From Paludibacter propionicigenes WB4 (GTDB lineage Bacteria > Bacteroidota > Bacteroidia > Bacteroidales > Paludibacteraceae): 64,000 nt of DNA. This document shows positions 1 through 64,000 of the stretch, one piece after another. The position numbers were made by a program, and so were the translations under genes. How positions within the stretch are numbered: the first letter of the stretch is position 1; every line of letters starts with the position of its first letter. The stretch spans positions 2,728,001 through 2,792,000 of the forward strand of contig NC_014734.1 of the NCBI RefSeq assembly GCF_000183135.1, written 5' to 3'. Under the pieces are notes generated by a model that was not told where the DNA came from, made no database searches, and saw only the letters and a program-made list of their open reading frames with translations.

Positions 1-685
1 GATCGGCCGGATCGGCATAAGGTGAACCATAGAAATACATTGCCAACGGAGCATCATAATTTATCCAGTTATTGCCTTTATCCATATCATCCACATAAAC
101 ATCGAACAAAGGCTTAACAAAATCATGCATCATTTCGTTGTTTTCTTTTTTCAGAAAAGGGCGAATTAAAGCCAGAAACCAACGCGAAGACATCCAGCGA
201 AGTCCTTTCAAATAGTTCGAAAAATCTTCAGCAAATAACCGAACTTGTTTTTTATTTTCCAGAACCAAAACGTGCACATCCGAAGGAGGAATACCCATAG
301 GAGCAGTTTGTGCTGCTTCCAGAATTTTCTCTATTTTCTCTTTTTCTACAGCCTTGTTTTTAAACTCACGAATGCTGCGCCGACGCTTAAACATAGCCAG
401 CAAACTTTCATAATCAGCGGCCTGACTCTTCTCCGGTAATTCAAACATCAGAACAGGCGACAAGGTGCGCCCCTCAATAGCAATCACATCAGTGGGACAA
501 ACCATCATACAATGACCGCAGGCAATGCATCCGAACAGAGCTTTGTCTGATTGATGTACCTTATTATTTACAATCTCTAAACCAAAGTCTTTGCATACAT
601 TTACGCAAAGTCCACAGCCTGAACACTTGTCTGCTTCGATGAGAATACTTGCAGGATTTTTGTCTCGGGTGGTTGGTACTGGCAT
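1..685 (-). CDS. Ferredoxin-nitroreductase fusion protein, C-terminus cut by window edge
   Basis: Translation of the reverse strand from the ATG at 685 gives 228 residues before the window ends. Two 4Fe-4S ferredoxin motifs come first (C21, C24, C27, C31 and C53, C56, C59, C63), followed by a nitroreductase domain opening with RRRSIREF (about 102-109) and an AAQTAPMGIPPSD block (about 124-136) that in this family lies near the FMN site. Ferredoxin-nitroreductase fusions are common in anaerobic Bacteroidota and are thought to pass electrons from the clusters to FMN; the substrate cannot be told. Family length is about 270-280 residues, so roughly 50 are missing. It is divergent to nothing nearby and its upstream neighbour runs in the same direction. 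Confidence 0.85.
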   Translation of the reverse strand, partial: MPVPTTRDKNPASILIEADKCSGCGLCVNVCKDFGLEIVNNKVHQSDKALFGCIACGHCMMVCPTDVIAIEGRTLSPVLMFELPEKSQAADYESLLAMFKRRRSIREFKNKAVEKEKIEKILEAAQTAPMGIPPSDVHVLVLENKKQVRLFAEDFSNYLKGLRWMSSRWFLALIRPFLKKENNEMMHDFVKPLFDVYVDDMDKGNNWINYDAPLAMYFYGSPYADPAD

Positions 686-834
686 GGTGAACAATTTATT
701 AATGATTAATCGGGACTGCACAAATTTAAAACAAAATATTGATTTGCAGCTGATAAAAATAAAAAAAATCGCTGAGTTATTTCTCAGCGATTCTTGTGTT
801 AACTAAACAAACATCTATAAATCATACCTTGTAT

Positions 835-2082
835 TTATCTTCTTGAACCTTCGCTGGCAGAACGACTTCCTGACGAGCTTCCTGATGATCTGGATTCGCT
901 GCTGCGTGAGCTACTCTCGGCTTGTCTTTGAGGAGCTGCCGACCGTGGTTGCGATACTACCTGCGGGGTACTGTTGCTCCTGCTACTTTCACGAACCACA
1001 TTATTATTGCTTCTGCTACCATTATTATCAGAGTTTACACGTGGTTGATAATTGTTGTTACTGCGTTGAATATTCACGTTGGTGTTGTTATCGTTTCGTG
1101 GAGCAGAATAGGTTGACGTTCCTGAATTGTATTGATTACGACTGCCTCCGGAATTTTGCCAGTTATTATTGTTGTTGCTGCTGCGCGATTGATACGTGTT
1201 ACTTCTGCTGTTGTTATCTGACGGAGTGTAATTTCTTTGTCCGGCACTGCGTTGACTGTTCCAGCTTGAATTATTGTCGTTTGATCTTACGCTTCTTGAT
1301 CCGTCTGAAAATCCGCGATAATCGTTTCTTACCACACCGTTTCTACTGAATTCAAACTCTCTTTTGTTTCTCACATTCGTGTTACGGCTACTAAATGTAC
1401 GATCGGGATATCTGACAGCGTAGTCATTACGTCTGATAGATCTGTAAATATTGTCATAACGGTCATTTCTTCTGTACGATGTGTAATAATACCGTTGGTT
1501 GTGGTTAACGTGCATATACACGTTCGACAAATATACATTTACTTCAAAAGGTCTGCGATAGCGGTAATATGTTGGATAGTATCCCCAGTAATATGGTGAA
1601 CGCCAGCTAAAGTATGAGGGTCCCCAGAAGAAAGAAAAGATAGAGGGAGTATAAACATAGGCCGGTTCAATAATATAATTGTCGCCATAAATGTAAGGAT
1701 CGCCGATTACCTGTACTGTAGTTACATTGTCGCGGTCTCTATCCACTACGATTGAAGCTACGTCCTGATAAACATCTTTATCTAGTACGGCCTGTATCAC
1801 TACTACGTGAACATTTTTCTCGTTACTTTCGATTACACGTAAATAATCAACCTGTCCGTCGTTGTTTAAATCAAGATTTGAAATGCCACTGTCGTAGTCA
1901 TTCAATTTTTGTTCAAATTCTTCCAAATTTCTGGACTCTCCAAACGCCGTGGATACTGCTTTTAAATCAAGGTTGTTACTTATATCATCGTTTTGAGCTT
2001 GGACAGTAATTCTTTTCTGTGCCATGGATTGGGTTGCGGTTAATACCAGAACTACCAACAGGCTTGCTACTTTTGTTTTCAT
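835..2082 (-). CDS. Secreted protein with Ser/Asn/Arg-rich low-complexity tail, unknown function
   Basis: 415 residues. The first 22 form a signal peptide ending in SMAQ. Residues 71-80 (DLNNDGQVDY) resemble a dockerin/EF-hand-like calcium loop inside an N-terminal domain of about 130 residues. Residues 140-220 are rich in Tyr and Arg with repeated YYWGYYP-type stretches, and everything after about residue 250 is a low-complexity tail of Asn, Ser, Arg and Gln. Proteins with this layout occur widely in Bacteroidota as hypothetical exported proteins. The basic, disordered tail suggests surface or envelope binding, but that is inference. The long open frames on the opposite strand here are shadows of the repetitive codons. 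Confidence 0.75.
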   Translation of the reverse strand: MKTKVASLLVVLVLTATQSMAQKRITVQAQNDDISNNLDLKAVSTAFGESRNLEEFEQKLNDYDSGISNLDLNNDGQVDYLRVIESNEKNVHVVVIQAVLDKDVYQDVASIVVDRDRDNVTTVQVIGDPYIYGDNYIIEPAYVYTPSIFSFFWGPSYFSWRSPYYWGYYPTYYRYRRPFEVNVYLSNVYMHVNHNQRYYYTSYRRNDRYDNIYRSIRRNDYAVRYPDRTFSSRNTNVRNKREFEFSRNGVVRNDYRGFSDGSRSVRSNDNNSSWNSQRSAGQRNYTPSDNNSRSNTYQSRSSNNNNNWQNSGGSRNQYNSGTSTYSAPRNDNNTNVNIQRSNNNYQPRVNSDNNGSRSNNNVVRESSRSNSTPQVVSQPRSAAPQRQAESSSRSSESRSSGSSSGSRSASEGSRR

Positions 2083-2376
2083 AATCTTAAATTTTTATAG
2101 GTGATTATTCTTTCCCCGAAAATAAGTCATTAATGTCTTTTTTGTTGAAATGTCTTATCCAATTTCTGTGCCAGAAATATTTCCTCCGTCAGAAGTTGAT
2201 CCGAATTCTGCTGATGAAGGTCAATACATTCAATATAAATCACACATATACAGATGTATAATAATATAAAATTCTTATTCTATGAGTTGTTGATTTTAAT
2301 GCCTTGAATCCAATAATTTTACATTAAGTTTTCGTGTCGGTTTTTTGGGGAATTAATATTTATTTCTTTTTTTGTT

Positions 2377-2384
2377 TATCTTTG
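2377..2384 (+). promoter_or_regulatory. Bacteroidota-type -7 element (TATCTTTG) for cvpA-rnhB
   Basis: The octamer TATCTTTG matches the TAnnTTTG consensus of the primary sigma factor of Bacteroidota and ends 19 bases before the cvpA start codon. A good -33 TTTG at the right distance was not found. The rest of the 320-base gap between 2083 and 2403 is AT-rich and shows nothing else I can support. Confidence 0.5.
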
Positions 2385-2403
2385 TGCTATATAATTTTTA
2401 ATC

Positions 2404-2931
2404 ATGAATACCTTAGACTTTATTCTCTTTGTTCCTGTTGCTTTAGGTTTTATCTTTGGTTTGTTCAAAGGGTTGGTGAAAGAACTTGCCTCCTTGGCTG
2501 CCATTGTGTTAGGTATTTTCGGTGCCAGGTTATTTGCACCTTTTGTATCTGACTTTCTGATTCATCATCTCCATTTCTCTCCCAAAACAGCACTTCCGCT
2601 TGCGTATCTTATTTTGTTTATCCTTATTGCTATCGGACTTCTCTGGACTGCAAAATTACTTGATAAAATTTTCGATTCATTGGCTTTAGGCGGATTGAAT
2701 AAAATTTTCGGTGGACTGTTTGGCGGATTTAAATATGCGTTGATTGTAAGTGTCTTACTCAATGTTTTTAATGCATTGGATGCCCGGTTCACGCTGATAA
2801 AATCAAAAACCAAAGCTGAATCCGTGTGTTATAAGCCATTGATGAGTTTAGCTCCTAAACTGTGGGAGGAATCAAAATCGACGGATGCTTTTGGTTCGGG
2901 TCATCACAAGGTGGCTGATGAAAAGAAATAG
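2404..2931 (+). CDS. cvpA: CvpA family inner-membrane protein
   Basis: 175 residues with four hydrophobic segments (about 5-25, 29-48, 63-83 and 100-122) and the family's glycine-rich turns, notably GFIFGLFKGLVKE near the N-terminus and FGGLFGGFKYAL near residue 105. CvpA proteins are small inner-membrane proteins first linked to colicin V export and since tied to envelope homeostasis; the molecular role is unsettled. The next gene, rnhB, begins 30 bases downstream on the same strand and probably shares its transcript. Confidence 0.85.
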   Translation: MNTLDFILFVPVALGFIFGLFKGLVKELASLAAIVLGIFGARLFAPFVSDFLIHHLHFSPKTALPLAYLILFILIAIGLLWTAKLLDKIFDSLALGGLNKIFGGLFGGFKYALIVSVLLNVFNALDARFTLIKSKTKAESVCYKPLMSLAPKLWEESKSTDAFGSGHHKVADEKK

Positions 2932-2961
2932 TGTCTGCCTTAATGCTTTCCAGAAAATAAT

Positions 2962-3624
2962 ATGAGTCTGCTAGGTAATTATTCTTCGAAAACATACGAA
3001 TGTGGTTGCGACGAGGCTGGTCGGGGCTGTCTGGCCGGACCTGTAGTGGCGGCTGCCGTTATCCTGCCTGCAGATTTTGATTGCCCTTTGCTAAATGACT
3101 CTAAACAACTTTCGGAGCAGGAACGTGATACTTTACGACCTATCATCGAACAGCAAGCTTTGGCGTGGGGAGTGGCGTTGGTTGATAGCGGTGAGATAGA
3201 CGAGATAAATATATTAAATGCCTCCATTCTGGCTATGCATCGAGCCATAGATAAACTCAATATCCGACCGGAATTTATTATTGTGGATGGTAATAAATTT
3301 AAATCGTATGCAGATATTCCTTATCAAACCATTGTAAAAGGAGACAGTAAATATTTATCCATTGCAGCTGCATCGGTTTTGGCCAAAACCCATCGGGATG
3401 AAATGATGCAGCAACTGCATGCCGAATATCCTCATTATGACTGGGATAAAAATAAGGCTTATCCAACCGTCAAACACCGGAATGCTATCCGGAAGTTCGG
3501 CACAACTCCTTACCACCGGTTATCATACGATTTGTTAGGCGACCGAAAAGCTGAGAAACAAGCTTTACTTTTAGAAAAGAAGCGAATAAAAGAGCAGAAA
3601 GCAGCCAAAAATCAGAATGGATAA
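2962..3624 (+). CDS. rnhB: Ribonuclease HII
   Basis: 220 residues, normal for RNase HII, which cuts the RNA strand of RNA-DNA hybrids and starts removal of single ribonucleotides from DNA. The catalytic acidic set is present: D17 and E18 in [14 protein letters not shown]109 in IIVDGNKF, and D146 in the [15 protein letters not shown] block. The 3' end overlaps the convergent outer-membrane gene by 13 bases, so no separate terminator fits between them. Confidence 0.95.
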
Positions 3625-5873
3625 CCAATCCCGAAGTGAAATGCCAAATCGCTCCAACCTGGTTTGATGCGCCATTGCTCACGCCTGCTCAACACAGGAT
3701 CGTATAGCTTTGCTCCTAAATCAAAGCGTAGTATGAAGAATGAAAAATCGAATCTGATCCCCACTCCATAGGCAAGTGCTATTTGAGACGCGAAGGTGTC
3801 AAATTTGAATGTTCCTCCTTGTTGAGTGGCATAGTCTTTTATGGTCCATACATTTCCGGCATCTAAAAACACCGCACCTTCCAGCATTTTTATAATCTTA
3901 GCACGGTATTCCATGTTCATATCCAGTTTTATATCTCCCACCTGGTTGAAATCTCTGGAAGAACCGGTTATTCGGTTGTATATACCCGGACCAAGCATGC
4001 TTTCGCCCCAACCTCTAACACTGTTCGCTCCACCACTGAAAAATCTTTTTTCGTACGGAATTACATTGGCATTTCCATACGGAATTCCAACGCCCACATC
4101 GAAATGATATACCAGTCGGTTGTTTTTGTCGAAAATCTGATGATGGGTCAGGTTAAACTCCGTTTTCACATATTGTGAGTAACGTACGTTAGAAAATTTA
4201 TACGAACCATCTACCTTTTCGTTACCCAGTATATTGCTCAAGGCGTACAAAAAATTTCCCGCAGTTTCTATTGTGTATCGCGCTGTACTGTAATTTTGCA
4301 TCGGTCTGTTGGCGTTAAACGTTGTGAAAGCACCTGCGTAACCCATGTTCATGATAAAATGGTCGTTGTAGTTATACGGGTTGAATAACGGTTTGGCCGG
4401 ATTCAGATACATGTCACGGAATGCCTGCTCGGTATTTATCTGCACATAGCTTAAATTGAAAAGCTGAAAACTGTGACGGAATTGTTTTCTGTTCCACGAG
4501 TAAGTTATTCCACCGCTGGCATTGGTGGTGGTAAATTCGCCCGGCCGACTTTGATAGCTGAGGGCGCTTGTAAATTCAGTGTTGGCATGAATATTCCGCT
4601 TAAAGTCATAGCTTCCGAAAGGAAGTATAGCCCGTGGAAATTTCAATCCTACCTGAACTCCATATTCTTTGGCCCAAATGACTTCTTGCTTTTCGAAAGC
4701 GCCTCTTACCAGAAACGATAATGATTCAGCACCTTTAAATACATTTCTGTTGACAGTGTTTATGTTACCTCCTACACCCCAATACCCGGCCGAATATGTT
4801 GCTTCGAGCTCAGTGGAGAGTGTTACGGTTTTGGATGGAACAATGACAATGTAGCAATCCAACTGGTTTTTGTCGACTTCTTTGAAGCTGATGTTGACAT
4901 ACTTGATTGGACCCAGTGTGTTTAACGAAGAGTAGGTTTTCTCCACAGCTTCATCGGAGTACAGGGATTTCGGATTTATGTAGGTGTTCTGAACCAATGC
5001 ATCCAGCTTTAATATACGTTTTTTGGGAGATATGAGTATAAAATCGCGAAACGTGACTGTGTCCATCTCTACTTTGTTCTCTAAATCGGTAGTAACATTC
5101 GCATCGGTATTCGTATAAAAAATTACTTTCCGAATATTGAACTTTTTGAAAATTACATTATTCACCGAGTCCGACGAACGTTTCAGATTTTCCTGCATAT
5201 CCAGACTCATATTTACCTTGTGAGCATTCAGTGTGCTGTCAGCATAATAGCTCAGAAATTCTTTGTTAAAGTTGAAATATCCCTGCTCCCTTATCGAGCT
5301 TGTGATTCGTTGGCGTTCTGAATTAAAAACATCAACATCAAACAACATATTGGGTTTTATAAGCGACTTGGCCGTGTCAGATGCGATATTAGCCAAAAGC
5401 TCGTTTTTCAGATCTATTTTATACTGATTTAATTTATATGGCGTATTACTGTGAATAATGTACTTTACGTACGCTTTTTTGCCTTTGAAACGTACGTCTG
5501 TCTGAATTTTAGCATTGATGTATCCTTTGTTCTCAAGTACTTTTTGTAGTTGCTGTACCGAAAGTGAGGTTGATGTAGCATTGTATATCACCGGCGGGTC
5601 ACCTATTCGTTTGAGCGTTCTGTTTATCCATTTGGTAGTGTCTTTTCCTGCCAGGTTGTATACACCCAATTGCATACGAAAAGCACCGAAAACTGCTGCA
5701 TTAGGCGTTTGGCGGATATATTCCTTTAAACCATCATTTTTTATTTCTTTATTGTCTGATTTTATAGAGACCTTATTCAGCAAATATTCTCCGGCAGGCA
5801 CGTACTTGGTCGTATTGCACGACCAAAACAGCAATGTAATTAAAATAAGGAGACCGAAAAACCGTATCTTCAT
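3612..5873 (-). CDS. Omp85-superfamily outer-membrane lipoprotein (TamL/BamA-like)
   Basis: 753 residues. A lipoprotein signal peptide ends at C19 (LLFWSC), followed by a periplasmic part of about 330 residues with POTRA-like repeats and a C-terminal 16-strand-type beta-barrel. The [12 protein letters not shown] segment (around residue 640) carries the VRG(W/F) motif of the barrel loop L6 that defines Omp85 proteins. Lipid-anchored TamA relatives called TamL are typical of Bacteroidota and are thought to insert or fold outer-membrane proteins. A TATATTTG box on this strand at 5913-5906 could be its -7 element. It stands alone as a transcript; the 3' end overlaps rnhB. Confidence 0.85.
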
Positions 5874-6039
5874 AATCAGGGAAAAAAAGAATTAAAAATA
5901 TTTTGCAAATATAGCTTTTTAAAGTTTTCTTTGTTAGCTTTGTAACATTAAATTTCTGATTATATTGTCTAAAACCCTCAATAAATCAGACCTAAAAAAT
6001 GAACTTTAGGATTTTGAAAATGAAACAAAGAATAAAACA

Positions 6040-6792
6040 GTGATATCAAAAAATAAAATAAAACTAATCAATAGTCTGTCTCAAAAGAAGTTTCGGGACG
6101 AAACAGGTCTTTTTGTGGCCGAAGGTACAAAACTGGTACTTGACCTTGCTCAGGCTTTTCAATGCTCAATATTGGCTGCAACTGCTGCCTGGCTTGAGGA
6201 ATACTCCCGGCTCGAAGCTGACGAGATTATTGAAATTGATGAAAACGAGCTGAGTAAAATTTCCAATCAGAAAAGTCCTCAGGGTGTTCTGGCCGTTTTT
6301 GCGAAACCAAATCACAGTTGGGACAAAGATTCGCTGAAAGAAAAACTAAGTCTGGCACTGGACGATGTACAGGATCCTGGCAACCTTGGAACTATTATTC
6401 GAATAGCCGACTGGTTTGGAATTACTGATATTTTTTGTTCAACGCATTCGGCTGATGCTTATAACACAAAAACCGTGCAAGCAACCATGGGCGCTCTCGC
6501 TCGCGTGAAAGTGCATACTGTCAGTTTGGTTGATTTTCTTCTATCTGTTGCGCATGAAATTCCTGTTTATGGCACATTTATGGATGGCGAAAATATCTAT
6601 GATAAGACCTTGACTAAGCATGGAATTATTGTGATGGGAAATGAAGGAAACGGAATTTCGGACGAAATTGAAAAGCTCGTAACCGAGCGATTGCTTCTCC
6701 CTAATTTCCCGCTAGGGCAGGCTACTTCCGAGTCGCTGAACGTAGGTGTTGCTACAGCATTGGTTTGTGCCGAATTCAGAAGAAGATCTTAA
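6040..6792 (+). CDS. TrmH/SpoU family RNA methyltransferase
   Basis: 250 residues. The three SPOUT motifs are visible: DDVQDPGNLGTIIRIADW (about 108-125), IVMGNEGNGIS (about 199-209) and LPNFPLGQATSESLNVGVA (about 220-238), which form the knotted SAM site of 2'-O-methyltransferases. The N-terminal part matches the SpoU substrate-binding domain, so the target is probably rRNA or tRNA. The start is a GTG; the ATG 20 bases upstream is out of frame and reads into a TGA overlapping the start. A TAGCTTTG box at 5935-5942 may be the -7 element, giving a leader of about 90 bases. Confidence 0.88.
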   Translation: MISKNKIKLINSLSQKKFRDETGLFVAEGTKLVLDLAQAFQCSILAATAAWLEEYSRLEADEIIEIDENELSKISNQKSPQGVLAVFAKPNHSWDKDSLKEKLSLALDDVQDPGNLGTIIRIADWFGITDIFCSTHSADAYNTKTVQATMGALARVKVHTVSLVDFLLSVAHEIPVYGTFMDGENIYDKTLTKHGIIVMGNEGNGISDEIEKLVTERLLLPNFPLGQATSESLNVGVATALVCAEFRRRS

Positions 6793-6799
6793 AATAAAT

Positions 6800-6846
6800 C
6801 CCACTTAGCATGCAAGTTCAATTTGTGGATTTGCATACTGAGTGGG
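6800..6846. terminator. Hairpin between convergent genes, probable bidirectional terminator
   Basis: A 16-base inverted repeat (6800-6815 with 6831-6846; two G-T wobbles) lies between the ends of the methyltransferase gene and the convergent barrel gene. The T-tracts on both sides are weak and broken, so efficiency is uncertain. Confidence 0.6.
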
Positions 6847-6873
6847 AAAATTCTTATTGCTTTTAGTTGATTG

Positions 6874-9360
6874 TTAATCAACACCATCCATATTCATGTC
6901 CTGCATATCGCCGGCACCTTCTTTTTTCTTCATTTGATCGGTTTTCTTGGCTTTCATAGTTCCAAAATTGTAACTAGCCGTTAAGCCGAACATTCTACCG
7001 TGGAAATAGTTAGAGGAAGTTTGGTAAAATCCGCTACCCGAAGTTGTTGATTTGAAGCTTGAAGAATTCAATATGTCTCTGACATTTACGCTGATACTTA
7101 ATTTTCTGTCCATGAAAGTTTTACGTAACCCCAGATCCAGTGTGTACCTTTCGTTTTGTTTCCCTTGTGCAATTAGCTGAGGAGATTCGTATTCTCCGGA
7201 GATTTGACCTGAAAGGGTTTTGCTGAGCATGAAATTAGCCAGTACGTTGGCACTCCACGAAAAATTATCCTGACCGGGAATGGTAGTTTGGATTGCTGTG
7301 TTATATGGATTGATATACGTGGCCGCATCCAGTTTGCTATAATAAACATTCACAGATGAAGTCAGATTGAGTATTTTAAACAGTCTGTTCTTAGAGATAA
7401 GTTCCAATCCGGTATTTTGCGATTTAGCAATATTCATGAATGTGCTTTCCATTATACCGTTGTGCAGAAATCGCACGTTCTGAATTACGTTGTCAGTTGA
7501 ACGGTAGTAAACCGACGCGGACAGTGATTGGGTATCCCAACTTTTGATGTAATTTAATTCCATAGCAGATGCATACTGAGGCATTAAATCAGGGTTTCCG
7601 TATGAAATATTGGTTGAATCAGAAAGGTTTCTGTACGGGTTAATCTGTTGACCACGCGGGCGATTTACTCTGTTGGTGTAGTTAAGCTGTAATTCGGCGT
7701 TGTTAGCAAGGTTGTAGGACAAATAAAGACTCGGGAAAACATGGAATAATGTTTTAGCGGGAATTGTTTGCACGGTATCAATGGCTGAACTTACTATCGA
7801 TTTCGTCGTATTTGTCGATTTCTTTTGTAAATACTCGGCACGCAATCCAATCTGATAAGACAACTTATTAATCCGATTACCATAAGTCAGATAGCCTGCA
7901 TGTATTTGCTCTTTGTAATCAAAATTGTCGTAATACGAAGGAATTACAGCATTTGTTAAATTGTTTGTACCGTCGGTTGTACTTAGAGTGTTGTTTATAT
8001 TGCTTTGCCAGCCGGCTTCTAATTTACTATCGTCTGTCAATTTATTGGTGTAATCCACTTTAAATTCAATACCTTTATTTTTTCCGTCTGTGCTTTGAGA
8101 TATATTTGAGTTGTTTGTACTAGCCAATGCATCGTTTGTAAGATACATATTGTCGCTTGTTCGGTTGTGGTACGAGTATGACATGCTGGCATTCAAATTT
8201 GTTCCTTTCTTGTCAAATTCGTGTCTGTAATCCAAACTCAGATTGAGGCTTGGTCGTGTTCCGGTTCCGGTGTTTGTTCGACTGTAGTTACGAAGTACGC
8301 TAGCAGGATTTGAACGTAAATTGGTGAGAAGATAACTGGAATTGTTTTCGGAATTTCCGCTTCCGGACATCCCAAATCCCGATAGTCCTATTGTGTTTTT
8401 TTTGTCCAAATGATAATCGACACCTGCCCGCATAAATATTCCTGAAAAAGAATTGGACATCGTTGAGTGCTGGTTCAATAATGTGCTGTCTGTTCCGTTG
8501 AAATTAGTTCGGTCGGTGTTTCCGCCACCATTGAATGACATATTTCGGTAGCCCAGGTTTATGTAGCTGTCAAATTTACTGTTACTGAAATTGATACTGG
8601 CTCCCAAATTACCCCCTAATTTTCCGCCATCAGGATAAGTTACCCCTGCTGAAACACTTCCGTAATATCCTGCTTTACGATTCTGTTTCATCACGATATT
8701 GATGATACCTGCCGAGCCCTCGGGATTAAATTTGGCTGATGGATTTGTCATGATTTCTACTGACTCTATACTCTCTGCAGGCAACTGCTGCAATACCTGA
8801 GCGCGGTTATCGGCAGTCAAACCGGAAGCTTTGCCATTGATCCATACTTCCACATTACCATCTTTTCGCAGTGACACATTGCCATCGTTGTCAACAGAAA
8901 CTGATGGGATATTTTTTAAAACATCCGATGCTGAACCGCCTGCTGCAGCAATATTTTGATCGACAGAAAACACTTTTTTATCAATTTCGAACCGCATTTG
9001 GGAGCTTTGTGCTACCACTTCTACTTCTTTCAAAGATTTGCTGTCTTCGTTTAGTTGGATTGTCCCCAGATTTAATGGGGCACCAACTATTTCCAATGAC
9101 TTATTTACTGTAGTATAACCAACGTAGCTAATACGCAGACTATATTTTCCATTGGCAACCGAAGGGATGCTGAATACTCCTTTATTATCAGTGGCTACAC
9201 CTGCTACGGGTGTTTGCGAACCCTGTTTAAATAAAGCTACGTTTACAAAATCAAGTGGAGACTGGTCTCCGGCATCCACTATGGTTCCTTTGATGCCACC
9301 AGACGCCATAAGGGGTAGGCTCATTACTGAGACTAAAAAGAAAACAACAATTTTTTTCAT
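6874..9360 (-). CDS. Outer-membrane beta-barrel protein with CarboxypepD_reg and plug domains (TonB-receptor-like)
   Basis: 828 residues from the ATG at 9360, chosen because MKKIVVFFLVSVMSLPLMA is a clean signal peptide; an ATG 63 bases further upstream would bury it. Order: signal peptide, CarboxypepD_reg domain (about 23-105), plug domain with the conserved NPSAKFNPEGSAGIINIVM block, then a barrel of the OMP_b-brl_3 type and a Lys-rich tail. Such proteins resemble TonB-dependent receptors but many lack a defined ligand. No SusD partner is adjacent, so a classical glycan-uptake pair is unlikely. A strong terminator (9476-9504) separates it from pyk upstream. Confidence 0.85.
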   Translation of the reverse strand: MKKIVVFFLVSVMSLPLMASGGIKGTIVDAGDQSPLDFVNVALFKQGSQTPVAGVATDNKGVFSIPSVANGKYSLRISYVGYTTVNKSLEIVGAPLNLGTIQLNEDSKSLKEVEVVAQSSQMRFEIDKKVFSVDQNIAAAGGSASDVLKNIPSVSVDNDGNVSLRKDGNVEVWINGKASGLTADNRAQVLQQLPAESIESVEIMTNPSAKFNPEGSAGIINIVMKQNRKAGYYGSVSAGVTYPDGGKLGGNLGASINFSNSKFDSYINLGYRNMSFNGGGNTDRTNFNGTDSTLLNQHSTMSNSFSGIFMRAGVDYHLDKKNTIGLSGFGMSGSGNSENNSSYLLTNLRSNPASVLRNYSRTNTGTGTRPSLNLSLDYRHEFDKKGTNLNASMSYSYHNRTSDNMYLTNDALASTNNSNISQSTDGKNKGIEFKVDYTNKLTDDSKLEAGWQSNINNTLSTTDGTNNLTNAVIPSYYDNFDYKEQIHAGYLTYGNRINKLSYQIGLRAEYLQKKSTNTTKSIVSSAIDTVQTIPAKTLFHVFPSLYLSYNLANNAELQLNYTNRVNRPRGQQINPYRNLSDSTNISYGNPDLMPQYASAMELNYIKSWDTQSLSASVYYRSTDNVIQNVRFLHNGIMESTFMNIAKSQNTGLELISKNRLFKILNLTSSVNVYYSKLDAATYINPYNTAIQTTIPGQDNFSWSANVLANFMLSKTLSGQISGEYESPQLIAQGKQNERYTLDLGLRKTFMDRKLSISVNVRDILNSSSFKSTTSGSGFYQTSSNYFHGRMFGLTASYNFGTMKAKKTDQMKKKEGAGDMQDMNMDGVD

Positions 9361-9475
9361 ACACGAAACACTTTTTATACCTGAGAGAATTTTTAATACC
9401 ATACCAAGAACAACAAAAACCATGATTTGCTTTTGCTGTTTAATAGAAAATCAGTTTTTATATGGATTATTAAAC

Positions 9476-9504
9476 AAAAAAGACGTTTTGCAACGTCTTT
9501 TTTT
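9476..9504 (-). terminator. Rho-independent terminator after pyk
   Basis: Stem AGACGTT/AACGTCT with a four-base loop at 9481-9498, flanked by an A-run on the left and a T-run on the right, so it works as a terminator on either strand. It sits just beyond the pyk stop codon and before the barrel gene's own promoter region. Confidence 0.85.
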
Positions 9505-9515
9505 GTTTCTGATCT

Positions 9516-10958
9516 TTAGAAATTTGGAAGTATGTATTTTTCTCGAGATTCGAAGATTTTACTAACCTGATTAATTTCGAGGAATGAAGTTCCGAATCCG
9601 GAGCCGAAGCTGCCGCTCAGGTAACTTACATAGTCTTCAGGTTCAAGCATGCCTTGTTTGATAAATCCTTGTAGCCCGGCAATGAAATACTTCTGAGTAT
9701 TTCCTTTTTCTTCCTGGAATACAGGGAAAACGCCATAAGATAAAGCCAACTGACGAGTTGAACGCTCATGGTAGCAAAGTGCCAGAATAGGATTAGTACT
9801 ACGGTATGCAGACAAATTAAGAGCTGTTTTGCCGGTGTATGTATCTGTTATGATAGCTTTAGTGCCAAGATTGATACTTGCTTCGTTAGCAGCGTTTGCC
9901 AGGAACGAAGTAATATCGTTAGTACCGATGTTTACAGGGATATCATTTTCGGTCAGTTTGGTTTTCTCAGCTTCTTTAGCCACACTTGCCATTGTTCTAA
10001 CAGCTTCTACCGGATATTTTCCGTAAGCAGTTTCGCCGCTGAGCATCACTGCATCTGTGCGATAATAAATTGCGTTTGCAATATCTGTAATTTCGGCACG
10101 TGTAGGACGTGGGTTTTTAATCATGGTGTGTAGCATTTGAGTAGCTACGATAACCGGCTTGCGAGCCACAACACATTTGCGGATAAGACGACGTTGAATA
10201 CCCGGAATTTTTTCCTGTGCAACTTCAATACCCAGGTCACCACGAGCAATCATAACACCGTATGTGTGTTCCAGAATCTCATCAATGTTGTCAACACCTT
10301 CTTGGTTTTCAATTTTTGAGATAATTTTAATTGGGCTGTTGTGCTCATCAAGGATAGTTTGAATATCGATAAGATCTTGTTTGTTTCTAACGAATGAGTG
10401 AGCAATGAAATCAAGGTCTAATTCGATAGCCAACAAAATGTTTTTACGGTCTTTTTCAGTAAGCGAAGGCAAATTGATGCGTACGCCCGGTACATTCACA
10501 CTCTTACGGCTTCCAAGATTTCCGTTGTTAAGCACGGTACAATACAAGTATTGATCATCTTTTGAGTCAACTTGAAGATCAATTTCTCCATCGTCAAAAA
10601 GGATATTGTCACCCACGTTCAAATCACGAACGAAGTGAGGATAATTTACAGAAATACATTCACGTGTTGACATTAAGTCAGGGTTTCCGGTTATTTTTAC
10701 CGTGTCACCTGTTGACAGGTCGATTGAATCATTTTCAACTACTGTGGTTCTGATTTCAGGACCTTTTGTATCCATAAGGATAGCAATTTGGTTGCTTACG
10801 GCGCGAACATTATTTACAATTCTTTCAAATCCTTCACGTTGCAAGTGGGCAGAATTCATGCGAACAACGTTCATTCCTTCGTTATACAACGAACGGATAA
10901 AATCTACTTCGCAGCGCAAGTCGCTAATGGTAGCAACAATTTTTGTTGATTTAGACAT
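9516..10958 (-). CDS. pyk: Pyruvate kinase
   Basis: 480 residues, normal length. Pyruvate kinase transfers phosphate from phosphoenolpyruvate to ADP in the last step of glycolysis. Visible signatures are MNSAH near the N-terminus, MDTKGPEIRT (about 82-91), the catalytic-lysine block IISKIENQEG, the metal-site motif MIARGDLGIEV, and RAEITDIANAI, with a C-terminal allosteric-type domain (TKAIITDTYTGKTALNLSAYR). A single-gene transcript ended by the hairpin at 9476-9504. Confidence 0.97.
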   Translation of the reverse strand: MSKSTKIVATISDLRCEVDFIRSLYNEGMNVVRMNSAHLQREGFERIVNNVRAVSNQIAILMDTKGPEIRTTVVENDSIDLSTGDTVKITGNPDLMSTRECISVNYPHFVRDLNVGDNILFDDGEIDLQVDSKDDQYLYCTVLNNGNLGSRKSVNVPGVRINLPSLTEKDRKNILLAIELDLDFIAHSFVRNKQDLIDIQTILDEHNSPIKIISKIENQEGVDNIDEILEHTYGVMIARGDLGIEVAQEKIPGIQRRLIRKCVVARKPVIVATQMLHTMIKNPRPTRAEITDIANAIYYRTDAVMLSGETAYGKYPVEAVRTMASVAKEAEKTKLTENDIPVNIGTNDITSFLANAANEASINLGTKAIITDTYTGKTALNLSAYRSTNPILALCYHERSTRQLALSYGVFPVFQEEKGNTQKYFIAGLQGFIKQGMLEPEDYVSYLSGSFGSGFGTSFLEINQVSKIFESREKYILPNF

Positions 10959-11033
10959 AAAACTTTATTTATTATATTCTTTAAAAAACTAATTCTTAGT
11001 TGATTCCGGTAAAGATTCGACGATGAAAATTTA

Positions 11034-11456
11034 TCAGAAATGTAATATAGAATCGACAGCAAGCCGATATGAATCCATTCCAAACCCGACAATGCAACCT
11101 TTGCACGCCTCCGAAAGGTATGAATGGTGTCGATATTCTTCGCGTTTGAAAACATTAGAAATATGAACTTCAATAACCGGTACTGTTATTGATCTGATAG
11201 CATCAGCTATCGCAATAGAGGTATGCGTATAAGCCCCGGCATTAAGCACAATGCCATCGTATGTAAATCCGGTTTCGTGGAGCTTGTCTATAAGCGCTCC
11301 TTCGGTATTCGACTGAAAATAATCCAGTTGAGCATTCGGAAATAGTTGCTTGAGTTCTTGAAAATAATCTTCGAATGTTTGATTTCCATAAACTGTGGGT
11401 TCACGTTTTCCCAGCAGGTTCAGGTTTGGTCCGTTGATAATCTGTATTCGTTTCAT
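11034..11456 (-). CDS. aroQ: 3-dehydroquinate dehydratase, type II
   Basis: 140 residues, the size of the small dodecameric type II enzyme that turns 3-dehydroquinate into 3-dehydroshikimate in the shikimate pathway. The opening INGPNLNLLGKREPTVYG carries the catalytic Arg and Tyr (R18, Y23), NAGAYTHTSIAIADA supplies the substrate-binding Asn and His, and VIEVHISN the catalytic His. Its ATG overlaps the stop of the upstream SemiSWEET gene by four bases, so the two are translationally coupled. Confidence 0.96.
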   Translation of the reverse strand: MKRIQIINGPNLNLLGKREPTVYGNQTFEDYFQELKQLFPNAQLDYFQSNTEGALIDKLHETGFTYDGIVLNAGAYTHTSIAIADAIRSITVPVIEVHISNVFKREEYRHHSYLSEACKGCIVGFGMDSYRLAVDSILHF

Positions 11457-11734
11457 GAAGATAACTTTTTAGATTTTATCAAATTGCGAATGGTAATGTA
11501 AAGTATATAGACAGAAGGAATTAGACAAACTCCATTGGCTATTATCATGGGTAAATTTTTTAAAAGAACACCGTAGAGAAACCACAAGGTGATACCCAGC
11601 GTCATGATAAAATACATCCCCAGCGAAATACTTTTGGTGTCGTTCGTTTTAATTACTTTTATTGCCTGCGGAAATTGCGCAATAGCAGTGCAAAAGCCAG
11701 CAAAATAGCCAATAATCACGATGTCGAACGCCAT
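11453..11734 (-). CDS. SemiSWEET family sugar transporter (PQ-loop protein)
   Basis: 93 residues with three transmembrane helices, the size of a bacterial SemiSWEET half-transporter that dimerises to move sugars. The PQ-loop AQFPQAIKVIKTNDTKSIS (about 20-38) with FPQ and the NG pair before the third helix (IIANGVC) are both present. Overlap of four bases with aroQ downstream suggests one transcript. No sugar can be assigned. Confidence 0.88.
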   Translation of the reverse strand: MAFDIVIIGYFAGFCTAIAQFPQAIKVIKTNDTKSISLGMYFIMTLGITLWFLYGVLLKNLPMIIANGVCLIPSVYILYITIRNLIKSKKLSS

Positions 11735-11749
11735 ATTTCAAATTTTGTG

Positions 11750-11781
11750 CAAAAGTAGCAAAAAAAAACGACTTGCACAAA
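11750..11781 (-). promoter_or_regulatory. Promoter of the SemiSWEET-aroQ operon
   Basis: On the reverse strand TACTTTTG (11757-11750) matches TAnnTTTG, with TTTG (11781-11778) as the -33 box at a spacing of 20. The transcript would begin only about ten bases before the start codon. Confidence 0.6.
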
Positions 11782-11897
11782 ATACGTGTAAATGCGCTAA
11801 TTGATAATTTCTATGTGTTTACCTGTATTTTGTGAGATATGGTTTTGCTATTCTTAAAAAATAATATTGTATTTTTACAGTCGAATTTTGAATAATT

Positions 11898-12359
11898 ATG
11901 ATTGCCAAAAACTCAATTTATCAGATTCTCAAACCCGGTATCCCGAAGCGGTATTTACTTTTAGTTGCAGCTTTTGTTTGGACCTTTGCCGGTGGTATGC
12001 TTCTTTGTAGAGGGTTGTCAACGTTAATTCTTTTTCCACGGTTACTTTGGTTGAAGATAATTGTTTGTACTACCGTGGGAGTCATCTTTTATATTGTGTT
12101 ATTTTCAAGAATTTCCCGAAAACATATTCAACGTATTTTCAGGATGCAGATAGAAAGACCCTGTTTATTCTCTTTTTTTAATTTGCGAAGTTACATAATG
12201 ATGACATTAATGATTTGTTTGGGTATAACTTTGCGTAAAACAGGCGTTATTCCGCTTGAATATCTGTCGGCTTTTTATATCGCTATGGGCATGCCATTGT
12301 TGCTTTCGTCGTTTAGATTTTATTACAACAGTATTTCGTTCAAAAAAGTTGTAGAATGA
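11898..12359 (+). CDS. Four-helix membrane protein of unknown function
   Basis: 153 residues with four predicted transmembrane segments (about 19-37, 50-70, 92-110 and 118-137) and basic connecting loops (SRISRKHIQRIFRMQ). I do not recognise a family. The next gene starts about 60 bases downstream on the same strand, with no clear terminator in between, so they may be co-transcribed. Confidence 0.65.
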   Translation: MIAKNSIYQILKPGIPKRYLLLVAAFVWTFAGGMLLCRGLSTLILFPRLLWLKIIVCTTVGVIFYIVLFSRISRKHIQRIFRMQIERPCLFSFFNLRSYIMMTLMICLGITLRKTGVIPLEYLSAFYIAMGMPLLLSSFRFYYNSISFKKVVE

Positions 12360-12420
12360 GAATTTCCTTCTCGTTCTATGAGCTAATAACTTTATTATAA
12401 AAGATTAAGCAGATTGAATT

Positions 12421-13290
12421 ATGACAAAAAGAAATGTTTTGATTTTAGTTGTTGCTATGTGTTGGAGCCATTTATTTGCCGGTGACAATGCGGGCAAACT
12501 TACCATTGCGACTTACAATATCCGTTTACAAACTCCGGTAGATTCTGGAGCCCGATCGTGGGTAAACCGAAAAGCCGATGTGGCTCGCGTTATCAAGAAA
12601 TATGATTTTGATATTTTCGGAGTTCAGGAGGTGGGTAACAAAAATCAGGAAGCGGATTTGAAAGCATTGATCCCCGATTATACTTATTTTGGCAAGGGAC
12701 GTGATAATCAGGTGGGAACGGACGGAGAGCAGATAGGGCTATTTTACAAAACAAAACGTTTCCTTGCGAAAGAAAAGGGCTCTTTTTTTCTGTCCGAAAC
12801 TCCCGAAGTAATGAGCAAGGGTTGGGATGCGGCTTATAGGCGAATGTGTGTGTGGATCAGATTTCAGGATGCTGAAACCAAGTCGGAATTTTTTGTATTC
12901 TGTTCTCATTTCGATCACATGGGAGTGAAAGCCCGTGTAGAAAGTGCCCGGTTGATAGAGCAACAGGTGAAAAAAATAGCGGCCGGCAAACCAGTACTTT
13001 TCTTGGGCGATTTGAACACTGCGCCTGACGAAACGGACATGTATAAAATATTGCATGCGACTTTTGACGATTCGCGTGAGATTTCGGCAAAACCGGCTAT
13101 TGGCTCGGTGGGTACTTTCAACAACTACGATGTTTCAAAAATGATGTTGCCTGTTTCGGAGCGTATAGATTATATTTTCTGTAAAAAAATCAAGGTGTTC
13201 AGCTACCGGGTTATTTCCGACAGGTTTTCAGAAAAAACCTACCCTTCGGATCATTTTCCGGTAATGATTGAATGCAAAATAAATCACTAA
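12421..13290 (+). CDS. Secreted endonuclease/exonuclease/phosphatase-fold protein
   Basis: 289 residues with an N-terminal signal peptide (about 1-20). The metal-dependent EEP fold motifs appear in order: TYNIRL (Asn), GVQEVG (catalytic Glu), SHFDHMG, LGDLNTAPDETD (Asp and Asn) and SDHFPVM (Asp-His). Members act on nucleic acids, phosphoinositides, sphingomyelin or simple phosphodiesters; secreted Bacteroidota members are usually left unassigned. It shares direction and tight spacing (13 bases) with the following gene. Confidence 0.88.
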   Translation: MTKRNVLILVVAMCWSHLFAGDNAGKLTIATYNIRLQTPVDSGARSWVNRKADVARVIKKYDFDIFGVQEVGNKNQEADLKALIPDYTYFGKGRDNQVGTDGEQIGLFYKTKRFLAKEKGSFFLSETPEVMSKGWDAAYRRMCVWIRFQDAETKSEFFVFCSHFDHMGVKARVESARLIEQQVKKIAAGKPVLFLGDLNTAPDETDMYKILHATFDDSREISAKPAIGSVGTFNNYDVSKMMLPVSERIDYIFCKKIKVFSYRVISDRFSEKTYPSDHFPVMIECKINH

Positions 13291-13303
13291 TTGCTAATTA
13301 AAT

Positions 13304-13900
13304 ATGAATTCACTACAATTTCCGCTTGACCTTACATTTAAGATTACGACGCTCAGTAACGATTTTGTTGCTCAGGATGCCAATGGACAAACTGTGGCAT
13401 ACGTACGCCAGAAAATGCTGAAACTAATAGAAGAAATACATGTTTTTAATAACGAGAGCCGGTCGGAATTAAACTACACGATTAAAGCAAATAAATGGCT
13501 CGATTTCTCAGCTTCTTACCTCTTCGCAGATAAATATGGACGAGATTTGGGGCGCATCACGCGCAAAGGCTGGGCTTCGCTCTGGAAAGCCAATTACGAT
13601 ATTTTTGATGAAAGTCAGATAATAGATTTACATGTCAGCGAAGAAAATCCCTGGGCAAAAGTATTCGATTCGTTGTTGGGCGAGTTACCCGGTGTCAATC
13701 TGCTAACGGGTTATCTTTTTCATCCGTCATACGCTGTGACTCGCCCTGATGGTACTCTGGTGGCTCGTTTACGTAAAGTGACTTCATTTTTCGGTCGAAG
13801 GTTTGTTATTGAAAAATTGGCTGAATTTGAAAAAGGCGAGGAAGAACGTATCTTGCTCGGCTTAATGATGATGATTTTGCTGGAACGTCAGAGAGGTTGA
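13304..13900 (+). CDS. LURP-one/Tubby-C-like beta-barrel protein
   Basis: 198 residues, no signal peptide. The pattern of short beta-strands around one hydrophobic C-terminal helix (LLGLMMMILLERQR), with FKITTLSNDFVAQDANGQTV at the start and YAVTRPDGTLVARLRKV in the second half, resembles LURP-one-related/phospholipid-scramblase-like proteins. No catalytic residues are evident and the role is unknown. The assignment rests on fold pattern only. Confidence 0.55.
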   Translation: MNSLQFPLDLTFKITTLSNDFVAQDANGQTVAYVRQKMLKLIEEIHVFNNESRSELNYTIKANKWLDFSASYLFADKYGRDLGRITRKGWASLWKANYDIFDESQIIDLHVSEENPWAKVFDSLLGELPGVNLLTGYLFHPSYAVTRPDGTLVARLRKVTSFFGRRFVIEKLAEFEKGEEERILLGLMMMILLERQRG

Positions 13901-13950
13901 ACAACCGGAAATTTTTACTGAATCAAAAGGGTATCCCAAAAGGAAAAAAG

Positions 13951-14051
13951 AACGCAAATTACGCAAACAACCGCAAATAGAGACAAATTATAAATGGTCA
14001 ATATAGCTATTTACAAAGATAACATTTGCGGAAATTTGTGTAATATGCGTT
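13951..14051. repeat. Imperfect long inverted repeat (MITE-like or dispersed intergenic repeat)
   Basis: 28-base arms (13951-13978 and 14024-14051) match in reverse complement with five mismatches and enclose 45 bases. Each arm contains repeated ACGCAAAT-like words. There is no T-tract next to the outer end. Similar ACGCAAATTACGCAAA-type repeats are common between genes of Bacteroidota. Confidence 0.65.
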
Positions 14052-14104
14052 CAAAAAATATACTTATTGGACAGCCTCTTTGATTGTTGACCGAAGTTTA
14101 TATA

Positions 14105-15061
14105 TCATAGCTTACTTAACTCTTCTTCTGCATTGCGCTGATCAATTACCTGTACTTTGTATAAAATCTGCATTTGGTATGACTTATCCATGATGGCGTT
14201 ATACATATTTGTTACGCCGTCGTAACCCATTGAATGAAAGTCTTGTTTCATCGTGGCGCAGTTTGGGTGATCCTTTATATACTTCAACAGCGGTTTTGAC
14301 ACGTCAAAAAATACCGAAACGCCTCCTTTATTCATAAACCTGGACAATGCGGGTATACTGTCAACTCCTTTCAGTACCGGAAGTCCCCACAGCATTTGTA
14401 CTCCATCAATTTTCTTAGGTTTTTTCAGCGATAAAGTCAGCAGGTCTTTGCCATAGTCGTTCATTTCGAAGGCAAAAAGAATGTCGTCTATGCTGTTTTG
14501 ATTAATGACAGACCGGAATCCGTTTAAGCGTTCTTTCATGTTTTCTGCATTGGGACCGCTACTCAGGATAATAATTTTATTGTTTTGCTTTTTATTCTTT
14601 GCCAATAAATTCAGCATGGTTTGAGCACATATAGTTCCTGCTTCTTTATTGTCGGTACCGACATAAAAAATGCGGTTGCTTTTAGGGCAGTCCGAATCGA
14701 ATGTGCCTACCTTTATTCCTGCTTTTATGGCTCTGTCTATAGGTTCCTTGAGCAATTCGGCATCGTTACAGCTTATCAGAATACCGTCCACCTTGTACTG
14801 GATCAGATTTTCAATGAGCTCAACCTGTTTCTTGCCGTCGTTAGAGGTGGGTGCTTCCCAGGTGATCGTAATTCCAAGCTCTTTGCCGGCTTTAATGGCG
14901 CTTTCTTTTACCTGGTCGAAAATTTCGTTGTCGACCTTGGGGATGATGGCAATGATTACATTGTCCTTAGGTGCGTGTTTTACATTTGCATTTTGCTTAC
15001 ATGAAATGAGAAGCCCTGTAAAAAGGCAAATTGCCAGTAGAGAGAGTCCTGCTTTTTTCAT
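14105..15061 (-). CDS. Periplasmic sugar-binding lipoprotein (LacI/RbsB-type fold)
   Basis: 318 residues. The signal peptide ends in a lipobox with C21 (GLLISC). The body is the Peripla_BP_4 fold: VIIAIIPKVDNEIFDQVKESAIKAGKELG opens it, then a VDGILISCND block (about residue 91) and GTFDSD (about 120). In Bacteroidota such free-standing proteins serve as sensors or as binding parts of transporters; no permease, ATPase or histidine kinase gene is adjacent here, so the partner is unknown. The 230 bases upstream hold nothing I can identify. Confidence 0.85.
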   Translation of the reverse strand: MKKAGLSLLAICLFTGLLISCKQNANVKHAPKDNVIIAIIPKVDNEIFDQVKESAIKAGKELGITITWEAPTSNDGKKQVELIENLIQYKVDGILISCNDAELLKEPIDRAIKAGIKVGTFDSDCPKSNRIFYVGTDNKEAGTICAQTMLNLLAKNKKQNNKIIILSSGPNAENMKERLNGFRSVINQNSIDDILFAFEMNDYGKDLLTLSLKKPKKIDGVQMLWGLPVLKGVDSIPALSRFMNKGGVSVFFDVSKPLLKYIKDHPNCATMKQDFHSMGYDGVTNMYNAIMDKSYQMQILYKVQVIDQRNAEEELSKL

Positions 15062-15292
15062 AATATTGATATTTTAAAGATTAAAAAATGGGTTTACTTC
15101 TTTAAAAAGGCAAATATTCTTAAGTGATTTGGATCTAAGGTAATAACAGGAAATTCGTGATGTTTATATTAAAACAAATTACGAAAAATTTTGTTCTGTT
15201 TAGAGTTTATTTAAAGCTTGATTGTTTACTCCAAAAGGTGAGGAATACTATTGGGACGAAAATATTTGAGGCTGGCAGGGCGTAGATGCTTA

Positions 15293-16624
15293 TTAAATCA
15301 TGCCTCTGGCTTTAAGTTCAAGGTATTTGTTGATCGTATCTACTGTCAGATTTTCGGGTTGCGTAAGGATGGACTGGATGCCGTGTTTATTCAGTTCGCG
15401 TACGATAAGTCGCTTTTCAAACGCAAATTTCTCCGCAATAATTTTATCGTATATTTCCTGAGTGCTTTTGGCCGAGTGGGTGATGATTTGATTTAGCTCT
15501 GTATTGTCGAAGAAAACAACAATGAGTAGATGGTTTTTTGCGATACCTTTCAGGTAAGCGAGTTGACGGCGCAATGCATCCAGCGTTTCGAAGTTGCTGT
15601 AGAGTAATATTAAACTGCGCTGTGTGACAGCCTGTTTAATGTCTACATACAGCCTGCTGAAGTCACTTTCCATAAAATCTGTATCGATGCGATACAGTGT
15701 TTCCATCAATTTGTGCATTTGACCCGCACGACGCTCGGCAGTCACATAATTTTCTACTTTTTTAGAAAAGCTAAACATGCCGGCTTTATCCTGTTTTTTC
15801 AGCACAATGTTGCTCAACGCCAGGGTGGAGTTGATAGCATAATCAAGTAGGCTAAGTTCCATAAAAGGCATTTGCATGGAACGGCCTGTATCAATGACCT
15901 GATAGACGGGCTGAGATTTTTCATCCTGATACTGATTTACCATCAGCTCATTTTTTTTCGAGGTGGCTTTCCAGTTTATGGTGCGCATGTCGTCGCCCTG
16001 CACATAGTCTTTTATTTGTTCAAACTCCATGGTGTGGCCTATTCGCCGAATTCGTTTCAATCCGAATTGAGTCAGCGTATTGGAAAAAGCCATCATATCA
16101 TACTTCCGTAGCTGGATAAACGATGGATAGGTGGGGATGGTTGCATTTTCGGAAAAAACGTAACGTTTTGCCACCAACCCAATGACGGATTTTGCGTATA
16201 CGTTCAATTTGCCATAAACATATTCTCCCCGTTTGGTAGGTCGCAGTGAATACTCAATCTCTCTTTTTTCTTTAGCAATAAGCCGGAGATGAACCAGAAA
16301 ATCACGTTTCTGAAACTGAAAAGGGATTTCGTCGATAATCTCCAACCTGACCGCTATAGGATAATTGTTATTCAGGCTGATACGGATGATATTGTCATCA
16401 CCGTTTGATAATTTGTCGGGCAATTCGCGTTCGGCAACAATACCTTTGCGGAGCGAGTAAAGTATAAAAAAATCGGCTACGGTAATCAGTAAAAACAACA
16501 CCAGCAGAATCAATGCAATATCAAACAACCATTTCACAAAGAATGAAATAAAGAACACAGCTCCTAATCCCATCAGGAGATAGAAAAACCGTTGATTGAT
16601 ATAAACTGACCTGAGTGTTTTCAT
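15293..16624 (-). CDS. DUF58 domain protein of a MoxR/DUF58 operon
   Basis: 443 residues: two N-terminal transmembrane helices (about 12-55), a beta-rich region, and the DUF58 domain. The block GDDMRTINWKATSKKNELMV (around residues 205-224) is the family signature; a degenerate VWA-like fold follows (VIDTGRSMQM). DUF58 proteins nearly always sit next to MoxR ATPases and are thought to be matured or remodelled by them. Its start overlaps the end of the MoxR gene region with no gap (16624/16625). Confidence 0.9.
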   Translation of the reverse strand: MKTLRSVYINQRFFYLLMGLGAVFFISFFVKWLFDIALILLVLFLLITVADFFILYSLRKGIVAERELPDKLSNGDDNIIRISLNNNYPIAVRLEIIDEIPFQFQKRDFLVHLRLIAKEKREIEYSLRPTKRGEYVYGKLNVYAKSVIGLVAKRYVFSENATIPTYPSFIQLRKYDMMAFSNTLTQFGLKRIRRIGHTMEFEQIKDYVQGDDMRTINWKATSKKNELMVNQYQDEKSQPVYQVIDTGRSMQMPFMELSLLDYAINSTLALSNIVLKKQDKAGMFSFSKKVENYVTAERRAGQMHKLMETLYRIDTDFMESDFSRLYVDIKQAVTQRSLILLYSNFETLDALRRQLAYLKGIAKNHLLIVVFFDNTELNQIITHSAKSTQEIYDKIIAEKFAFEKRLIVRELNKHGIQSILTQPENLTVDTINKYLELKARGMI

Positions 16625-17623
16625 TTAACGTGGAACTTCTACCGATTCGATAATTTGTTTTACTATTTCTTCTGCTTTTAAGCCTTCCATTTCTTTCTCG
16701 GGCGACACGATGAGACGATGCTGCAATACTGCTACTGCTGAGTCTTTGATATCTTCGGGCGTTACAAAATCGCGTCCGCGAAGTGCAGCAAATCCTTTGG
16801 AAGCATTGAGAATCGCCAGCGAAGCACGTGGCGAAGCACCCAGGTACAGAAACGGATTCTCGCGAGTGTTATTCACGATCTTGGCAATGTATTCGATGAT
16901 ATTTTTCTCGACAATAATGCGACGAACAATGGACTTGAATTCGGCAATTTTATTTCCCGAAATAACATGCTTTACGTCGGCGGTTTTATCGCCATCCACG
17001 GCTTCATGTTCGCGGCGGATAATTTCATATTCATCCTCCAATGTCGGATAGTCAATCACAACCTTGAACATAAACCGGTCGAGCTGTGCTTCGGGCAATC
17101 GGTAAGTTCCTTCCTGCTCAATGGGGTTTTGCGTAGCCATTACCAGAAACGGAGCATCCATTTGATAAGTTTTACCGTCGATGGTTATCTGGCGTTCGTC
17201 CATAACTTCGAAAAGCGCTGCCTGAGTCTTGGCCGGAGCACGGTTTACCTCATCAATCAGCACCAGATTGGCAAATATGGGTCCCGGGCGAAACTCAAAT
17301 TCCGTCTTTTTCAAGTCGAAAACCGAGGTTCCCAGAATATCGGCCGGCATCAAATCCGGAGTGAACTGTATGCGGCTGAATTTTACATCTACGGCTTTAG
17401 CCAGCAATTTCACTGCAATGGTTTTGGCTACGCCCGGCACGCCTTCCAGCAACACATGTCCGTTGGCCAACATAGCTACCAGCAAGTGGTCAATCATTTT
17501 GTTTTGTCCTACTATCACTTTTTTAAGTTCCAAACGTACAGCATCCATGCTTTGCTGTAGTTCCGTAAGATCAATGCGCGATTCGAAACGAATATCGGTT
17601 GATTCAGTTTGTTCGTTTTCCAT
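16625..17623 (-). CDS. MoxR family AAA+ ATPase
   Basis: 332 residues. Walker A is GVPGVAKT (about 60-67), Walker B LVLIDEVNRAPAKTQAALFE, followed by the sensor block FLVMATQNPIEQEGTYRLPEAQLDRF, all typical of MoxR ATPases. These act as chaperones that load metals or assemble complexes, usually with VWA or DUF58 partners, as here. Directly abuts the DUF58 gene and lies 10 bases after the DUF4350 gene, so it is part of one operon. Confidence 0.95.
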   Translation of the reverse strand: MENEQTESTDIRFESRIDLTELQQSMDAVRLELKKVIVGQNKMIDHLLVAMLANGHVLLEGVPGVAKTIAVKLLAKAVDVKFSRIQFTPDLMPADILGTSVFDLKKTEFEFRPGPIFANLVLIDEVNRAPAKTQAALFEVMDERQITIDGKTYQMDAPFLVMATQNPIEQEGTYRLPEAQLDRFMFKVVIDYPTLEDEYEIIRREHEAVDGDKTADVKHVISGNKIAEFKSIVRRIIVEKNIIEYIAKIVNNTRENPFLYLGASPRASLAILNASKGFAALRGRDFVTPEDIKDSAVAVLQHRLIVSPEKEMEGLKAEEIVKQIIESVEVPR

Positions 17624-17633
17624 ATTATTTCAG

Positions 17634-18851
17634 TTAGTTATGTGTTTTATTTTCTTCTTTCCAAAATTCTTCGGTCAGGCTGTTTAGTTTCACTAAGTCA
17701 GTCTGTCGGGCAGATTTCGTTTTCTCAAAATTATTGATAAAAAGTAAAATTGACTCAATCAGCGCTTTATCCTTGCCGGATTTGCTGTGTAGTTTGTCTG
17801 CAAAGCTGTCATCCATCTTAGTGGTATCCAGATAATATCTGTGTCGTACACGATCCAGAAAGTAGATGATTTTCTTTTCCACAATGTTGGGAATGTCGCC
17901 TTCCAGAAAATAAAGATTACCGATTGTTTGGACAAATTCTACGGTGGTGTTTTTCAGTGGAGTTATAACAGGCACTACACGTTGCCGACGCTTGGCATTA
18001 AACAATATGTAAAGCAACATGCCATATATAAACAGTAGCCAGGTAGCTCGTAGAGCAGGATAGCGAAATATCACCGAAAGTATTGTCTCGTTTATAGGTT
18101 CGCCCGTGTTTCGTGTCTGACCCTTGACAAACCACACAACCGGCTTGTCGTGCGTGATATACGAGAAAATATGTGCGACATAGTCGGCAGAACTAGCGTC
18201 GGACAGGAGTGCTACGTTGGTAAACACCTGGGGCTGATTGTGCAGGTAAATGTATCCTTTACCATATTTGATCCGGATAAAATTTGGGTAAACCACGTTG
18301 TCCGGCATCTGGGTTGTGCCTAAAATGGCTGTAACACTCGAATCCATTTTTGTAAAAGTAAAGGAGTTTAGCACGGGGCGCAAATAAAATGTTTTGGCGT
18401 GCCAGCTGCTCATGCACAGGCTAAGTTTTATTGAGTCAATCTTTCTTAGACTTATACTCGGGTCGGCATCGGCATATTGTAACTTCAGCGTATCGGTAAA
18501 TGACTTCACGTAATTCTCGGCGCTTATCCAAAGGTTACAACCGTTACGCACCTCTTTCAGCAGGGTAGAGTCAATATAATCGTAAGCATTCTGTTTTATG
18601 ATTAAGAAATTGACCTTTGATTTGTTTTTGCTGATGTATTCATAGGGCGTTTCGGTGACACGTTTTAGTTGCCCTTTCGGTACAATTTTATCCACTTCGT
18701 GATTAAATACATACAAATCAAGTGGATTTTTATTGTCGAGCGAATAAGTTGGCGTCCAGTCGACGGGTTTTGGACGCGATTTTTGTATGAAGAACACGAC
18801 GAGAATCACTCCGAGCAACACAGCCAGGTATATTTTAAACGTTTTATCCAT
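17634..18851 (-). CDS. DUF4350 domain membrane protein
   Basis: 405 residues with a transmembrane helix at about 6-22, an extracytoplasmic DUF4350 domain (about 35-250), and a second helix at about 270-290 (LLFIYGMLLYILF) followed by a cytoplasmic tail. DUF4350 proteins accompany MoxR-DUF58-DUF4129 sets; the domain belongs to the GATase-like superfamily but no catalytic role is known. Its first bases overlap the upstream DUF4129 gene by eight. Confidence 0.8.
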   Translation of the reverse strand: MDKTFKIYLAVLLGVILVVFFIQKSRPKPVDWTPTYSLDNKNPLDLYVFNHEVDKIVPKGQLKRVTETPYEYISKNKSKVNFLIIKQNAYDYIDSTLLKEVRNGCNLWISAENYVKSFTDTLKLQYADADPSISLRKIDSIKLSLCMSSWHAKTFYLRPVLNSFTFTKMDSSVTAILGTTQMPDNVVYPNFIRIKYGKGYIYLHNQPQVFTNVALLSDASSADYVAHIFSYITHDKPVVWFVKGQTRNTGEPINETILSVIFRYPALRATWLLFIYGMLLYILFNAKRRQRVVPVITPLKNTTVEFVQTIGNLYFLEGDIPNIVEKKIIYFLDRVRHRYYLDTTKMDDSFADKLHSKSGKDKALIESILLFINNFEKTKSARQTDLVKLNSLTEEFWKEENKTHN

Positions 18852-19671
18852 CTTTGTTCTCCTTTCGCAAATGAGTCAAAAACGCTTTTCGGGCTGCCAC
18901 ATATTCATCGTCAGTTATAGAGAATTCGCCGTACCAGATATTGTTGTACAGGTATGAAAGGTACGCAAATTGTTTCCGCAAAGTTTCATCTCTTAACTCC
19001 GCCAGATAGTCGGCATTTGTTTTTTCGGGCAACCACACGATGAGCTCTTTGTCTTTGAGGTTTTTAAGTAACCATAGATAATATAACCGAATACTCTGAC
19101 GTGTATTACCTTGTTTTTCTATTTCGGATATGAGTTGCTCAAAGTCGGCAGACTGGATAAGTTGTTCTGTGTTATTGATATCGATTACCACCGAATCGTT
19201 TTTTTTCTGGAAAAACCAGGTTCCTTTGTGGTTCATGTAAACTCTGACGATGAAATAGATAACTGCCAGAATGATTAGGACGCACAATATCCTTATACTC
19301 CATAGCGTAATACCGGAAGCCTTGTTTAATGAATTAAGTCCTAATAACTTTTTCAGCAGTTCATTTATTTTTTCGAGTAAACGGACGAAAAACGATTTGC
19401 TGACGTCTTCCTGTTTGTAATTAAAATCATTATCACTCAGATATTTTTTTCTGAAATTGGGGTTAAGCGTCACTACCTTTCTGTCGGTAGTGTCCACGGG
19501 CACCGATTTGAGAACCTTTTCGATTTCGGTAATCTGATCTTTGGGTGTCTCTGTATGGAGTTTATCGATGACCGATTTAGGACTTATCCGAATAGAGTCG
19601 GACTTTGCAAACAAAAAGGATTGCGAAGCCAGAAACAAGTAAAATATAAGCAGGGTTTTATTCCTCTTCAT
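18844..19671 (-). CDS. DUF4129 domain membrane protein
   Basis: 275 residues: signal peptide (1-22), periplasmic stretch, one transmembrane helix (about 122-142), and a cytoplasmic C-terminal DUF4129 domain (about 165-260), recognisable from YLWLLKNLKDK and the LSYLYNNIWYGEFSITDDEY block. It overlaps both operon neighbours (14 bases upstream, 8 downstream), a sign of strict co-expression. Confidence 0.8.
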   Translation of the reverse strand: MKRNKTLLIFYLFLASQSFLFAKSDSIRISPKSVIDKLHTETPKDQITEIEKVLKSVPVDTTDRKVVTLNPNFRKKYLSDNDFNYKQEDVSKSFFVRLLEKINELLKKLLGLNSLNKASGITLWSIRILCVLIILAVIYFIVRVYMNHKGTWFFQKKNDSVVIDINNTEQLIQSADFEQLISEIEKQGNTRQSIRLYYLWLLKNLKDKELIVWLPEKTNADYLAELRDETLRKQFAYLSYLYNNIWYGEFSITDDEYVAARKAFLTHLRKENKDG

Positions 19672-20587
19672 TCTTGCCTATATTATCAATCTCCGAATAA
19701 GCATCATAATGTTCGGTTGCTTCCTGCGAGCTATAATAAATTATTCCCTGATGTACATACAAGATATTGTACAGCACGTACGAAACAATTGTACCAAGGA
19801 TGTAAATAGCTGTCATGGTGGGCGACAGATTTACAGGAGAAGGCGTTCCACCCGATGAAATCAGGGTAGCTATTGACATCATGCTTGGTATCATGGTGAT
19901 GGTGCTACCTAATATAGAAACAGCAAAGAGCAAGGCTACTGTGGATCCGATAATGCTCCAGTAATTGCTGAACACAATTCTACGTCCTTCGCCTACAGCT
20001 TCAAAAAAGCCGACTTCCTCTTCCATATAAACATACAGTGCCTGCATGTACCAGGCCATGATGGTAGGGATGGATAGCAACAGAAGCGGAATTCCGACAA
20101 GAATAAAACAAAGCACAACCCCCAAAGCAAAGATTATCATTGCGAGTGGTAAAAGTGTGAACATGGAAATGAGTCCGAATAAAAAAATGCGCGCTGCATA
20201 TCCTTTCATTTCGATGAAAATCTCGGAAGGAGTGAACGTATCCCGATCGGTTTCTTTAATCAACCTCATGTGAGCCATTGGGTAGGCTATAGTGAAAATG
20301 GAGAAAACAATCATTACTACAAAGAATATAGCCCCCATGCTGAAAAAAGATCCCATGTCGTTGGTGTACATCGAAAACAGATTGGCGCTGGGTTTTTGCA
20401 TACTAAGCAGATTTTGCATACTGCTCTTGAACATGAAGTAATAAACCAAACTCCACACAAGCATCAAAGCTCCGTTGATAACGAGGTAGTTCTTTAAAAA
20501 ATTTTTCCCGAACTGCTTCAAATACTGCATAGTGTCGCCAATGTAGGCGCTGAAATCACGTTTTTTGTAAAGTTGAAATACTGACAT
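19658..20587 (-). CDS. Polytopic membrane protein in the MoxR/SpoIIM operon
   Basis: 309 residues with about six transmembrane helices and a long cytoplasmic N-terminal amphipathic segment. No catalytic motif is seen. Glycerophosphoryl-diester-phosphodiesterase-like membrane domains and DUF4013 proteins look similar, but I cannot assign it. Start region overlaps the SpoIIM-like gene by 32 bases and the stop overlaps DUF4129 by 14. Confidence 0.7.
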   Translation of the reverse strand: MSVFQLYKKRDFSAYIGDTMQYLKQFGKNFLKNYLVINGALMLVWSLVYYFMFKSSMQNLLSMQKPSANLFSMYTNDMGSFFSMGAIFFVVMIVFSIFTIAYPMAHMRLIKETDRDTFTPSEIFIEMKGYAARIFLFGLISMFTLLPLAMIIFALGVVLCFILVGIPLLLLSIPTIMAWYMQALYVYMEEEVGFFEAVGEGRRIVFSNYWSIIGSTVALLFAVSILGSTITMIPSMMSIATLISSGGTPSPVNLSPTMTAIYILGTIVSYVLYNILYVHQGIIYYSSQEATEHYDAYSEIDNIGKNEEE

Positions 20588-21545
20588 GGCTTTGCTTTTT
20601 GTTTACAATGGTTGGATATAGTAAGTAATAAAACGAGATGATTGACAATGTAGAAATAATGATCAGAATATTGAGCCACAGAGGCATGGTGTTCGAATGA
20701 CGGGTTACAAATCCTTCGATAAATCCGGCAGTCACAAAAAATGGCACTGTGCTGATGAACACTTTCAGACTATCCTGCACACCTGTTTTAAAAGAGTACA
20801 TTCTGGAGTAAGTTTTTGGAAAAAGAAATGAACCTGCCAGTATAAATCCGGCCGCCGTGGAGATTACAATACTGAATATCTCCATCGCTCCGTGGAGCCA
20901 TATACCTCTGATGCTTTGCTCCAACACCCCCTGCTCGTAAAAGAAATACTGAAATGAGCCCAGCATAATGCCGTTTTGCAACGCAATGTAAAAAGTCAGT
21001 ATTCCGGCCGAAAGCCCGTATATATAAGCGCTGGCTGCCACTCCTATGTTATTCATGGTGATGCCGATAAACGAGCCGAATGAGTTTCCTGATTTGTAAA
21101 CGGCCATGGGGTCGCCCTTGGCAATGTTCTCCAGAGTTTTGTTTACATAGGCATCGCCCAGCACCAGTCTCACGAATGTACGGTCGTATCGTGCCGAGAG
21201 CGCTCCCAACAGACTGAAAAAGAAGAACAGTACGAAAGCAAAAATTATTTTTTTGCGGTGACTGTAGACAATGGTGGGAACTTCTGTTTTAAAAAAATAA
21301 GCCACCCGGTTGTGCTCTATTCGTCGGGTCTTGTAAATTTTTCTGTATATTTGCGACACCAAAAAGTTAAGATAAACGGTGGTTTTACTTTTTGGATAAT
21401 AGGTTTGCGCATAGGAGAGGTCGTTTAATAGCTGTATATAAGCATCTGCCAACTCGTCGGGGTTACGTTTGCTTTTGGTCTTCAACGATTGTTCAAAGTC
21501 CAACCATTTCGATTTGTTTTGTTTTATGAATGCTATTTCTCTCAT
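20556..21545 (-). CDS. Stage II sporulation protein M-like membrane protein
   Basis: 329 residues from the ATG at 21545 (MREIAFIKQNKSKW). The upstream ATG at 21596 would overlap the divergent RDD gene and add a stray hydrophobic stretch, so the shorter form is preferred. It has a cytoplasmic N-terminal third and about six helices, with the SpoIIM-type block GIWLHGAMEIFSIVISTAAG (about residue 225). In non-sporulating Bacteroidota these proteins pair with RDD and MoxR-operon genes; sporulation is not implied. First gene of the six-gene operon running to 15293. Confidence 0.82.
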   Translation of the reverse strand: MREIAFIKQNKSKWLDFEQSLKTKSKRNPDELADAYIQLLNDLSYAQTYYPKSKTTVYLNFLVSQIYRKIYKTRRIEHNRVAYFFKTEVPTIVYSHRKKIIFAFVLFFFFSLLGALSARYDRTFVRLVLGDAYVNKTLENIAKGDPMAVYKSGNSFGSFIGITMNNIGVAASAYIYGLSAGILTFYIALQNGIMLGSFQYFFYEQGVLEQSIRGIWLHGAMEIFSIVISTAAGFILAGSFLFPKTYSRMYSFKTGVQDSLKVFISTVPFFVTAGFIEGFVTRHSNTMPLWLNILIIISTLSIISFYYLLYPTIVNKKQSHVSISTLQKT

Positions 21546-21568
21546 ACTAATTGCAAAAATAATAAAAA

Positions 21569-22309
21569 ATGTCAAAGTTATATGTAACCACAACACAAAA
21601 CGTTAAACTATTTTTCACTCCGGCTTCCGTGGGAGACAGAATGCTGGCGTATGGTATTGATTTACTGATAAAAATAGCCTATGTGTTTATTGTCGTTATG
21701 GTGTATGTCTATGTTGGGAGTATCGGAAGCATTCTGGATGGGCACGACTGGTTGTCGATAGCTTTGTTTTCATTGTTTATGTTGCCGGTAGTGTTTTACA
21801 CTCTCGTTTCCGAAACACTGATGGAGGGACAAACTTTCGGTAAAAAGCTGATTAAAATCAAAGTGATAAAAATAGATGGCTTTCAGGCGGGATTTATCGA
21901 TTACCTCACCCGTTGGATATTTGCGATAGTGGATATTAACATAGGCTATGTGCCCGGGCTTATTTCGATGGTGGTTACTACTCACACGCGACGGTTAGGC
22001 GATTTGGCTGCCGGAACTGCCGTTATCACCGAAAAATCGAAGTATGACATATCGCACACTATCCTGATGGATGTGGATGACAGCTACAAACCTTACTTTG
22101 CGCAGCATCAGGTTATACTTTTTAGTGATAACGACATCCGGATTATCAAGGAAAATGCCGACATAGCCTTTGCGCAGGTCAATTATAGCATTATGGAAAA
22201 GCTGACCCGAAAAATAGAATCGGTAATGAATATCCAAAATCCCTTTAAAACCGAGCGTGAGCTAATTAATACCCTGCTGAAGGACTATGATTATCATACG
22301 GGGAAGTAA
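21569..22309 (+). CDS. RDD family membrane protein
   Basis: 246 residues. The family's Arg-Asp signature appears as GDRMLAYGIDLLIKI (about 18-32), followed by helices at about 28-50, 60-80 and 108-130, GQTFGKKLIKIKV, and THTRRLGDLAAGTAVI. RDD proteins are small transporters or membrane adaptors of mostly unknown role. Divergent to the SpoIIM-like gene with only 23 bases between start codons, so the two promoters must overlap each other's coding ends. Confidence 0.85.
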   Translation: MSKLYVTTTQNVKLFFTPASVGDRMLAYGIDLLIKIAYVFIVVMVYVYVGSIGSILDGHDWLSIALFSLFMLPVVFYTLVSETLMEGQTFGKKLIKIKVIKIDGFQAGFIDYLTRWIFAIVDINIGYVPGLISMVVTTHTRRLGDLAAGTAVITEKSKYDISHTILMDVDDSYKPYFAQHQVILFSDNDIRIIKENADIAFAQVNYSIMEKLTRKIESVMNIQNPFKTERELINTLLKDYDYHTGK

Positions 22310-22351
22310 AAATGGTTGTTTTGATTGGAAACTATTTATGAAAGAGTATTT

Positions 22352-22930
22352 TCATGATTGTTTAGTTACAATTAGAATGAATTTATATTGTTCAACTGTT
22401 GCATTGGGTTGTTGACATTGAGTTATATTAGTCTTTGCTAAAAATATTTTTAATGATGTGTTCTTAATTAAAGCACCAGAGCCGAAAACTTTGATGAACG
22501 CTTGATTAAAATAGGTGCTGTCTTTTAGTGCTACCCCCGTAGACTTAAGCTCATCAATTCTACGTTGAATATCACTGACATCAGTTCCATTATCTAAATA
22601 ATCGAAAGCTGTCCCTCCGGGAGCGGATTGAACATCTAATAACTTATTATTGCCATTAATTTGCAAATAAGCATGTGCTCTTATTTCTAAGATTTGCTTT
22701 TGATAATCGACAAAATCTACAAGCCCTAGACAAGGAACATTATTACTTGCATTTTTAAGAGCGAAGATATAGTTATTATTATCTACTTGTATTCCTATTG
22801 ATTCCCCGTACTTTAATTCAAATACATTTACAACTTGTCCTACATTATCTGTTGTAAGATCTTCAGACTTGCATGCAAGAAATCCCACACAAGAAAAAAT
22901 TAGAAGAGCTCTAATGATTTTATACTTCAT
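22352..22930 (-). CDS. Small lipoprotein of unknown function (1 of 3)
   Basis: 192 residues with a lipobox at C20 (GFLAC), followed by a mixed beta-rich domain (ELKYGESIGIQVDNNNYIFAL). No known family recognised; the opening resembles small lipoproteins that carry a proteinase-inhibitor-like or beta-sandwich domain, but I would not press this. Four bases separate it from the next lipoprotein gene, so they are probably co-transcribed. Base composition is clearly more AT-rich than in the flanking operons. Confidence 0.65.
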   Translation of the reverse strand: MKYKIIRALLIFSCVGFLACKSEDLTTDNVGQVVNVFELKYGESIGIQVDNNNYIFALKNASNNVPCLGLVDFVDYQKQILEIRAHAYLQINGNNKLLDVQSAPGGTAFDYLDNGTDVSDIQRRIDELKSTGVALKDSTYFNQAFIKVFGSGALIKNTSLKIFLAKTNITQCQQPNATVEQYKFILIVTKQS

Positions 22931-22934
22931 ATTT

Positions 22935-23261
22935 TTATTTATTATAAAATTCTAATTGTCCTGCATATTGAGGAGCAGTACACATTGCAATTACGACACC
23001 TGTCCACTCTGTATATTTAGTGATTTTAAAATAGACGATATCACCTATTTTCAACTGTCCTTTGTGCAAATTTGGATCAAAAGAGATTGTTGAGTTTACA
23101 GGTAATCCTTGGGGAATAGATTTTTCAATCTGAATTATATTATAACATGCACCGGCATTTAAAGATATAATCTTTCCTTGATAAGACAGGTTATCATCCT
23201 CACAGCTAAACAGCACAAATAATAGAGTAATAAATGTTAGTGAAATTAATCTCGTTTTCAT
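22935..23261 (-). CDS. Small lipoprotein of unknown function (2 of 3)
   Basis: 108 residues; lipobox at C20 (VLFSC) then an acidic linker (EDD) and a short beta-rich domain with three further cysteines, including ACYN and MCTAP. No family recognised. Lies between the two other lipoprotein genes on the same strand. Confidence 0.65.
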   Translation of the reverse strand: MKTRLISLTFITLLFVLFSCEDDNLSYQGKIISLNAGACYNIIQIEKSIPQGLPVNSTISFDPNLHKGQLKIGDIVYFKITKYTEWTGVVIAMCTAPQYAGQLEFYNK

Positions 23262-23333
23262 AATCTTATAAGTTTATACGATAAAGTATTAATAGATTAA
23301 TTAGATGTATATTTTTCTTTTTTGAACGTTAGG

Positions 23334-23750
23334 TCAATAATTTTCCTTCACCTCCCATATTTTTGCAACAAGTGTATTTTCTAGGAAAAAAGCATCCCAG
23401 CCTTCAGACACCGTTCCTTCAGTGTAATTAAACAAAACACCTATTCCTTCGCAAGTGTACACTACGTGCTTCCAAATTACGGATGGACTCTTATCACGAT
23501 TCTCGGCAGAAGTATTTAAAATGACGATATGATTCACGCCAGTTGTATTATTTTTATAAATGGATATGGATATCGAGTAGCTATTATAATGTTCACTACA
23601 ATATGCTTTCAACCAAGGAAGATTATTTAAAGGATCAGTTATACCACAAGCTGGAACGTTGTGATTTTCAAATCTTGAATACTGGGGATCATTCTTGCAT
23701 CCCATTAAGAGGAACAAAATAAATAAACTACTAATAATTTTTATTCTCAT
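23334..23750 (-). CDS. Small lipoprotein of unknown function (3 of 3)
   Basis: 138 residues; lipobox at C18 (LLMGC). The segment ACGITDPLNNLPWLKAYC is a recurring sequence in short Bacteroidota lipoproteins, but I know no function for it. It is the promoter-proximal gene of the three, separated from the next by about 70 bases. Confidence 0.68.
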   Translation of the reverse strand: MRIKIISSLFILFLLMGCKNDPQYSRFENHNVPACGITDPLNNLPWLKAYCSEHYNSYSISISIYKNNTTGVNHIVILNTSAENRDKSPSVIWKHVVYTCEGIGVLFNYTEGTVSEGWDAFFLENTLVAKIWEVKENY

Positions 23751-23904
23751 AGCTTTTTTGTCTTTTGTACGAATTGTATAGCATCTTAATCTACAAAATT
23801 TAATTATAAAGATGCAATTTGCTTTAAAAACGTTGCATTTCTTCTTGCTGCAAATTTAAATAAATATTTTACAGTTTATTATTTCGTAATCGTGACTGTC
23901 ATAG

Positions 23905-23945
23905 CAAAAAAAACGCCCTCGTTGCTACCTAGAGCAACAGGGGCG
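23905..23945 (-). terminator. Terminator after the aldo-keto reductase operon
   Basis: A GC-rich hairpin (about 13-base arms, 23914-23945, with two mismatches) is followed on the reverse strand by a run of eight T. It ends transcripts coming from the reductase gene whose stop codon is at 23978. Confidence 0.85.
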
Positions 23946-23977
23946 GGGATTTAAATGAAAAGAGTGAGATTGTAGAT

Positions 23978-24994
23978 TTATGCCTTACGGTCGGCACTCT
24001 GGCGTTCAATCATCCAGCCAGGATATTCGGGCGATAGTTTGCTTACCGCTTCGAGTTGAGCTAATTCGTCTGCCGTAAGTTTCAGGTCTACCGCTTTCAG
24101 GTTATCCTGTAGCTGTTCCGGTCTTTTGGCTCCGATAATGACCGAAGTAACCACCGGCTGGTGAAGCAACCATCCCAAAGCAACCTGCGGTACGGTGACA
24201 TCTTTAGCTACGGCTATTTCCTGCATGACATCAATGATGTCGAAGGCTTTGTCTTTATTCACGGGTGGAAAGTCGAAGTTTACACGGCGACCTTCTTCAG
24301 CATTGGCTTCGCGGGTATATTTTCCGCTCAGGAAACCTCCTGCCAATGGACTCCAAACCATCAGTCCCACCTTTTGGTCGAGCAATAAGGGCACTACTTC
24401 GCGTTCCAGATCACGTCCGGCAACAGTATAATATGCTTGTAACGATACGAATTTAGCTAAATGTTGTTGAGCCGAAATGCCCAGGGCTTTCATTATTTGC
24501 CAGGCCGCCAGGTTGGAGCAACCGATATAACGCACTTTGCCACTTTTTACAAGCATGTCGAGCGCTTCCAGTGTTTCTTCAATCGGAGTCAGGGGGTCGA
24601 AACCGTGAATCTGATACAAATCAATATAATCCATATTCAGGCGGGTCAGACTTTCGTTGGCCTGTTGCAGAATATGTTTGCGGGTTAATCCCGAATTATT
24701 GATGCCAGTACCTATGGTGCCACGCACTTTGGTGGCAATCACCAGGTCGTCGCGTTTCAGTCCCAGATCGCGGATGGCCTGTCCGGTCATCATTTCGCTA
24801 AGTCCTTCGCTATATACATTGGCTGTGTCAATAAAGTTGATGCCGGCATCTACCGACTGTTTTACCAATTCGTTGGCTTCATCCTGTGGCAGAGCACCGA
24901 TGGCTGTCCACATTCCCTGTCCGCCAAAGGTCATGGTGCCCAGGCAGAGTTCGGACACTTTTAGTCCGGTGTTTCCTAATAAATTGTATTTCAT
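23978..24994 (-). CDS. Aldo/keto reductase
   Basis: 338 residues. The AKR tetrad is in place: Asp in FIDTANVYSEG, Tyr in the same block, Lys in VIATKV, His in YQIHGFD; the C-terminal SVIIGAKRPEQLQDNL binds NADPH. It resembles the YajO/potassium-channel-beta-like group that reduces aldehydes and ketones. Last gene of a run of five genes on this strand transcribed away from the AraC-type regulator at 28680. Confidence 0.92.
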   Translation of the reverse strand: MKYNLLGNTGLKVSELCLGTMTFGGQGMWTAIGALPQDEANELVKQSVDAGINFIDTANVYSEGLSEMMTGQAIRDLGLKRDDLVIATKVRGTIGTGINNSGLTRKHILQQANESLTRLNMDYIDLYQIHGFDPLTPIEETLEALDMLVKSGKVRYIGCSNLAAWQIMKALGISAQQHLAKFVSLQAYYTVAGRDLEREVVPLLLDQKVGLMVWSPLAGGFLSGKYTREANAEEGRRVNFDFPPVNKDKAFDIIDVMQEIAVAKDVTVPQVALGWLLHQPVVTSVIIGAKRPEQLQDNLKAVDLKLTADELAQLEAVSKLSPEYPGWMIERQSADRKA

Positions 24995-25057
24995 ATTTGT
25001 TTGTTTTTAGTTGTTGAGTTTAATGATATAAATATGTATCGAATTAAAATGACAATA

Positions 25058-26038
25058 TTATTTACCCGCCATCTTTGCCATACTTTCGGGGTAGCGAACC
25101 CCGATATTGGGATAGCGGAGCAATAAATCTTCGATAGATTGCATGTCGGCTTCCGAAAGCACAACATCCACGGCTCCGGCATTATCTTCAAGGTATTTCC
25201 GCCGTTTTGTTCCGGGTATGGGGATAATATTTTCGCTTTGCGCCAATACCCAGGCTAACGCCAACTGTGCAGGTGTACATTGTTTGTCGATTGCCAATGC
25301 GGCAAATGCTCCTGCCAGTTTACGATTATTGTCCCAATGTTCGTCAGAAAAGCGCGGAAGAGATTTACGAAAATCGTTTTCACCCAGACTCTCTTTTTCC
25401 ACCGTGTTGGTGACTAACCCGCGCGACAGAGGGCTAAAAGGAATAAAGCTGATGCCTAATTCCTGACACAGAGGCAGAATTTCTTTTTCAACACCCCGGG
25501 TGAGCAACGAATACTCGCTCTGAAGTGCAGAGATAGGGTGCACCGCATGTGCCCGGCGGATGGATTCGGCTGAGGCTTCGGACAATCCGAGGTAGCGCAC
25601 TTTGCCTTCTTTGACCAACGCAGCCATGGCTTCCACCATTTCTTCCACAGGCACTTTGGGGTCAATGCGGTGGGCATAATACAAATCGATGGTTTCAATT
25701 TTCAGTCGGTGCAGACTTGCTTCGACGGCCTTTTTCATGTGAGCGGGAGATGCATCCACGGTAAACGGATCTTGTGGAGTAACTTTGAATCCAAACTTAG
25801 TGGCAATAAATACCTTGTCGCGATTTGGCACCAATACTTTCGAAATAAGTTCTTCGTTGATGCCGTTGCCGTAAATATCTGCCGTGTCCCAGAAGTTGAT
25901 CCCCAGATCAAGCGCTTTTTCCAAGGTGGCAATGGATTCTTTGTCGTCGCGTTCGCCGTAGGCATGACTCATACCCATGCAACCCAATCCAATGGCAGAG
26001 AGTTGCATGTTTGTTTTTCCCAGATTTCTGTATTTCAT
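25058..26038 (-). CDS. Aldo/keto reductase, AKR13-like
   Basis: 326 residues. Catalytic Asp and Tyr in [15 protein letters not shown], Lys in FIATKFGF, His in LYYAHRIDP. The overall pattern ([28 protein letters not shown]) is that of the plant-pyridoxal-reductase/AKR13 group. Separated by about 60 bases from the other reductase, which is only distantly similar, so they are not a recent duplication. Confidence 0.92.
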
Positions 26039-26141
26039 GTTGTTTTTTTTGATTAGGAGTTGATTATTGCGTTTTATTACAACGCTGTTTGTCTGATAAT
26101 GTTAGTTTAGATTTTAAACTGTGAGCAATGTTTACTTAAGA

Positions 26142-26498
26142 TTATTTTTTGTGCTCTACGTATTCTATAATGATTCCATCTTTGTGTTGAACTGTCATAT
26201 TAAATCCGGTGGGTACTTGCTGAATATCCCGGATGATTGTTGCATCATTTTTCAGTAAAAACTCTTTGAATTCCTCAACAGAATCTACGAGAAATGTTGC
26301 TTTTGTATTCATAAATGGTTTTAATGCCTCATCAGAACCTCCAATCAAAAGAATATCCCTAACTCGGGCTATTTCTAATTTCATCTGCGGATAGTCGAAT
26401 CGGGAAGAGCATTTCTCCTGAAGCAATCCCTCGTAAAAACAAATTGCCGCATCAATATCGTTTACATATACACGGGATAATATCTGTAAAACTTTCAT
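26142..26498 (-). CDS. VOC superfamily (glyoxalase-like) protein
   Basis: 118 residues with one bleomycin-resistance/glyoxalase beta-alpha-beta-beta-beta pair: LSRVYVNDIDAAICFYEGLL opens it and MTVQHKDGIIIEYVEHKK closes it, with the metal-type Glu in IIEYVE. Function of individual family members ranges from glyoxal handling to dioxygenases. The reductase context favours reactive-carbonyl defence, which is inference. Confidence 0.8.
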   Translation of the reverse strand: MKVLQILSRVYVNDIDAAICFYEGLLQEKCSSRFDYPQMKLEIARVRDILLIGGSDEALKPFMNTKATFLVDSVEEFKEFLLKNDATIIRDIQQVPTGFNMTVQHKDGIIIEYVEHKK

Positions 26499-26612
26499 CT
26501 TAATTGAAAATTAAATTATTTATATTTGAATATCTAAAACAAAGATTGTGCATGCTTATCAGATGAAGTTAGTCATGATTTGTTTATTGACCGGATATTT
26601 TTTGTCTGTTTA

Positions 26613-27260
26613 TTATTTCAAATCTTGGCGTACAAAGTGTGTTGCAACTTTTTGTACAACCTGGGGTTCGGGTAAAGTAGAGCGGGTAGCTTCGCGCATT
26701 TTCAGCTGCCAGGCCATGTTGTCGCCCAACACTTCGAGGGTGTTCACGCCCTCACCGTCATATCGCGCTTCGCCGGGAGTGAGTCCGTGCACTACCGACC
26801 AATAATTGCTTGTGGCTAATTGCATTTCGCAGTAGGTAAGGTAATGATTCAGTCCGTCCAACGTGTGAGAACCACCTGTGCGGCGCACTGCCACCAAAGC
26901 AGCTCCCACCTTATGGCGGAAAAAATTGCCATTACTCAGCGACACATAGAATAACCGGTCGAGGAAACTTTTCATAGAACCTGCTATGCCCGAAAAATAA
27001 ACCGGTGAAGCCAGTATAATCCCTTCGGCCTGGCGCAATGCCGGGATATGTCCGTTGAGCACATCGTTTTTAATACCACAGGTACCATCGCGTTTCACCC
27101 GGCACTGACCACAGGCTATGCAACCATGAATGGCTTTGTGGCCAATATGAATTACCTCGAAATCAATGCCGTTCGATTTCAGTTTCTCTCCTACGATCTG
27201 CAGTGATTGAGCCGTATTGCCGTCTTTGTGCGGACTTCCGTTGATTGCTACTACTTTCAT
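26613..27260 (-). CDS. Flavodoxin-fold NAD(P)H-dependent FMN reductase
   Basis: 215 residues. GSPHKDGNTAQSL (about 8-20) is the phosphate-binding loop for FMN, then CIACGQCRVKRDGTC (about 48-62) gives a Cys cluster as in iron-sulfur flavoproteins, and SPVYFSGIAGSMKSFLDR (about 85-102) the flavin-ring loop. It probably reduces quinones, azo or nitro compounds. Neighbours (reductases, MFS exporter, AraC regulator) suggest a shared stress or xenobiotic response. Confidence 0.88.
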   Translation of the reverse strand: MKVVAINGSPHKDGNTAQSLQIVGEKLKSNGIDFEVIHIGHKAIHGCIACGQCRVKRDGTCGIKNDVLNGHIPALRQAEGIILASPVYFSGIAGSMKSFLDRLFYVSLSNGNFFRHKVGAALVAVRRTGGSHTLDGLNHYLTYCEMQLATSNYWSVVHGLTPGEARYDGEGVNTLEVLGDNMAWQLKMREATRSTLPEPQVVQKVATHFVRQDLK

Positions 27261-27365
27261 ACGTTTATGTTTTTTTTATTGATAGATTAAAAAGCTGGGA
27301 ATCAAAACATGTGTCTTTTATAATGATTGCCTGGCGCTTTTGTATATTATAGAGTTTGAAATTAA

Positions 27366-28571
27366 TTATCCTTTATTTGCGTGATCTTCTGCGGCTTTTC
27401 GTTCTTTGAAAAGCAAGAACACAACCCCAGCGGCAAAGAGCAGCATTTGTAGCATCACGAAGTTCCAACCGCCCCATTGCCACATCATAATGCCAATGAA
27501 TGTACCCAATGCGCCGCCGCTGAAGAACAATGTCATGTATATGGTGTTGATGCGGCTATGTACCGACTCATCGAGCGTATACAGCAATGCGGTATTGGTA
27601 ACCTGAAGCGACTGCGCACCTACGTCGAGCAACAGAATGCCCACTATCATAGCCGCCACCGAGTGTTGGAAAAACAACATAATCAGAATGGAGCTGATGG
27701 TAAGGCTAATTGCCATAAAGCGTACACGGGTTACGCTGCCTTTGTCGGCACTTTTGCCCATAAATGGCGCAACCGATGCTCCGGCGATGGCAATTATTCC
27801 AAACAAACCAATGGTGCTGCTCTGAAAATTAAAAGGTGCACCGCTCAGATGAAAAGTCAGCGTCGTCCAGAACGAGCAGAAAAGTCCGAACTGCAAAATA
27901 CCGATAAACGACAATCTGCGGAGTAATTTGAACCTACCGAACTGCTGAAGTGCCGAACCCAACAGTTGAGGATAATTGCCGCTAAACGTGCTGGTGGTAT
28001 GGGGCAGATAAAGCATAAGCAACAGAGTAGAAAGCCCTACGGCTCCCGCCGAAATAAGATACACATACCGCCAGCCCAGCAAGTCGGCAATGGCACCGCT
28101 GAAAACCCTAGCGGCTAAGATTCCTATCAGTACGCCAGTAAATATTGTTCCTACGTTTTTACCTCTGTTCACCGTACTCATTCCGGCTGCCATAGGCATA
28201 ATAACCTGCACTGATACCGAAAATAAGCTGACCAGTATGCTCAGAAACCAAAGTTGAACAATGCTGTTGCTGATGAAAATGCCGGCCAGTGCCACAAGCA
28301 GCAATACCTGAAGCGAGATGATCAGCGTTTTCTTGTTCATTTTATCGCCCAGCGGGGTGATAAAAAATAACCCAAGTCCATACCCTATTTGCGACAACAT
28401 GGATATAAGACCCGCACTGGTTTCTGTGGTGTTGAACTCACGGGCAATATCCATCAGGATGGGTTGATTGTAATATATATTGGCTACCGTGATACCTGCC
28501 GATACGGCCATTAAGGTTATCAGTGCGGCGGGTATGCCTGCGGCAGTGTTTGAGGAGATTACTTTGCTCAT
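27366..28571 (-). CDS. MFS transporter, probable drug/metabolite exporter
   Basis: 401 residues and twelve hydrophobic segments. The loop between helices 2 and 3 (GLFFITPLGDKMNKKTLI) matches the MFS G-x-x-x-D-R/K signature. The closest pattern is that of small-molecule exporters such as YnfM. A TACTTTTG box at 28627-28620 on this strand is a plausible -7 element, with a leader of about 45 bases. Encoded back to back in direction with the AraC regulator, which ends about 110 bases upstream. Confidence 0.9.
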   Translation of the reverse strand: MSKVISSNTAAGIPAALITLMAVSAGITVANIYYNQPILMDIAREFNTTETSAGLISMLSQIGYGLGLFFITPLGDKMNKKTLIISLQVLLLVALAGIFISNSIVQLWFLSILVSLFSVSVQVIMPMAAGMSTVNRGKNVGTIFTGVLIGILAARVFSGAIADLLGWRYVYLISAGAVGLSTLLLMLYLPHTTSTFSGNYPQLLGSALQQFGRFKLLRRLSFIGILQFGLFCSFWTTLTFHLSGAPFNFQSSTIGLFGIIAIAGASVAPFMGKSADKGSVTRVRFMAISLTISSILIMLFFQHSVAAMIVGILLLDVGAQSLQVTNTALLYTLDESVHSRINTIYMTLFFSGGALGTFIGIMMWQWGGWNFVMLQMLLFAAGVVFLLFKERKAAEDHANKG

Positions 28572-28619
28572 AGTTGTAAAGAGATGAATAGTTTAATTAT
28601 CTGCATTAAAAACACGATG

Positions 28620-28627
28620 CAAAAGTA
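28620..28627 (-). promoter_or_regulatory. -7 element for the MFS/reductase cluster
   Basis: TACTTTTG on the reverse strand matches TAnnTTTG. No convincing -33 box stands at the right distance, which would fit a promoter that needs an activator such as the adjacent AraC-type protein. Confidence 0.45.
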
Positions 28628-28679
28628 ATATGTTCAAGATGCCTCAGCTATATAAATTTCAAACCAAAAGTTGCAAAAA

Positions 28680-29588
28680 TCAAACAACAGCTCTGTCGCG
28701 GTATGTTTTGGGGCTTTCGCCGTTATTTTTTCTAAAGAAGTTTACGAAATGGGACGATTCTTCGAACCCCAAACTATAACCAATCTCCGAGATATTCCAG
28801 TCGGTGTGGCGGAGCAGTACGCGCGCTTCCTGCGTAACACGCTCTGTTATGAGCTGCGAAGTGGTTTTGCCGGTAGTTTCTTTCAGGCTGCGATTCAGAT
28901 GATTGACGTGTACGGCCAGATGCTCGGCAAAGTCAATGGGCGAGCGTAGTTTTATGCGTTGCATGGAAGTTTCTACCGGAAACTGCCTTTCGAGTAATTC
29001 GGCAAACATGGTGGTAATGCGGCTGGTGGCATTGGACCCTGAGTTTAGTGCTTCGTGAGCAGGTTGCATGCGGAGTGCATCGTGTATAAGATTGAAAACC
29101 AATCCCCTGATAACATCAAATTTATACTCAAACCCCGAATTAATTTCCTCGAACATACGCTGATAGAGTTTCTCCACTTCGGCCGCCTGCTCGTTGTTCA
29201 GAATAAAAACCTTGTCAAATCCGGGTTTAAACATCGGGTATTCTTTCAGGTTACCGTACTGACTGAAGAATTCTTCGGTAAAAATACAGAAGTACCCTGT
29301 CTGAAAATCGTCCAGCGACTCCCAGGTGTAGGGAATCATCGGATTGCTGAAAACCAAAGCATTGCCGCTCGTTTCCAGTGTGCGGTCGGCGTATTGAATA
29401 TTGTATTTTCCTTTCAGCAGGGTAATTTTATAATAATCTTTCCGGCTGTAGGGCACGCTCTTCTTTCTGCCGCACATACAATCGTCCACCCTGAAAACAT
29501 TGAAATGTCCCAGTCCTTTTTTTAGATTCTCGGGTACAAAATTGAGTTTAACCCGATAAAACTCTTCGAGTGTCATTATTTTTTCCAT
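28680..29588 (-). CDS. AraC family transcriptional regulator
   Basis: 302 residues from the ATG at 29588 (MEKIMTLEEF); a longer start at 29603 would lie inside the probable -7 element TATCTTTG (29600-29593), and an even later ATG at 29576 is possible. The N-terminal 160 residues form a cupin-like sensor (LKGKYNIQYADRTLETSGNALVF), and the last 100 hold two helix-turn-helix units with EHLAVHVNHLNRSLKETTGKT and NISEIGYSLGFEESSHFVNFFRKNNGESPKTYR, the classical AraC signature. Likely controls the exporter and reductases downstream. Confidence 0.92.
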   Translation of the reverse strand: MEKIMTLEEFYRVKLNFVPENLKKGLGHFNVFRVDDCMCGRKKSVPYSRKDYYKITLLKGKYNIQYADRTLETSGNALVFSNPMIPYTWESLDDFQTGYFCIFTEEFFSQYGNLKEYPMFKPGFDKVFILNNEQAAEVEKLYQRMFEEINSGFEYKFDVIRGLVFNLIHDALRMQPAHEALNSGSNATSRITTMFAELLERQFPVETSMQRIKLRSPIDFAEHLAVHVNHLNRSLKETTGKTTSQLITERVTQEARVLLRHTDWNISEIGYSLGFEESSHFVNFFRKNNGESPKTYRDRAVV

Positions 29589-29592
29589 GCGA

Positions 29593-29600
29593 CAAAGATA
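29593..29600 (-). promoter_or_regulatory. -7 element of the AraC-type regulator
   Basis: TATCTTTG read on the reverse strand, ending four bases before the chosen start codon. The transcript would be leaderless or nearly so, unless translation begins at the ATG at 29576. Confidence 0.5.
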
Positions 29601-29632
29601 CAAAATTCAAACAATCTACATCGACTTAGCCT

Positions 29633-29672
29633 AAAAAAATAAGGGCGTCAACTTTTGTAGTTGAGCGCCCTT
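29633..29672 (-). terminator. Terminator after the PafA-like phosphatase
   Basis: Stem of 13 bases (29641-29653 with 29659-29672, one bulge) and, on the reverse strand, a following T-rich tract. It lies just past the stop codon at 29701 of the phosphatase gene. Confidence 0.85.
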
Positions 29673-29700
29673 ACCATTGCAGTAATATTGGGAGTGAAAT

Positions 29701-31338
29701 CTATTTCTTGTTTGTGATTTCAGTAATCGGTGCACCAATACATCCGCTGGGCATCTGTATGTGAAGCAGTGCAGCCAGTGTAGCCGAAATGTCGGTCATT
29801 TGTGTAGTCCGGTTGGTAGTGCCGTGCGCTATGTTCCATCCCATAAATATGAGTGGAATATGTGTATCGTAGGGATTCCACACGCTGTGTGTACACCCTT
29901 TCTTGCAATAGGCCGGAAGCCAGCCCGGAAGATTTACCATCAGCACACTTCCGCTTCGTTGCTGGTTATATCCATTTATCATAAGGGTTTTGAGTGGTTC
30001 AGGAATAGAGGCGTCTGCAATTTTATCCTGATCAACAGCATATTGAATTCCTTCCTGATGAATCAGATAATTGATGGTGGCCGATTTAATCTCGTTTATA
30101 TTGAGCTTCAGGCTGTCAATTCTTTCTTTGTTATACGTAACCTGAAAATTGTCTGTACCCAGAATCAGTTTTTTAGCTCCAAATTGTTTTTCTATTGTTT
30201 TCACCATGTTGCTTTCCAGGTCTTTGGCCAATAACCCTGTAGGCATTTTGTGAGCACGCGAAAAACCTTCGGCATGAGCAGCTCCATGATCGGCAGTGAG
30301 GAATATCAGGTAATTTCCTTTGCCTATCTTTTTGTCGAGGTAGCTGAAAAATTCGGCTAAGTCGCGGTCCAGTCGCAGGTAAACATCTTCTATTTCTATC
30401 GCATTTGGACCAACCAGGTGTCCGCAATAATCTGTTGAAGCGCAGTTGATGGTTAGAAAATCGCTCGATGCTTCTTGTCCGAGCTTGTAACCTTCAATGG
30501 CTGCTTTGGCAAATTGCAATGTTAGCGTATTGCCAAACGGCATTTGACGCAACGATCCATGATCGGCCGCATAGGCTTTCTTCGTGTCGTATGGAAAAAC
30601 CGGTCTGGTAGCACCCTTCAGTATTCCTTCCCATTCCACATCATCGTCTGTACTTTCTGTGTACTGATCTATCGGCAACAGCGTATTCCATCCGTTAGCA
30701 ATGAGTTTATCGATGGGATTAGCGTTGTTGAAATCGTTTACCCAACCCGGAAGTTGCTGCATGTAATAAGAACTGGTGATAAATTTACCTGAGGCATCGT
30801 CTATCCAGAAAGCGGCAGTAGGATTGTGTCCGGCCGGCAGGATTGAAGCTCTGTCTTTAAGCGAAACACCCACAACTTTCGATTGAAAATTTGTTGCCAG
30901 GCGCAATTCGTCTGTAATGGTTGTAGCCCACAAATTGCGGGGCGACATTTTACCGGCTTTGCTGTTGGCTCCTACAGTGGTTACGGTCGAATCGTCGGTG
31001 CAATAAACCGATTTTCCGGTTTTTGGGTCAATCCAATCGTTTCCGGCAATGCCATGTATGGATGGAACCGAACCGGTAAAAATGGATGTGTGCCCCAGTG
31101 CAGTCACTGCCGGAATGTAGTTTATCATGGTGTTTTCGCACGAAAAACCATCATTGAGCAGCCGTTTAAAGCCGCCTGATTCATATTTATTGTAGTAGCG
31201 ATAAAGATAATCCCAGCGCATTTGGTCGACTACAATACCAACGACCAGTTTAGGGCGTTCCAGCTGCGTATTTTTTTGAGCGGACAACGTGCTACTTCCT
31301 AAAAGTAACAGTATATTTAAGAAAAAAATCTTTTTCAT
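29701..31338 (-). CDS. PafA-type alkaline phosphatase (secreted phosphomonoesterase)
   Basis: 545 residues with a signal peptide (1-20). The alkaline-phosphatase superfamily set is complete: Asp in VVDQMRWDYL, Thr nucleophile region YIPAVTALGHTSIFTG, Asn in IAGNDW, the Lys-Arg pair in SLKDRASI that is typical of PafA, Asp and His in STDYCGHLVG, the pair in TADHGAAHAEG, and His in YDTHIPLIFMG. PafA enzymes of Bacteroidota release phosphate from organic phosphomonoesters in the periplasm without repression by free phosphate. A TACTTTTG box at 31383-31376 may be its -7 element. Single-gene unit with its own terminator. Confidence 0.9.
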   Translation of the reverse strand: MKKIFFLNILLLLGSSTLSAQKNTQLERPKLVVGIVVDQMRWDYLYRYYNKYESGGFKRLLNDGFSCENTMINYIPAVTALGHTSIFTGSVPSIHGIAGNDWIDPKTGKSVYCTDDSTVTTVGANSKAGKMSPRNLWATTITDELRLATNFQSKVVGVSLKDRASILPAGHNPTAAFWIDDASGKFITSSYYMQQLPGWVNDFNNANPIDKLIANGWNTLLPIDQYTESTDDDVEWEGILKGATRPVFPYDTKKAYAADHGSLRQMPFGNTLTLQFAKAAIEGYKLGQEASSDFLTINCASTDYCGHLVGPNAIEIEDVYLRLDRDLAEFFSYLDKKIGKGNYLIFLTADHGAAHAEGFSRAHKMPTGLLAKDLESNMVKTIEKQFGAKKLILGTDNFQVTYNKERIDSLKLNINEIKSATINYLIHQEGIQYAVDQDKIADASIPEPLKTLMINGYNQQRSGSVLMVNLPGWLPAYCKKGCTHSVWNPYDTHIPLIFMGWNIAHGTTNRTTQMTDISATLAALLHIQMPSGCIGAPITEITNKK

Positions 31339-31480
31339 TTAGATAGAAATTAAATGAGTTTATAAAATACTGTAGCAAAAGTAAAGGAAAAATACAGAAA
31401 CAGCTAGTTTTTGAATGGCTTCTTTCCGAAATTTCACAGAATCTTCATTTTGTTCCATTTTGCAAAACATTTTCAGGAGT

Positions 31481-31514
31481 TTTGAAAGCGTAAACGTAAA
31501 ATTGTATATCTTTG
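31481..31514 (+). promoter_or_regulatory. Promoter of corA
   Basis: TTTG at 31481-31484 and TATCTTTG at 31507-31514, spacing 22. It ends inside the longest open frame, which supports the later start codon chosen for corA. Confidence 0.6.
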
Positions 31515-31541
31515 CCAATAAGGAAATTAAGAACTATAATT

Positions 31542-32606
31542 ATGTCGAGATTTATCAAAAAGAAAAAAGAAGATATCGGGCTTTCGCCTTATGCTTTGGT
31601 GTTTCGTGGGCAAAAGAAAACAGACAAAACTGTTTTACGAGCCATGGATTTTGACCTGGAAGATGTGACCGAACAAGAGCTGAAATCCACTGACGATCTG
31701 ATAGGCCGTAAAAAATCTAAAAAACTCACCTGGCTTAATATTGACGGACTGGATAATGCCGAATTGATGGAAAACCTGGCCCGGGTGTTTAAAATTGAGC
31801 AAAATATTCTTTCGGATGTAATGAATCCGGCAGCACGGCCTAAAGTGCAGGAATTCGACAACGGAATTTTCATTACCATCAAGATGCTTCATTTTGATGA
31901 AAAGAACGATAGCTTGTCTGCTGATAATCTGAGTTTGATTATCACCGATAATACGCTTATTTCTTTTCAGGAGCAATCGGGGTTGGTGTTCGAACCTATC
32001 CGCGAACGGATTCGTAAGCATAAAAACAAAATCAGAACTTCCGGAGCGGATTATCTGGCTTTTGCTTTGCTGGATGTGGTTGTGGATAATTACATATATA
32101 TCAACGGTATATTGGGAGATAAAATTGAAGCGTTGGAAAATGACATGACCGGTAATCTGAAGAAGGAGTTATTGGAAAGCATAAATTCGTATAAAAGTGA
32201 AATGAACTTTATGCGTAAACATATTAAGCCTGCAAAAGAAATGATTCTCAACCTGGGCAAGATGGAGTCGGAATTTATACACGACGAAAACCGAATTCAT
32301 TTCCGCGAGCTGCAGGACAATATCAACGAAGCTTCCGAGTTGTCGGACAGTTACCGCGAAATTCTTTACGATCAGTTAAATGTATATCATTCATCCATGA
32401 GTACCAAGCTGAACGAAATAATGAGTATTCTGACGATTTTTTCAGTGATCTTCATTCCATTGACCTTCATAGTAGGAGTTTACGGAACCAACTTTGAGAA
32501 CTTGCCCGAAGTGCACTGGCGACACGGTTATCTGTTTATGTGGGTGATAATGATTTTAACCACATTGGTTATGCTCTGGTTTTTTCGTCGAAAGAAATGG
32601 TTTTGA
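31542..32606 (+). CDS. corA: CorA-type Mg2+/Co2+ transporter with GTN in place of GMN
   Basis: 354 residues from the ATG at 31542 (MSRFIKKKKED), chosen because the -7 box lies upstream of it and covers the alternative ATG at 31512. A long cytoplasmic funnel domain ends with two transmembrane helices near the C-terminus. Between them the pore motif reads YGTNF (314-318) where CorA usually has YGMNF; the following NLPEVHWRHGY loop is normal for the family. The Lys/Arg-rich C-terminus (FFRRKKWF) is also normal. The Met to Thr change could alter ion selectivity, but GxN variants are known in the wider family. Confidence 0.88.
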   Translation: MSRFIKKKKEDIGLSPYALVFRGQKKTDKTVLRAMDFDLEDVTEQELKSTDDLIGRKKSKKLTWLNIDGLDNAELMENLARVFKIEQNILSDVMNPAARPKVQEFDNGIFITIKMLHFDEKNDSLSADNLSLIITDNTLISFQEQSGLVFEPIRERIRKHKNKIRTSGADYLAFALLDVVVDNYIYINGILGDKIEALENDMTGNLKKELLESINSYKSEMNFMRKHIKPAKEMILNLGKMESEFIHDENRIHFRELQDNINEASELSDSYREILYDQLNVYHSSMSTKLNEIMSILTIFSVIFIPLTFIVGVYGTNFENLPEVHWRHGYLFMWVIMILTTLVMLWFFRRKKWF

Positions 32607-32703
32607 TATGAACGATTCGACCGTTAATTTGTTTAAACATATACGATTCTGCCATAGACATAATTCAGTGGAATCTATGTAACCCGTTTAATTTCGATTT
32701 TTA

Positions 32704-34245
32704 ATGGAAGAAGTAATTAAAAAAGTAACCCGAAAGAACCCGGTGGAAAGCCAGATACTGGTAATTTTCGGGTCGAATGGCGACTTGGCTAAGCGTAAGC
32801 TTTTACCCGCCATTTTTCAGCTATATCTTGACAACTTATTGCCCGAACGCTTCGCGGTGCTCGGTGCCGGTAGTATGGAAAAAACTGAAGCCGAAAACCG
32901 TACCGATGTGGGTGCTTCGCTGTTGGAATTTGCCACCAAAGGAGCAACCGATAATCCCGAAAAGCTCCAACTTTTTCTGGAAAATGTTTATTATCAGAAA
33001 GTACATAACGAAACGGAAGAAGATTTTGGTCTGTTGAAGCAATACATCGATGACCTGTCGGCCAGACTGGAGCTTCCGCAAAATATTATTTACTATTTCT
33101 CTATCCCGCCGTTCTTGTACGAAGTGGTGGCCGGTCATTTGGTAAAGTATGGTTTGAATGAAGAAGCGACCGGTTGGAAGCGGATTATAATAGAGAAACC
33201 ATTCGGATACAGCTACGATACAGCGATAGATCTGGACAAAAAACTCCGAAACGGCTTTAATGAAGATCAGATTTATCGTATCGACCATTATCTGGGAAAA
33301 GAAACGGTTCAGAATATTATGGTTACGCGTTTCTCTAACGGCTTTTTTGAACCGATATGGAACCGAAAATATATTGATCGAGTAGAGATTACAGCTTCCG
33401 AGAAAATCGGTGTGGGCAGTCGTGGTGGGTATTATGATACTTCGGGTGCCATGCGCGATATGATTCAGAATCACTTGTTGCAGGTGCTGGCCGTAGTTGC
33501 CATGGAGCCGCCGTCTATTTTTGATTCGGAGTCTATCCGTAATGAAAGTGTGAAAGTGTTGCAATCGCTCCGACCTATTAAACCGGCAGAGATTACTCAA
33601 AATGTTGTGCGAGGCCAATACATCGAAACCTTGGTGGACGATGTGATTCAAAAAGGCTACCGGCAGGAAAAAGGAGTTGCTCCGAATTCGAAAACCGAAA
33701 CTTTTGTGGCGTTGCGGGTTTTTGTCGATAACTGGCGCTGGGGCGACGTTCCTTTTTATATCCGTACAGGAAAACAACTGCCTGAACATGTAACCGAAGT
33801 TACCATACACTTGAAACCGGCTCCTCATCAGCTGTTCAAGCAGCGTTGTGTGGCTCAGTCTACCAATATGATCATTCTGCGTATAAGTCCTGATGCCGGA
33901 GTGGCTGTAGATTTTGGGATGAAAATACCGGGTGCCGGTTACAAGGTTCAGAACGTAAATATGGATTTTCATTATTCTGATTTAGCTGAAACTAAAATAT
34001 CCGAAGCTTACGAACGTTTATTGTTAGACTGTATGATTGGTGACTCCACCCTTTACGCCCGCGCCGATGCCGTAAAAGCGAGCTGGAAGTTTGTTGATCC
34101 GATTTTGCAGGCATGGAAAACCAATCAGGATATTCCGTTGTATTTTTACGAATGCAATACCTGGGGACCGAAAGAAGCCAATCTGCTGTTTGGAAACAAA
34201 GAACTTAAATGGCGACCACCGTTTAAAAAGTTCAAGACTCAATAA
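32704..34245 (+). CDS. zwf: Glucose-6-phosphate 1-dehydrogenase
   Basis: 513 residues. NADP-binding motif GSNGDLAKRKLLPAI (about 23-37) and the active-site block YRIDHYLGKETVQN (about 196-209) with the conserved Asp-His pair are present, as is IIIEKPFG. It oxidises glucose 6-phosphate to 6-phosphogluconolactone and makes NADPH. Eleven bases separate it from pgl, so the first two steps of the oxidative pentose phosphate pathway are one operon. A gnd gene is not in this window. Confidence 0.97.
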   Translation: MEEVIKKVTRKNPVESQILVIFGSNGDLAKRKLLPAIFQLYLDNLLPERFAVLGAGSMEKTEAENRTDVGASLLEFATKGATDNPEKLQLFLENVYYQKVHNETEEDFGLLKQYIDDLSARLELPQNIIYYFSIPPFLYEVVAGHLVKYGLNEEATGWKRIIIEKPFGYSYDTAIDLDKKLRNGFNEDQIYRIDHYLGKETVQNIMVTRFSNGFFEPIWNRKYIDRVEITASEKIGVGSRGGYYDTSGAMRDMIQNHLLQVLAVVAMEPPSIFDSESIRNESVKVLQSLRPIKPAEITQNVVRGQYIETLVDDVIQKGYRQEKGVAPNSKTETFVALRVFVDNWRWGDVPFYIRTGKQLPEHVTEVTIHLKPAPHQLFKQRCVAQSTNMIILRISPDAGVAVDFGMKIPGAGYKVQNVNMDFHYSDLAETKISEAYERLLLDCMIGDSTLYARADAVKASWKFVDPILQAWKTNQDIPLYFYECNTWGPKEANLLFGNKELKWRPPFKKFKTQ

Positions 34246-34256
34246 ATTGTAAGAAG

Positions 34257-34985
34257 ATGGATTCTAACATTCATGTATTCGAAACTCCTGAACAAACTGC
34301 ACGGGCTGTGGCAGAGTTGATTCTGAACATGGCGAAAGAGAAGAACAAACATTCGCTTCCATTCAATGTGGCTTTGTCGGGTGGGAGTACTCCAAAATTG
34401 TTATTCAATATTTTGGCAGCGGAATATGCTCAGTCTATTCCCTGGCATTTTGTTCGATTGTTTTGGGTGGATGAACGTTGTGTTCCGCCTACGCACCCCG
34501 AAAGCAATTTCGGGATGACGTATGAAAACTTACTGAAACAAGTTCCTGTCCACAATTCCAATGTGTTCAGAATGCTTGGCGAAGTCAATCCAGCGAAAGA
34601 GGCCGAACGCTACCAGACCATGCTCGAAGCTCAACTGCCGTTAAGGGATGCTTTACCCCGCTTCGACCTTATTTTATTGGGTATGGGAGATGATGGCCAC
34701 ACAGCATCGATTTTTCCCGACAATATGAGCTTACTGTATGCCGATGCATCCGTGGCGGTTGCCGCGCACCCAGTCAGTGGTCAGCAAAGAATTACGCTGA
34801 CGGGCAATGTTATTAGCAATGCCGATAAAGTAGTGTTTCTTATCACTGGATCTTCAAAATCATCGGTTTTACAACAAATTATTCACCGGAAACAAAATTT
34901 CAAGGATTTTCCGGCATCATATATTCATGCTTATTCCGCTCCGGCCGATTTTTATCTCGATAAAGCAGCCGCCGCGGAACTTTAA
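34257..34985 (+). CDS. pgl: 6-phosphogluconolactonase
   Basis: 242 residues. The sugar-isomerase-like fold begins with the phosphate-binding loop ALSGGSTPK (about 42-50), then FWVDERCVPPTHPESNFGM and ILLGMGDDGHTASIFP, both hallmarks of the family. It hydrolyses the lactone made by Zwf. Follows zwf by eleven bases and is followed by the Coq4-like gene after twelve. Confidence 0.95.
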   Translation: MDSNIHVFETPEQTARAVAELILNMAKEKNKHSLPFNVALSGGSTPKLLFNILAAEYAQSIPWHFVRLFWVDERCVPPTHPESNFGMTYENLLKQVPVHNSNVFRMLGEVNPAKEAERYQTMLEAQLPLRDALPRFDLILLGMGDDGHTASIFPDNMSLLYADASVAVAAHPVSGQQRITLTGNVISNADKVVFLITGSSKSSVLQQIIHRKQNFKDFPASYIHAYSAPADFYLDKAAAAEL

Positions 34986-34997
34986 TTCTGCGTTTGA

Positions 34998-35543
34998 ATG
35001 ACTTTACGAGAGCATCTGGACAAATTTTACCACACCTACAATATCCCTGAGGAAGGAGGAGTTAATGATAAAACCTTCGAAGTGCCACTTCCTTTTTTTA
35101 TGCTCACTTTACCCAACTTCTCGTGGAGAAGAAAAATGCTTTATATCCATGACCTGGAGCATATTCTGAACAATCAGGATACTTCCTGGAAAGGCGAAAT
35201 ATTTATTGCAACATGGGAAATTTCCACCGGATTTTACAGAAGCTTTCCGGTCATTGTTTTTCCTCTCTGGACTATGGGATGGGGTTTCTGGACTTATCCT
35301 GAAGTCGTCTTCCGGGCATTTCGTAAAGGAAGTAGGGATAAAGGAATCGCTCGTCTGAACTTATCTCAGGATGAGCTTTTGGATCTGGATTTAGATAAAT
35401 TACAGCAGCTTACGCTCAATCGTAAACAGCGTTCACGCTTATCTTATTATTTCCGTTTTATTGTGTATGGTCTTATCAGTCAGTTGGTATTTCTGTTTCC
35501 GGTAATTATTCTGATCTCCTTTTTTCTCGTGCTTTTTGCGTGA
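34998..35543 (+). CDS. Membrane protein with a Coq4-type HDxxHx11E motif
   Basis: 181 residues. H51, D52, H55 and E67 make an exact HDxxH-x11-E pattern, the metal-binding signature of Coq4 (a ubiquinone-biosynthesis protein). A hydrophobic segment at about 85-102 and a strong C-terminal transmembrane region (about 153-180) surround it. The 12-base gap after pgl implies co-transcription with zwf-pgl. Ubiquinone is not made by these anaerobes (menaquinone is usual), so a role in Q synthesis is not expected and the function is unknown. The motif could be coincidence; the spacing match makes that less likely. Confidence 0.6.
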   Translation: MTLREHLDKFYHTYNIPEEGGVNDKTFEVPLPFFMLTLPNFSWRRKMLYIHDLEHILNNQDTSWKGEIFIATWEISTGFYRSFPVIVFPLWTMGWGFWTYPEVVFRAFRKGSRDKGIARLNLSQDELLDLDLDKLQQLTLNRKQRSRLSYYFRFIVYGLISQLVFLFPVIILISFFLVLFA

Positions 35544-35758
35544 ATTTAGTTTCTTACATCCGCATCAAGAACAGTAATTTCTGTCAAATTTCAATAAATT
35601 TATTCCTCTTCGGTTTTAGAGCTAAAGTTATTAGCTAATTTTGTGGCTTCAAAAAAAATGGAGCCGTATGCTGAAATAAAACGCTAATCCAAACTCCGGT
35701 TTGCTTTAGCTTTTATATTCTAGCAATGGTTTTTACTATAAATAATAAACAATAAAAA

Positions 35759-36412
35759 ATGACTTTTAAAGGAGCAATTTTCGATTTCAACGGAACACTT
35801 TTCTGGGATACACCATATCACGACAGAGCTTTTGATATTTTTTTGGCAAAAAGAGGACTTCACCTTACCGACGAAGAAAAAAGAGTAAAAATACACGGTA
35901 AGGGTAATCCGGACATTATGCGAACAATTTTTGGTAATCAACTGACTGATCAGGAACTCGAAGACCTGACGCAGGAAAAGGAATTGATTTATCGTGAATT
36001 GTGCGAAGATGAACTGAAGTTCGCCGATGGGGCTGAAGATTTATTTAATTTTCTCGCCTCCAATAATATTCCTCAAACCATAGCAACCTCTGCGGGTATC
36101 GAAAATGTAGCTTTCTATTTCGAGCATATGGGTCTGAACCGTTGGTTTAGTCTCGATAAAGTGGCTTACAACGACGGAACCTTGCGAGGAAAACCGGAGC
36201 CCGATGTTTTTCTGGCCGGTGCCGAAAAACTTGGACTGAAACCTTCCGAAACTGTTATTTTCGAAGATTCGGTTCCCGGAATTATTGCTGCCGAAAAAGC
36301 CGGTGCCGGACTGATTTATATCGTTAACTCGTATGGCGAGAATTACAGCAGATTTTCGTACGATATAATCACACATTTTGACCGTGTGGATAGAAAACTA
36401 TTTGAACGATAG
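35759..36412 (+). CDS. HAD-superfamily hydrolase, phosphoglucomutase-like, with DxN in motif I
   Basis: 217 residues. Motif I is FDFNGTLF (8-15): the nucleophile Asp9 is present but the usual second Asp, the acid/base, is Asn11. Motif II (ATSAG), Lys in LRGKPEPDVFL and motif IV (VIFEDSVPGI) are complete. The cap is helical, as in beta-phosphoglucomutase and phosphatases of that subfamily. Without the second Asp the enzyme may be slow, act by another route, or use phosphonate-like substrates. Confidence 0.85.
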   Translation: MTFKGAIFDFNGTLFWDTPYHDRAFDIFLAKRGLHLTDEEKRVKIHGKGNPDIMRTIFGNQLTDQELEDLTQEKELIYRELCEDELKFADGAEDLFNFLASNNIPQTIATSAGIENVAFYFEHMGLNRWFSLDKVAYNDGTLRGKPEPDVFLAGAEKLGLKPSETVIFEDSVPGIIAAEKAGAGLIYIVNSYGENYSRFSYDIITHFDRVDRKLFER

Positions 36413-36460
36413 TCTATTTTAAAATAGCAGAACTTTAATCTTCACAACTTGAAGGTTCGG

Positions 36461-36487
36461 TTGTTAGTACATTTTTTCGTATCTTTG
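36461..36487 (+). promoter_or_regulatory. Promoter of the TerB-DnaJ gene
   Basis: TATCTTTG at 36480-36487 with a TTG at 36461-36463, spacing 16, slightly short of the usual 17-23. Confidence 0.5.
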
Positions 36488-36517
36488 TTGCCCAAAAATC
36501 AGTATAAATAACACAAT

Positions 36518-37246
36518 ATGGGAAGTTTTGGAAAATGGATAGGTGGTGGCCTGGGTTGGGCTGTTGGTGGTCCTATTGGTGCACTGGTAGGTTTTGCCTT
36601 GGGTTCAATGTTCGATGGCTCTGTAACAGCTGGTACAGCTCAGTTGCCTGGACATACCGCTGAAGGCGATTTCAAAATGAGTCTACTCGTTTTGGTAGCC
36701 TGCATTATGAAAGCCGACGGGCGTGTTGATAAAGCCGAGTTGGCCGTGGTAAAGAAATTCTTAGTTGCCAATTTTGGTGAAGAAGGTGCACTGGATGCCC
36801 TGCAAATACTGAAAAAATTACTGGATCAGCCTATCGATGAAACTGAAGTGGCTATGCAGATCGGTCAGAATCTGAACTACTCTTCTAAGCTCGAATTGCT
36901 TCATTTGCTGTTCAATATCGCTTATGCCGATGGAGAGGTGGTGGCGTCGGAGTTAAATACTATCCAGCGCATTGCTCAGATATTCAGGATTGATCGTCTT
37001 GATTTTGAGTCAATCAAAGCTCCTTACATGAAGCATGTGGATACAAATTGGGCATACAAATCGCTCGAAATAGAACCAAGTGCTACAAACGAGGAAATAA
37101 AAAAGGCCTATCGCAAGATGGCTATGAAATACCACCCCGATAAAGTGAATGATTTGGGTGAAGAAGTAAAAAAATCCGCTACCGAAAAATTCCGCTCTAT
37201 CAATGAAGCGTATGAAAGCCTGAAAAAGCAACGAGGAATAAATTGA
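36518..37246 (+). CDS. TerB-domain protein with C-terminal J domain (DjlA-like)
   Basis: 242 residues. A short glycine-rich hydrophobic start ([21 protein letters not shown]) probably inserts in or touches the membrane, followed by a TerB domain (about 48-150) with the acidic [12 protein letters not shown] and [11 protein letters not shown] repeats, and a J domain (about 178-240) with the HPD tripeptide in KYHPDK. This is the layout of DjlA-type DnaK co-chaperones. Confidence 0.9.
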
Positions 37247-37332
37247 GAAATAGCAGTAAGAGGCAAGTAGTAAGAGGTAAGGAATTTGCATTAATTCTGA
37301 ATGAAATATATAAACGATACTAATTTAAATTT

Positions 37333-37351
37333 CCCCTTTAGGGGTTAGGGG
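37333..37351. repeat. Dispersed 19-base CCCCTAACCCCTAAAGGGG repeat
   Basis: Located directly before the cysS start codon. The same word, with changes, occurs twice more near 44,550 and 44,650. Its CCCCTTTAGGGG core is itself palindromic. Similar sequences are scattered between genes in other Bacteroidota. Confidence 0.7.
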
Positions 37352-37354
37352 TCT

Positions 37355-38821
37355 ATGGAACACAATTTATATATCTACAACACATTAAGTCGAAAAAAAG
37401 AACAATTTATTCCACTCCATGAAGATAGAGTGGGCATGTACGTTTGCGGTCCTACCGTTTACAGCGACGTTCATTTGGGTAATTGCCGTACATTCATTTC
37501 TTTCGATTTAATTTACCGTTACTTGCTCTATCTGGGGTATAAAGTGAGATATGTAAGAAACATAACCGATGCCGGACATTTGGAAGGCGACCGCGACGAA
37601 GGCGATGATAAATTTGCCAAGAAAGCCAAGCTTGAACAGCTTGAGCCTATGGAAATTGTACAGAAATATACTGTTGGTTTTCATGATGTTTTGAATGTTT
37701 TCAATACGCTTCCACCAAGCATCGAACCCACTGCCACCGGACATATTTCCGAGCAGATAGAAATGGTTAAGGCCATTTTGGAAAGCGGTTATGCGTACGA
37801 AATTGAAGGTACGGTTTACTTTGATGTTGAGAAATATAATAAAGATTTACCTTACGGAATACTGACCAACCGAAAGTTGGAAGATTTGTTGGAAGGTACA
37901 CGCGAGTTAGGCGGACAAGACGAGAAAAAAGGTCGACTGGACTTTGCCTTGTGGATAAAAGCCAAGCCGGAAACACTTATGCAATGGCCTTCTCCCTGGG
38001 GATGGGGTTTCCCGGGTTGGCATATTGAATGTTCGGCCATGAGTACAAAATACCTTGGTGCAACTTTCGATATTCATGGTGGAGGAATGGATTTGCAAGC
38101 CACGCACCATACCAATGAAATAGCTCAATCGCAGGCATGTAACCATGTTGCGCCTGTCAAGTACTGGATGCATACCAATATGCTCACGGTAAATGGCGTC
38201 AGAATGTCGAAGAGCGCAGGAAACGGATTTTTACCCAAAGAACTTTTTACGGGGGCACATCCCTTGCTCGAAAGAGGGTATTCTCCCATGACGGTGCGCT
38301 TCTTTATGGCTCAGTCGCACTATCGGAGTACGCTGGATTTCTCGAACGAGGCTCTTCAGGCTTCCGAAAAAGGTTTTGAAAGGCTTATGGATGGTTATGC
38401 CCGTTTGCAAAAACTGCAGGCTTCGACTGCATCTTCGGTTTATACTTCCAGTTTAAGGTCAAAATGCGAAGAAGCAATGAATGACGATTTCAATACTCCT
38501 ATTGCAATTGCTCATTTGTTTGATGCACTGAAAGCAATCAATCTGATACACGACGGAAAAGAAACCATCTCTGCAAAAGATTTGGAGGAATTGAAATCTG
38601 TTTTCAAGGTGTTTATTGAGGATGTTTTGGGATTGAAATCTGAAGTTGCGACTTCAGGAGGCAGTGAGGCATACAAAGGAGCAGTTGACTTACTGTTGAA
38701 TATGCGCCTGGCAGCAAAACAAAATAAAGACTGGGCAACCAGCGATAAAATCCGCAACGAACTAACTGCTCTTGGATTCGAAATAAAAGATACGAAGGAC
38801 GGATTTGAGTGGAAGATTTAA
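37355..38821 (+). CDS. cysS: Cysteinyl-tRNA synthetase
   Basis: 488 residues. The class I signatures are present: [13 protein letters not shown] (HLGN as HIGH box) and RMSKSAGN (KMSKS box), plus zinc ligands in WHIECSAM and [13 protein letters not shown]. Charges tRNA-Cys. The start codon follows only three bases after the dispersed repeat, and a possible upstream partner gene ends about 110 bases away. Confidence 0.97.
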
Positions 38822-38874
38822 ATTATATCTGTTTTAATCTGTTTGTCTTCTTTGAGTTAAGTATATAAAAGGTC

Positions 38875-38910
38875 GTTACATACAATATTGTTACATACAA
38901 TATTGTTACA
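38875..38910. repeat. Tandem 15-base repeat overlapping an ATPase promoter
   Basis: GTTACATACAATATT occurs twice in tandem followed by a third GTTACA. The last copy supplies the TTG (38903-38905) that would serve as -33 box for a TATCTTTG at 38926-38933, spacing 20. Adding or losing one unit would keep the -33 word in place while changing the upstream sequence. Confidence 0.8.
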
Positions 38911-38933
38911 ATAAAAAAGTATTACTATCTTTG
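38903..38933 (+). promoter_or_regulatory. Promoter of the AAA ATPase gene
   Basis: TTG at 38903-38905 and TATCTTTG at 38926-38933. Start codon 20 bases after the -7 box. Confidence 0.6.
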
Positions 38934-38952
38934 GCATCAAAAATAGAGTAAT

Positions 38953-40080
38953 ATGGGTAATCCATTTGTTTTTGGTTCAGCCACTTCGGGAGAACAGTTC
39001 ACCGATAGGGTTCAAGATGCAGAAAGACTATTAGCCAATTTTAAGCACGGCGTTAGTGTTATTCTTATTTCACCGCGTCGCTGGGGGAAAACTTCTTTGG
39101 TACAGAAAGTGAGTGCTATGGCTCAAAGTAAAGATATTAAAGTTGTAAACCTTGATATTTTTTCATGCAGGAATGCTGAAGATTTTTATCAGCTTTTTGC
39201 CACAGAAGTAATAAAGCAAACGGCTAATAAATGGGAAGAATGGGCTGAGAATGCCAAGAAATTCTTATCTGCATTGATTCCAAAAATAAGTTTTGGTATA
39301 GATCCGAATACCGATTTTTCCGTTTCGCTTGATTTTTCAAATACAAGGCTGAATGATGAATTACTTGATTTACCTCAGAAAATAGCTAAGGATAAAGGAT
39401 TTAGAATCGTAGTCTGTATTGATGAATTTCAACAAATAGCTGAATTTCTGGATCATGTTCATTTTCAGAAGAAACTACGCTCTGTATGGCAATTACAAAC
39501 AGAGGTTTCGTATTGCTTGTATGGTAGCAAAAAACATGTATTAAGTGAGCTTTTTTCAAATCAAAGCATGCCATTTTATAAATTTGGAGATATCTTTTTT
39601 TTGCAAAAAATAAGCACAGACGATTGGATAACCTTCATTTGTGAACGCTTTCGATCAACAGGTAAGAGTATCTCAGCCGAGTTGGCTAGAAAAATATGCG
39701 ATACAGTTGAAAATCATTCGTCATACGTTCAACAATTAGCATGGAATGTGTGGATTAAAACAAAAACATCAGCAACGAGTACTGATGTTGATGCAGCATT
39801 AATTGACTTATTCAATCAAAACTCAATGCTGTATTACAGATATATTGAGGGTTTGTCGGGTTTTCAGATCAACTTTCTGCGAGCAGTTGCCGATGGGAAA
39901 AGTAATGAATTTACCAGATCGGAGACACTTCAGAATTATCATTTAGGAACTTCGGCGAATGTGAAACGATTAAAAGATGCTTTAGAGAAAAAGGAGCTGA
40001 TAGATATAACAGGCAGGATTGTTAGTTTTAATGATCCGGTTTTCAAAATTTGGTTTCAAAAGAACATAAGAAAATTATAA
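38953..40080 (+). CDS. Stand-alone AAA ATPase (archaeal-ATPase/STAND-like)
   Basis: 375 residues. Walker A lies in SPRRWGKTSLV (about 39-49), Walker B in VVCIDEFQQI (about 156-165), with a small lid and a C-terminal winged helix (NYHLGTSANVKRLKDALEKKELIDITGR). This is the AAA family common in Archaea and Bacteroidota (PF01637-like) whose members lack a known substrate. More AT-rich than cysS and rbfA around it. It stops 13 bases before rbfA, so it may drive rbfA transcription as well. Confidence 0.85.
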   Translation: MGNPFVFGSATSGEQFTDRVQDAERLLANFKHGVSVILISPRRWGKTSLVQKVSAMAQSKDIKVVNLDIFSCRNAEDFYQLFATEVIKQTANKWEEWAENAKKFLSALIPKISFGIDPNTDFSVSLDFSNTRLNDELLDLPQKIAKDKGFRIVVCIDEFQQIAEFLDHVHFQKKLRSVWQLQTEVSYCLYGSKKHVLSELFSNQSMPFYKFGDIFFLQKISTDDWITFICERFRSTGKSISAELARKICDTVENHSSYVQQLAWNVWIKTKTSATSTDVDAALIDLFNQNSMLYYRYIEGLSGFQINFLRAVADGKSNEFTRSETLQNYHLGTSANVKRLKDALEKKELIDITGRIVSFNDPVFKIWFQKNIRKL

Positions 40081-40093
40081 AAATTAAAAAATA

Positions 40094-40459
40094 ATGGAAA
40101 CTACCAGACAACAAAAAATATCGCGGATGTTGCAGAAAGAGTTGGGAGAAATCTTTTTGTTGTATGCTCGTGAATTACAGGGTACATTGATTACTGTAAC
40201 TGCGGTTCGGGTAAGTCCCGACTTAGGAATTGCACGTACACATTTAAGTATTTTCCCTAGTGATAGATCTGCTGCTGTGCTGGCTAAAGTTCAGGATGAC
40301 AGCCGTGCTATTCGTTTCGATTTAGGAAAACGCGTACGTCACCAGTTGCGTATAGTTCCGGAACTTTTCTTCCATGTGGACGATTCGCTCGACTATCTGG
40401 AGAATATTGATAATCTACTCAAAAGCGATCCTTTTTCGCCTCTGAACGAAGAAAAATAA
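40094..40459 (+). CDS. rbfA: Ribosome-binding factor A
   Basis: 121 residues, normal for RbfA, the KH-fold factor that matures the 30S subunit. RQQKISRMLQKELGEIF at the start and RIVPELFFHVDDSLDYLENIDNLL at the end are typical. Follows the AAA gene by 13 bases and precedes the permease gene by 50. Confidence 0.94.
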   Translation: METTRQQKISRMLQKELGEIFLLYARELQGTLITVTAVRVSPDLGIARTHLSIFPSDRSAAVLAKVQDDSRAIRFDLGKRVRHQLRIVPELFFHVDDSLDYLENIDNLLKSDPFSPLNEEK

Positions 40460-40509
40460 ATTGCAGAGAATGACTTTATTGCCTTGTTTAAAGCGATAAA
40501 TGCAAGTAA

Positions 40510-41778
40510 ATGAACAATCAGGATAATACAACATCGGGAAGCAAACTTCGGGGTTTGTCTTTTTCATTTCGTATAGCACGACGCTATCTTTTTTCCAAAA
40601 AGTCGCACAATGCCATCAATATCATTTCAGGTATTTCGGCAGGTGGTGTGGCCGTAGGAACGATGGCGTTGGTATGCGTATTGTCTGTATTCAATGGGTT
40701 TGATTCGTTAATTTCAAATATGTTCTCGGCCTTCGATCCTGATTTGAAAATTACGTTGACTCACGGAAAAACTTTTGATGTCAATTCTGTTGAATTCAAT
40801 CAGCTACGAAAAGATAAATCGGTTGCTTATTTTACCGAAGTGATTGAGGAGAATGCTTTGTTGAGGTTTAAAAATAAACAAATGCCGGCCACGGTCAAAG
40901 GTGTTGGCAACGATTTTGAAAAGATGACCCGCATCGACAGCATTATGTACGATGGCAATTTTATTTTGTACGATGGTGCATTTCAGCGCGCGGTTCCGGG
41001 TGTGGGAGTTGCAGGTATTTTAGGACTGGGAGCGCATTTTATTGATCCGCTTTACATTTTTGCACCCAAACGAACGTCTAAGATTAATCTGCTTCGTCCC
41101 GAGAATAGTTTTAATCAGATAGGCACATTTGTTTCCGGAATATTCACGGTTAAACAATCGGTTTACGATGATCACTATGTGTTGGTTTCCATAGATGTGG
41201 CCCGCGACTTATTTGAATACCAAAAATCGACTGTTTCTGCTGTCGAGCTTAAACTGGCTAAGGGAGTGGATTCTGATGTTTTTCAAGCCAAAATAAGAAA
41301 ACAACTCGGCAAAGATTATCAGGTAAAGAACCGCTATGAGCAGCAGGAGAGCTTCTTCAAAATCATGAAAATTGAAAAATGGATTACTTACCTGATTCTG
41401 TGTTTTATTTTACTGATAGCCAGCTTCAATATTATTGGATCACTTTCGATGCTTATAATCGATAAGAAAGCTGATATTGAAACCCTTCGTAATTTGGGAG
41501 CCGACAATGAGCTTATAAAAAGAATATTCTTGTTCGAAGGCTGGATGATTTCCGGAGTAGGAGCTTTAATCGGAATTGGGTTTGGTTCCATATTGTGCTT
41601 GTTGCAGGAGTATTTTGGGTTCCTGAAATTGGGTACCGGGTATATAGTTGATGCTTATCCGGTGGTTACCAATGTGATGGATATGCTTCTTGTATTTGTT
41701 ACCGTCCTGATTATGGGATTCCTGGCGGCTTACTATCCTGTGCGCTACATAAGAATTAAGGAGCGTTTATCTGAATAA
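40510..41778 (+). CDS. ABC permease of the LolC/LolE (FtsX) family
   Basis: 422 residues: an N-terminal transmembrane helix preceded by FSFRIARRYLFSKKSHNAINIISGISA (about 19-45), a large periplasmic MacB-like domain, then three C-terminal helices (about 290-312, 345-365, 385-405). Sequence layout matches lipoprotein-releasing LolC/E subunits. No ABC ATPase gene is adjacent; Lol systems in this phylum are often split this way. Confidence 0.88.
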   Translation: MNNQDNTTSGSKLRGLSFSFRIARRYLFSKKSHNAINIISGISAGGVAVGTMALVCVLSVFNGFDSLISNMFSAFDPDLKITLTHGKTFDVNSVEFNQLRKDKSVAYFTEVIEENALLRFKNKQMPATVKGVGNDFEKMTRIDSIMYDGNFILYDGAFQRAVPGVGVAGILGLGAHFIDPLYIFAPKRTSKINLLRPENSFNQIGTFVSGIFTVKQSVYDDHYVLVSIDVARDLFEYQKSTVSAVELKLAKGVDSDVFQAKIRKQLGKDYQVKNRYEQQESFFKIMKIEKWITYLILCFILLIASFNIIGSLSMLIIDKKADIETLRNLGADNELIKRIFLFEGWMISGVGALIGIGFGSILCLLQEYFGFLKLGTGYIVDAYPVVTNVMDMLLVFVTVLIMGFLAAYYPVRYIRIKERLSE

Positions 41779-41800
41779 GCGCTTTTCTTTATACTGCTGA

Positions 41801-41818
41801 TTACTATTATCATAGTAA
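41801..41818. repeat. Perfect short inverted repeat before the LacI gene
   Basis: TTACTAT/ATAGTAA with a four-base loop. No T-tract follows directly, so it is a weak terminator at best and could be a binding site. Confidence 0.45.
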
Positions 41819-41885
41819 TAATTCTCAAAAAAAATCTTAAAAATCAAGAGACTTTTTTGATTCTTTTTTATAAATATATTACATT

Positions 41886-41899
41886 TACACACGTTTGTA
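41886..41899. promoter_or_regulatory. LacI-type operator, upstream of lacI
   Basis: TACACACGTTTGTA is a 14-base palindrome with one mismatched pair, centred on CG as LacI-family operators usually are. It lies 10 bases before the regulator's start codon, fitting autoregulation. A close relative stands in front of fucU. Confidence 0.6.
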
Positions 41900-41908
41900 T
41901 TATAGCAC

Positions 41909-42922
41909 ATGAAGAAAAGAATTACCATAAAGGATATTGCAAAGGAACTTAATGTGCATCATTCGACAGTTTCAAGAGCACTGAGAAACGATCCGCGCGT
42001 GACGCAAAAAACGCGTGAAATGGTTTTGGCTTATGCGCGGGAGCATGAGTTTCAGATAAACATGAATGCGGTGATGTTGCGCGGTAAGGCGAATAATGCC
42101 ATTGCGCTCATTGTGCCGAATATAAACCATAATTTCTTTTCGGATATTATCAGTCAGCTGACTAACCTGGCTTATAAGAAGGGATATGTTATTTCGGTTT
42201 TTCAGACAAACGAAAAATATCAACAGGAAAAAGAGATTATCAACACCATTGTTCAGCATAACTTTGCCGGCGTAATCGTTTCGATAGCTAAAGACACCGT
42301 AAAAAGTGACCATTTTTCTGTTTTAAGAAAATTTGGTATTCCGTTGGTTTTTTTTGATCGTGTTTGCGAAGATATTATTGCTCCGAAAGTGAGAGTAAAT
42401 AATTTTGAAATTACGCAACAGTCTACAGAATGTCTTCTAGAAAGGGGCTTTAAACGAATAGCTCATTTTACTGGGACTCAGGATATCAATGTTTTCAGAG
42501 ACAGAGATCGAGGATACCGTGCTGCATTGGATAAGTATAATATGGAGTATCGCAATTCACAGATTATTACTGATGATTTTAGTATGGATCTGGGGAAGGA
42601 TATTTTTACAAAACTTTGGGATTCGCCTGACAGACCTGATGCTATAATTTCATCGTCGGTACATTTAACTCTGGGAATTCTTTTGCAGGCAAAGGCTTAT
42701 GGCATTGATATCCCAAAAGATTTGGGGATTATTTCATTTGGCACATTATTGTCATCCATTATCATTCAGCCCTCGATAACTTCAATAGAGCAACCTGAAA
42801 ATGAAATTGCTGAAATCGCTTTTGAGTTATTGGAAAATATGATCATTCGCGATAATCAGGAAGATGAATTGATTGAACGGGAAGTGAAAGCTAAAATGCT
42901 GAATGGAGACTCAGCCCGATAA
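41909..42922 (+). CDS. LacI family transcriptional regulator of the fucose locus
   Basis: 337 residues. The N-terminal helix-turn-helix and hinge (TIKDIAKELNVHHSTVSRALRNDP) are complete, followed by a periplasmic-binding-protein-type effector domain (ALIVPNINHNFFSDI, RDRGYRAALDKYN, IISFGTLLSSIIIQPSITSIEQP). Position at the head of a cluster for L-fucose use and the twin palindromes suggest that it senses fucose or a derived compound and represses the cluster. Confidence 0.92.
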   Translation: MKKRITIKDIAKELNVHHSTVSRALRNDPRVTQKTREMVLAYAREHEFQINMNAVMLRGKANNAIALIVPNINHNFFSDIISQLTNLAYKKGYVISVFQTNEKYQQEKEIINTIVQHNFAGVIVSIAKDTVKSDHFSVLRKFGIPLVFFDRVCEDIIAPKVRVNNFEITQQSTECLLERGFKRIAHFTGTQDINVFRDRDRGYRAALDKYNMEYRNSQIITDDFSMDLGKDIFTKLWDSPDRPDAIISSSVHLTLGILLQAKAYGIDIPKDLGIISFGTLLSSIIIQPSITSIEQPENEIAEIAFELLENMIIRDNQEDELIEREVKAKMLNGDSAR

Positions 42923-42982
42923 AAAACAGACATGCTTTTGTTTGTCTTGAACTGAAAAATAATACTTGTAGAAAATAAAAAA

Positions 42983-42996
42983 TACACACGTGTGAT
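42983..42996. promoter_or_regulatory. LacI-type operator, upstream of fucU
   Basis: TACACACGTGTGAT, containing the perfect palindrome CACACGTGTG, differs from the site before the regulator at only three of 14 positions. It is 15 bases before the fucU start codon. Confidence 0.65.
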
Positions 42997-43011
42997 CCAA
43001 AATCCAATATT

Positions 43012-43446
43012 ATGCTAAAAGGAATTTCACCTTTAATAAGCCCTGAACTATTGGCCGTTATGGCACGAATGGGACATGGCGACGAAATTATACTCGCCGA
43101 TGCTCATTTCCCAGGCGAATCGTTTAATGGTCGCGTTTTACGAGCCGATGGACTCCGCATTCCGGATCTGTTAGCTGCCATTTTACCTCTGTTCGAACTC
43201 GATGAATACGTTCCTCACCCACTGGTCATGATGGCTGCCGTTCCGGGCGACGAACTTGACCCCAAAGTAGAAGAATCTTATTTGAAAAGCATTCGTATCA
43301 GCAATCCTGATGTGCCTGCTATTGAACGAATCGATCGGTTTGCATTCTATGATCGTGCCAAAAAGGCTTTTGCGGTGGTAATGACCGGCGAAACAGCTAA
43401 GTATGGTAATATATTGCTGAAAAAAGGAGTTACTCCTTCTATATAA
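43012..43446 (+). CDS. fucU: L-fucose mutarotase
   Basis: 144 residues of the RbsD/FucU family. The catalytic His lies in [17 protein letters not shown] (about 18-34) and the C-terminal [10 protein letters not shown] block holds the Tyr and Asn that bind sugar. FucU interconverts alpha- and beta-L-fucose and related sugars. First gene after the proposed operator; the dehydrogenase gene follows after 30 bases. Confidence 0.92.
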
Positions 43447-43476
43447 AAAACTAACAACTTAAAATTCATAATTACA

Positions 43477-44538
43477 ATGTCATTTAAATCAAAAGCTGCT
43501 TATTTACCGGGAAACAGCACCGTAATCTTCAAAGATGTGGAATTTCCAGCACCCGGGCATGGAGAAGTTTTACTGAAGGTTAAATCATCAACTATCTGTG
43601 GTAGTGATATCCGCGCCATTTATCGCGAGCATCTAGGAAAAGGACCGGAAGGTTATCAAAATAAAATCTGTGGACACGAGCCATCAGGGCAAATTATTGC
43701 TTGCGGTCCGGGAATGAAACGCTTCAAAGAAGGCGACCGTGTAGTTGTTTACCACATTTCGGGTTGCGGTTGTTGCAACGATTGCCGTCGTGGTTATATG
43801 ATTTCGTGTAAAAGCCCTTCACGTGCTGCTTATGGTTGGCAACGCGATGGTGGTATGGCTGAATATATGATTGCAGAAGAAAAAGATCTTGTTCTTTTGC
43901 CAGATAGCCTTACTTATACCGATGGTGCTCAAATCGCTTGCGGTTTTGGGACCGTTTACGAAGGCTTGGAAAAAATAGGCATTTGTGGTAATGATGCAGT
44001 ATTGGTTACCGGTTTGGGTCCGGTTGGTTTGGCTGCTTTGATGCTTGCTAAAGCTATGGGAGCACAGAAACTGATAGGAGTTGATACTGTGGCTGAACGT
44101 TGTCAGATAGCCAAAGATCTTGGTTTGGCCGACGAAGTTTTCGTGTCGGGACCGGACGTAATGGAAAAAGTTATGGCGGCAACCAATGGCTTAGGTTTCG
44201 AACGTACTGTTGACTGTTCAGGTCACACTTCCGGACGTCAGCTTTGTATCCGTGCTACCCGTCAGTGGGGAAAAATGGTGATGATAGGCGAAGGTGGAAC
44301 CGTAGAGTTCAATCCAAGTCCGGATATTATTCACGATCAAAAAACCATTTACGGTTCGTGGGTAACTTCTATCTGGCGTATGGAAGAACTGGTTGAGCGC
44401 ATTGAGCGTTGGGGCATTCACCCTGAAGATTTGGTTACTCACCGCTTCCAGTTAAATCAGGCTCCTGAGGCTTACTCATTGATGGCCGAAGGAAAATGTG
44501 GAAAAATAGCCATCGTTTTTGACGAAGAAATCAAATAA
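43477..44538 (+). CDS. Zinc-dependent alcohol dehydrogenase, probable sugar dehydrogenase
   Basis: 353 residues. Catalytic zinc ligands in ICGSDI and CGHEPSG, structural zinc Cys in GCGCCNDCRRGYMISC, and the Rossmann loop GLGPVGLAAL (about 182-191) define a medium-chain dehydrogenase. In an L-fucose cluster it could oxidise L-fucose to the lactone, or act on lactaldehyde or a keto-sugar; sequence alone does not decide. Ends just before the nested repeats at 44545. Confidence 0.88.
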   Translation: MSFKSKAAYLPGNSTVIFKDVEFPAPGHGEVLLKVKSSTICGSDIRAIYREHLGKGPEGYQNKICGHEPSGQIIACGPGMKRFKEGDRVVVYHISGCGCCNDCRRGYMISCKSPSRAAYGWQRDGGMAEYMIAEEKDLVLLPDSLTYTDGAQIACGFGTVYEGLEKIGICGNDAVLVTGLGPVGLAALMLAKAMGAQKLIGVDTVAERCQIAKDLGLADEVFVSGPDVMEKVMAATNGLGFERTVDCSGHTSGRQLCIRATRQWGKMVMIGEGGTVEFNPSPDIIHDQKTIYGSWVTSIWRMEELVERIERWGIHPEDLVTHRFQLNQAPEAYSLMAEGKCGKIAIVFDEEIK

Positions 44539-44544
44539 TACATA

Positions 44545-44588
44545 CCCCTAACCCCGTTCGACTGAGCTCACGCCAAAGCCTAAAGGGG
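44545..44588. repeat. Dispersed repeat split by a 25-base insertion
   Basis: CCCCTAACCCC (44545-44555) and TAAAGGGG (44581-44588) are the two halves of the 19-base repeat seen intact at 37333-37351, here separated by 25 bases (44556-44580) that begin with GTTCGACTGAGCTCACG, itself a word of the kind scattered through Bacteroidota genomes. Confidence 0.65.
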
Positions 44589-44644
44589 CTTTAAGACTAA
44601 GTTTTTGAAATATATAGAATTAATAGAAATCAATACTAACCTAG

Positions 44645-44667
44645 TTCCCTTTTAGGGGCTAGGGGTT
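44645..44667. repeat. Third copy of the dispersed repeat, inverted
   Basis: TTCCCTTTTAGGGGCTAGGGG matches the copy before cysS with two changes and is inverted relative to the split copy 57 bases upstream. It lies about 15 bases before the next gene's start codon. Confidence 0.6.
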
Positions 44668-44679
44668 ATAATCATTACT

Positions 44680-45684
44680 ATGCAAACAATCGACTCAACA
44701 AAAGTTCCTTATAAAACACTTTATAATGGAGCAAAAATTCCCGTAATCGGACTTGGAACTTTTGGTTCTGATAATTACAGTGCTCAAACTATTGCAGAAG
44801 CAGTTAAAACAGCGATCAAGATGGGTTACCGCCATATTGACTGTGCTTCTGTTTATGGCAACGAAAATGAAATTGGTGTAGCATTACAAGAAGTTTTTGC
44901 CGAAGGAATTGTAAAGCGCGAAGACCTTTGGATTACTTCTAAAGTCTGGAATGATAAACATCAGGAAGTAGTGGCATCGTGCAAACAATCGTTAGCCGAT
45001 TTACAACTTAATTATCTGGATTTGTATCTGGTTCACTGGCCATTTCCTAATTATCATGCTCCCGGTTGTGCCGGCGATGCGCGTAATCCGGATTCTGTTC
45101 CTTACAATCACGAGAGCTATATGAATACATGGGCTCAAATGGAAAGTTTGGTTGAAGCTGGGCTTGTGAAGAATATAGGAACTTCCAATGTGACCATTGC
45201 TAAGATGAAACTTATTTTGCGTGATTGCAAAATCAAACCGGTACTGAACGAAATGGAGATTCACCCGCATTTTCAACAACCGGAGTTGTATAAGTTCATG
45301 AAAGAAAATTGCGTGGAAGTGATTGGTTATAGCCCGATTGGTTCGCCCGGTCGTCCTGAACGCGATAAAACTCCTGAAGATACCGTTGATATGGAAGATC
45401 CGGTTATTGTGGCAATTGCTAACCGATTGGGCGTGCATCCTGCAGTAGTTTGTTTAAAATGGGCCGTTCAACGCGGACAAATCACCATTCCATTCTCAGT
45501 AAAAACTGACAAGATGTTCAACAACCTGAAAGGAATTACCGAAGGTCCGTTGACCGAAGAAGAAATGGAAGCTGTTTCTAAAATTGATAAAAACTGCCGA
45601 CTCATTAAAGGTCAGGTGTTTTTATGGGAAGGTGCCAAAGGTTGGGAAGATCTTTGGGATTTAGATGGCGAAATTGTCAAATAA
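44680..45684 (+). CDS. Aldo/keto reductase of the fucose locus
   Basis: 334 residues. The tetrad is present: Asp and Tyr in YRHIDCASVYGNENEIG, Lys in WITSKVW, His in YLVHWPFP; the C-terminal block ITIPFSVKTDKMFNNL binds NADPH. Likely role is reduction of an aldehyde formed from fucose, for example lactaldehyde to 1,2-propanediol, or of the sugar itself. Both are inference. The fucosidase start codon follows its stop codon by seven bases. Confidence 0.9.
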   Translation: MQTIDSTKVPYKTLYNGAKIPVIGLGTFGSDNYSAQTIAEAVKTAIKMGYRHIDCASVYGNENEIGVALQEVFAEGIVKREDLWITSKVWNDKHQEVVASCKQSLADLQLNYLDLYLVHWPFPNYHAPGCAGDARNPDSVPYNHESYMNTWAQMESLVEAGLVKNIGTSNVTIAKMKLILRDCKIKPVLNEMEIHPHFQQPELYKFMKENCVEVIGYSPIGSPGRPERDKTPEDTVDMEDPVIVAIANRLGVHPAVVCLKWAVQRGQITIPFSVKTDKMFNNLKGITEGPLTEEEMEAVSKIDKNCRLIKGQVFLWEGAKGWEDLWDLDGEIVK

Positions 45685-45691
45685 CAATGCT

Positions 45692-47215
45692 ATGAAAAGT
45701 CGTTATTTTCAAATCTCTTTGTTTCTTGTCCTTACTTTTTCTATTTCGTTGCAAGCTCAGGAAGTGAAAAAGGAGAAGTTTGAGCCAACCGATAAATCGC
45801 TCCAACAATACAAGTATCCCGACTGGTTTCGGGATGCTAAGTTTGGTATCTGGGCGCATTGGGGACCACAGGCAGTGCCACGTCAAGGCGACTGGTATGC
45901 ACGAAATATGTATGTTCAAACGGGAAATGATTGGGAGACTCCTGCTTATAAAGATCATTTGAAAAGATATGGTCATCCTTCTGTTGCCGGTTACAAAGAC
46001 ATTATTCCTTTATGGAAAGCCGAAAGATGGAATCCGGAAGAACTGATGAAGCTTTACAAGAAGGTAGGAGCCAAGTACTTTGTCAGTATGGGGACGCATC
46101 ACGATAATTTTTTCTTGTGGAACTCAAAACTCCACAGTTGGAATTCGGTAAACATGGGACCTAAAAAAGACGTAGTTGGTTTATGGCAAGCTGCGGCAAA
46201 AAAAGAAGGGTTGCGTTTCGGTGTTTCCGAGCATCTGGCTGCAAGTTATACATGGTTTCAAACTGCTCATAAAGCAGATAAAACCGGCGATAAAGCAGGA
46301 GTTCCTTATGATGGTAACGATCCTAAATTTGAAGAATTGTACCACGGTAAAGCCGATTCTACTGACACGGGTTGGATGACTAAAAATCCGGTTTGGCAAA
46401 AAGAATGGTACGATAGAATTGCTGAACTGCTGGATATGTACAAGCCGGATTTACTCTATTCCGATTGTGCACTTCCGTTTGGCAACGAAGTGGGAAGGAG
46501 CCTTATTGCTCATTTTTACAATGAGGATATGGCGAAAAATCACGGGAAACTCGAAGCTGTATATAACTGTAAAGAACCTTCGAAAGGAAGATTTGCGCAG
46601 GATGTAGAGCGCGGAGTGCTGGATTCGATTAGCCCATTTCCATGGCAGACAGATACTTCAATTGGTGATTGGTTTTATCGTACTGGTCAAAAGTACAAAT
46701 CATCGGATGAAGTTGTTCAAATGTTGGTGGACATTGTCAGTAAAAACGGAAATTTGCTTATCAATGTTGTTCAAACTCCCGAGGGCGATTTGGAACCCGA
46801 CGTATTGAATATCCTGGATGGAATTGGAAACTGGACTAAAGATAACGGCGAAGGAATTTATGGCTCTCGTCCCTGGAAAGTGTATGGTGAAGGACCATCA
46901 ACCATGGGAAATCAGGAGAAAGGTCAGTTTGGAGGTTTGAAAGATACGCGTCCTTATCAAGCCACAGACATTCGCTTTACAACTAAAAACGGTGCGCTGT
47001 ATGTTTTTTGCATGAGCACACCAACTGAAGATATTCAGCTAAAATCGTTAGGCAAACTGTCCAAATATTCCAACAAGGCAATTGCTTCAATTTCGATGCT
47101 CGGAAGCCGCGAGAAAATTCAGTGGAAACAGAAAGAGAATGCTTTAGTTATCAGTAAACCAACAAAATTGCCTGAATATAAAGTTGTTGTATTCCGTGTG
47201 AATTTCAAGAAATAG
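45692..47215 (+). CDS. Alpha-L-fucosidase, glycoside hydrolase family 29
   Basis: 507 residues from the ATG at 45692 (MKSRYFQISLFLVLTFSISLQA is a signal peptide); an ATG 27 bases upstream overlaps the previous gene. The GH29 core is clear: KFGIWAHWGPQAVP, the substrate-binding pair in VSMGTHHDNFFLW, and the nucleophile Asp258 in LLYSDCALPF. Cleaves alpha-linked L-fucose from glycans in the periplasm or outside. Together with FucU and FucP it gives release, isomer exchange and uptake of fucose. Confidence 0.93.
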   Translation: MKSRYFQISLFLVLTFSISLQAQEVKKEKFEPTDKSLQQYKYPDWFRDAKFGIWAHWGPQAVPRQGDWYARNMYVQTGNDWETPAYKDHLKRYGHPSVAGYKDIIPLWKAERWNPEELMKLYKKVGAKYFVSMGTHHDNFFLWNSKLHSWNSVNMGPKKDVVGLWQAAAKKEGLRFGVSEHLAASYTWFQTAHKADKTGDKAGVPYDGNDPKFEELYHGKADSTDTGWMTKNPVWQKEWYDRIAELLDMYKPDLLYSDCALPFGNEVGRSLIAHFYNEDMAKNHGKLEAVYNCKEPSKGRFAQDVERGVLDSISPFPWQTDTSIGDWFYRTGQKYKSSDEVVQMLVDIVSKNGNLLINVVQTPEGDLEPDVLNILDGIGNWTKDNGEGIYGSRPWKVYGEGPSTMGNQEKGQFGGLKDTRPYQATDIRFTTKNGALYVFCMSTPTEDIQLKSLGKLSKYSNKAIASISMLGSREKIQWKQKENALVISKPTKLPEYKVVVFRVNFKK

Positions 47216-47223
47216 AAACAAAA

Positions 47224-47267
47224 GAATACGCAATCAAACTAACCTGATTTGATTGCGTATTCATTGT
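47224..47267 (+). terminator. Perfect hairpin after the fucosidase gene
   Basis: 15-base perfect arms (47224-47238 and 47248-47262) around a 9-base loop, then ATTGTTTTT. Ends or attenuates transcription before fucP. Confidence 0.8.
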
Positions 47268-47316
47268 TTTTCTCAAAAAACCTTTTACAATCTATTACTA
47301 ACTTATAAATCAAATC

Positions 47317-48555
47317 ATGTCAAAACACAAACTAACCACCAAAGAATATTTGGTTCCCTTTATTCTTATTTCCTCTTTATTCTTCTTATGGGGAAGCGCA
47401 CACGGTATGCTCGATGTGCTGAATGCCCATTTTCAGACTGTACTTAAAATTTCAAAAGCCGAATCAGGATTAATTCAATTCTCGGTATATATGGCTTATT
47501 TTTCAATGGCGCTTCCTGCCGGATATTTTATGCGTCGCTTTGGATACAAAAAAGGTATTATCCTCGGATTGTTGCTTTTCTCAACAGGTGCATACATTAT
47601 CGTTCCTGCGTCAATTCTGCAATCTTACTATTTGTTTTTGGGTGGTTTGTTTATTCTGGGTTGCGGATTGGCTACTCTCGAAACTGCAGCAAATCCCTAT
47701 ACTACTAAACTTGGCGATAAAGAATCGGCCGAAAGAAGAATCAATTTTTCACAATCGTTCAATGGCTTAGCCTGGATTTTCGGACCTATCTTTGCTACTT
47801 ATTTTATTTTGGGAGGTAGCGAAGAAAAAGCATCGGATGGATTAAACTCGATGATTGCTCCTTATGCCGGAATCGGAACCGTTGTGTTGATTATTGCTAT
47901 CATATACATGTTTGTAAAACTTCCTGAAATTACGGAAGAAGATGTGGATATGGCTCATGGAGTGGATAGTTCAGGACAATCTGCACCTGCCAAATCGTTG
48001 TTTAAAACAAAGCATCTTATACTGGGGGTAATTGCTCAGTTTTGCTACGTGGCTGCTCAAACAGGTGTGTTTAGCTTTTTTGTCAACTTTCTTATTGCCA
48101 AGGAACAACATCTGGACATTTCCAAATCAACTGCCGGCTATCTGTTAGGTTTCGGAGGTATGTCGTTGTTTTTCATCGGACGTTTATCAGGAAGCTGGCT
48201 TATGCAGTATTTTAAACCAACCAAGATACTGGCTTTTTACTCGTTGATGTGTGTCTTGCTGCTTCCTATCGTAAGTGCAGGTCTTGGAATTGCTTCGGTA
48301 GTGGCGCTGTTCCTGATATTCTTCTTTATGTCTATCATGTTCCCAACCATATTTGCATTGGCTATTAAAGATCTTGGACCTCAAACCAAAAAAGGTTCTT
48401 CATTTGTCATTATGTCGATTGTGGGTGGTGCAGTTTTCCCTATGTTTATGGGATGGATAGCGGATATGTGGTCAATGTCAGTAGGTTTCTTAGTACCAAT
48501 ACCATTGTTCGCATTTATTCTTTATTACGCAGTTAAAGGTCACAAAGTTCGCTAA
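47317..48555 (+). CDS. fucP: L-fucose:H+ symporter (FucP-like MFS)
   Basis: 412 residues and twelve transmembrane segments. WGSAHGMLDVLNAHFQ (about 26-41) and CGLATLETAANPYTTKLG (about 115-132) are characteristic of the FucP/GluP group of major-facilitator symporters. Takes up the fucose freed by the GH29 enzyme. It starts 55 bases after the hairpin, so its expression may be partly separate from the upstream genes. Confidence 0.9.
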   Translation: MSKHKLTTKEYLVPFILISSLFFLWGSAHGMLDVLNAHFQTVLKISKAESGLIQFSVYMAYFSMALPAGYFMRRFGYKKGIILGLLLFSTGAYIIVPASILQSYYLFLGGLFILGCGLATLETAANPYTTKLGDKESAERRINFSQSFNGLAWIFGPIFATYFILGGSEEKASDGLNSMIAPYAGIGTVVLIIAIIYMFVKLPEITEEDVDMAHGVDSSGQSAPAKSLFKTKHLILGVIAQFCYVAAQTGVFSFFVNFLIAKEQHLDISKSTAGYLLGFGGMSLFFIGRLSGSWLMQYFKPTKILAFYSLMCVLLLPIVSAGLGIASVVALFLIFFFMSIMFPTIFALAIKDLGPQTKKGSSFVIMSIVGGAVFPMFMGWIADMWSMSVGFLVPIPLFAFILYYAVKGHKVR

Positions 48556-48564
48556 TATATAAAA

Positions 48565-49692
48565 ATGGAAAATAAAAATTATCTGAACGACAAGCAGTTT
48601 TTGTCGAAATACCTGAATGTTGTTGAATTAAAATCAGGTGATAAATGTCTTTTGGTTACACCAGACTTACAGGGACGTGTACTTACAAGTAGTGCCAACG
48701 GGCAGGATGGCTATAGTTTTGGCTGGCTGAACTATGATTTAATTGCTTCAGGCAAGTTTCTCCCACACTGTAATAACTTTGGTGGTGAAGATCGTTTCTG
48801 GTTGGGTCCGGAAGGTGGACAGTTTTCAATCTTTTTCAAAAGCAGTTCAGGCAAAGGCTTCAATTTCGAAGACTGGCAGGCTCCGGCATTGATTGATACC
48901 GATCGATGGGAATTGGTTTCGACCAATGATTCAAAAGCCGTCTTTACCAAATCAACCGTGCTTGAAAACTGGTCGGGATCTCAATTGGCTTGCCGGTTAG
49001 ATCGTTCGGTTACGCTACTCGAAAACAGTGTGGTAGAAAAAGAATTGGGTGTGAAATTGCCTGAATCTGTCAGCTCAATTGTTTTTTCTTCAGAAAACAA
49101 ACTGACCAACACCGGTGATTTTGAATGGAATCAAACTTCGGGTATGTTGTCCATTTGGATATTGGGACAATTTATTCCTTCTGCAAAAAATACGGTTATT
49201 ATACCATACAAACAATCGGACGTAGCCAAAATCAACGACAGCTATTTCGGAAAGATTGATGCCGACAGACTGAAGGTGACGGATACGCATTTGTTCTTCA
49301 AAGGCGATGGTGGTAAACGTGGAAAGATCGGTACACCACCCGAAATGACTATCCCTGTTGCAGGTGCTTACGATGCTGAAAACGGAACGCTTACTGTGGT
49401 GAAGTTCAACTTCGATATCAAACGGAACGTGTATGTAAATTCGATGTGGGAATATCAGACTGAGCCGTTTAAAGGAGATGTAATCAACTCCTACAACGAT
49501 GGACCACTGGAAGACGGCAGCATTATGGGACCGTTTTACGAAATAGAAACTTCGTCGCCGGCAGCAGCTTTGAAACCGGGTGAAACGTTGACACATACTC
49601 ATACCACCATGCACTTTAAAGGTGATTTTGAACAACTAAACGAAATTGCCCGCAAAACACTTGGTGTTGATTTATCAGAAATAGAGCTTTAA
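48565..49692 (+). CDS. Galactose-mutarotase-like protein, DUF6786 family
   Basis: 375 residues, no signal peptide, all-beta. The pattern (TPDLQGRVLTSSANG, GGEDRFWLGPEGGQF, NSYNDGPLED, THTHTTMHFKGD) matches a family of mutarotase-fold proteins from Bacteroidota glycan loci, which I place in DUF6786 from memory. Catalytic role unknown; it may act on sugar anomers. Starts nine bases after fucP and its stop codon lies in the loop of the terminator hairpin. Confidence 0.7.
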   Translation: MENKNYLNDKQFLSKYLNVVELKSGDKCLLVTPDLQGRVLTSSANGQDGYSFGWLNYDLIASGKFLPHCNNFGGEDRFWLGPEGGQFSIFFKSSSGKGFNFEDWQAPALIDTDRWELVSTNDSKAVFTKSTVLENWSGSQLACRLDRSVTLLENSVVEKELGVKLPESVSSIVFSSENKLTNTGDFEWNQTSGMLSIWILGQFIPSAKNTVIIPYKQSDVAKINDSYFGKIDADRLKVTDTHLFFKGDGGKRGKIGTPPEMTIPVAGAYDAENGTLTVVKFNFDIKRNVYVNSMWEYQTEPFKGDVINSYNDGPLEDGSIMGPFYEIETSSPAAALKPGETLTHTHTTMHFKGDFEQLNEIARKTLGVDLSEIEL

Positions 49693-49708
49693 TAGCTCTA
49701 TTTTTTTT
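49681..49708 (+). terminator. Terminator of the fucose operon
   Basis: ATAGAGCT/AGCTCTAT stem with the stop codon in its five-base loop, followed by eight T. Confidence 0.9.
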
Positions 49709-49884
49709 GTGCTTACTCCGGGTTTATATCAAACTGTCTTTTGACCTGAGCTCTTTTGTTTTTGTCATTCAAAATTTAATGAGTTCGGATGAATAATTGT
49801 ATCTTTGCTTCCCTAGAAACAACCGGAATCGTACTTTTCAAAAGCCGTTCACTGGCTTCGGGTCGGTTTATTAATCATACTGTT

Positions 49885-51240
49885 ATGTACAACTTAATAA
49901 TTATTGGTGGAGGTCCTGCCGGATATGTAGCTGCAGAACGTGCGGGGCATAAAGGACTCTCGGTGATACTTTTTGAAAAAAATGCCATGGGTGGAGTGTG
50001 TTTAAATGAGGGTTGTATTCCGACCAAAACCATGCTTTACAGTGCCAAGACCTACGAAAACGCATTACACGGAGATAAATACGGCGTGTATGGCGACAAT
50101 GTCCGTTTTGATTACGGCAAAATTGTAGCCCGTAAAAATAAAATAGTACGTAAGTTGGTTGCCGGAGTCAATGCCAAAATGAAACAACATGAGGTAATGG
50201 TTGTATCGGGCGAAGCTATCATTCAGGGAAAGACCAATGAGGGTATAGAAGTAACTTGTGGCGGAGAAACTTATCTGGGTGAAAACTTGCTGATTTGTAC
50301 AGGTTCCGAAGCTTTCGTTCCTCCTATTCCCGGACTGGAAGAAGCCGGTGAAATCATTCTGACTAACCGCGAAATTCTTCAGTTGAAAGAGCAGCCTGCG
50401 TCGTTGGTTATTATCGGAGGAGGAGTTATCGGAATGGAGTTTGCCAGTCTGTATAACAGTCTGGGTACAAAGGTTACGGTAATCGAAATGCTTCCCGAAA
50501 TACTGGGTGCTAACGATGCTGAGATCTCGGCTATGCTTCGCGAAATGTATGCGAAGAAGGGTATAGAATTCCACATGGAAGCCAAAGTGGTAAAAGTGGA
50601 AGGCAACAAAGTCATTTTTGAGAAAGAGGGAGTAACCGAATCGGTTGAAGGCGATAAAATCCTGGTGAGTGTTGGTCGTCGTGCCATTACAAAAGGGTTT
50701 GGATTGGAAAATCTGCAGGTAGAATTGATAAAAGGCGGTATTAAAGTTGATGAAAAGATGCGAACCAATATACCGAATGTATTTGCAGCAGGCGATGTAA
50801 CGGGTTTCTCGTTGTTGGCTCACACAGCCAGTCGCGAAGGGGAAGTGGTAGTGAATAACCTGACCGGAAGAGAAGATAAAATGCGTTACGACGCTATTCC
50901 GGGTGTGGTTTACACCAACCCTGAAGTTGCAGGAGTGGGTGAAACGGAAGAATCTGCCACTGCCAAAGCCATTGCGTATAAAGTTGCCAAATTGCCCATG
51001 ACTTTTGCGGGACGTTTTGTAGCTGAAAACGAAGGTGGCAATGGATTATGCAAAGTACTGGTAGCAGAAGCAACCGACAAGGTTATCGGTGTTCATATGT
51101 TGGGCAATCCATGCAGCGAAATGATTTATGGAGCATGTATGGCTATTGAAAAGGGTATGACTCTGGCTGAATTGCAGGAAGTTGTGTTTCCACATCCAAC
51201 AGTAAGTGAAATTTTCAAAGAAACCGTATTTGCTTTTTGA
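49885..51240 (+). CDS. lpdA: Dihydrolipoyl dehydrogenase
   Basis: 451 residues from the ATG at 49885 (MYNLIIIGGGPAGYVAAERAG). A longer open frame begins at 49789 but a TATCTTTG box at 49800-49807 sits inside it, so the shorter start is right. The FAD motif GGGPAG (8-13), the redox pair C39 and C44 in GGVCLNEGC, the NAD loop IIGGGVIGMEFAS, and the C-terminal FPHPTVSE base motif are present. It reoxidises lipoamide in 2-oxoacid dehydrogenase or glycine-cleavage complexes; the other subunits are not nearby. Confidence 0.95.
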   Translation: MYNLIIIGGGPAGYVAAERAGHKGLSVILFEKNAMGGVCLNEGCIPTKTMLYSAKTYENALHGDKYGVYGDNVRFDYGKIVARKNKIVRKLVAGVNAKMKQHEVMVVSGEAIIQGKTNEGIEVTCGGETYLGENLLICTGSEAFVPPIPGLEEAGEIILTNREILQLKEQPASLVIIGGGVIGMEFASLYNSLGTKVTVIEMLPEILGANDAEISAMLREMYAKKGIEFHMEAKVVKVEGNKVIFEKEGVTESVEGDKILVSVGRRAITKGFGLENLQVELIKGGIKVDEKMRTNIPNVFAAGDVTGFSLLAHTASREGEVVVNNLTGREDKMRYDAIPGVVYTNPEVAGVGETEESATAKAIAYKVAKLPMTFAGRFVAENEGGNGLCKVLVAEATDKVIGVHMLGNPCSEMIYGACMAIEKGMTLAELQEVVFPHPTVSEIFKETVFAF

Positions 51241-51259
51241 TTTTTTTCTCCCAAACTGT

Positions 51260-51289
51260 TTTGGAAATTAAAATAAAAACGTATCTTTG
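51260..51289 (+). promoter_or_regulatory. Promoter of the tRNA-Gly/tRNA-Leu unit
   Basis: TTTG at 51260-51263 and TATCTTTG at 51282-51289, spacing 18, about 36 bases before the first tRNA. Confidence 0.75.
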
Positions 51290-51325
51290 CAGCCGCTTTG
51301 AGAGAAAAGCGTGTTCAAATATATT

Positions 51326-51398
<73 letters not shown>

Positions 51399-51428
51399 CA
51401 GCTTTATGCTACACAGGATTCATTCCCT

Positions 51429-51511
51429 GCCCGGATGGTGGAATGGTAGACACGAAGGACTTAAAATCCTTTGGCTTCACGGCTGTGCGGGTTCAAGTCC
51501 CGCTTCGGGTA
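51429..51511 (+). tRNA. tRNA-Leu (TAA)
   Basis: Acceptor GCCCGGA/TTCGGGT with wobble pairs, anticodon loop CTTAAAA (anticodon TAA at 51462-51464), a long variable arm as expected for a class II tRNA, and T-loop GTTCAAGTC. Lies 30 bases after tRNA-Gly. Confidence 0.95.
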
Positions 51512-51520
51512 CGTTCTTTC

Positions 51521-51557
51521 AAAGAGACATTCTATTTATAGTTTGTCTCTTTTTTTT
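51521..51557 (+). terminator. Terminator of the tRNA unit
   Basis: AAAGAGACA (51521-51529) pairs with TGTCTCTTT (51544-51552), followed by more T. A second copy of this hairpin stands at 51885-51920 with paired changes that keep the stem. Confidence 0.8.
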
Positions 51558-51568
51558 ATTTTAGAGCT

Positions 51569-51811
51569 ATGTACACAGTTTACGCCATAAGAAGCCTGAC
51601 ACGAAATTATATTTATGTTGGTATGACTTCTGATCTTGATGAGAGATTACAGAGGCATAATGCCGGTTATGAGCAAACAACCAAACCATACAGACCATTC
51701 GAATTGATATACAAGGAAGAGGTTGAAAGTAGAATAGAAGCGCGGAATAGAGAGAAATACTTTAAAAGTGGTGTTGGAAAAGACTTTCTGAAAAAATTAA
51801 TACAGACATAA
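51569..51811 (+). CDS. Small GIY-YIG nuclease inserted in a tRNA-Leu duplication
   Basis: 80 residues of the YhbQ/UvrC-N-like group. YTVYAIRS and YIYVGMTSDLDERLQRHN hold the GIY-YIG-type motifs and the catalytic Arg, and ARNREKYFKSG the catalytic Glu and C-terminal block. Such single-domain genes are often found beside tRNA and rRNA genes in Bacteroidota. The gene is flanked by two copies of the tRNA-Leu 3' half plus terminator, and its TAA stop codon is the first three bases of the second copy (the tRNA anticodon). Confidence 0.88.
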   Translation: MYTVYAIRSLTRNYIYVGMTSDLDERLQRHNAGYEQTTKPYRPFELIYKEEVESRIEARNREKYFKSGVGKDFLKKLIQT

Positions 51812-51877
51812 AATCCTTTGGCTTCACGGCTGTTCGGGCCTGCCTGCCGCAGGCAGGTTCAAGTTTTGCTTCGGGTA
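51809..51877 (+). pseudogene. Partial copy of tRNA-Leu (anticodon to 3' end), disrupted
   Basis: From 51809 the sequence repeats tRNA-Leu from its anticodon onwards (25 identical bases to 51833), then carries a 19-base palindrome inserted just before the T-loop and decayed T-stem bases, then the acceptor end. It has no 5' half and cannot be a tRNA. Repetition continues through the downstream terminator to about 51934. Confidence 0.9.
51839..51857. repeat. 19-base perfect palindrome CCTGCCTGCCGCAGGCAGG
   Basis: Nine-base arms around one C. It is absent from the intact tRNA copy, so it was added after duplication. The same word is common between genes in Bacteroidota. Confidence 0.8.
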
Positions 51878-51884
51878 CGTTCTT

Positions 51885-51920
51885 AATAAGAGACATTCTA
51901 TTTATAGTTTGTCTCTTATT
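51885..51920 (+). terminator. Second copy of the tRNA terminator
   Basis: AATAAGAGACA (51885-51895) and TGTCTCTTATT (51910-51920) pair perfectly over 11 bases. Compared with the first copy, both arms changed in step. Confidence 0.7.
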
Positions 51921-51952
51921 TTATTTTATAGTCTGCTGAAAAGTGATTTATT

Positions 51953-52154
51953 GCCACGAAGTGGCTAAATGTAAATAGCCCCCGGTGAAGCCTGCGAAGC
52001 CGGGGGATGTAAATGATCGAAGACATACAACCCCGAAGCGGGTTGAATAGCAAGATACGATGTTGTTATTGAACCCCATCAGGGGTTCGTGTTCATGTGT
52101 TGTTTTATCCACGGGTTTTACCCGCGGTTATTCACATTCAAGTCTTTCGGACTT
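51953..52154. repeat. Cassette of six successive small hairpins
   Basis: Inverted repeats lie at 51953-51965, 51979-52006, 52029-52044, 52071-52088, 52109-52127 and 52140-52154. All are GC-rich with short loops, at spacings of about 12-27 bases. A 70-codon open frame starting at 52060 runs through the cassette but has no family resemblance and looks like chance. The cassette fills the long gap between the GIY-YIG gene and the VWA gene. Confidence 0.75.
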
Positions 52155-52190
52155 AAGAAAAGAGTTGAAAAAATTTGGTTTAAGCGCTCA

Positions 52191-52226
52191 AAAAAAGGCA
52201 ACTGATATTTCTCAGTTGCCTTTTTT
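52191..52226. terminator. Bidirectional terminator before the VWA gene's 3' end
   Basis: A-run, GGCAACTGA/TCAGTTGCC stem (52197-52220), T-run. Symmetric, so it works for the VWA gene on the reverse strand and for anything arriving from the left. Confidence 0.88.
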
Positions 52227-52256
52227 CATGTTATTCCGTTTTTCGTTTATGTTTTA

Positions 52257-54137
52257 TTACTTATCCAGTTGATTTACCGATTCAACCAAGCGCACAAACT
52301 CTCTGCGATAACCGTGAGTATCGTTTCCTATGCCGTTGTTGGCAAGTTCTATGACTTTATCATACGAACTGTTTCCCTTGAAGTCCGATTCGCGAAGCAA
52401 CTGTCCGAACATAGATACCGCCATGATAAATTTAAAGTCGGACGATGGTTTTTTATTGATATCGCTCATTAAAACCGGAACTTCCATTTTATTGCTGCTG
52501 TCGCTGTTTGGGAATTTATAACGAAGTTTTACGGTGAGCAGTTCCGATGAATTGTTGGGTTGTACGTTGTTGGTTGTGTTATTGTTCGTTTGATATTTCA
52601 GGTTGTCCACTCCACCATAGGTGTTTTTTACTCCGGCAGGGATGATTTCATAGAGTGCCGTAACGGTATGTCCTGAGCCTAGTTCGCCTGCATCTTTGGT
52701 GTCGTCGTTGAAATCTTCTTTGTTCAGTAAGCGGCTTTCATATCCTATCAGTCGGTAAGCATTTACCTGAGCCGGATTAAATTCCACCTGAATCTTTACA
52801 TCCTTGGCTACAGTGTACATTGTACTGCCAAATTCGTTGACCAATACTTTGTTGGCTTCCTGTATGTTGTCGATATAAGCATGATTCCCGTTTCCTTTTT
52901 CGGCGAGAATTTGCAACTTATTGTCTTTGTAGTTCCCCATGCCATAGCCCAGTACAGTAAGATAAACGCCTGTTTTTCGTTTTGATTCTATCAGACTTTC
53001 CAGCTCATTGTTGCTGGAAACACCTACGTTGAAGTCGCCATCTGTACAAAGCACGATACGGTTGTTTCCATTCTCTATAAAGTTCTTTTCGGCTATTTTG
53101 TAGGCCAGCTGTATTCCTGCTCCTCCGGCAGTAGAGCCTCCTGCATGTAGGCCATCCACTGCTTCCATTATCTTTTGTTTATCCGTTCCTTCGGTCGATT
53201 CGAGCACAACGCCTGCAGCTCCGGCATAAACTACTATAGCTACACGGTCGGTTTTACGCAGGTTATTAGTCAGTAGCTTGATTGATGATTTGACCAGCTC
53301 CAGTTTGTTTGGAACATCCATAGAACCCGACACGTCGAGCAGAAAAACAAAATTAGAGGCAGGAAGATTCTCTGACGGAATCTCGCGGGCTTTTACTCCT
53401 ATTTTTACTAAGCGGTGAGTAGCGTCCCAGGGGCAGATGCTTGTTTCGGTATTGATACTAACGGGATCTTTGCCGGTAGGTTTCGGGTAATCATAGCTGA
53501 AATAGTTGATCAGTTCTTCAACACGGATGGCATCTTTCGGTGGTTTCTGACCCATGTTTATCATTCGGCGCATATTGCCGTAAGAGGCAGCGTCCACATC
53601 CAGCGAAAACGTAGATAGTGCCTGTTCTTTGGCCGAGAGGAAACGATTTTCTTTGTAACTTCCATATTCTTCGGCATCGGGCTGAACTCGTTTTATCATT
53701 ACAGGCATAAATGACGATGGCTGATTGTAATTCGAGACCTTTACATCAGCAACATCGGCCACGCTGATAGCACCGACTGTAGAAATCATTCTTTGCGATG
53801 CGTAACCTACTACCACTACTTCTTCCAATGCTTTTTGATCGGGAGTGAGGGCAACATCAATATATTCGCTTTTTACGACTACTTCCTTCTTTTCATAACC
53901 AATGAACGAGATAACCAATTTTTTTCCGTGTTGGGTGGTGATGCTGTAACGTCCTTTGGTATCGGTCACTGTTCCTTTTTTCGATCCTTTTTCCGTTACC
54001 GTAGCACCCACGATTAATTCGCGGGTTTGTGCATCGGTTACAATTCCTGTTACCTGAATTTGTTGAGCAAAAGTGTTGGCTGTAAAAATGAAAATCGTAC
54101 AGACGATGACCAGTAATTTGTTGTTTCTTGTTTTCAT
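52257..54137 (-). CDS. VWA-domain lipoprotein-like protein with CarboxypepD_reg domain and receptor-type motif
   Basis: 626 residues: signal peptide (1-24), CarboxypepD_reg domain (about 27-98), the motif VVVVGYASQR (107-116), a VWF-A N-terminal domain, a von Willebrand A domain whose metal site is FLLDVSGSMD (about residue 268), and a DUF3520-type C-terminal part. This is the YfbK-like family of Bacteroidota. The VVVGYASQR motif normally marks the N-terminus of SusC-type receptors; here no barrel follows. A protein encoded divergently at 54963 carries the same motif. Confidence 0.9.
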   Translation of the reverse strand: MKTRNNKLLVIVCTIFIFTANTFAQQIQVTGIVTDAQTRELIVGATVTEKGSKKGTVTDTKGRYSITTQHGKKLVISFIGYEKKEVVVKSEYIDVALTPDQKALEEVVVVGYASQRMISTVGAISVADVADVKVSNYNQPSSFMPVMIKRVQPDAEEYGSYKENRFLSAKEQALSTFSLDVDAASYGNMRRMINMGQKPPKDAIRVEELINYFSYDYPKPTGKDPVSINTETSICPWDATHRLVKIGVKAREIPSENLPASNFVFLLDVSGSMDVPNKLELVKSSIKLLTNNLRKTDRVAIVVYAGAAGVVLESTEGTDKQKIMEAVDGLHAGGSTAGGAGIQLAYKIAEKNFIENGNNRIVLCTDGDFNVGVSSNNELESLIESKRKTGVYLTVLGYGMGNYKDNKLQILAEKGNGNHAYIDNIQEANKVLVNEFGSTMYTVAKDVKIQVEFNPAQVNAYRLIGYESRLLNKEDFNDDTKDAGELGSGHTVTALYEIIPAGVKNTYGGVDNLKYQTNNNTTNNVQPNNSSELLTVKLRYKFPNSDSSNKMEVPVLMSDINKKPSSDFKFIMAVSMFGQLLRESDFKGNSSYDKVIELANNGIGNDTHGYRREFVRLVESVNQLDK

Positions 54138-54237
54138 GACATTGAGTTTTTTATATGAATAACTTTAATCCGGAAATTCTTTATAACCATTAGATACATT
54201 TTCCATTCAAATTCCATAAACAGCGGCAATTTTTTTT

Positions 54238-54245
54238 TACTTTTG
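54238..54245 (+). promoter_or_regulatory. -7 element of the ECF sigma gene
   Basis: TACTTTTG matches TAnnTTTG; start codon about 30 bases downstream. No matching -33 box. Confidence 0.45.
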
Positions 54246-54278
54246 TGCAATTAAATAAATAATACAACTCATATCTAG

Positions 54279-54860
54279 TTGAAAGCCAAAGAGAAAATAT
54301 CGGAATATTCTGAAGAAAATTTGCTTCGCACTTTTACCGAAAGTGGCGACACTGTTTTTCTGGGAGAATTGTACAGACGATATATTCCGTTGGTATATGG
54401 TTTGTGTCTGAAATATCTCAATCAGAAAGAAGCGGCACAAGATGCGGTGATGGATATTTTTGGGGTGCTGGCAGACAAAGTGCCGCAGTATGAGATTAAG
54501 AACTTCAATACCTGGCTGTACAGTGTGGCAAAAAACCATTGTTTGCACGTATTGCGCAAAGACAAAAACGTCAGTATGGTTAATATTGAAGATGTGCTTG
54601 TGGAAAATCAAGCCATTTTGACTCTAACGGATAAACCGCAGTCGCAGGAAGAGATGGAAGCGCTGTCTTATTGTATGGACACCTTGCCCGAGGAGCAAAA
54701 GCGAAGCATTCAGTATTTTTTTTACGACGAAAAATCCTATGCCGACATTGTGGATCTGACGGGATACGCGCTCAGCAAAGTGAAGAGTTATATTCAGAAC
54801 GGAAAACGAAACCTGAAAAGTTGCATGATAAAGGTTTTAAAATTAAACCCGGAGCGCTGA
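54279..54860 (+). CDS. ECF-type RNA polymerase sigma factor
   Basis: 193 residues from a TTG start; an in-frame TAG sits directly before it and no other start precedes the sigma-2 region. Region 2 is TVFLGELYRRYIPLVYGLCLKYLN...DIF and region 4 is LPEEQKRSIQYFFYDEKSYADIVDLTGYALSKVKSYIQNGKRNLK. Divergent from the VWA gene (141-base gap) and followed by the membrane protein at 54963. Confidence 0.9.
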   Translation: MKAKEKISEYSEENLLRTFTESGDTVFLGELYRRYIPLVYGLCLKYLNQKEAAQDAVMDIFGVLADKVPQYEIKNFNTWLYSVAKNHCLHVLRKDKNVSMVNIEDVLVENQAILTLTDKPQSQEEMEALSYCMDTLPEEQKRSIQYFFYDEKSYADIVDLTGYALSKVKSYIQNGKRNLKSCMIKVLKLNPER

Positions 54861-54962
54861 CGGAGATAAACACGCTACGATTGATCGATAAACCGGTATA
54901 GAATAATAAAACAAAACGATACAGACTCAGCTCTCACGGGGAGAACAGAAGTTGCAGACAAT

Positions 54963-56228
54963 ATGAGGTTAATAGAGTACATACAAGGTAAACGCCGCGG
55001 GAAAGAAGCCAATAAGCTCGAACGCGAAGCCATGAATGATCCTTTTCTACAGGATGCCATTGATGGTTTTGATGCTGTGGAGGGCAACCATGTACAGGAT
55101 ATTGATGACCTTGAACGCAGTATCATGCAGCAAGCCACGCGGCGCAAGCGCTTTGTACCGTACAGGGCGTGGGCAATAGGAGTGGCAGCCTCTGTTGTGC
55201 TGATGCTGGGCATAGGGAGTCTGTTTTACTTCCGCACCGAACAACCTAAGGTCATTGCACTGCATCCACCCGTGCGTGTAACCCTGCCGCCTGCCGATAC
55301 TGCCCGAAAAAGCATCCCTGCTCCCGAAGAACGTGCGGTGGCACAACATCTGGATAAAAAACTCCGGAAACCCGTCGCTGTACTCAGTGTGCCACCGGTT
55401 GCCGATAGCAACGCCGAACCGATAAAGACTCAGGAAGAGATTAACGAAAGCAAGCAGCATATCAGTGTGTCCGATGTATCTCCGGGATATGACATTGCCG
55501 ATGTGCATTCCACCAAAGACATTGCCGATGTAATGTCGTTCAGGCCGGTAGATAGTAATAAAACGCAGGCGGATAAAGTACAGGCTGTTTCTGTCAATGG
55601 AAGTCCCGTCCAAAAAGAATCTGCCACCCGAACCATTACAAAGCTGTCGGACGTGAAAGCACCATCGGGGGTTATTACCGGGCAGGTGCTTGATGATGCA
55701 GGCGAACCGCTGATAGGAGCCACCGTAAAAGTAAAAGGTATGAACAATGGCACCATTACCAATGCCGAAGGTAAGTTTGAACTTCCTGCTCAGCTCAACG
55801 GTAAGGACAAACTTGTGGCATCTTATATCGGATACCAAAACGAAGAAGTCCCTGCTGCGGGCAATTCGTACATTATCAAACTCAAACCGTCCAATTCGGC
55901 ACTGAGCGAAGTAGTGGTTGTGGGTTATGCATCGCAACGGAAATCATCTGTAGTAGGATCTATACGGGAAACTCCCGTTACGGGTGAAAAATTTGGCGAA
56001 AAAGAGTTTGAGAAATACTATAAAACCCACCATCGTGCCGGACTTTGCGACCGGACAGAATATGAATTGAAAGCCCGCTTCCGTATTGATGCGAATGGTA
56101 AACCTCTTCAAATAGAAGTAACTCAGTCGCCTTGCCCGGAAATAGAACAGGAATTCACCGCACTGCTTATGGGCAGCCCTGCATGGACTAAAACCAACCG
56201 CACCGTAAAACTTACCATCCGCATGTAA
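54963..56228 (+). CDS. Single-pass membrane protein with CarboxypepD_reg, VVVVGYASQR motif and TonB-C-like end; possible anti-sigma
   Basis: 421 residues. A cytoplasmic N-terminal 65 residues, one transmembrane helix (69-90), a variable linker, a CarboxypepD_reg domain (about 236-310), VVVVGYASQR (about 316-325), and a C-terminal stretch (about 345-421) resembling TonB/energy-transducer C-domains. Following an ECF sigma gene, it could be its membrane-bound anti-sigma; the N-terminal part is not a recognised zinc-finger or FecR fold, so this is inference. Confidence 0.7.
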   Translation: MRLIEYIQGKRRGKEANKLEREAMNDPFLQDAIDGFDAVEGNHVQDIDDLERSIMQQATRRKRFVPYRAWAIGVAASVVLMLGIGSLFYFRTEQPKVIALHPPVRVTLPPADTARKSIPAPEERAVAQHLDKKLRKPVAVLSVPPVADSNAEPIKTQEEINESKQHISVSDVSPGYDIADVHSTKDIADVMSFRPVDSNKTQADKVQAVSVNGSPVQKESATRTITKLSDVKAPSGVITGQVLDDAGEPLIGATVKVKGMNNGTITNAEGKFELPAQLNGKDKLVASYIGYQNEEVPAAGNSYIIKLKPSNSALSEVVVVGYASQRKSSVVGSIRETPVTGEKFGEKEFEKYYKTHHRAGLCDRTEYELKARFRIDANGKPLQIEVTQSPCPEIEQEFTALLMGSPAWTKTNRTVKLTIRM

Positions 56229-56947
56229 TTCACCGGCGGCAATGTCCTTTTATACTAAGTAAACCCATAGTGCATTTATTTGATAGATTCTATTTTATAC
56301 CAATGCTATTTGTCTCAAAAATAAACTAAGTGATTCTATGTCAACTAAAAATCAAGATTATATTTTTCTGAAGCCATGATTTTCCACTAAGTGGTTCTAT
56401 GTAGCTAAGTGTTACTGTGAGATTGAATGTTCTTTTTGATAATTGTGACATTTAATTATTACACTTACTTAACTCGTAGTGTATTTATAAAAAAGAATAG
56501 TTTTCATATTGGGGTCTTACCCCAAACCCCACTTCATTTTTTGGCTTGAACCAAAAAACGAAGCAAAAAAGTTCAAGACTATGCCCGCTTCACTCGAAAA
56601 ACTGACGATCGGAAAGCTAAAATCCCCAAACTTCTCCCTTCGGTCGTCAAACAGTGGGTATTTTCACGCTTTCCTTTCTTGTTTTTCGGCTCACCGGACA
56701 AGGTCAGTCCCCGTCATGTTGAGTAAAAACCATAAGCAATAAACTCTGTTTTCTATGTATTCTTCAGAATCGCTATCTGAATCTATGTAGCTAAGTGCTA
56801 CTATGTGGTTGATTAAATAGAGCATTATATTTCCCATACTACTTATCCGCACAAAGGCGGTATGGATTGCTTTTGACTTTTACGCGGTAGCGTATGCTGT
56901 GCTCGTCAGGGTTGCATTGTGTTTATCTCATATAACTTTACGGAGTA
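56229..56947. other. 719-base gap with degenerate repeats; no supported gene
   Basis: Words such as CTAAGTGGTTCTATGT and CTATGTAGCTAAGTG occur in changing form at about 56324, 56385-56420 and 56783-56804. The middle (about 56500-56740) resembles a sequence often found between genes in Bacteroidota, readable as TTGAACCAAAAAACGAAGCA and similar; the 77-codon frame in it is unconvincing. Confidence 0.55.
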
Positions 56948-57748
56948 TCACACCAGTTCCATAATTTTGGCTATCAGGCAGGTGGTGTTTATGGAGTTTA
57001 CTCCAAACAGCGCATTTACTTTATTGTATCGGTTCGATACCGTGTGCGGACTCTTGTACAGTTCCCTGCTCAGCTCTTTCTTTTTACAATCCTCAACATG
57101 CTTTTTTATCAGCTCCCGGTCTATCTCATCCAGTTTAAGGGTAAGTAGTTTTGCCGAATATTGGTGCTCTTCGGTGTACTGCTCCGTTGGCGGACTAAAT
57201 TTCCTAAACTCAGGGATATTCATATCCTGTAGTCGTTTGGTTTCGGTGGTAATTAACCATGCATTGCCGTGTTCATCATATTCGCTTATGTACGTATGAT
57301 GCAGGTAGGGGTGATATAGTCCATCCCTTTCCAGCAGTCGGCGAATGTACAGCACACGAAAGTGCAGTCGCTCCTCGGCAGTAAGACTCTGAATAAATTC
57401 ATAACTCCTGAGGATGGTGTCCAGGCAGAAACGCAGGTTTTGCGGTTCGGTCAGGTCGTTCAGTGTTTTCATATTGTCCATCACGGCAGGACTCAGCGAC
57501 GGATATTTCAGGTATTTATTAAAGAGCGAATCGTGAAACGTGAAATGTTTCGTGTGCAGGTCGAAAATCGTCACGCTGTAGTCACGCAGTCCTTTTCGGT
57601 GACTGAAAGTTTTTTCAAAATACTTTTTTTGCTCCAGCATAAGAGGTGCTATTGTACAATAGTGTGTGGACAGAAGTTTGTATAACTCCTTTACCAACTG
57701 ATGTGTAGTCGGCAGATAACTCATAGTCATTTGTTTTAGGTTGAACAT
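56948..57748 (-). CDS. LuxR-type helix-turn-helix regulator with unknown sensor domain
   Basis: 266 residues. The last 65 match the LuxR/GerE DNA-binding domain: LDEIDRELIKKHVEDCKKKELSRELYKSPHTVSNRYNKV. The N-terminal 190 residues resemble PAS-like sensors in size, but no signature is visible. Transcribed away from the palindrome array at 58073, with about 325 bases of gene-free sequence in between that show nothing else recognisable. Confidence 0.75.
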   Translation of the reverse strand: MFNLKQMTMSYLPTTHQLVKELYKLLSTHYCTIAPLMLEQKKYFEKTFSHRKGLRDYSVTIFDLHTKHFTFHDSLFNKYLKYPSLSPAVMDNMKTLNDLTEPQNLRFCLDTILRSYEFIQSLTAEERLHFRVLYIRRLLERDGLYHPYLHHTYISEYDEHGNAWLITTETKRLQDMNIPEFRKFSPPTEQYTEEHQYSAKLLTLKLDEIDRELIKKHVEDCKKKELSRELYKSPHTVSNRYNKVNALFGVNSINTTCLIAKIMELV

Positions 57749-58072
57749 ATATCAACGCCATATCATAACAAACAAAAATCAATGACGCACTTTATAATTC
57801 ACGTTGCAAAAAAATAAAAAATACCCTTAACTTCCAAGGAGTGTTAATAATATTTAACTAATTAGGCTAAAAAAGGTATCGGTGACTTAAAAAATAGCCC
57901 GAAATAATTCTGTTTTTTTGCAGCGTAACAAAAAAGTTTGTTGCCTTAGCCGTAAGTTGGTTGAATGTACACCTGAGTAGCTTGCCCTTTCTGTTAAGCA
58001 GCCGTATTTCATCAAAGAGTAGGTGCAACTATGGTATAAACCGACTCATTGTCAGGTGAAAACTACAGCAGA

Positions 58073-58310
58073 TTTTCCAAACAATGCTTCATAGTTTGGA
58101 AAAGCAGGAGTCACTTAAACAAACAATACTTCATTGTTTGGAAGAAATGCAATCGTTGTTGCTAAACAATGCTTCATTGTTTGGAAAAGCAGAAACATTT
58201 TAAACAAACAATGCTTCGTTGTTTGGAAGAAATGCGCTCATTGTTGGCAAACAATGCTTCATAGTTTGGAAAAGTAGAAGCAACTTAAGCAAACAATATT
58301 CTATTGTTTT
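58073..58310. repeat. Array of six palindromes at a 42-43 base period
   Basis: Copies centre at about 58088, 58130, 58173, 58215, 58258 and 58300. Each has the form CAAACAATG-CTT-CATTGTTTG with small changes; the first extends to 14-base arms (58073-58103). The last copy has A-T pairs where others have G-C, keeping the arms paired. Intervening stretches alternate between two kinds (odd ones alike, even ones alike), so the real unit is an 85-base tandem repeat with two palindromes. Confidence 0.85.
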
Positions 58311-58405
58311 CCTGACTAACAGCAATTGCGGCCTATATAAGCACAGAATAATAGTCACAGATTCAATTAATTATATACTAATCCTTTAAAAAAATCAACA
58401 ACATT

Positions 58406-59032
58406 ATGGGAAATGCAAAAGTTTCAATCAATTTTTCGTCGGGCAAATACTCTGACGAAGCCCTGGGTACCAAAACCAACAACATTATCGAAAACATGGA
58501 AAGAAACCCGAACTTTCAGTCACCTACTCCTTCGATACAGGAACTGCGTACGGCCAACAACAACTACATTGCGTCGCTGGCTAAGGTAGAGGGAGGTACT
58601 AAACAGGATACGGTAATCAAAAACAACTTGCGTGCAATAGTAGAAGACATGCTGCAAACGCTGGGAGGCTATGTGCAGACCATTAGCGGGGGCGACGAAT
58701 CTATTATACTGAGCAGCGGCATGGATGTGAACAAAAAGAAAAGCCCCGTGGGACAACTGCCCAAACCCGAAAACTTAACCGTGAAACCGGGCGACAACAA
58801 AGGTGCCGTGATACTGACTTGCGACGTGGTGCCCAGTGCATCGTTCTACGAATTTGAATACACCGAAATGCCTTTGACAGCAACACCCAACTGGATTCAG
58901 AAAACTTGCACCAAACGCCGACTTCAACTCGAAGGACTCATCAGCGGCAAGCAATATGCTTTCCGTGTGGCAGGCGCAGGCTCCGATCCTTCGCGCATTT
59001 ACAGCGAGATTGCTACCAGTTACATTTTATAA
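58406..59032 (+). CDS. Fibronectin type III-like protein with helical N-terminal half
   Basis: 208 residues without signal peptide. The first 100 are predicted helical and polar; the second half (about 118-208) reads as a fibronectin-III fold (PKPENLTVKPGDNKGAVILTCDVVPSASFYEFEYTE and GLISGKQYAFRVAGAGSDPSRIYSEIA). Short cytosolic proteins of this kind occur in many Bacteroidota and are unassigned. Preceded by the palindrome array and ended by the hairpin at 59063. Confidence 0.8.
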   Translation: MGNAKVSINFSSGKYSDEALGTKTNNIIENMERNPNFQSPTPSIQELRTANNNYIASLAKVEGGTKQDTVIKNNLRAIVEDMLQTLGGYVQTISGGDESIILSSGMDVNKKKSPVGQLPKPENLTVKPGDNKGAVILTCDVVPSASFYEFEYTEMPLTATPNWIQKTCTKRRLQLEGLISGKQYAFRVAGAGSDPSRIYSEIATSYIL

Positions 59033-59062
59033 CGCGCCGCTATCGTACAGCTACTTACCCCT

Positions 59063-59099
59063 AAAACCATCTATGCCCCGCCGCGTGGATGGTTTTTTT
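59063..59099 (+). terminator. Terminator after the FN3-like gene
   Basis: AAAACCATC (59063-59071) pairs with GATGGTTTT (59088-59096), followed by T-rich sequence. Confidence 0.85.
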
Positions 59100-59161
59100 A
59101 TACACTGAAACCCGCACCAATAAACAACTTTTAAATTTGCTTATAAAAAGGAGTCTAATTT

Positions 59162-59193
59162 TTTGGATGTTATATCTAAAATATGTAAGTTTG
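59162..59193 (+). promoter_or_regulatory. Promoter of the small Cys-rich protein
   Basis: TTTG at 59162-59165 and TAAGTTTG at 59186-59193, spacing 20. It supports the unusual TTG start at 59226. Confidence 0.6.
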
Positions 59194-59225
59194 TGAATTG
59201 TTTTATTTAAAGAATCTATACTACC

Positions 59226-59447
59226 TTGAAAAAACTTACACTTAGTCTGTTTACGATTTTGCTTCTTTCCGCTTTTTCTCCCGAAAGCCCTTCATCAACC
59301 GTCTATATCTGCACCGGTCCAAAAGCCAAAGTATATCATTCTATAAGTACCTGCCGTGGAGCAAAAAATTGTAGCGATGCTATAGTAGCTGTCTCGATAG
59401 CTAAAGCTAAAAAGATGGGTAGGAGAGAGTGTAAGATTTGTTGGTGA
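59226..59447 (+). CDS. Small secreted protein with Ada-like metal-binding Cys motif
   Basis: 73 residues from a TTG start; residues 1-17 form a signal peptide. The remainder, VYICTGPKAKVYHSISTCRG followed by CKICW at the end, matches the short zinc-binding modules related to the Ada N-terminal domain, with Cys spaced for one metal. Function unknown. It sits between the terminator at 59063-59099 and the AT-rich island. Confidence 0.7.
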   Translation: MKKLTLSLFTILLLSAFSPESPSSTVYICTGPKAKVYHSISTCRGAKNCSDAIVAVSIAKAKKMGRRECKICW

Positions 59448-59640
59448 GAGGGATATTGTTATAGGTCTAAATTCTTTTGATTTTAAAGATTAAAAGGTCG
59501 ATATAGTTTTTAGACGATAATGATTTGAGGAAAATGATTAAACTATAAAATGTAAGCGAGTTAAGTTTAGAATCTAATGTTGTTATAAAATTTGCAAATA
59601 TCTAGTAATTAAATAATAAACCAATAAAATAACTAATATT

Positions 59641-60516
59641 ATGAGCAAAAAACAGAAAGAAAAAGAATTTTATTTTTATGTAATAAACATCAAGTTAAGA
59701 GATAAAGAAAGTAAAAAAGACTTAGAACATACTGATTATACAAGAATTTTTAAAAGTCTATTTAATAATAGGGTGCATAAGCGATCATCAAACACTAAGC
59801 ATTGCATCATTAAGAATCTTTTTGAAGAAATAGAAAATGATGAAGTACTGTATTTATCTGGACTTATAGCTCAGTTTACCTACATTGAAAATGAAAAATG
59901 GTTCAATGTTAAATCAATGGATATTGATGAAGAATTCGCAGCTCCAGAAGGTTTATTCCCAGATGCTAAAATGACAGAATATGTTTTTATCCCAAAAGCA
60001 CATCGTTTTTGTTACAAGATAACTAGTGAATTTCAAACTAATCCTTATCCAATAAAAAACTTTTTTGAAAAGGCATTAAATGAAGTGTGCAAATCTAATG
60101 AATATGTGCAAGTAGATGTAGAAACAGATGCATCTACTATTGAAATGATTCTTGCATCCCCTGTAATAAAAAAACTAATTATAGACATTAATTACTCAAA
60201 CTTTGACAGTGGAAATGTACTAAAAAGATTTGTAGACGATGATGTTAGGCAGTCTAATACTTCTAAGCTAAAAATAGAGGCAACACAAAAACCTGGCGTA
60301 TCAATAGATGTAAAAGAGAGTAAGATACTATCTGGTGCAATATCATCTTCTTTAAGTAATGGTGAGACTCAAGCTAGAGTCATTGATGAAAAAGGGAAAA
60401 CACATACAATTAATACATCAGACTTTCCATTAAAGGATCATGTATTTGGATTTCCGAGCAGATTTAATGCATTAGTTCATAATAAAATTATGGAAATGTT
60501 CAGAAATGGAAACTAA
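59641..60516 (+). CDS. DUF4747-like protein, first gene of a putative defence operon
   Basis: 291 residues, no signal peptide or membrane helix. It opens FYFYVINIKLRDKESKKDL and contains YVFIPKAHRFCYKI (about 117-130) and VDVETDASTIEMILASPVIKKLIIDI (about 159-184). This order resembles DUF4747, a family I recall from defence-type neighbourhoods; I am not certain of the match. Its last 11 bases overlap the next gene. Codon use is very AT-rich compared with genes left of 59,100. Confidence 0.6.
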   Translation: MSKKQKEKEFYFYVINIKLRDKESKKDLEHTDYTRIFKSLFNNRVHKRSSNTKHCIIKNLFEEIENDEVLYLSGLIAQFTYIENEKWFNVKSMDIDEEFAAPEGLFPDAKMTEYVFIPKAHRFCYKITSEFQTNPYPIKNFFEKALNEVCKSNEYVQVDVETDASTIEMILASPVIKKLIIDINYSNFDSGNVLKRFVDDDVRQSNTSKLKIEATQKPGVSIDVKESKILSGAISSSLSNGETQARVIDEKGKTHTINTSDFPLKDHVFGFPSRFNALVHNKIMEMFRNGN

Positions 60517-61135
60517 ATATACTTATGAAAACATAAAGGATAATTTCGTTGTAGGACTTAAAGGTATTTTTAAAATTGTCGGATTAAAGGAAATTATTTT
60601 TAGTGTAGTAAATATACTTTCCATTAGTTTGTCTATCATTATTATAATCTGCTCATTTATTTTCGAGTTAGATGAATATAAGTTGATAGTTGAGATAGTT
60701 GGACTGATGGTGAATTTTTTACCAAGTATACTCGGTTTCACTATTGCCGGTTATACTTTAGTAGTTGGTTTTATTCAATCTGGCATGTTAAGTAAAATAT
60801 CAGAACCAATAGAAGATAGCAAATATAGTCTTTATCAGAATATGTCATCTAATTTTGCTTTAAATGTGATTTTTCAAGGGTTTGCTTTGATATTTGCTTT
60901 TTTTGTTCACTTTATTATTTATTTTGATAATGAAATAATTTCTAATATAGAAATATATTATTACGATATAATAAATAAATTAGGTCTATTTTTAATTCTT
61001 TACTGGTTCATAATATCACTCTTTTTGGTTATTCAAATAACTATCAATATATTTAATTTCAGTCAACTCCATCACTATTTCATAAATAAAGAAAAGTTGG
61101 ATAAAATCAATAATCTAAAAAAAACAAAGAAATGA
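60506..61135 (+). CDS. Four-helix membrane protein of the putative defence operon
   Basis: 209 residues with transmembrane segments at about 33-52, 60-85, 115-140 and 155-180 and basic C-terminus (NNLKKTKK). No known family recognised. Overlaps the preceding gene by 11 bases and the next by four (ATGA), so all are read from one message. A membrane component could anchor the system or act as an effector that disturbs the membrane; neither is shown. Confidence 0.75.
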   Translation: METKYTYENIKDNFVVGLKGIFKIVGLKEIIFSVVNILSISLSIIIIICSFIFELDEYKLIVEIVGLMVNFLPSILGFTIAGYTLVVGFIQSGMLSKISEPIEDSKYSLYQNMSSNFALNVIFQGFALIFAFFVHFIIYFDNEIISNIEIYYYDIINKLGLFLILYWFIISLFLVIQITINIFNFSQLHHYFINKEKLDKINNLKKTKK

Positions 61136-62178
61136 GTATTAATTATTCAAGTGTAAAGTTAAATAAGTTTATTGTTCATCATGTTGAGAACAAAGAAAGT
61201 ATTAGACCTTTTATTCTTTCCTCAAATGAAACCACAGTTGATGATGAACAGTTAAGAGGAATTATTATAGAGTATTTTTTTTCTTCATTTAAAAATGATA
61301 ATTATTATCATTTTATTCATAATTCAAATATAGAAATGAATGAAATATATTCATACACTAATGAAATATTTGACAATAATAGTACCTTTTTAGAAAACTC
61401 AATTAATATTGCCAAATATCTCTCAGATTGTTCAATTCATCCAAAAATAAAAAATGGAAAAGTTTTCATTGCCTATTTTGACAACTGTATTATTGATGAT
61501 ATAGTAACTGACGCTATTGGCATTTTCAAAATTGAAAATCTTGATTATTTTTTGAAAACTCATGAATCAAACAAACAATATGATATAAACTATGAGCAAG
61601 GCATTAATATTGAAAAAATAGACAAAGGATGTCTTATATTTAACTTAGAAAAGGGAAATGGTAATATTGTATCTATAATTGATAGGACGAATAAAAGTAT
61701 AGAAGCAAAGTATTGGACTGAAAACTTTTTACACGTTGAACAAAGAAAAGACGAGTACTATAATACTCAAAATGTACTGTCAATGTGTAAGAACTTTATC
61801 AAAGAAGGTCTTCCGGAAGAATTGGATATATCAAAAGCAGATCAGGTAGACTTTTTAAATAAGGCGGTAGAGTACTTCAAAAAGAATGAAGACTTTGATA
61901 TGTCAGACTTTAAAAAAGTAGTAATGGGTAAACCGGAGGTTGCTCAGAGTTTTGATCAATATAAATCGGAGTATGAATTTGCTCGTGAACTAGCTGTTCT
62001 GGATAGGTTCTCTATTTCAGAAGCAGCAGTAAAGAAACAAGCACGTGCTTTAAAAAGCGTCATTAAACTGGATAAGAACTTTCATATCTATGTGCATGGT
62101 GACAGAGATATGATTGAGCAGGGAACAGATGAAGAAGGAAGGAAGTATTATAAGATTTATTATAATCAGGAGAGCTAA
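61132..62178 (+). CDS. Nucleoid-associated protein NdpA/YejK family
   Basis: 348 residues. The whole length matches the Bacteroidota form of the 37-kDa nucleoid-associated protein: YSSVKLNKFIVHHVENK at the start, IKNGKVFIAYFDNCIIDD, IEKIDKGCLIFNLE, YYNTQNVLSMCKNFI, and SVIKLDKNFHIYVHGDRDMIEQG near the end. E. coli YejK binds nucleoid and its exact role is unclear. Here it sits between a membrane protein and an ATPase rather than alone, which is unusual. Shares one base (TAATG) with the ATPase start. Confidence 0.82.
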   Translation: MSINYSSVKLNKFIVHHVENKESIRPFILSSNETTVDDEQLRGIIIEYFFSSFKNDNYYHFIHNSNIEMNEIYSYTNEIFDNNSTFLENSINIAKYLSDCSIHPKIKNGKVFIAYFDNCIIDDIVTDAIGIFKIENLDYFLKTHESNKQYDINYEQGINIEKIDKGCLIFNLEKGNGNIVSIIDRTNKSIEAKYWTENFLHVEQRKDEYYNTQNVLSMCKNFIKEGLPEELDISKADQVDFLNKAVEYFKKNEDFDMSDFKKVVMGKPEVAQSFDQYKSEYEFARELAVLDRFSISEAAVKKQARALKSVIKLDKNFHIYVHGDRDMIEQGTDEEGRKYYKIYYNQES

Positions 62179-63419
62179 TGTTTGATTCAAATTTTCAAAT
62201 ACCCACAGAATTACTCTCATTCCGAAATACATTACCAGAAGATGTAAATATCATTGTTGGAGAGAATGGAAGCGGAAAAAGTTATATGCTCTCACAATTG
62301 GCTGAAAATCATTTAAAATCAAATAATAAAGATGTTGTAGTCATTGCCAATTCAATTCATGATAAATTTAAACCTCATCACTCCATAAGATTTCACCCAC
62401 TAAAAAATAGTGTTGGGAGAAAATATACTAAAGATGTTTTAAAGAAATCACTCATTAACATGAGTAAAGATTCTTCAAAGAGAATTAACTTCGCTACAAA
62501 CGTACTTAAATATGTTGGATTTGATTCAAAAATTGGATTTAGACTTCACTTCAAAAATACATCTCTAAATGATATAGATGATATATTCGATTTGAATGAT
62601 GAGTTATTTCTAAAATATAAATTACAAGATATTGATATTGAGAAAGAAGAACGGGAAGATATTTATTCTGAATTATTGAAATATCTAAATTACTCTATCA
62701 AAAACAAAAAAGTCTACAATCAAAGAACTTACAACGAATTCTATGATATAATTTGGTTTAATATGAATGATTATGAATCTTCGTATAAATTTTCATTAAT
62801 CAATTTATTTAAATGGGAATATATATTAGTTAGAAATAAGATAATAGAACCCATTGATGTTTTTCTCTCAAAAAACGACCAAATTATTCCATTGTTGTCA
62901 GCTAGTTCGGGTGAGTTAGCATTAATTACAAGTTTTTTATATATCACATCAATTATAAATGAAAAAACTGTAATCTTAATTGATGAACCCGAAAATAGTT
63001 TGCATCCTAAATGGCAAAGAGAATATGTAAAATTACTTGTTGACATTGTGTACTTATATCAACCCCATATAGTTATTGCAACTCACTCACCATTAATAGT
63101 AAGTGGTGCTGAATTAAATGTAAAAGGAGCAAAAATATATAAAGCCCAAAATTTTGAACTTGAACTACAAGAAAAAAGAACGCTAAACATTGAAGAGATA
63201 TATTATGATTTATTTGATACAATTATGCCCGAAAATCGAATACTATCTAATATTATTGTAAATCAATTGAATAAGTTAGAAAAGAAAGAGATTAGTCTAG
63301 AGAATTTTCTTAAATATCTTGATCCAATTTATGATAATGTTCGTGATAAGCGTCAAATAAAGATGTTAGATGGCATTTCAAAATTAGCTGAAAAAATTGT
63401 TCTTCAAAGAAAAAATTAG
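62178..63419 (+). CDS. ABC/SMC-type AAA ATPase (Septu PtuA-like)
   Basis: 413 residues. Walker A is GENGSGKS (28-35), the ABC signature region SASSGELAL (about 241-249), Walker B VILIDEPENSLHPKWQ (about 264-279), and the H-loop IATHSP (about 299-304). This is the set shared by RecF/SMC-like and OLD-like ATPases used in defence. An HNH gene follows four bases later, as in Septu (PtuA-PtuB) and related systems. The mid-section is larger than the minimal domain and helical. Confidence 0.85.
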   Translation: MFDSNFQIPTELLSFRNTLPEDVNIIVGENGSGKSYMLSQLAENHLKSNNKDVVVIANSIHDKFKPHHSIRFHPLKNSVGRKYTKDVLKKSLINMSKDSSKRINFATNVLKYVGFDSKIGFRLHFKNTSLNDIDDIFDLNDELFLKYKLQDIDIEKEEREDIYSELLKYLNYSIKNKKVYNQRTYNEFYDIIWFNMNDYESSYKFSLINLFKWEYILVRNKIIEPIDVFLSKNDQIIPLLSASSGELALITSFLYITSIINEKTVILIDEPENSLHPKWQREYVKLLVDIVYLYQPHIVIATHSPLIVSGAELNVKGAKIYKAQNFELELQEKRTLNIEEIYYDLFDTIMPENRILSNIIVNQLNKLEKKEISLENFLKYLDPIYDNVRDKRQIKMLDGISKLAEKIVLQRKN

Positions 63420-63423
63420 TATT

Positions 63424-64000
63424 ATGTTTACTCAAGAAGACATAGATTTAATTAGAGTTGTCAAAGATGAAGGTGGCAAAATTTGGGAAAATGAGAAAAT
63501 AAAACCCGTCAAAGATAAAATTAAAAGATATTTTAGAAATAGAAGAAACCAATGTTGTTACTGTCGAAGAGAATTTGTTGGTGAATTTTCAATGGTTATT
63601 GATATAGAACATATTTTGCCTAAGTCTGATATTGATTTTCGTAAATATATGTTTCATCCATATAATTTGAATATCTCTTGTAAAAGATGTAACATGGAAA
63701 TTAAGGGTGCAAATATATCATTTATTACTTCAAGAGAAGATATTCTGTCAAATCCTTTTGAATCGAAAAAATATAAATTTATACATCCTAATTTAGATGA
63801 TTATAAAACTCATATTAATCTAATAGTACAAATAAATGACGACATTAAACTTATCAAATATAATGTGTTGACAAATGGTAAAGGTCAGTATACATATGAT
63901 TATTTTGAGTTGAAAAATCTTGAAATTGATCAGGTTAATGAAGCACAAGGAATTCTTGAAACTAAAATAAGTAATGATTTTTCCGATGAAGTTCAAAAAG
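63424..64000 (+). CDS. HNH endonuclease (PtuB-like), C-terminus cut by window edge
   Basis: Translated from the ATG at 63424, 192 residues are visible. CCYC (44-47), IEHILPKS with H63, and C86/C89 in SCKRCN form the zinc-supported HNH core typical of defence nucleases. Four bases separate it from the ATPase gene. Its full length, and whether more genes follow, cannot be seen. Confidence 0.85.
   Translation, partial: MFTQEDIDLIRVVKDEGGKIWENEKIKPVKDKIKRYFRNRRNQCCYCRREFVGEFSMVIDIEHILPKSDIDFRKYMFHPYNLNISCKRCNMEIKGANISFITSREDILSNPFESKKYKFIHPNLDDYKTHINLIVQINDDIKLIKYNVLTNGKGQYTYDYFELKNLEIDQVNEAQGILETKISNDFSDEVQK

What the first reader, a model, noticed from the sequence alone, without database searches (positions are those of the whole stretch)
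59641..64000. Putative undescribed defence operon: DUF4747-like + 4-TM + NdpA + ATPase + HNH
Five genes overlap or abut (11, 4 and 1 bases shared, then a 4-base gap), all on one strand and far more AT-rich than the genes to the left. The last two are an SMC-type ATPase and an HNH nuclease, the core of Septu-like anti-phage systems. They are joined to a nucleoid-associated NdpA/YejK protein, a membrane protein and a DUF4747-like protein, a combination I do not know from any named system. NdpA binds DNA or the nucleoid, so it may help the nuclease tell invading from host DNA; the membrane protein may be an anchor or effector.
Basis: partly seen in the sequence, partly recalled or inferred. Interest (0 to 1): 0.88.

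Follow-up and report, generated by a model that had tools for sequence, protein, structure and literature searches.

The report
RexAB-type phage defence joined to Septu
Five overlapping bacterial genes look like two known kinds of virus-defence module, a RexAB-like membrane alarm and a Septu nuclease, joined by a nucleoid-associated protein that also turns up as the third gene of other RexAB-like pairs.

Summary
In detail: five co-directional genes at 59641-64026 (the last ends 26 bases past the window), sharing 11, 4 and 1 bases, then a 4-base gap, at 24-29% G+C against 41%. The order is DUF4747, 4-TM, NA37/NdpA, PtuA, PtuB. The last two are Septu by PADLOC. The first two are not a mystery pair: the predicted DUF4747 fold has lambda RexA as its best PDB match, and RexA-like + 4-TM protein is the RexAB/CarolAnn/Sbash type of abortive infection. 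The same five-gene order was found once more, in a 'viral' contig (L090) whose first gene has no detectable sequence similarity but again a RexA/RdgC-like model, and whose PtuA matches another PADLOC model best. The shorter set RexA-like + TM + NA37 was found in 13 of 180 NA37 loci (11 of 178 without two picked for it); 0 of 318 control genes have that arrangement. On the NA37 tree it needs 13 changes, at least 7 forced by well supported branches. So NA37 is a recurrent third gene of RexAB-type pairs, mostly in Bacteroidota, and PtuAB an occasional addition. I file it as a new variant of a known kind. Defence, DNA sensing and cooperation of the halves are inferred, not shown.

The parts
59641..60516 (+). 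Gene 1: DUF4747 (PF15931) protein, 291 aa, RexA/RdgC-like predicted fold; probable DNA-associated sensor
60506..61135 (+). Gene 2: 209-aa membrane protein with four hydrophobic segments, RexB-like by position and topology
   Evidence: Hydropathy segments starting at residues 30, 60, 121, 162; 29% identical over 140 aa to the protein after DUF4747 on a Hymenobacter plasmid; phrog_20580 5.2e-9
61132..62178 (+). Gene 3: NA37 / NdpA / YejK-family nucleoid-associated protein, 348 aa
   Evidence: PF04245 115 bits, cut-off 24.6; only copy in the genome; third gene of RexA-like + TM pairs in 13 of 180 NA37 loci examined
62178..63419 (+). Gene 4: PtuA, ABC/SMC-type ATPase of Septu, 413 aa; Walker A GENGSGKS, signature SSGE, Walker B VILIDEP, THSP
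   Evidence: PADLOC PDLC00303 PtuA 5.5e-104; motifs; 42% identical over 407 columns to a PtuA in G394 that lacks these partners
63424..64000 (+). Gene 5: PtuB, HNH nuclease of Septu, 200 aa (gene ends at 64026, outside the window)
   Evidence: PADLOC PDLC00352 PtuB 4.2e-68 on the 192 aa inside the window; CCYC, EHI, CKRC motifs; end read in L003

Best explanation
A composite abortive-infection operon: a RexAB-type set with NA37 as third gene, plus Septu, under one transcript. Gene 1 (RexA fold) sits on DNA and senses a phage replication or recombination product or a phage protein. It triggers gene 2, the 4-TM RexB-like protein, which damages the membrane and stops growth. NA37 is an accessory of the RexA-like protein that tunes its association with nucleoid or phage DNA, and so sets the threshold. 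PtuAB is a second, ATP-gated nuclease effector (tRNA-Tyr or nicked DNA in studied relatives). Shown here: the genes and their tight packing, the RexA-like fold of the gene-1 model, Septu identity of genes 4-5, and repeated association of NA37 with RexA-like + TM pairs. Inferred: co-transcription, defence, DNA binding, the trigger, channel activity, NA37's role, and any cooperation between the halves.
Confidence: 0.62

Rival explanations
1. Two independent defence systems stacked in one transcript: a RexAB-type system with NA37 and an ordinary Septu. They share expression but not mechanism. (This overlaps with the best explanation, which does not require cooperation.)
For: PtuAB relatives of the window's pair occur without these partners in G394 and in 5 of 5 viral contigs with upstream sequence; relatives of the L090 PtuAB follow other gene sets in G116 and G134; the triad occurs without PtuAB in 12 of its 13 loci outside the window, one of which (L011) has only 302 bases after NA37.
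Against: NA37 and ptuA share a base (TAATG), which suggests coupled translation; the same order with differently classed parts in L090 suggests more than one joining event at the same junction.
Confidence: 0.4
2. NA37 is a transcriptional or anti-silencing regulator of this AT-rich operon, as NdpA2 is for an integrative element, and not part of the defence machine.
For: NdpA2 acts with TprA on element genes in Pseudomonas aeruginosa and alters MvaT binding (PMC8565334, passages); the operon is 24-29% G+C.
Against: Repeated association with RexA-like + TM pairs is more specific than a general anti-silencer needs; none of the five genes has a transcription-regulator family hit.
Confidence: 0.2
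3. One reading: a Septu-like nuclease guided by NdpA to tell invading from host DNA, with the membrane protein as anchor.
For: NA37 directly precedes ptuA in the window and L090.
Against: Only 1 of 180 NA37 loci examined had PtuAB after it, against 13 with a RexA-like + TM pair before it; PtuAB in studied systems can cut tRNA-Tyr (PMC13096335, PMC11555353), though one Septu was reported to act on nicked DNA.
Confidence: 0.1
4. A housekeeping or metabolic operon with no role in defence.
For: NA37 is the only copy in this genome; no PF00589 integrase within about 336 kb.
Against: Patchy distribution, A+T-rich composition, PtuAB models.
Confidence: 0.03

Closest known systems
RexAB-type abortive infection (lambda RexAB, Sbash gp30/gp31, CarolAnn gp44/gp43, Butters gp30/gp31, Pseudomonas putida RexABpp)
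   Same: RexA-like cytoplasmic protein followed by a small 4-TM protein; DUF4747 named in the actinophage papers from weak HHpred matches, here supported by a model whose best PDB match is RexA
   Different: Adds NA37 and PtuAB; no prophage or tyrosine integrase recognised around it; host appears to be in Bacteroidota; PMC12894663 counts five described RexAB-like systems, and the sections and passages I read give none an NA37 or PtuAB partner
Septu (PtuA/PtuB)
   Same: Adjacent PtuA ATPase and PtuB HNH nuclease with full motifs
   Different: Placed as genes 4-5 behind RexAB-type genes and NA37
Retron Ec78 / Eco7 (type I-A), where PtuAB is the effector of another sensor
   Same: PtuAB controlled by an added module, a precedent for PtuAB as a borrowed effector (PMC11555353, passages)
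   Different: No reverse transcriptase among the family hits of the five genes; PtuA scores 33.8 bits against a cut-off of 500 for the Ec78 model
NdpA/YejK proteins on mobile elements (NdpA2 of PAPI-1)
   Same: NA37-family protein
   Different: There a partner of transcription regulators (PMC8565334, passages); here third gene of a RexAB-type set
NA37 next to Gabija in L020 (Paludibacter MAG), found here
   Same: Soluble gene + TM gene + NA37 + defence ATPase + second defence gene
   Different: The soluble and TM proteins (353 and 510 aa) differ in size and were not linked to RexAB; GajA/GajB instead of PtuA/PtuB

Membership tests
RexAB-type system | RexA-fold cytoplasmic protein | tested here: met
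RexAB-type system | Adjacent small membrane protein with four TM segments | tested here: met
   Four hydrophobic segments in 209 aa, hydropathy scan only
RexAB-type system | RexA-like protein binds DNA | not testable with these tools
   Reported for RexA and three homologues (PMC11077077, abstract and discussion)
RexAB-type system | Phage exclusion through membrane damage by the RexB-like protein | not testable with these tools
   Needs phage assays; Butters is described as differing in this respect (PMC12894663)
Septu | Adjacent PtuA and PtuB | tested here: met
   PDLC00303 5.5e-104 and PDLC00352 4.2e-68, 4-base gap
Septu | Intact ATPase and HNH motifs | tested here: met
   GENGSGKS, SSGE, VILIDEP, THSP; CCYC, EHI, CKRC (motif roles recalled). 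The HNH label itself scores just under the Pfam cut-off
Septu | Anti-phage activity | not testable with these tools
   Needs plaque assays
Retron type I-A (Ec78) | Ec78-type PtuA and PtuB | tested here: not met
   33.8 bits against cut-off 500, and 17.7 against 150
NA37 / NdpA (PF04245) | Score over the family cut-off | tested here: met
   115 bits against 24.6
Fixed core (housekeeping) genes | Present in nearly all relatives | tested here: not met
   NA37 in 2 of 24 genomes of the genus within the 40 relatives searched, 133 of 344 of the order; DUF4747 1 of 12 of the genus

The most novel reading that the evidence does not exclude
RexAB-type systems, at least in Bacteroidota, can have a dedicated third protein, NA37, that together with the RexA-fold protein forms a DNA-bound sensor, and this sensor can be wired to interchangeable effectors: the 4-TM protein as the standard one, and PtuAB as well in the window and L090. 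One alarm then gates both a membrane pore and a tRNA/DNA nuclease.
Probability: 0.28. Interest if true: 0.82.

Novelty: new variant of a known kind. Interest (0 to 1): 0.62.

Why it matters
How RexA is triggered has stayed open for decades; the P. putida paper (PMC12894663, discussion) says that the exact mechanism by which lambda RexAB is activated remains unknown. A third gene that has become associated with RexA-like pairs many times on the NA37 tree is a concrete, testable handle on that question. It would also give the NdpA/YejK family a possible role in phage defence, extend RexAB-type systems to Bacteroidota, and, if the halves cooperate, show a second case besides retrons where PtuAB is an effector of another sensor.

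Tried and rejected
Profile comparison of DUF4747 with the other upstream families showed no sequence link (A3 with A4, A5 with A3), so only structure was used to join gene 1 of the window and of L090. PDB sequence searches with the NA37 alignment (E up to 1) and the DUF4747 alignment (E up to 10) gave nothing. Viral-contig scans with the window NA37 and with DUF4747 found no relative; scans with L090 gene 1 and L090 PtuA found only the same contig, and with alignment A5 one more (L145, pair without NA37). tblastn of DUF4747 found no match in the phage records and one in the plasmids. Empty-site test: in the four relatives fetched by a neighbouring gene (L160-L163), the only neighbours matched were the three genes at window 52257-56228, none nearer the operon, and L161 and L162 soon reach a contig end, so no clean empty site could be read: inconclusive. 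Terminator scan of L003 7000-13000 found none; promoter-like sites were no more than in shuffles. No TAnnTTTG motif (recalled as the Bacteroidetes promoter element) in the 190 bases upstream; a TAnnnTTTG at 59586 is not taken as evidence. L028 has a weak PtuA-like hit (E 5e-4) 3.2 kb from NA37, not counted. L077 and L083 have a 6-segment TM gene before NA37 and were not counted as triads.

Counting rules: 'triad' means a 240-420 aa gene without hydrophobic segment, then a 130-270 aa gene with at least 3, then NA37, same strand, gaps -45 to +120 bases. The 180 loci are 80 genome contigs (the best 80 of 560 confirmed, so near the query), 39 of 41 viral contigs with an NA37 ORF, 58 of 59 sampled order loci, L230, and L153 and L155; some order loci look like the same contigs as genome loci (equal contig lengths, e.g. 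L189 and L022), and L153/L155 were picked because they hold the RexA-like gene. Some loci are cut close to NA37. The order sample took alternate rows of the first 119 of the list (own genome skipped). The control uses 165 NA37 genes with over 1500 bases upstream (12 triads, L153/L155 included) against 318 other genes; without those two it would be 10 of 163 (arithmetic, p not recomputed). Alignments: NA37 29 of the 120 listed of 5558 hits; DUF4747 54 of 59 (one near-copy and four others dropped); L090-type gene 1 70 of 95 (near-copies, short and some others dropped).

Full report
1. What is there. Window 59641-64026 holds five co-directional genes: DUF4747 (291 aa), a 209-aa membrane protein, NA37/NdpA (348 aa), PtuA (413 aa) and PtuB (200 aa), sharing 11, 4 and 1 bases and then 4 bases apart. 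They are 24-29% G+C against 40.7% for window 1-59600. The window is bases 2728001-2792000 of a 3.69-Mb single-contig genome. A sixth ORF of 110 aa begins 4 bases after ptuB, outside the window, without any family match. Further on lie a gene with sub-threshold DUF6705 and JAB hits and a DUF559 gene; no PF00589 integrase match is nearer than about 336 kb (other recombinases not sought).

3. Genes 4 and 5 are Septu. PtuA and PtuB match PADLOC models at 5.5e-104 and 4.2e-68, with complete motifs. They are not the Ec78 retron type. PtuAB cut or deplete tRNA-Tyr in retron-Eco7 and in Septu EcB88, while another Septu is cited there as acting on nicked DNA (PMC11555353 and PMC13096335, passages).

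4. The order recurs once. Among NA37 relatives one contig of the viral collection, L090 (IMGVR_UViG_3300021318_000005, 59,522 bases), has 339-aa protein + 219-aa 4-TM protein + NA37 + PtuA + PtuB, all on one strand. Its gene 1 has no profile similarity to DUF4747, yet its model (71 rows, pLDDT 86.2) finds RdgC first (E 1.9e-4) and RexA second (E 0.019) by Foldseek, and Iml3 8.4, CENP-N 8.4 and RexA 8.2 by VIA-align, the RexA alignment with a large rmsd of 15.3 A. Its PtuA is best matched by PDLC00265, that of the window by PDLC00303, the same model as for the PtuA in G394; window and G394 PtuA are 42% identical over 407 columns, window and L090 PtuA 31% over 160. So PtuAB of two subfamilies stands behind NA37, which suggests two joinings or a swap. 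Relatives of the window PtuAB in G394 and in 5 of the 5 viral contigs with upstream sequence have no RexA-like, NA37 or small TM gene upstream (a sixth contig, L237, starts at PtuA); relatives of the L090 PtuA in G116 and G134 follow other gene sets, which by eye look like restriction systems (not tested). The L090-type and window-type PtuA are rare: 2 of 375 and 2 of 395 genomes of the class.

5. The shorter set is more common. A script asked which NA37 genes follow a RexA-sized soluble gene and a small TM gene: 8 of 80 genome contigs, 1 of 39 viral contigs, 2 of 58 loci sampled from the window's order, 0 of 1 own-genus locus, plus L153 and L155, which were picked for the RexA-like gene: 13 of 180. 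The TM genes have 3 or 4 segments. The upstream genes fall into three families besides DUF4747: A3 (4 loci; sub-threshold DUF6731 hits in 2 of the 3 tested), A4 (4 loci) and A5 (5 loci). With the same rule, 12 of 165 NA37 genes but 0 of 318 other genes of 300-420 aa in the same loci qualify (p = 2e-6). On a tree of 175 NA37 proteins the 14 triad members (window included) need 13 changes of state, at least 7 forced by starred branches, and are no more clustered than shuffled labels (mean 13.6; 154 of 500 shuffles as low). Gains and losses cannot be told apart, but repeated association is plain. In reverse, 7 of 395 genomes of the class have an A5-type gene; a TM gene follows in 7 of 7 (one pair broken, one TM gene read as two ORFs), NA37 in 2 of 7. 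So the RexA-like + TM pair is the constant part, NA37 a recurrent third gene, PtuAB occasional.

6. NA37 is not housekeeping. The nearest NA37 proteins on the tree, L020 and L230 (the other same-genus genome), lie behind a different soluble + TM pair; in L020 Gabija genes GajA and GajB follow (PADLOC 8e-169 and 5.5e-123). Other downstream genes in triads include RhuM-family proteins (L039, L043) and a type I restriction gene (L018, 101 bases on).

7. Mechanism. Most likely the RexA-fold protein senses infection on DNA and opens the 4-TM protein, with NA37 tuning the RexA-like protein's hold on DNA and PtuAB as a second effector. A precedent for such tuning is NdpA2, which did not shift DNA alone but raised MvaT affinity (PMC8565334, passages). 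The main rival is two separate defence systems in one transcript; I give it 0.4, and the composite reading in its general form (RexAB-type set with NA37 plus Septu in one defence operon, cooperation not required) 0.62; these overlap. A specific sensor shared by both effectors has 0.28.

8. Novelty. Searches of open-licence full texts for DUF4747 (5 papers; passages read in all 5), NdpA with phage and defense system (3, listing only), RexA + RexB + nucleoid-associated (1, by its title on DNA looping), PF04245 (1, by its title on clustering), RexAB + Septu (5, listing only) and a four-term search (0) showed no description of RexAB with NA37 or PtuAB in what I saw; most subscription papers and all bioRxiv preprints are not held. 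I therefore rate it a new variant of a known kind.

Noticed in passing
L003:12031-12363 (just past the window end): Sixth ORF of 110 aa, 4 bases after ptuB and less A+T-rich (32.7% G+C), no family match in four libraries; may or may not belong to the operon.
   Followed up: partly
L020:2143-8904: Paludibacter MAG: 353-aa protein + 510-aa TM protein + NA37 + GajA + GajB, another NA37 set leading into a known defence system; similar first three genes are in L230 of the window's own genus.
   Followed up: partly
L154:2393-5792: RexA-like + 4-TM pair followed, after about 600 bases, by a bSEFIR defence protein (PADLOC 3.1e-70).
   Followed up: partly
L232, L234 and L235 at about 5960-7760: PtuAB related to the window's pair sits among genes that look by eye like phage tail genes, i.e. 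Septu carried as cargo by phages.
   Followed up: no
L008:268-3349: NA37 preceded by a 349-aa protein that by eye resembles a distant NA37 and a 328-aa protein that by eye resembles RelA/SpoT; not tested.
   Followed up: no
L039:7940-8932 and L043:11009-11995: RhuM-family genes (PF13310; the L039 one also matches PADLOC PDC-S05) start 3 bases after NA37 in two triads, a possible alternative added module.
   Followed up: partly
window 52257-56228: A von Willebrand-like protein (by eye) and an anti-sigma-like protein (by eye) both carry a stretch with VVVVGYASQR, around a sigma-factor-like gene; the three-gene set is matched in four of four relatives fetched.
   Followed up: no
L159:9633-10597, - strand: A RexA-like gene of the A5 family that is broken (one TAA inside the match), with a short TM ORF behind it: a decaying copy.
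   Followed up: no
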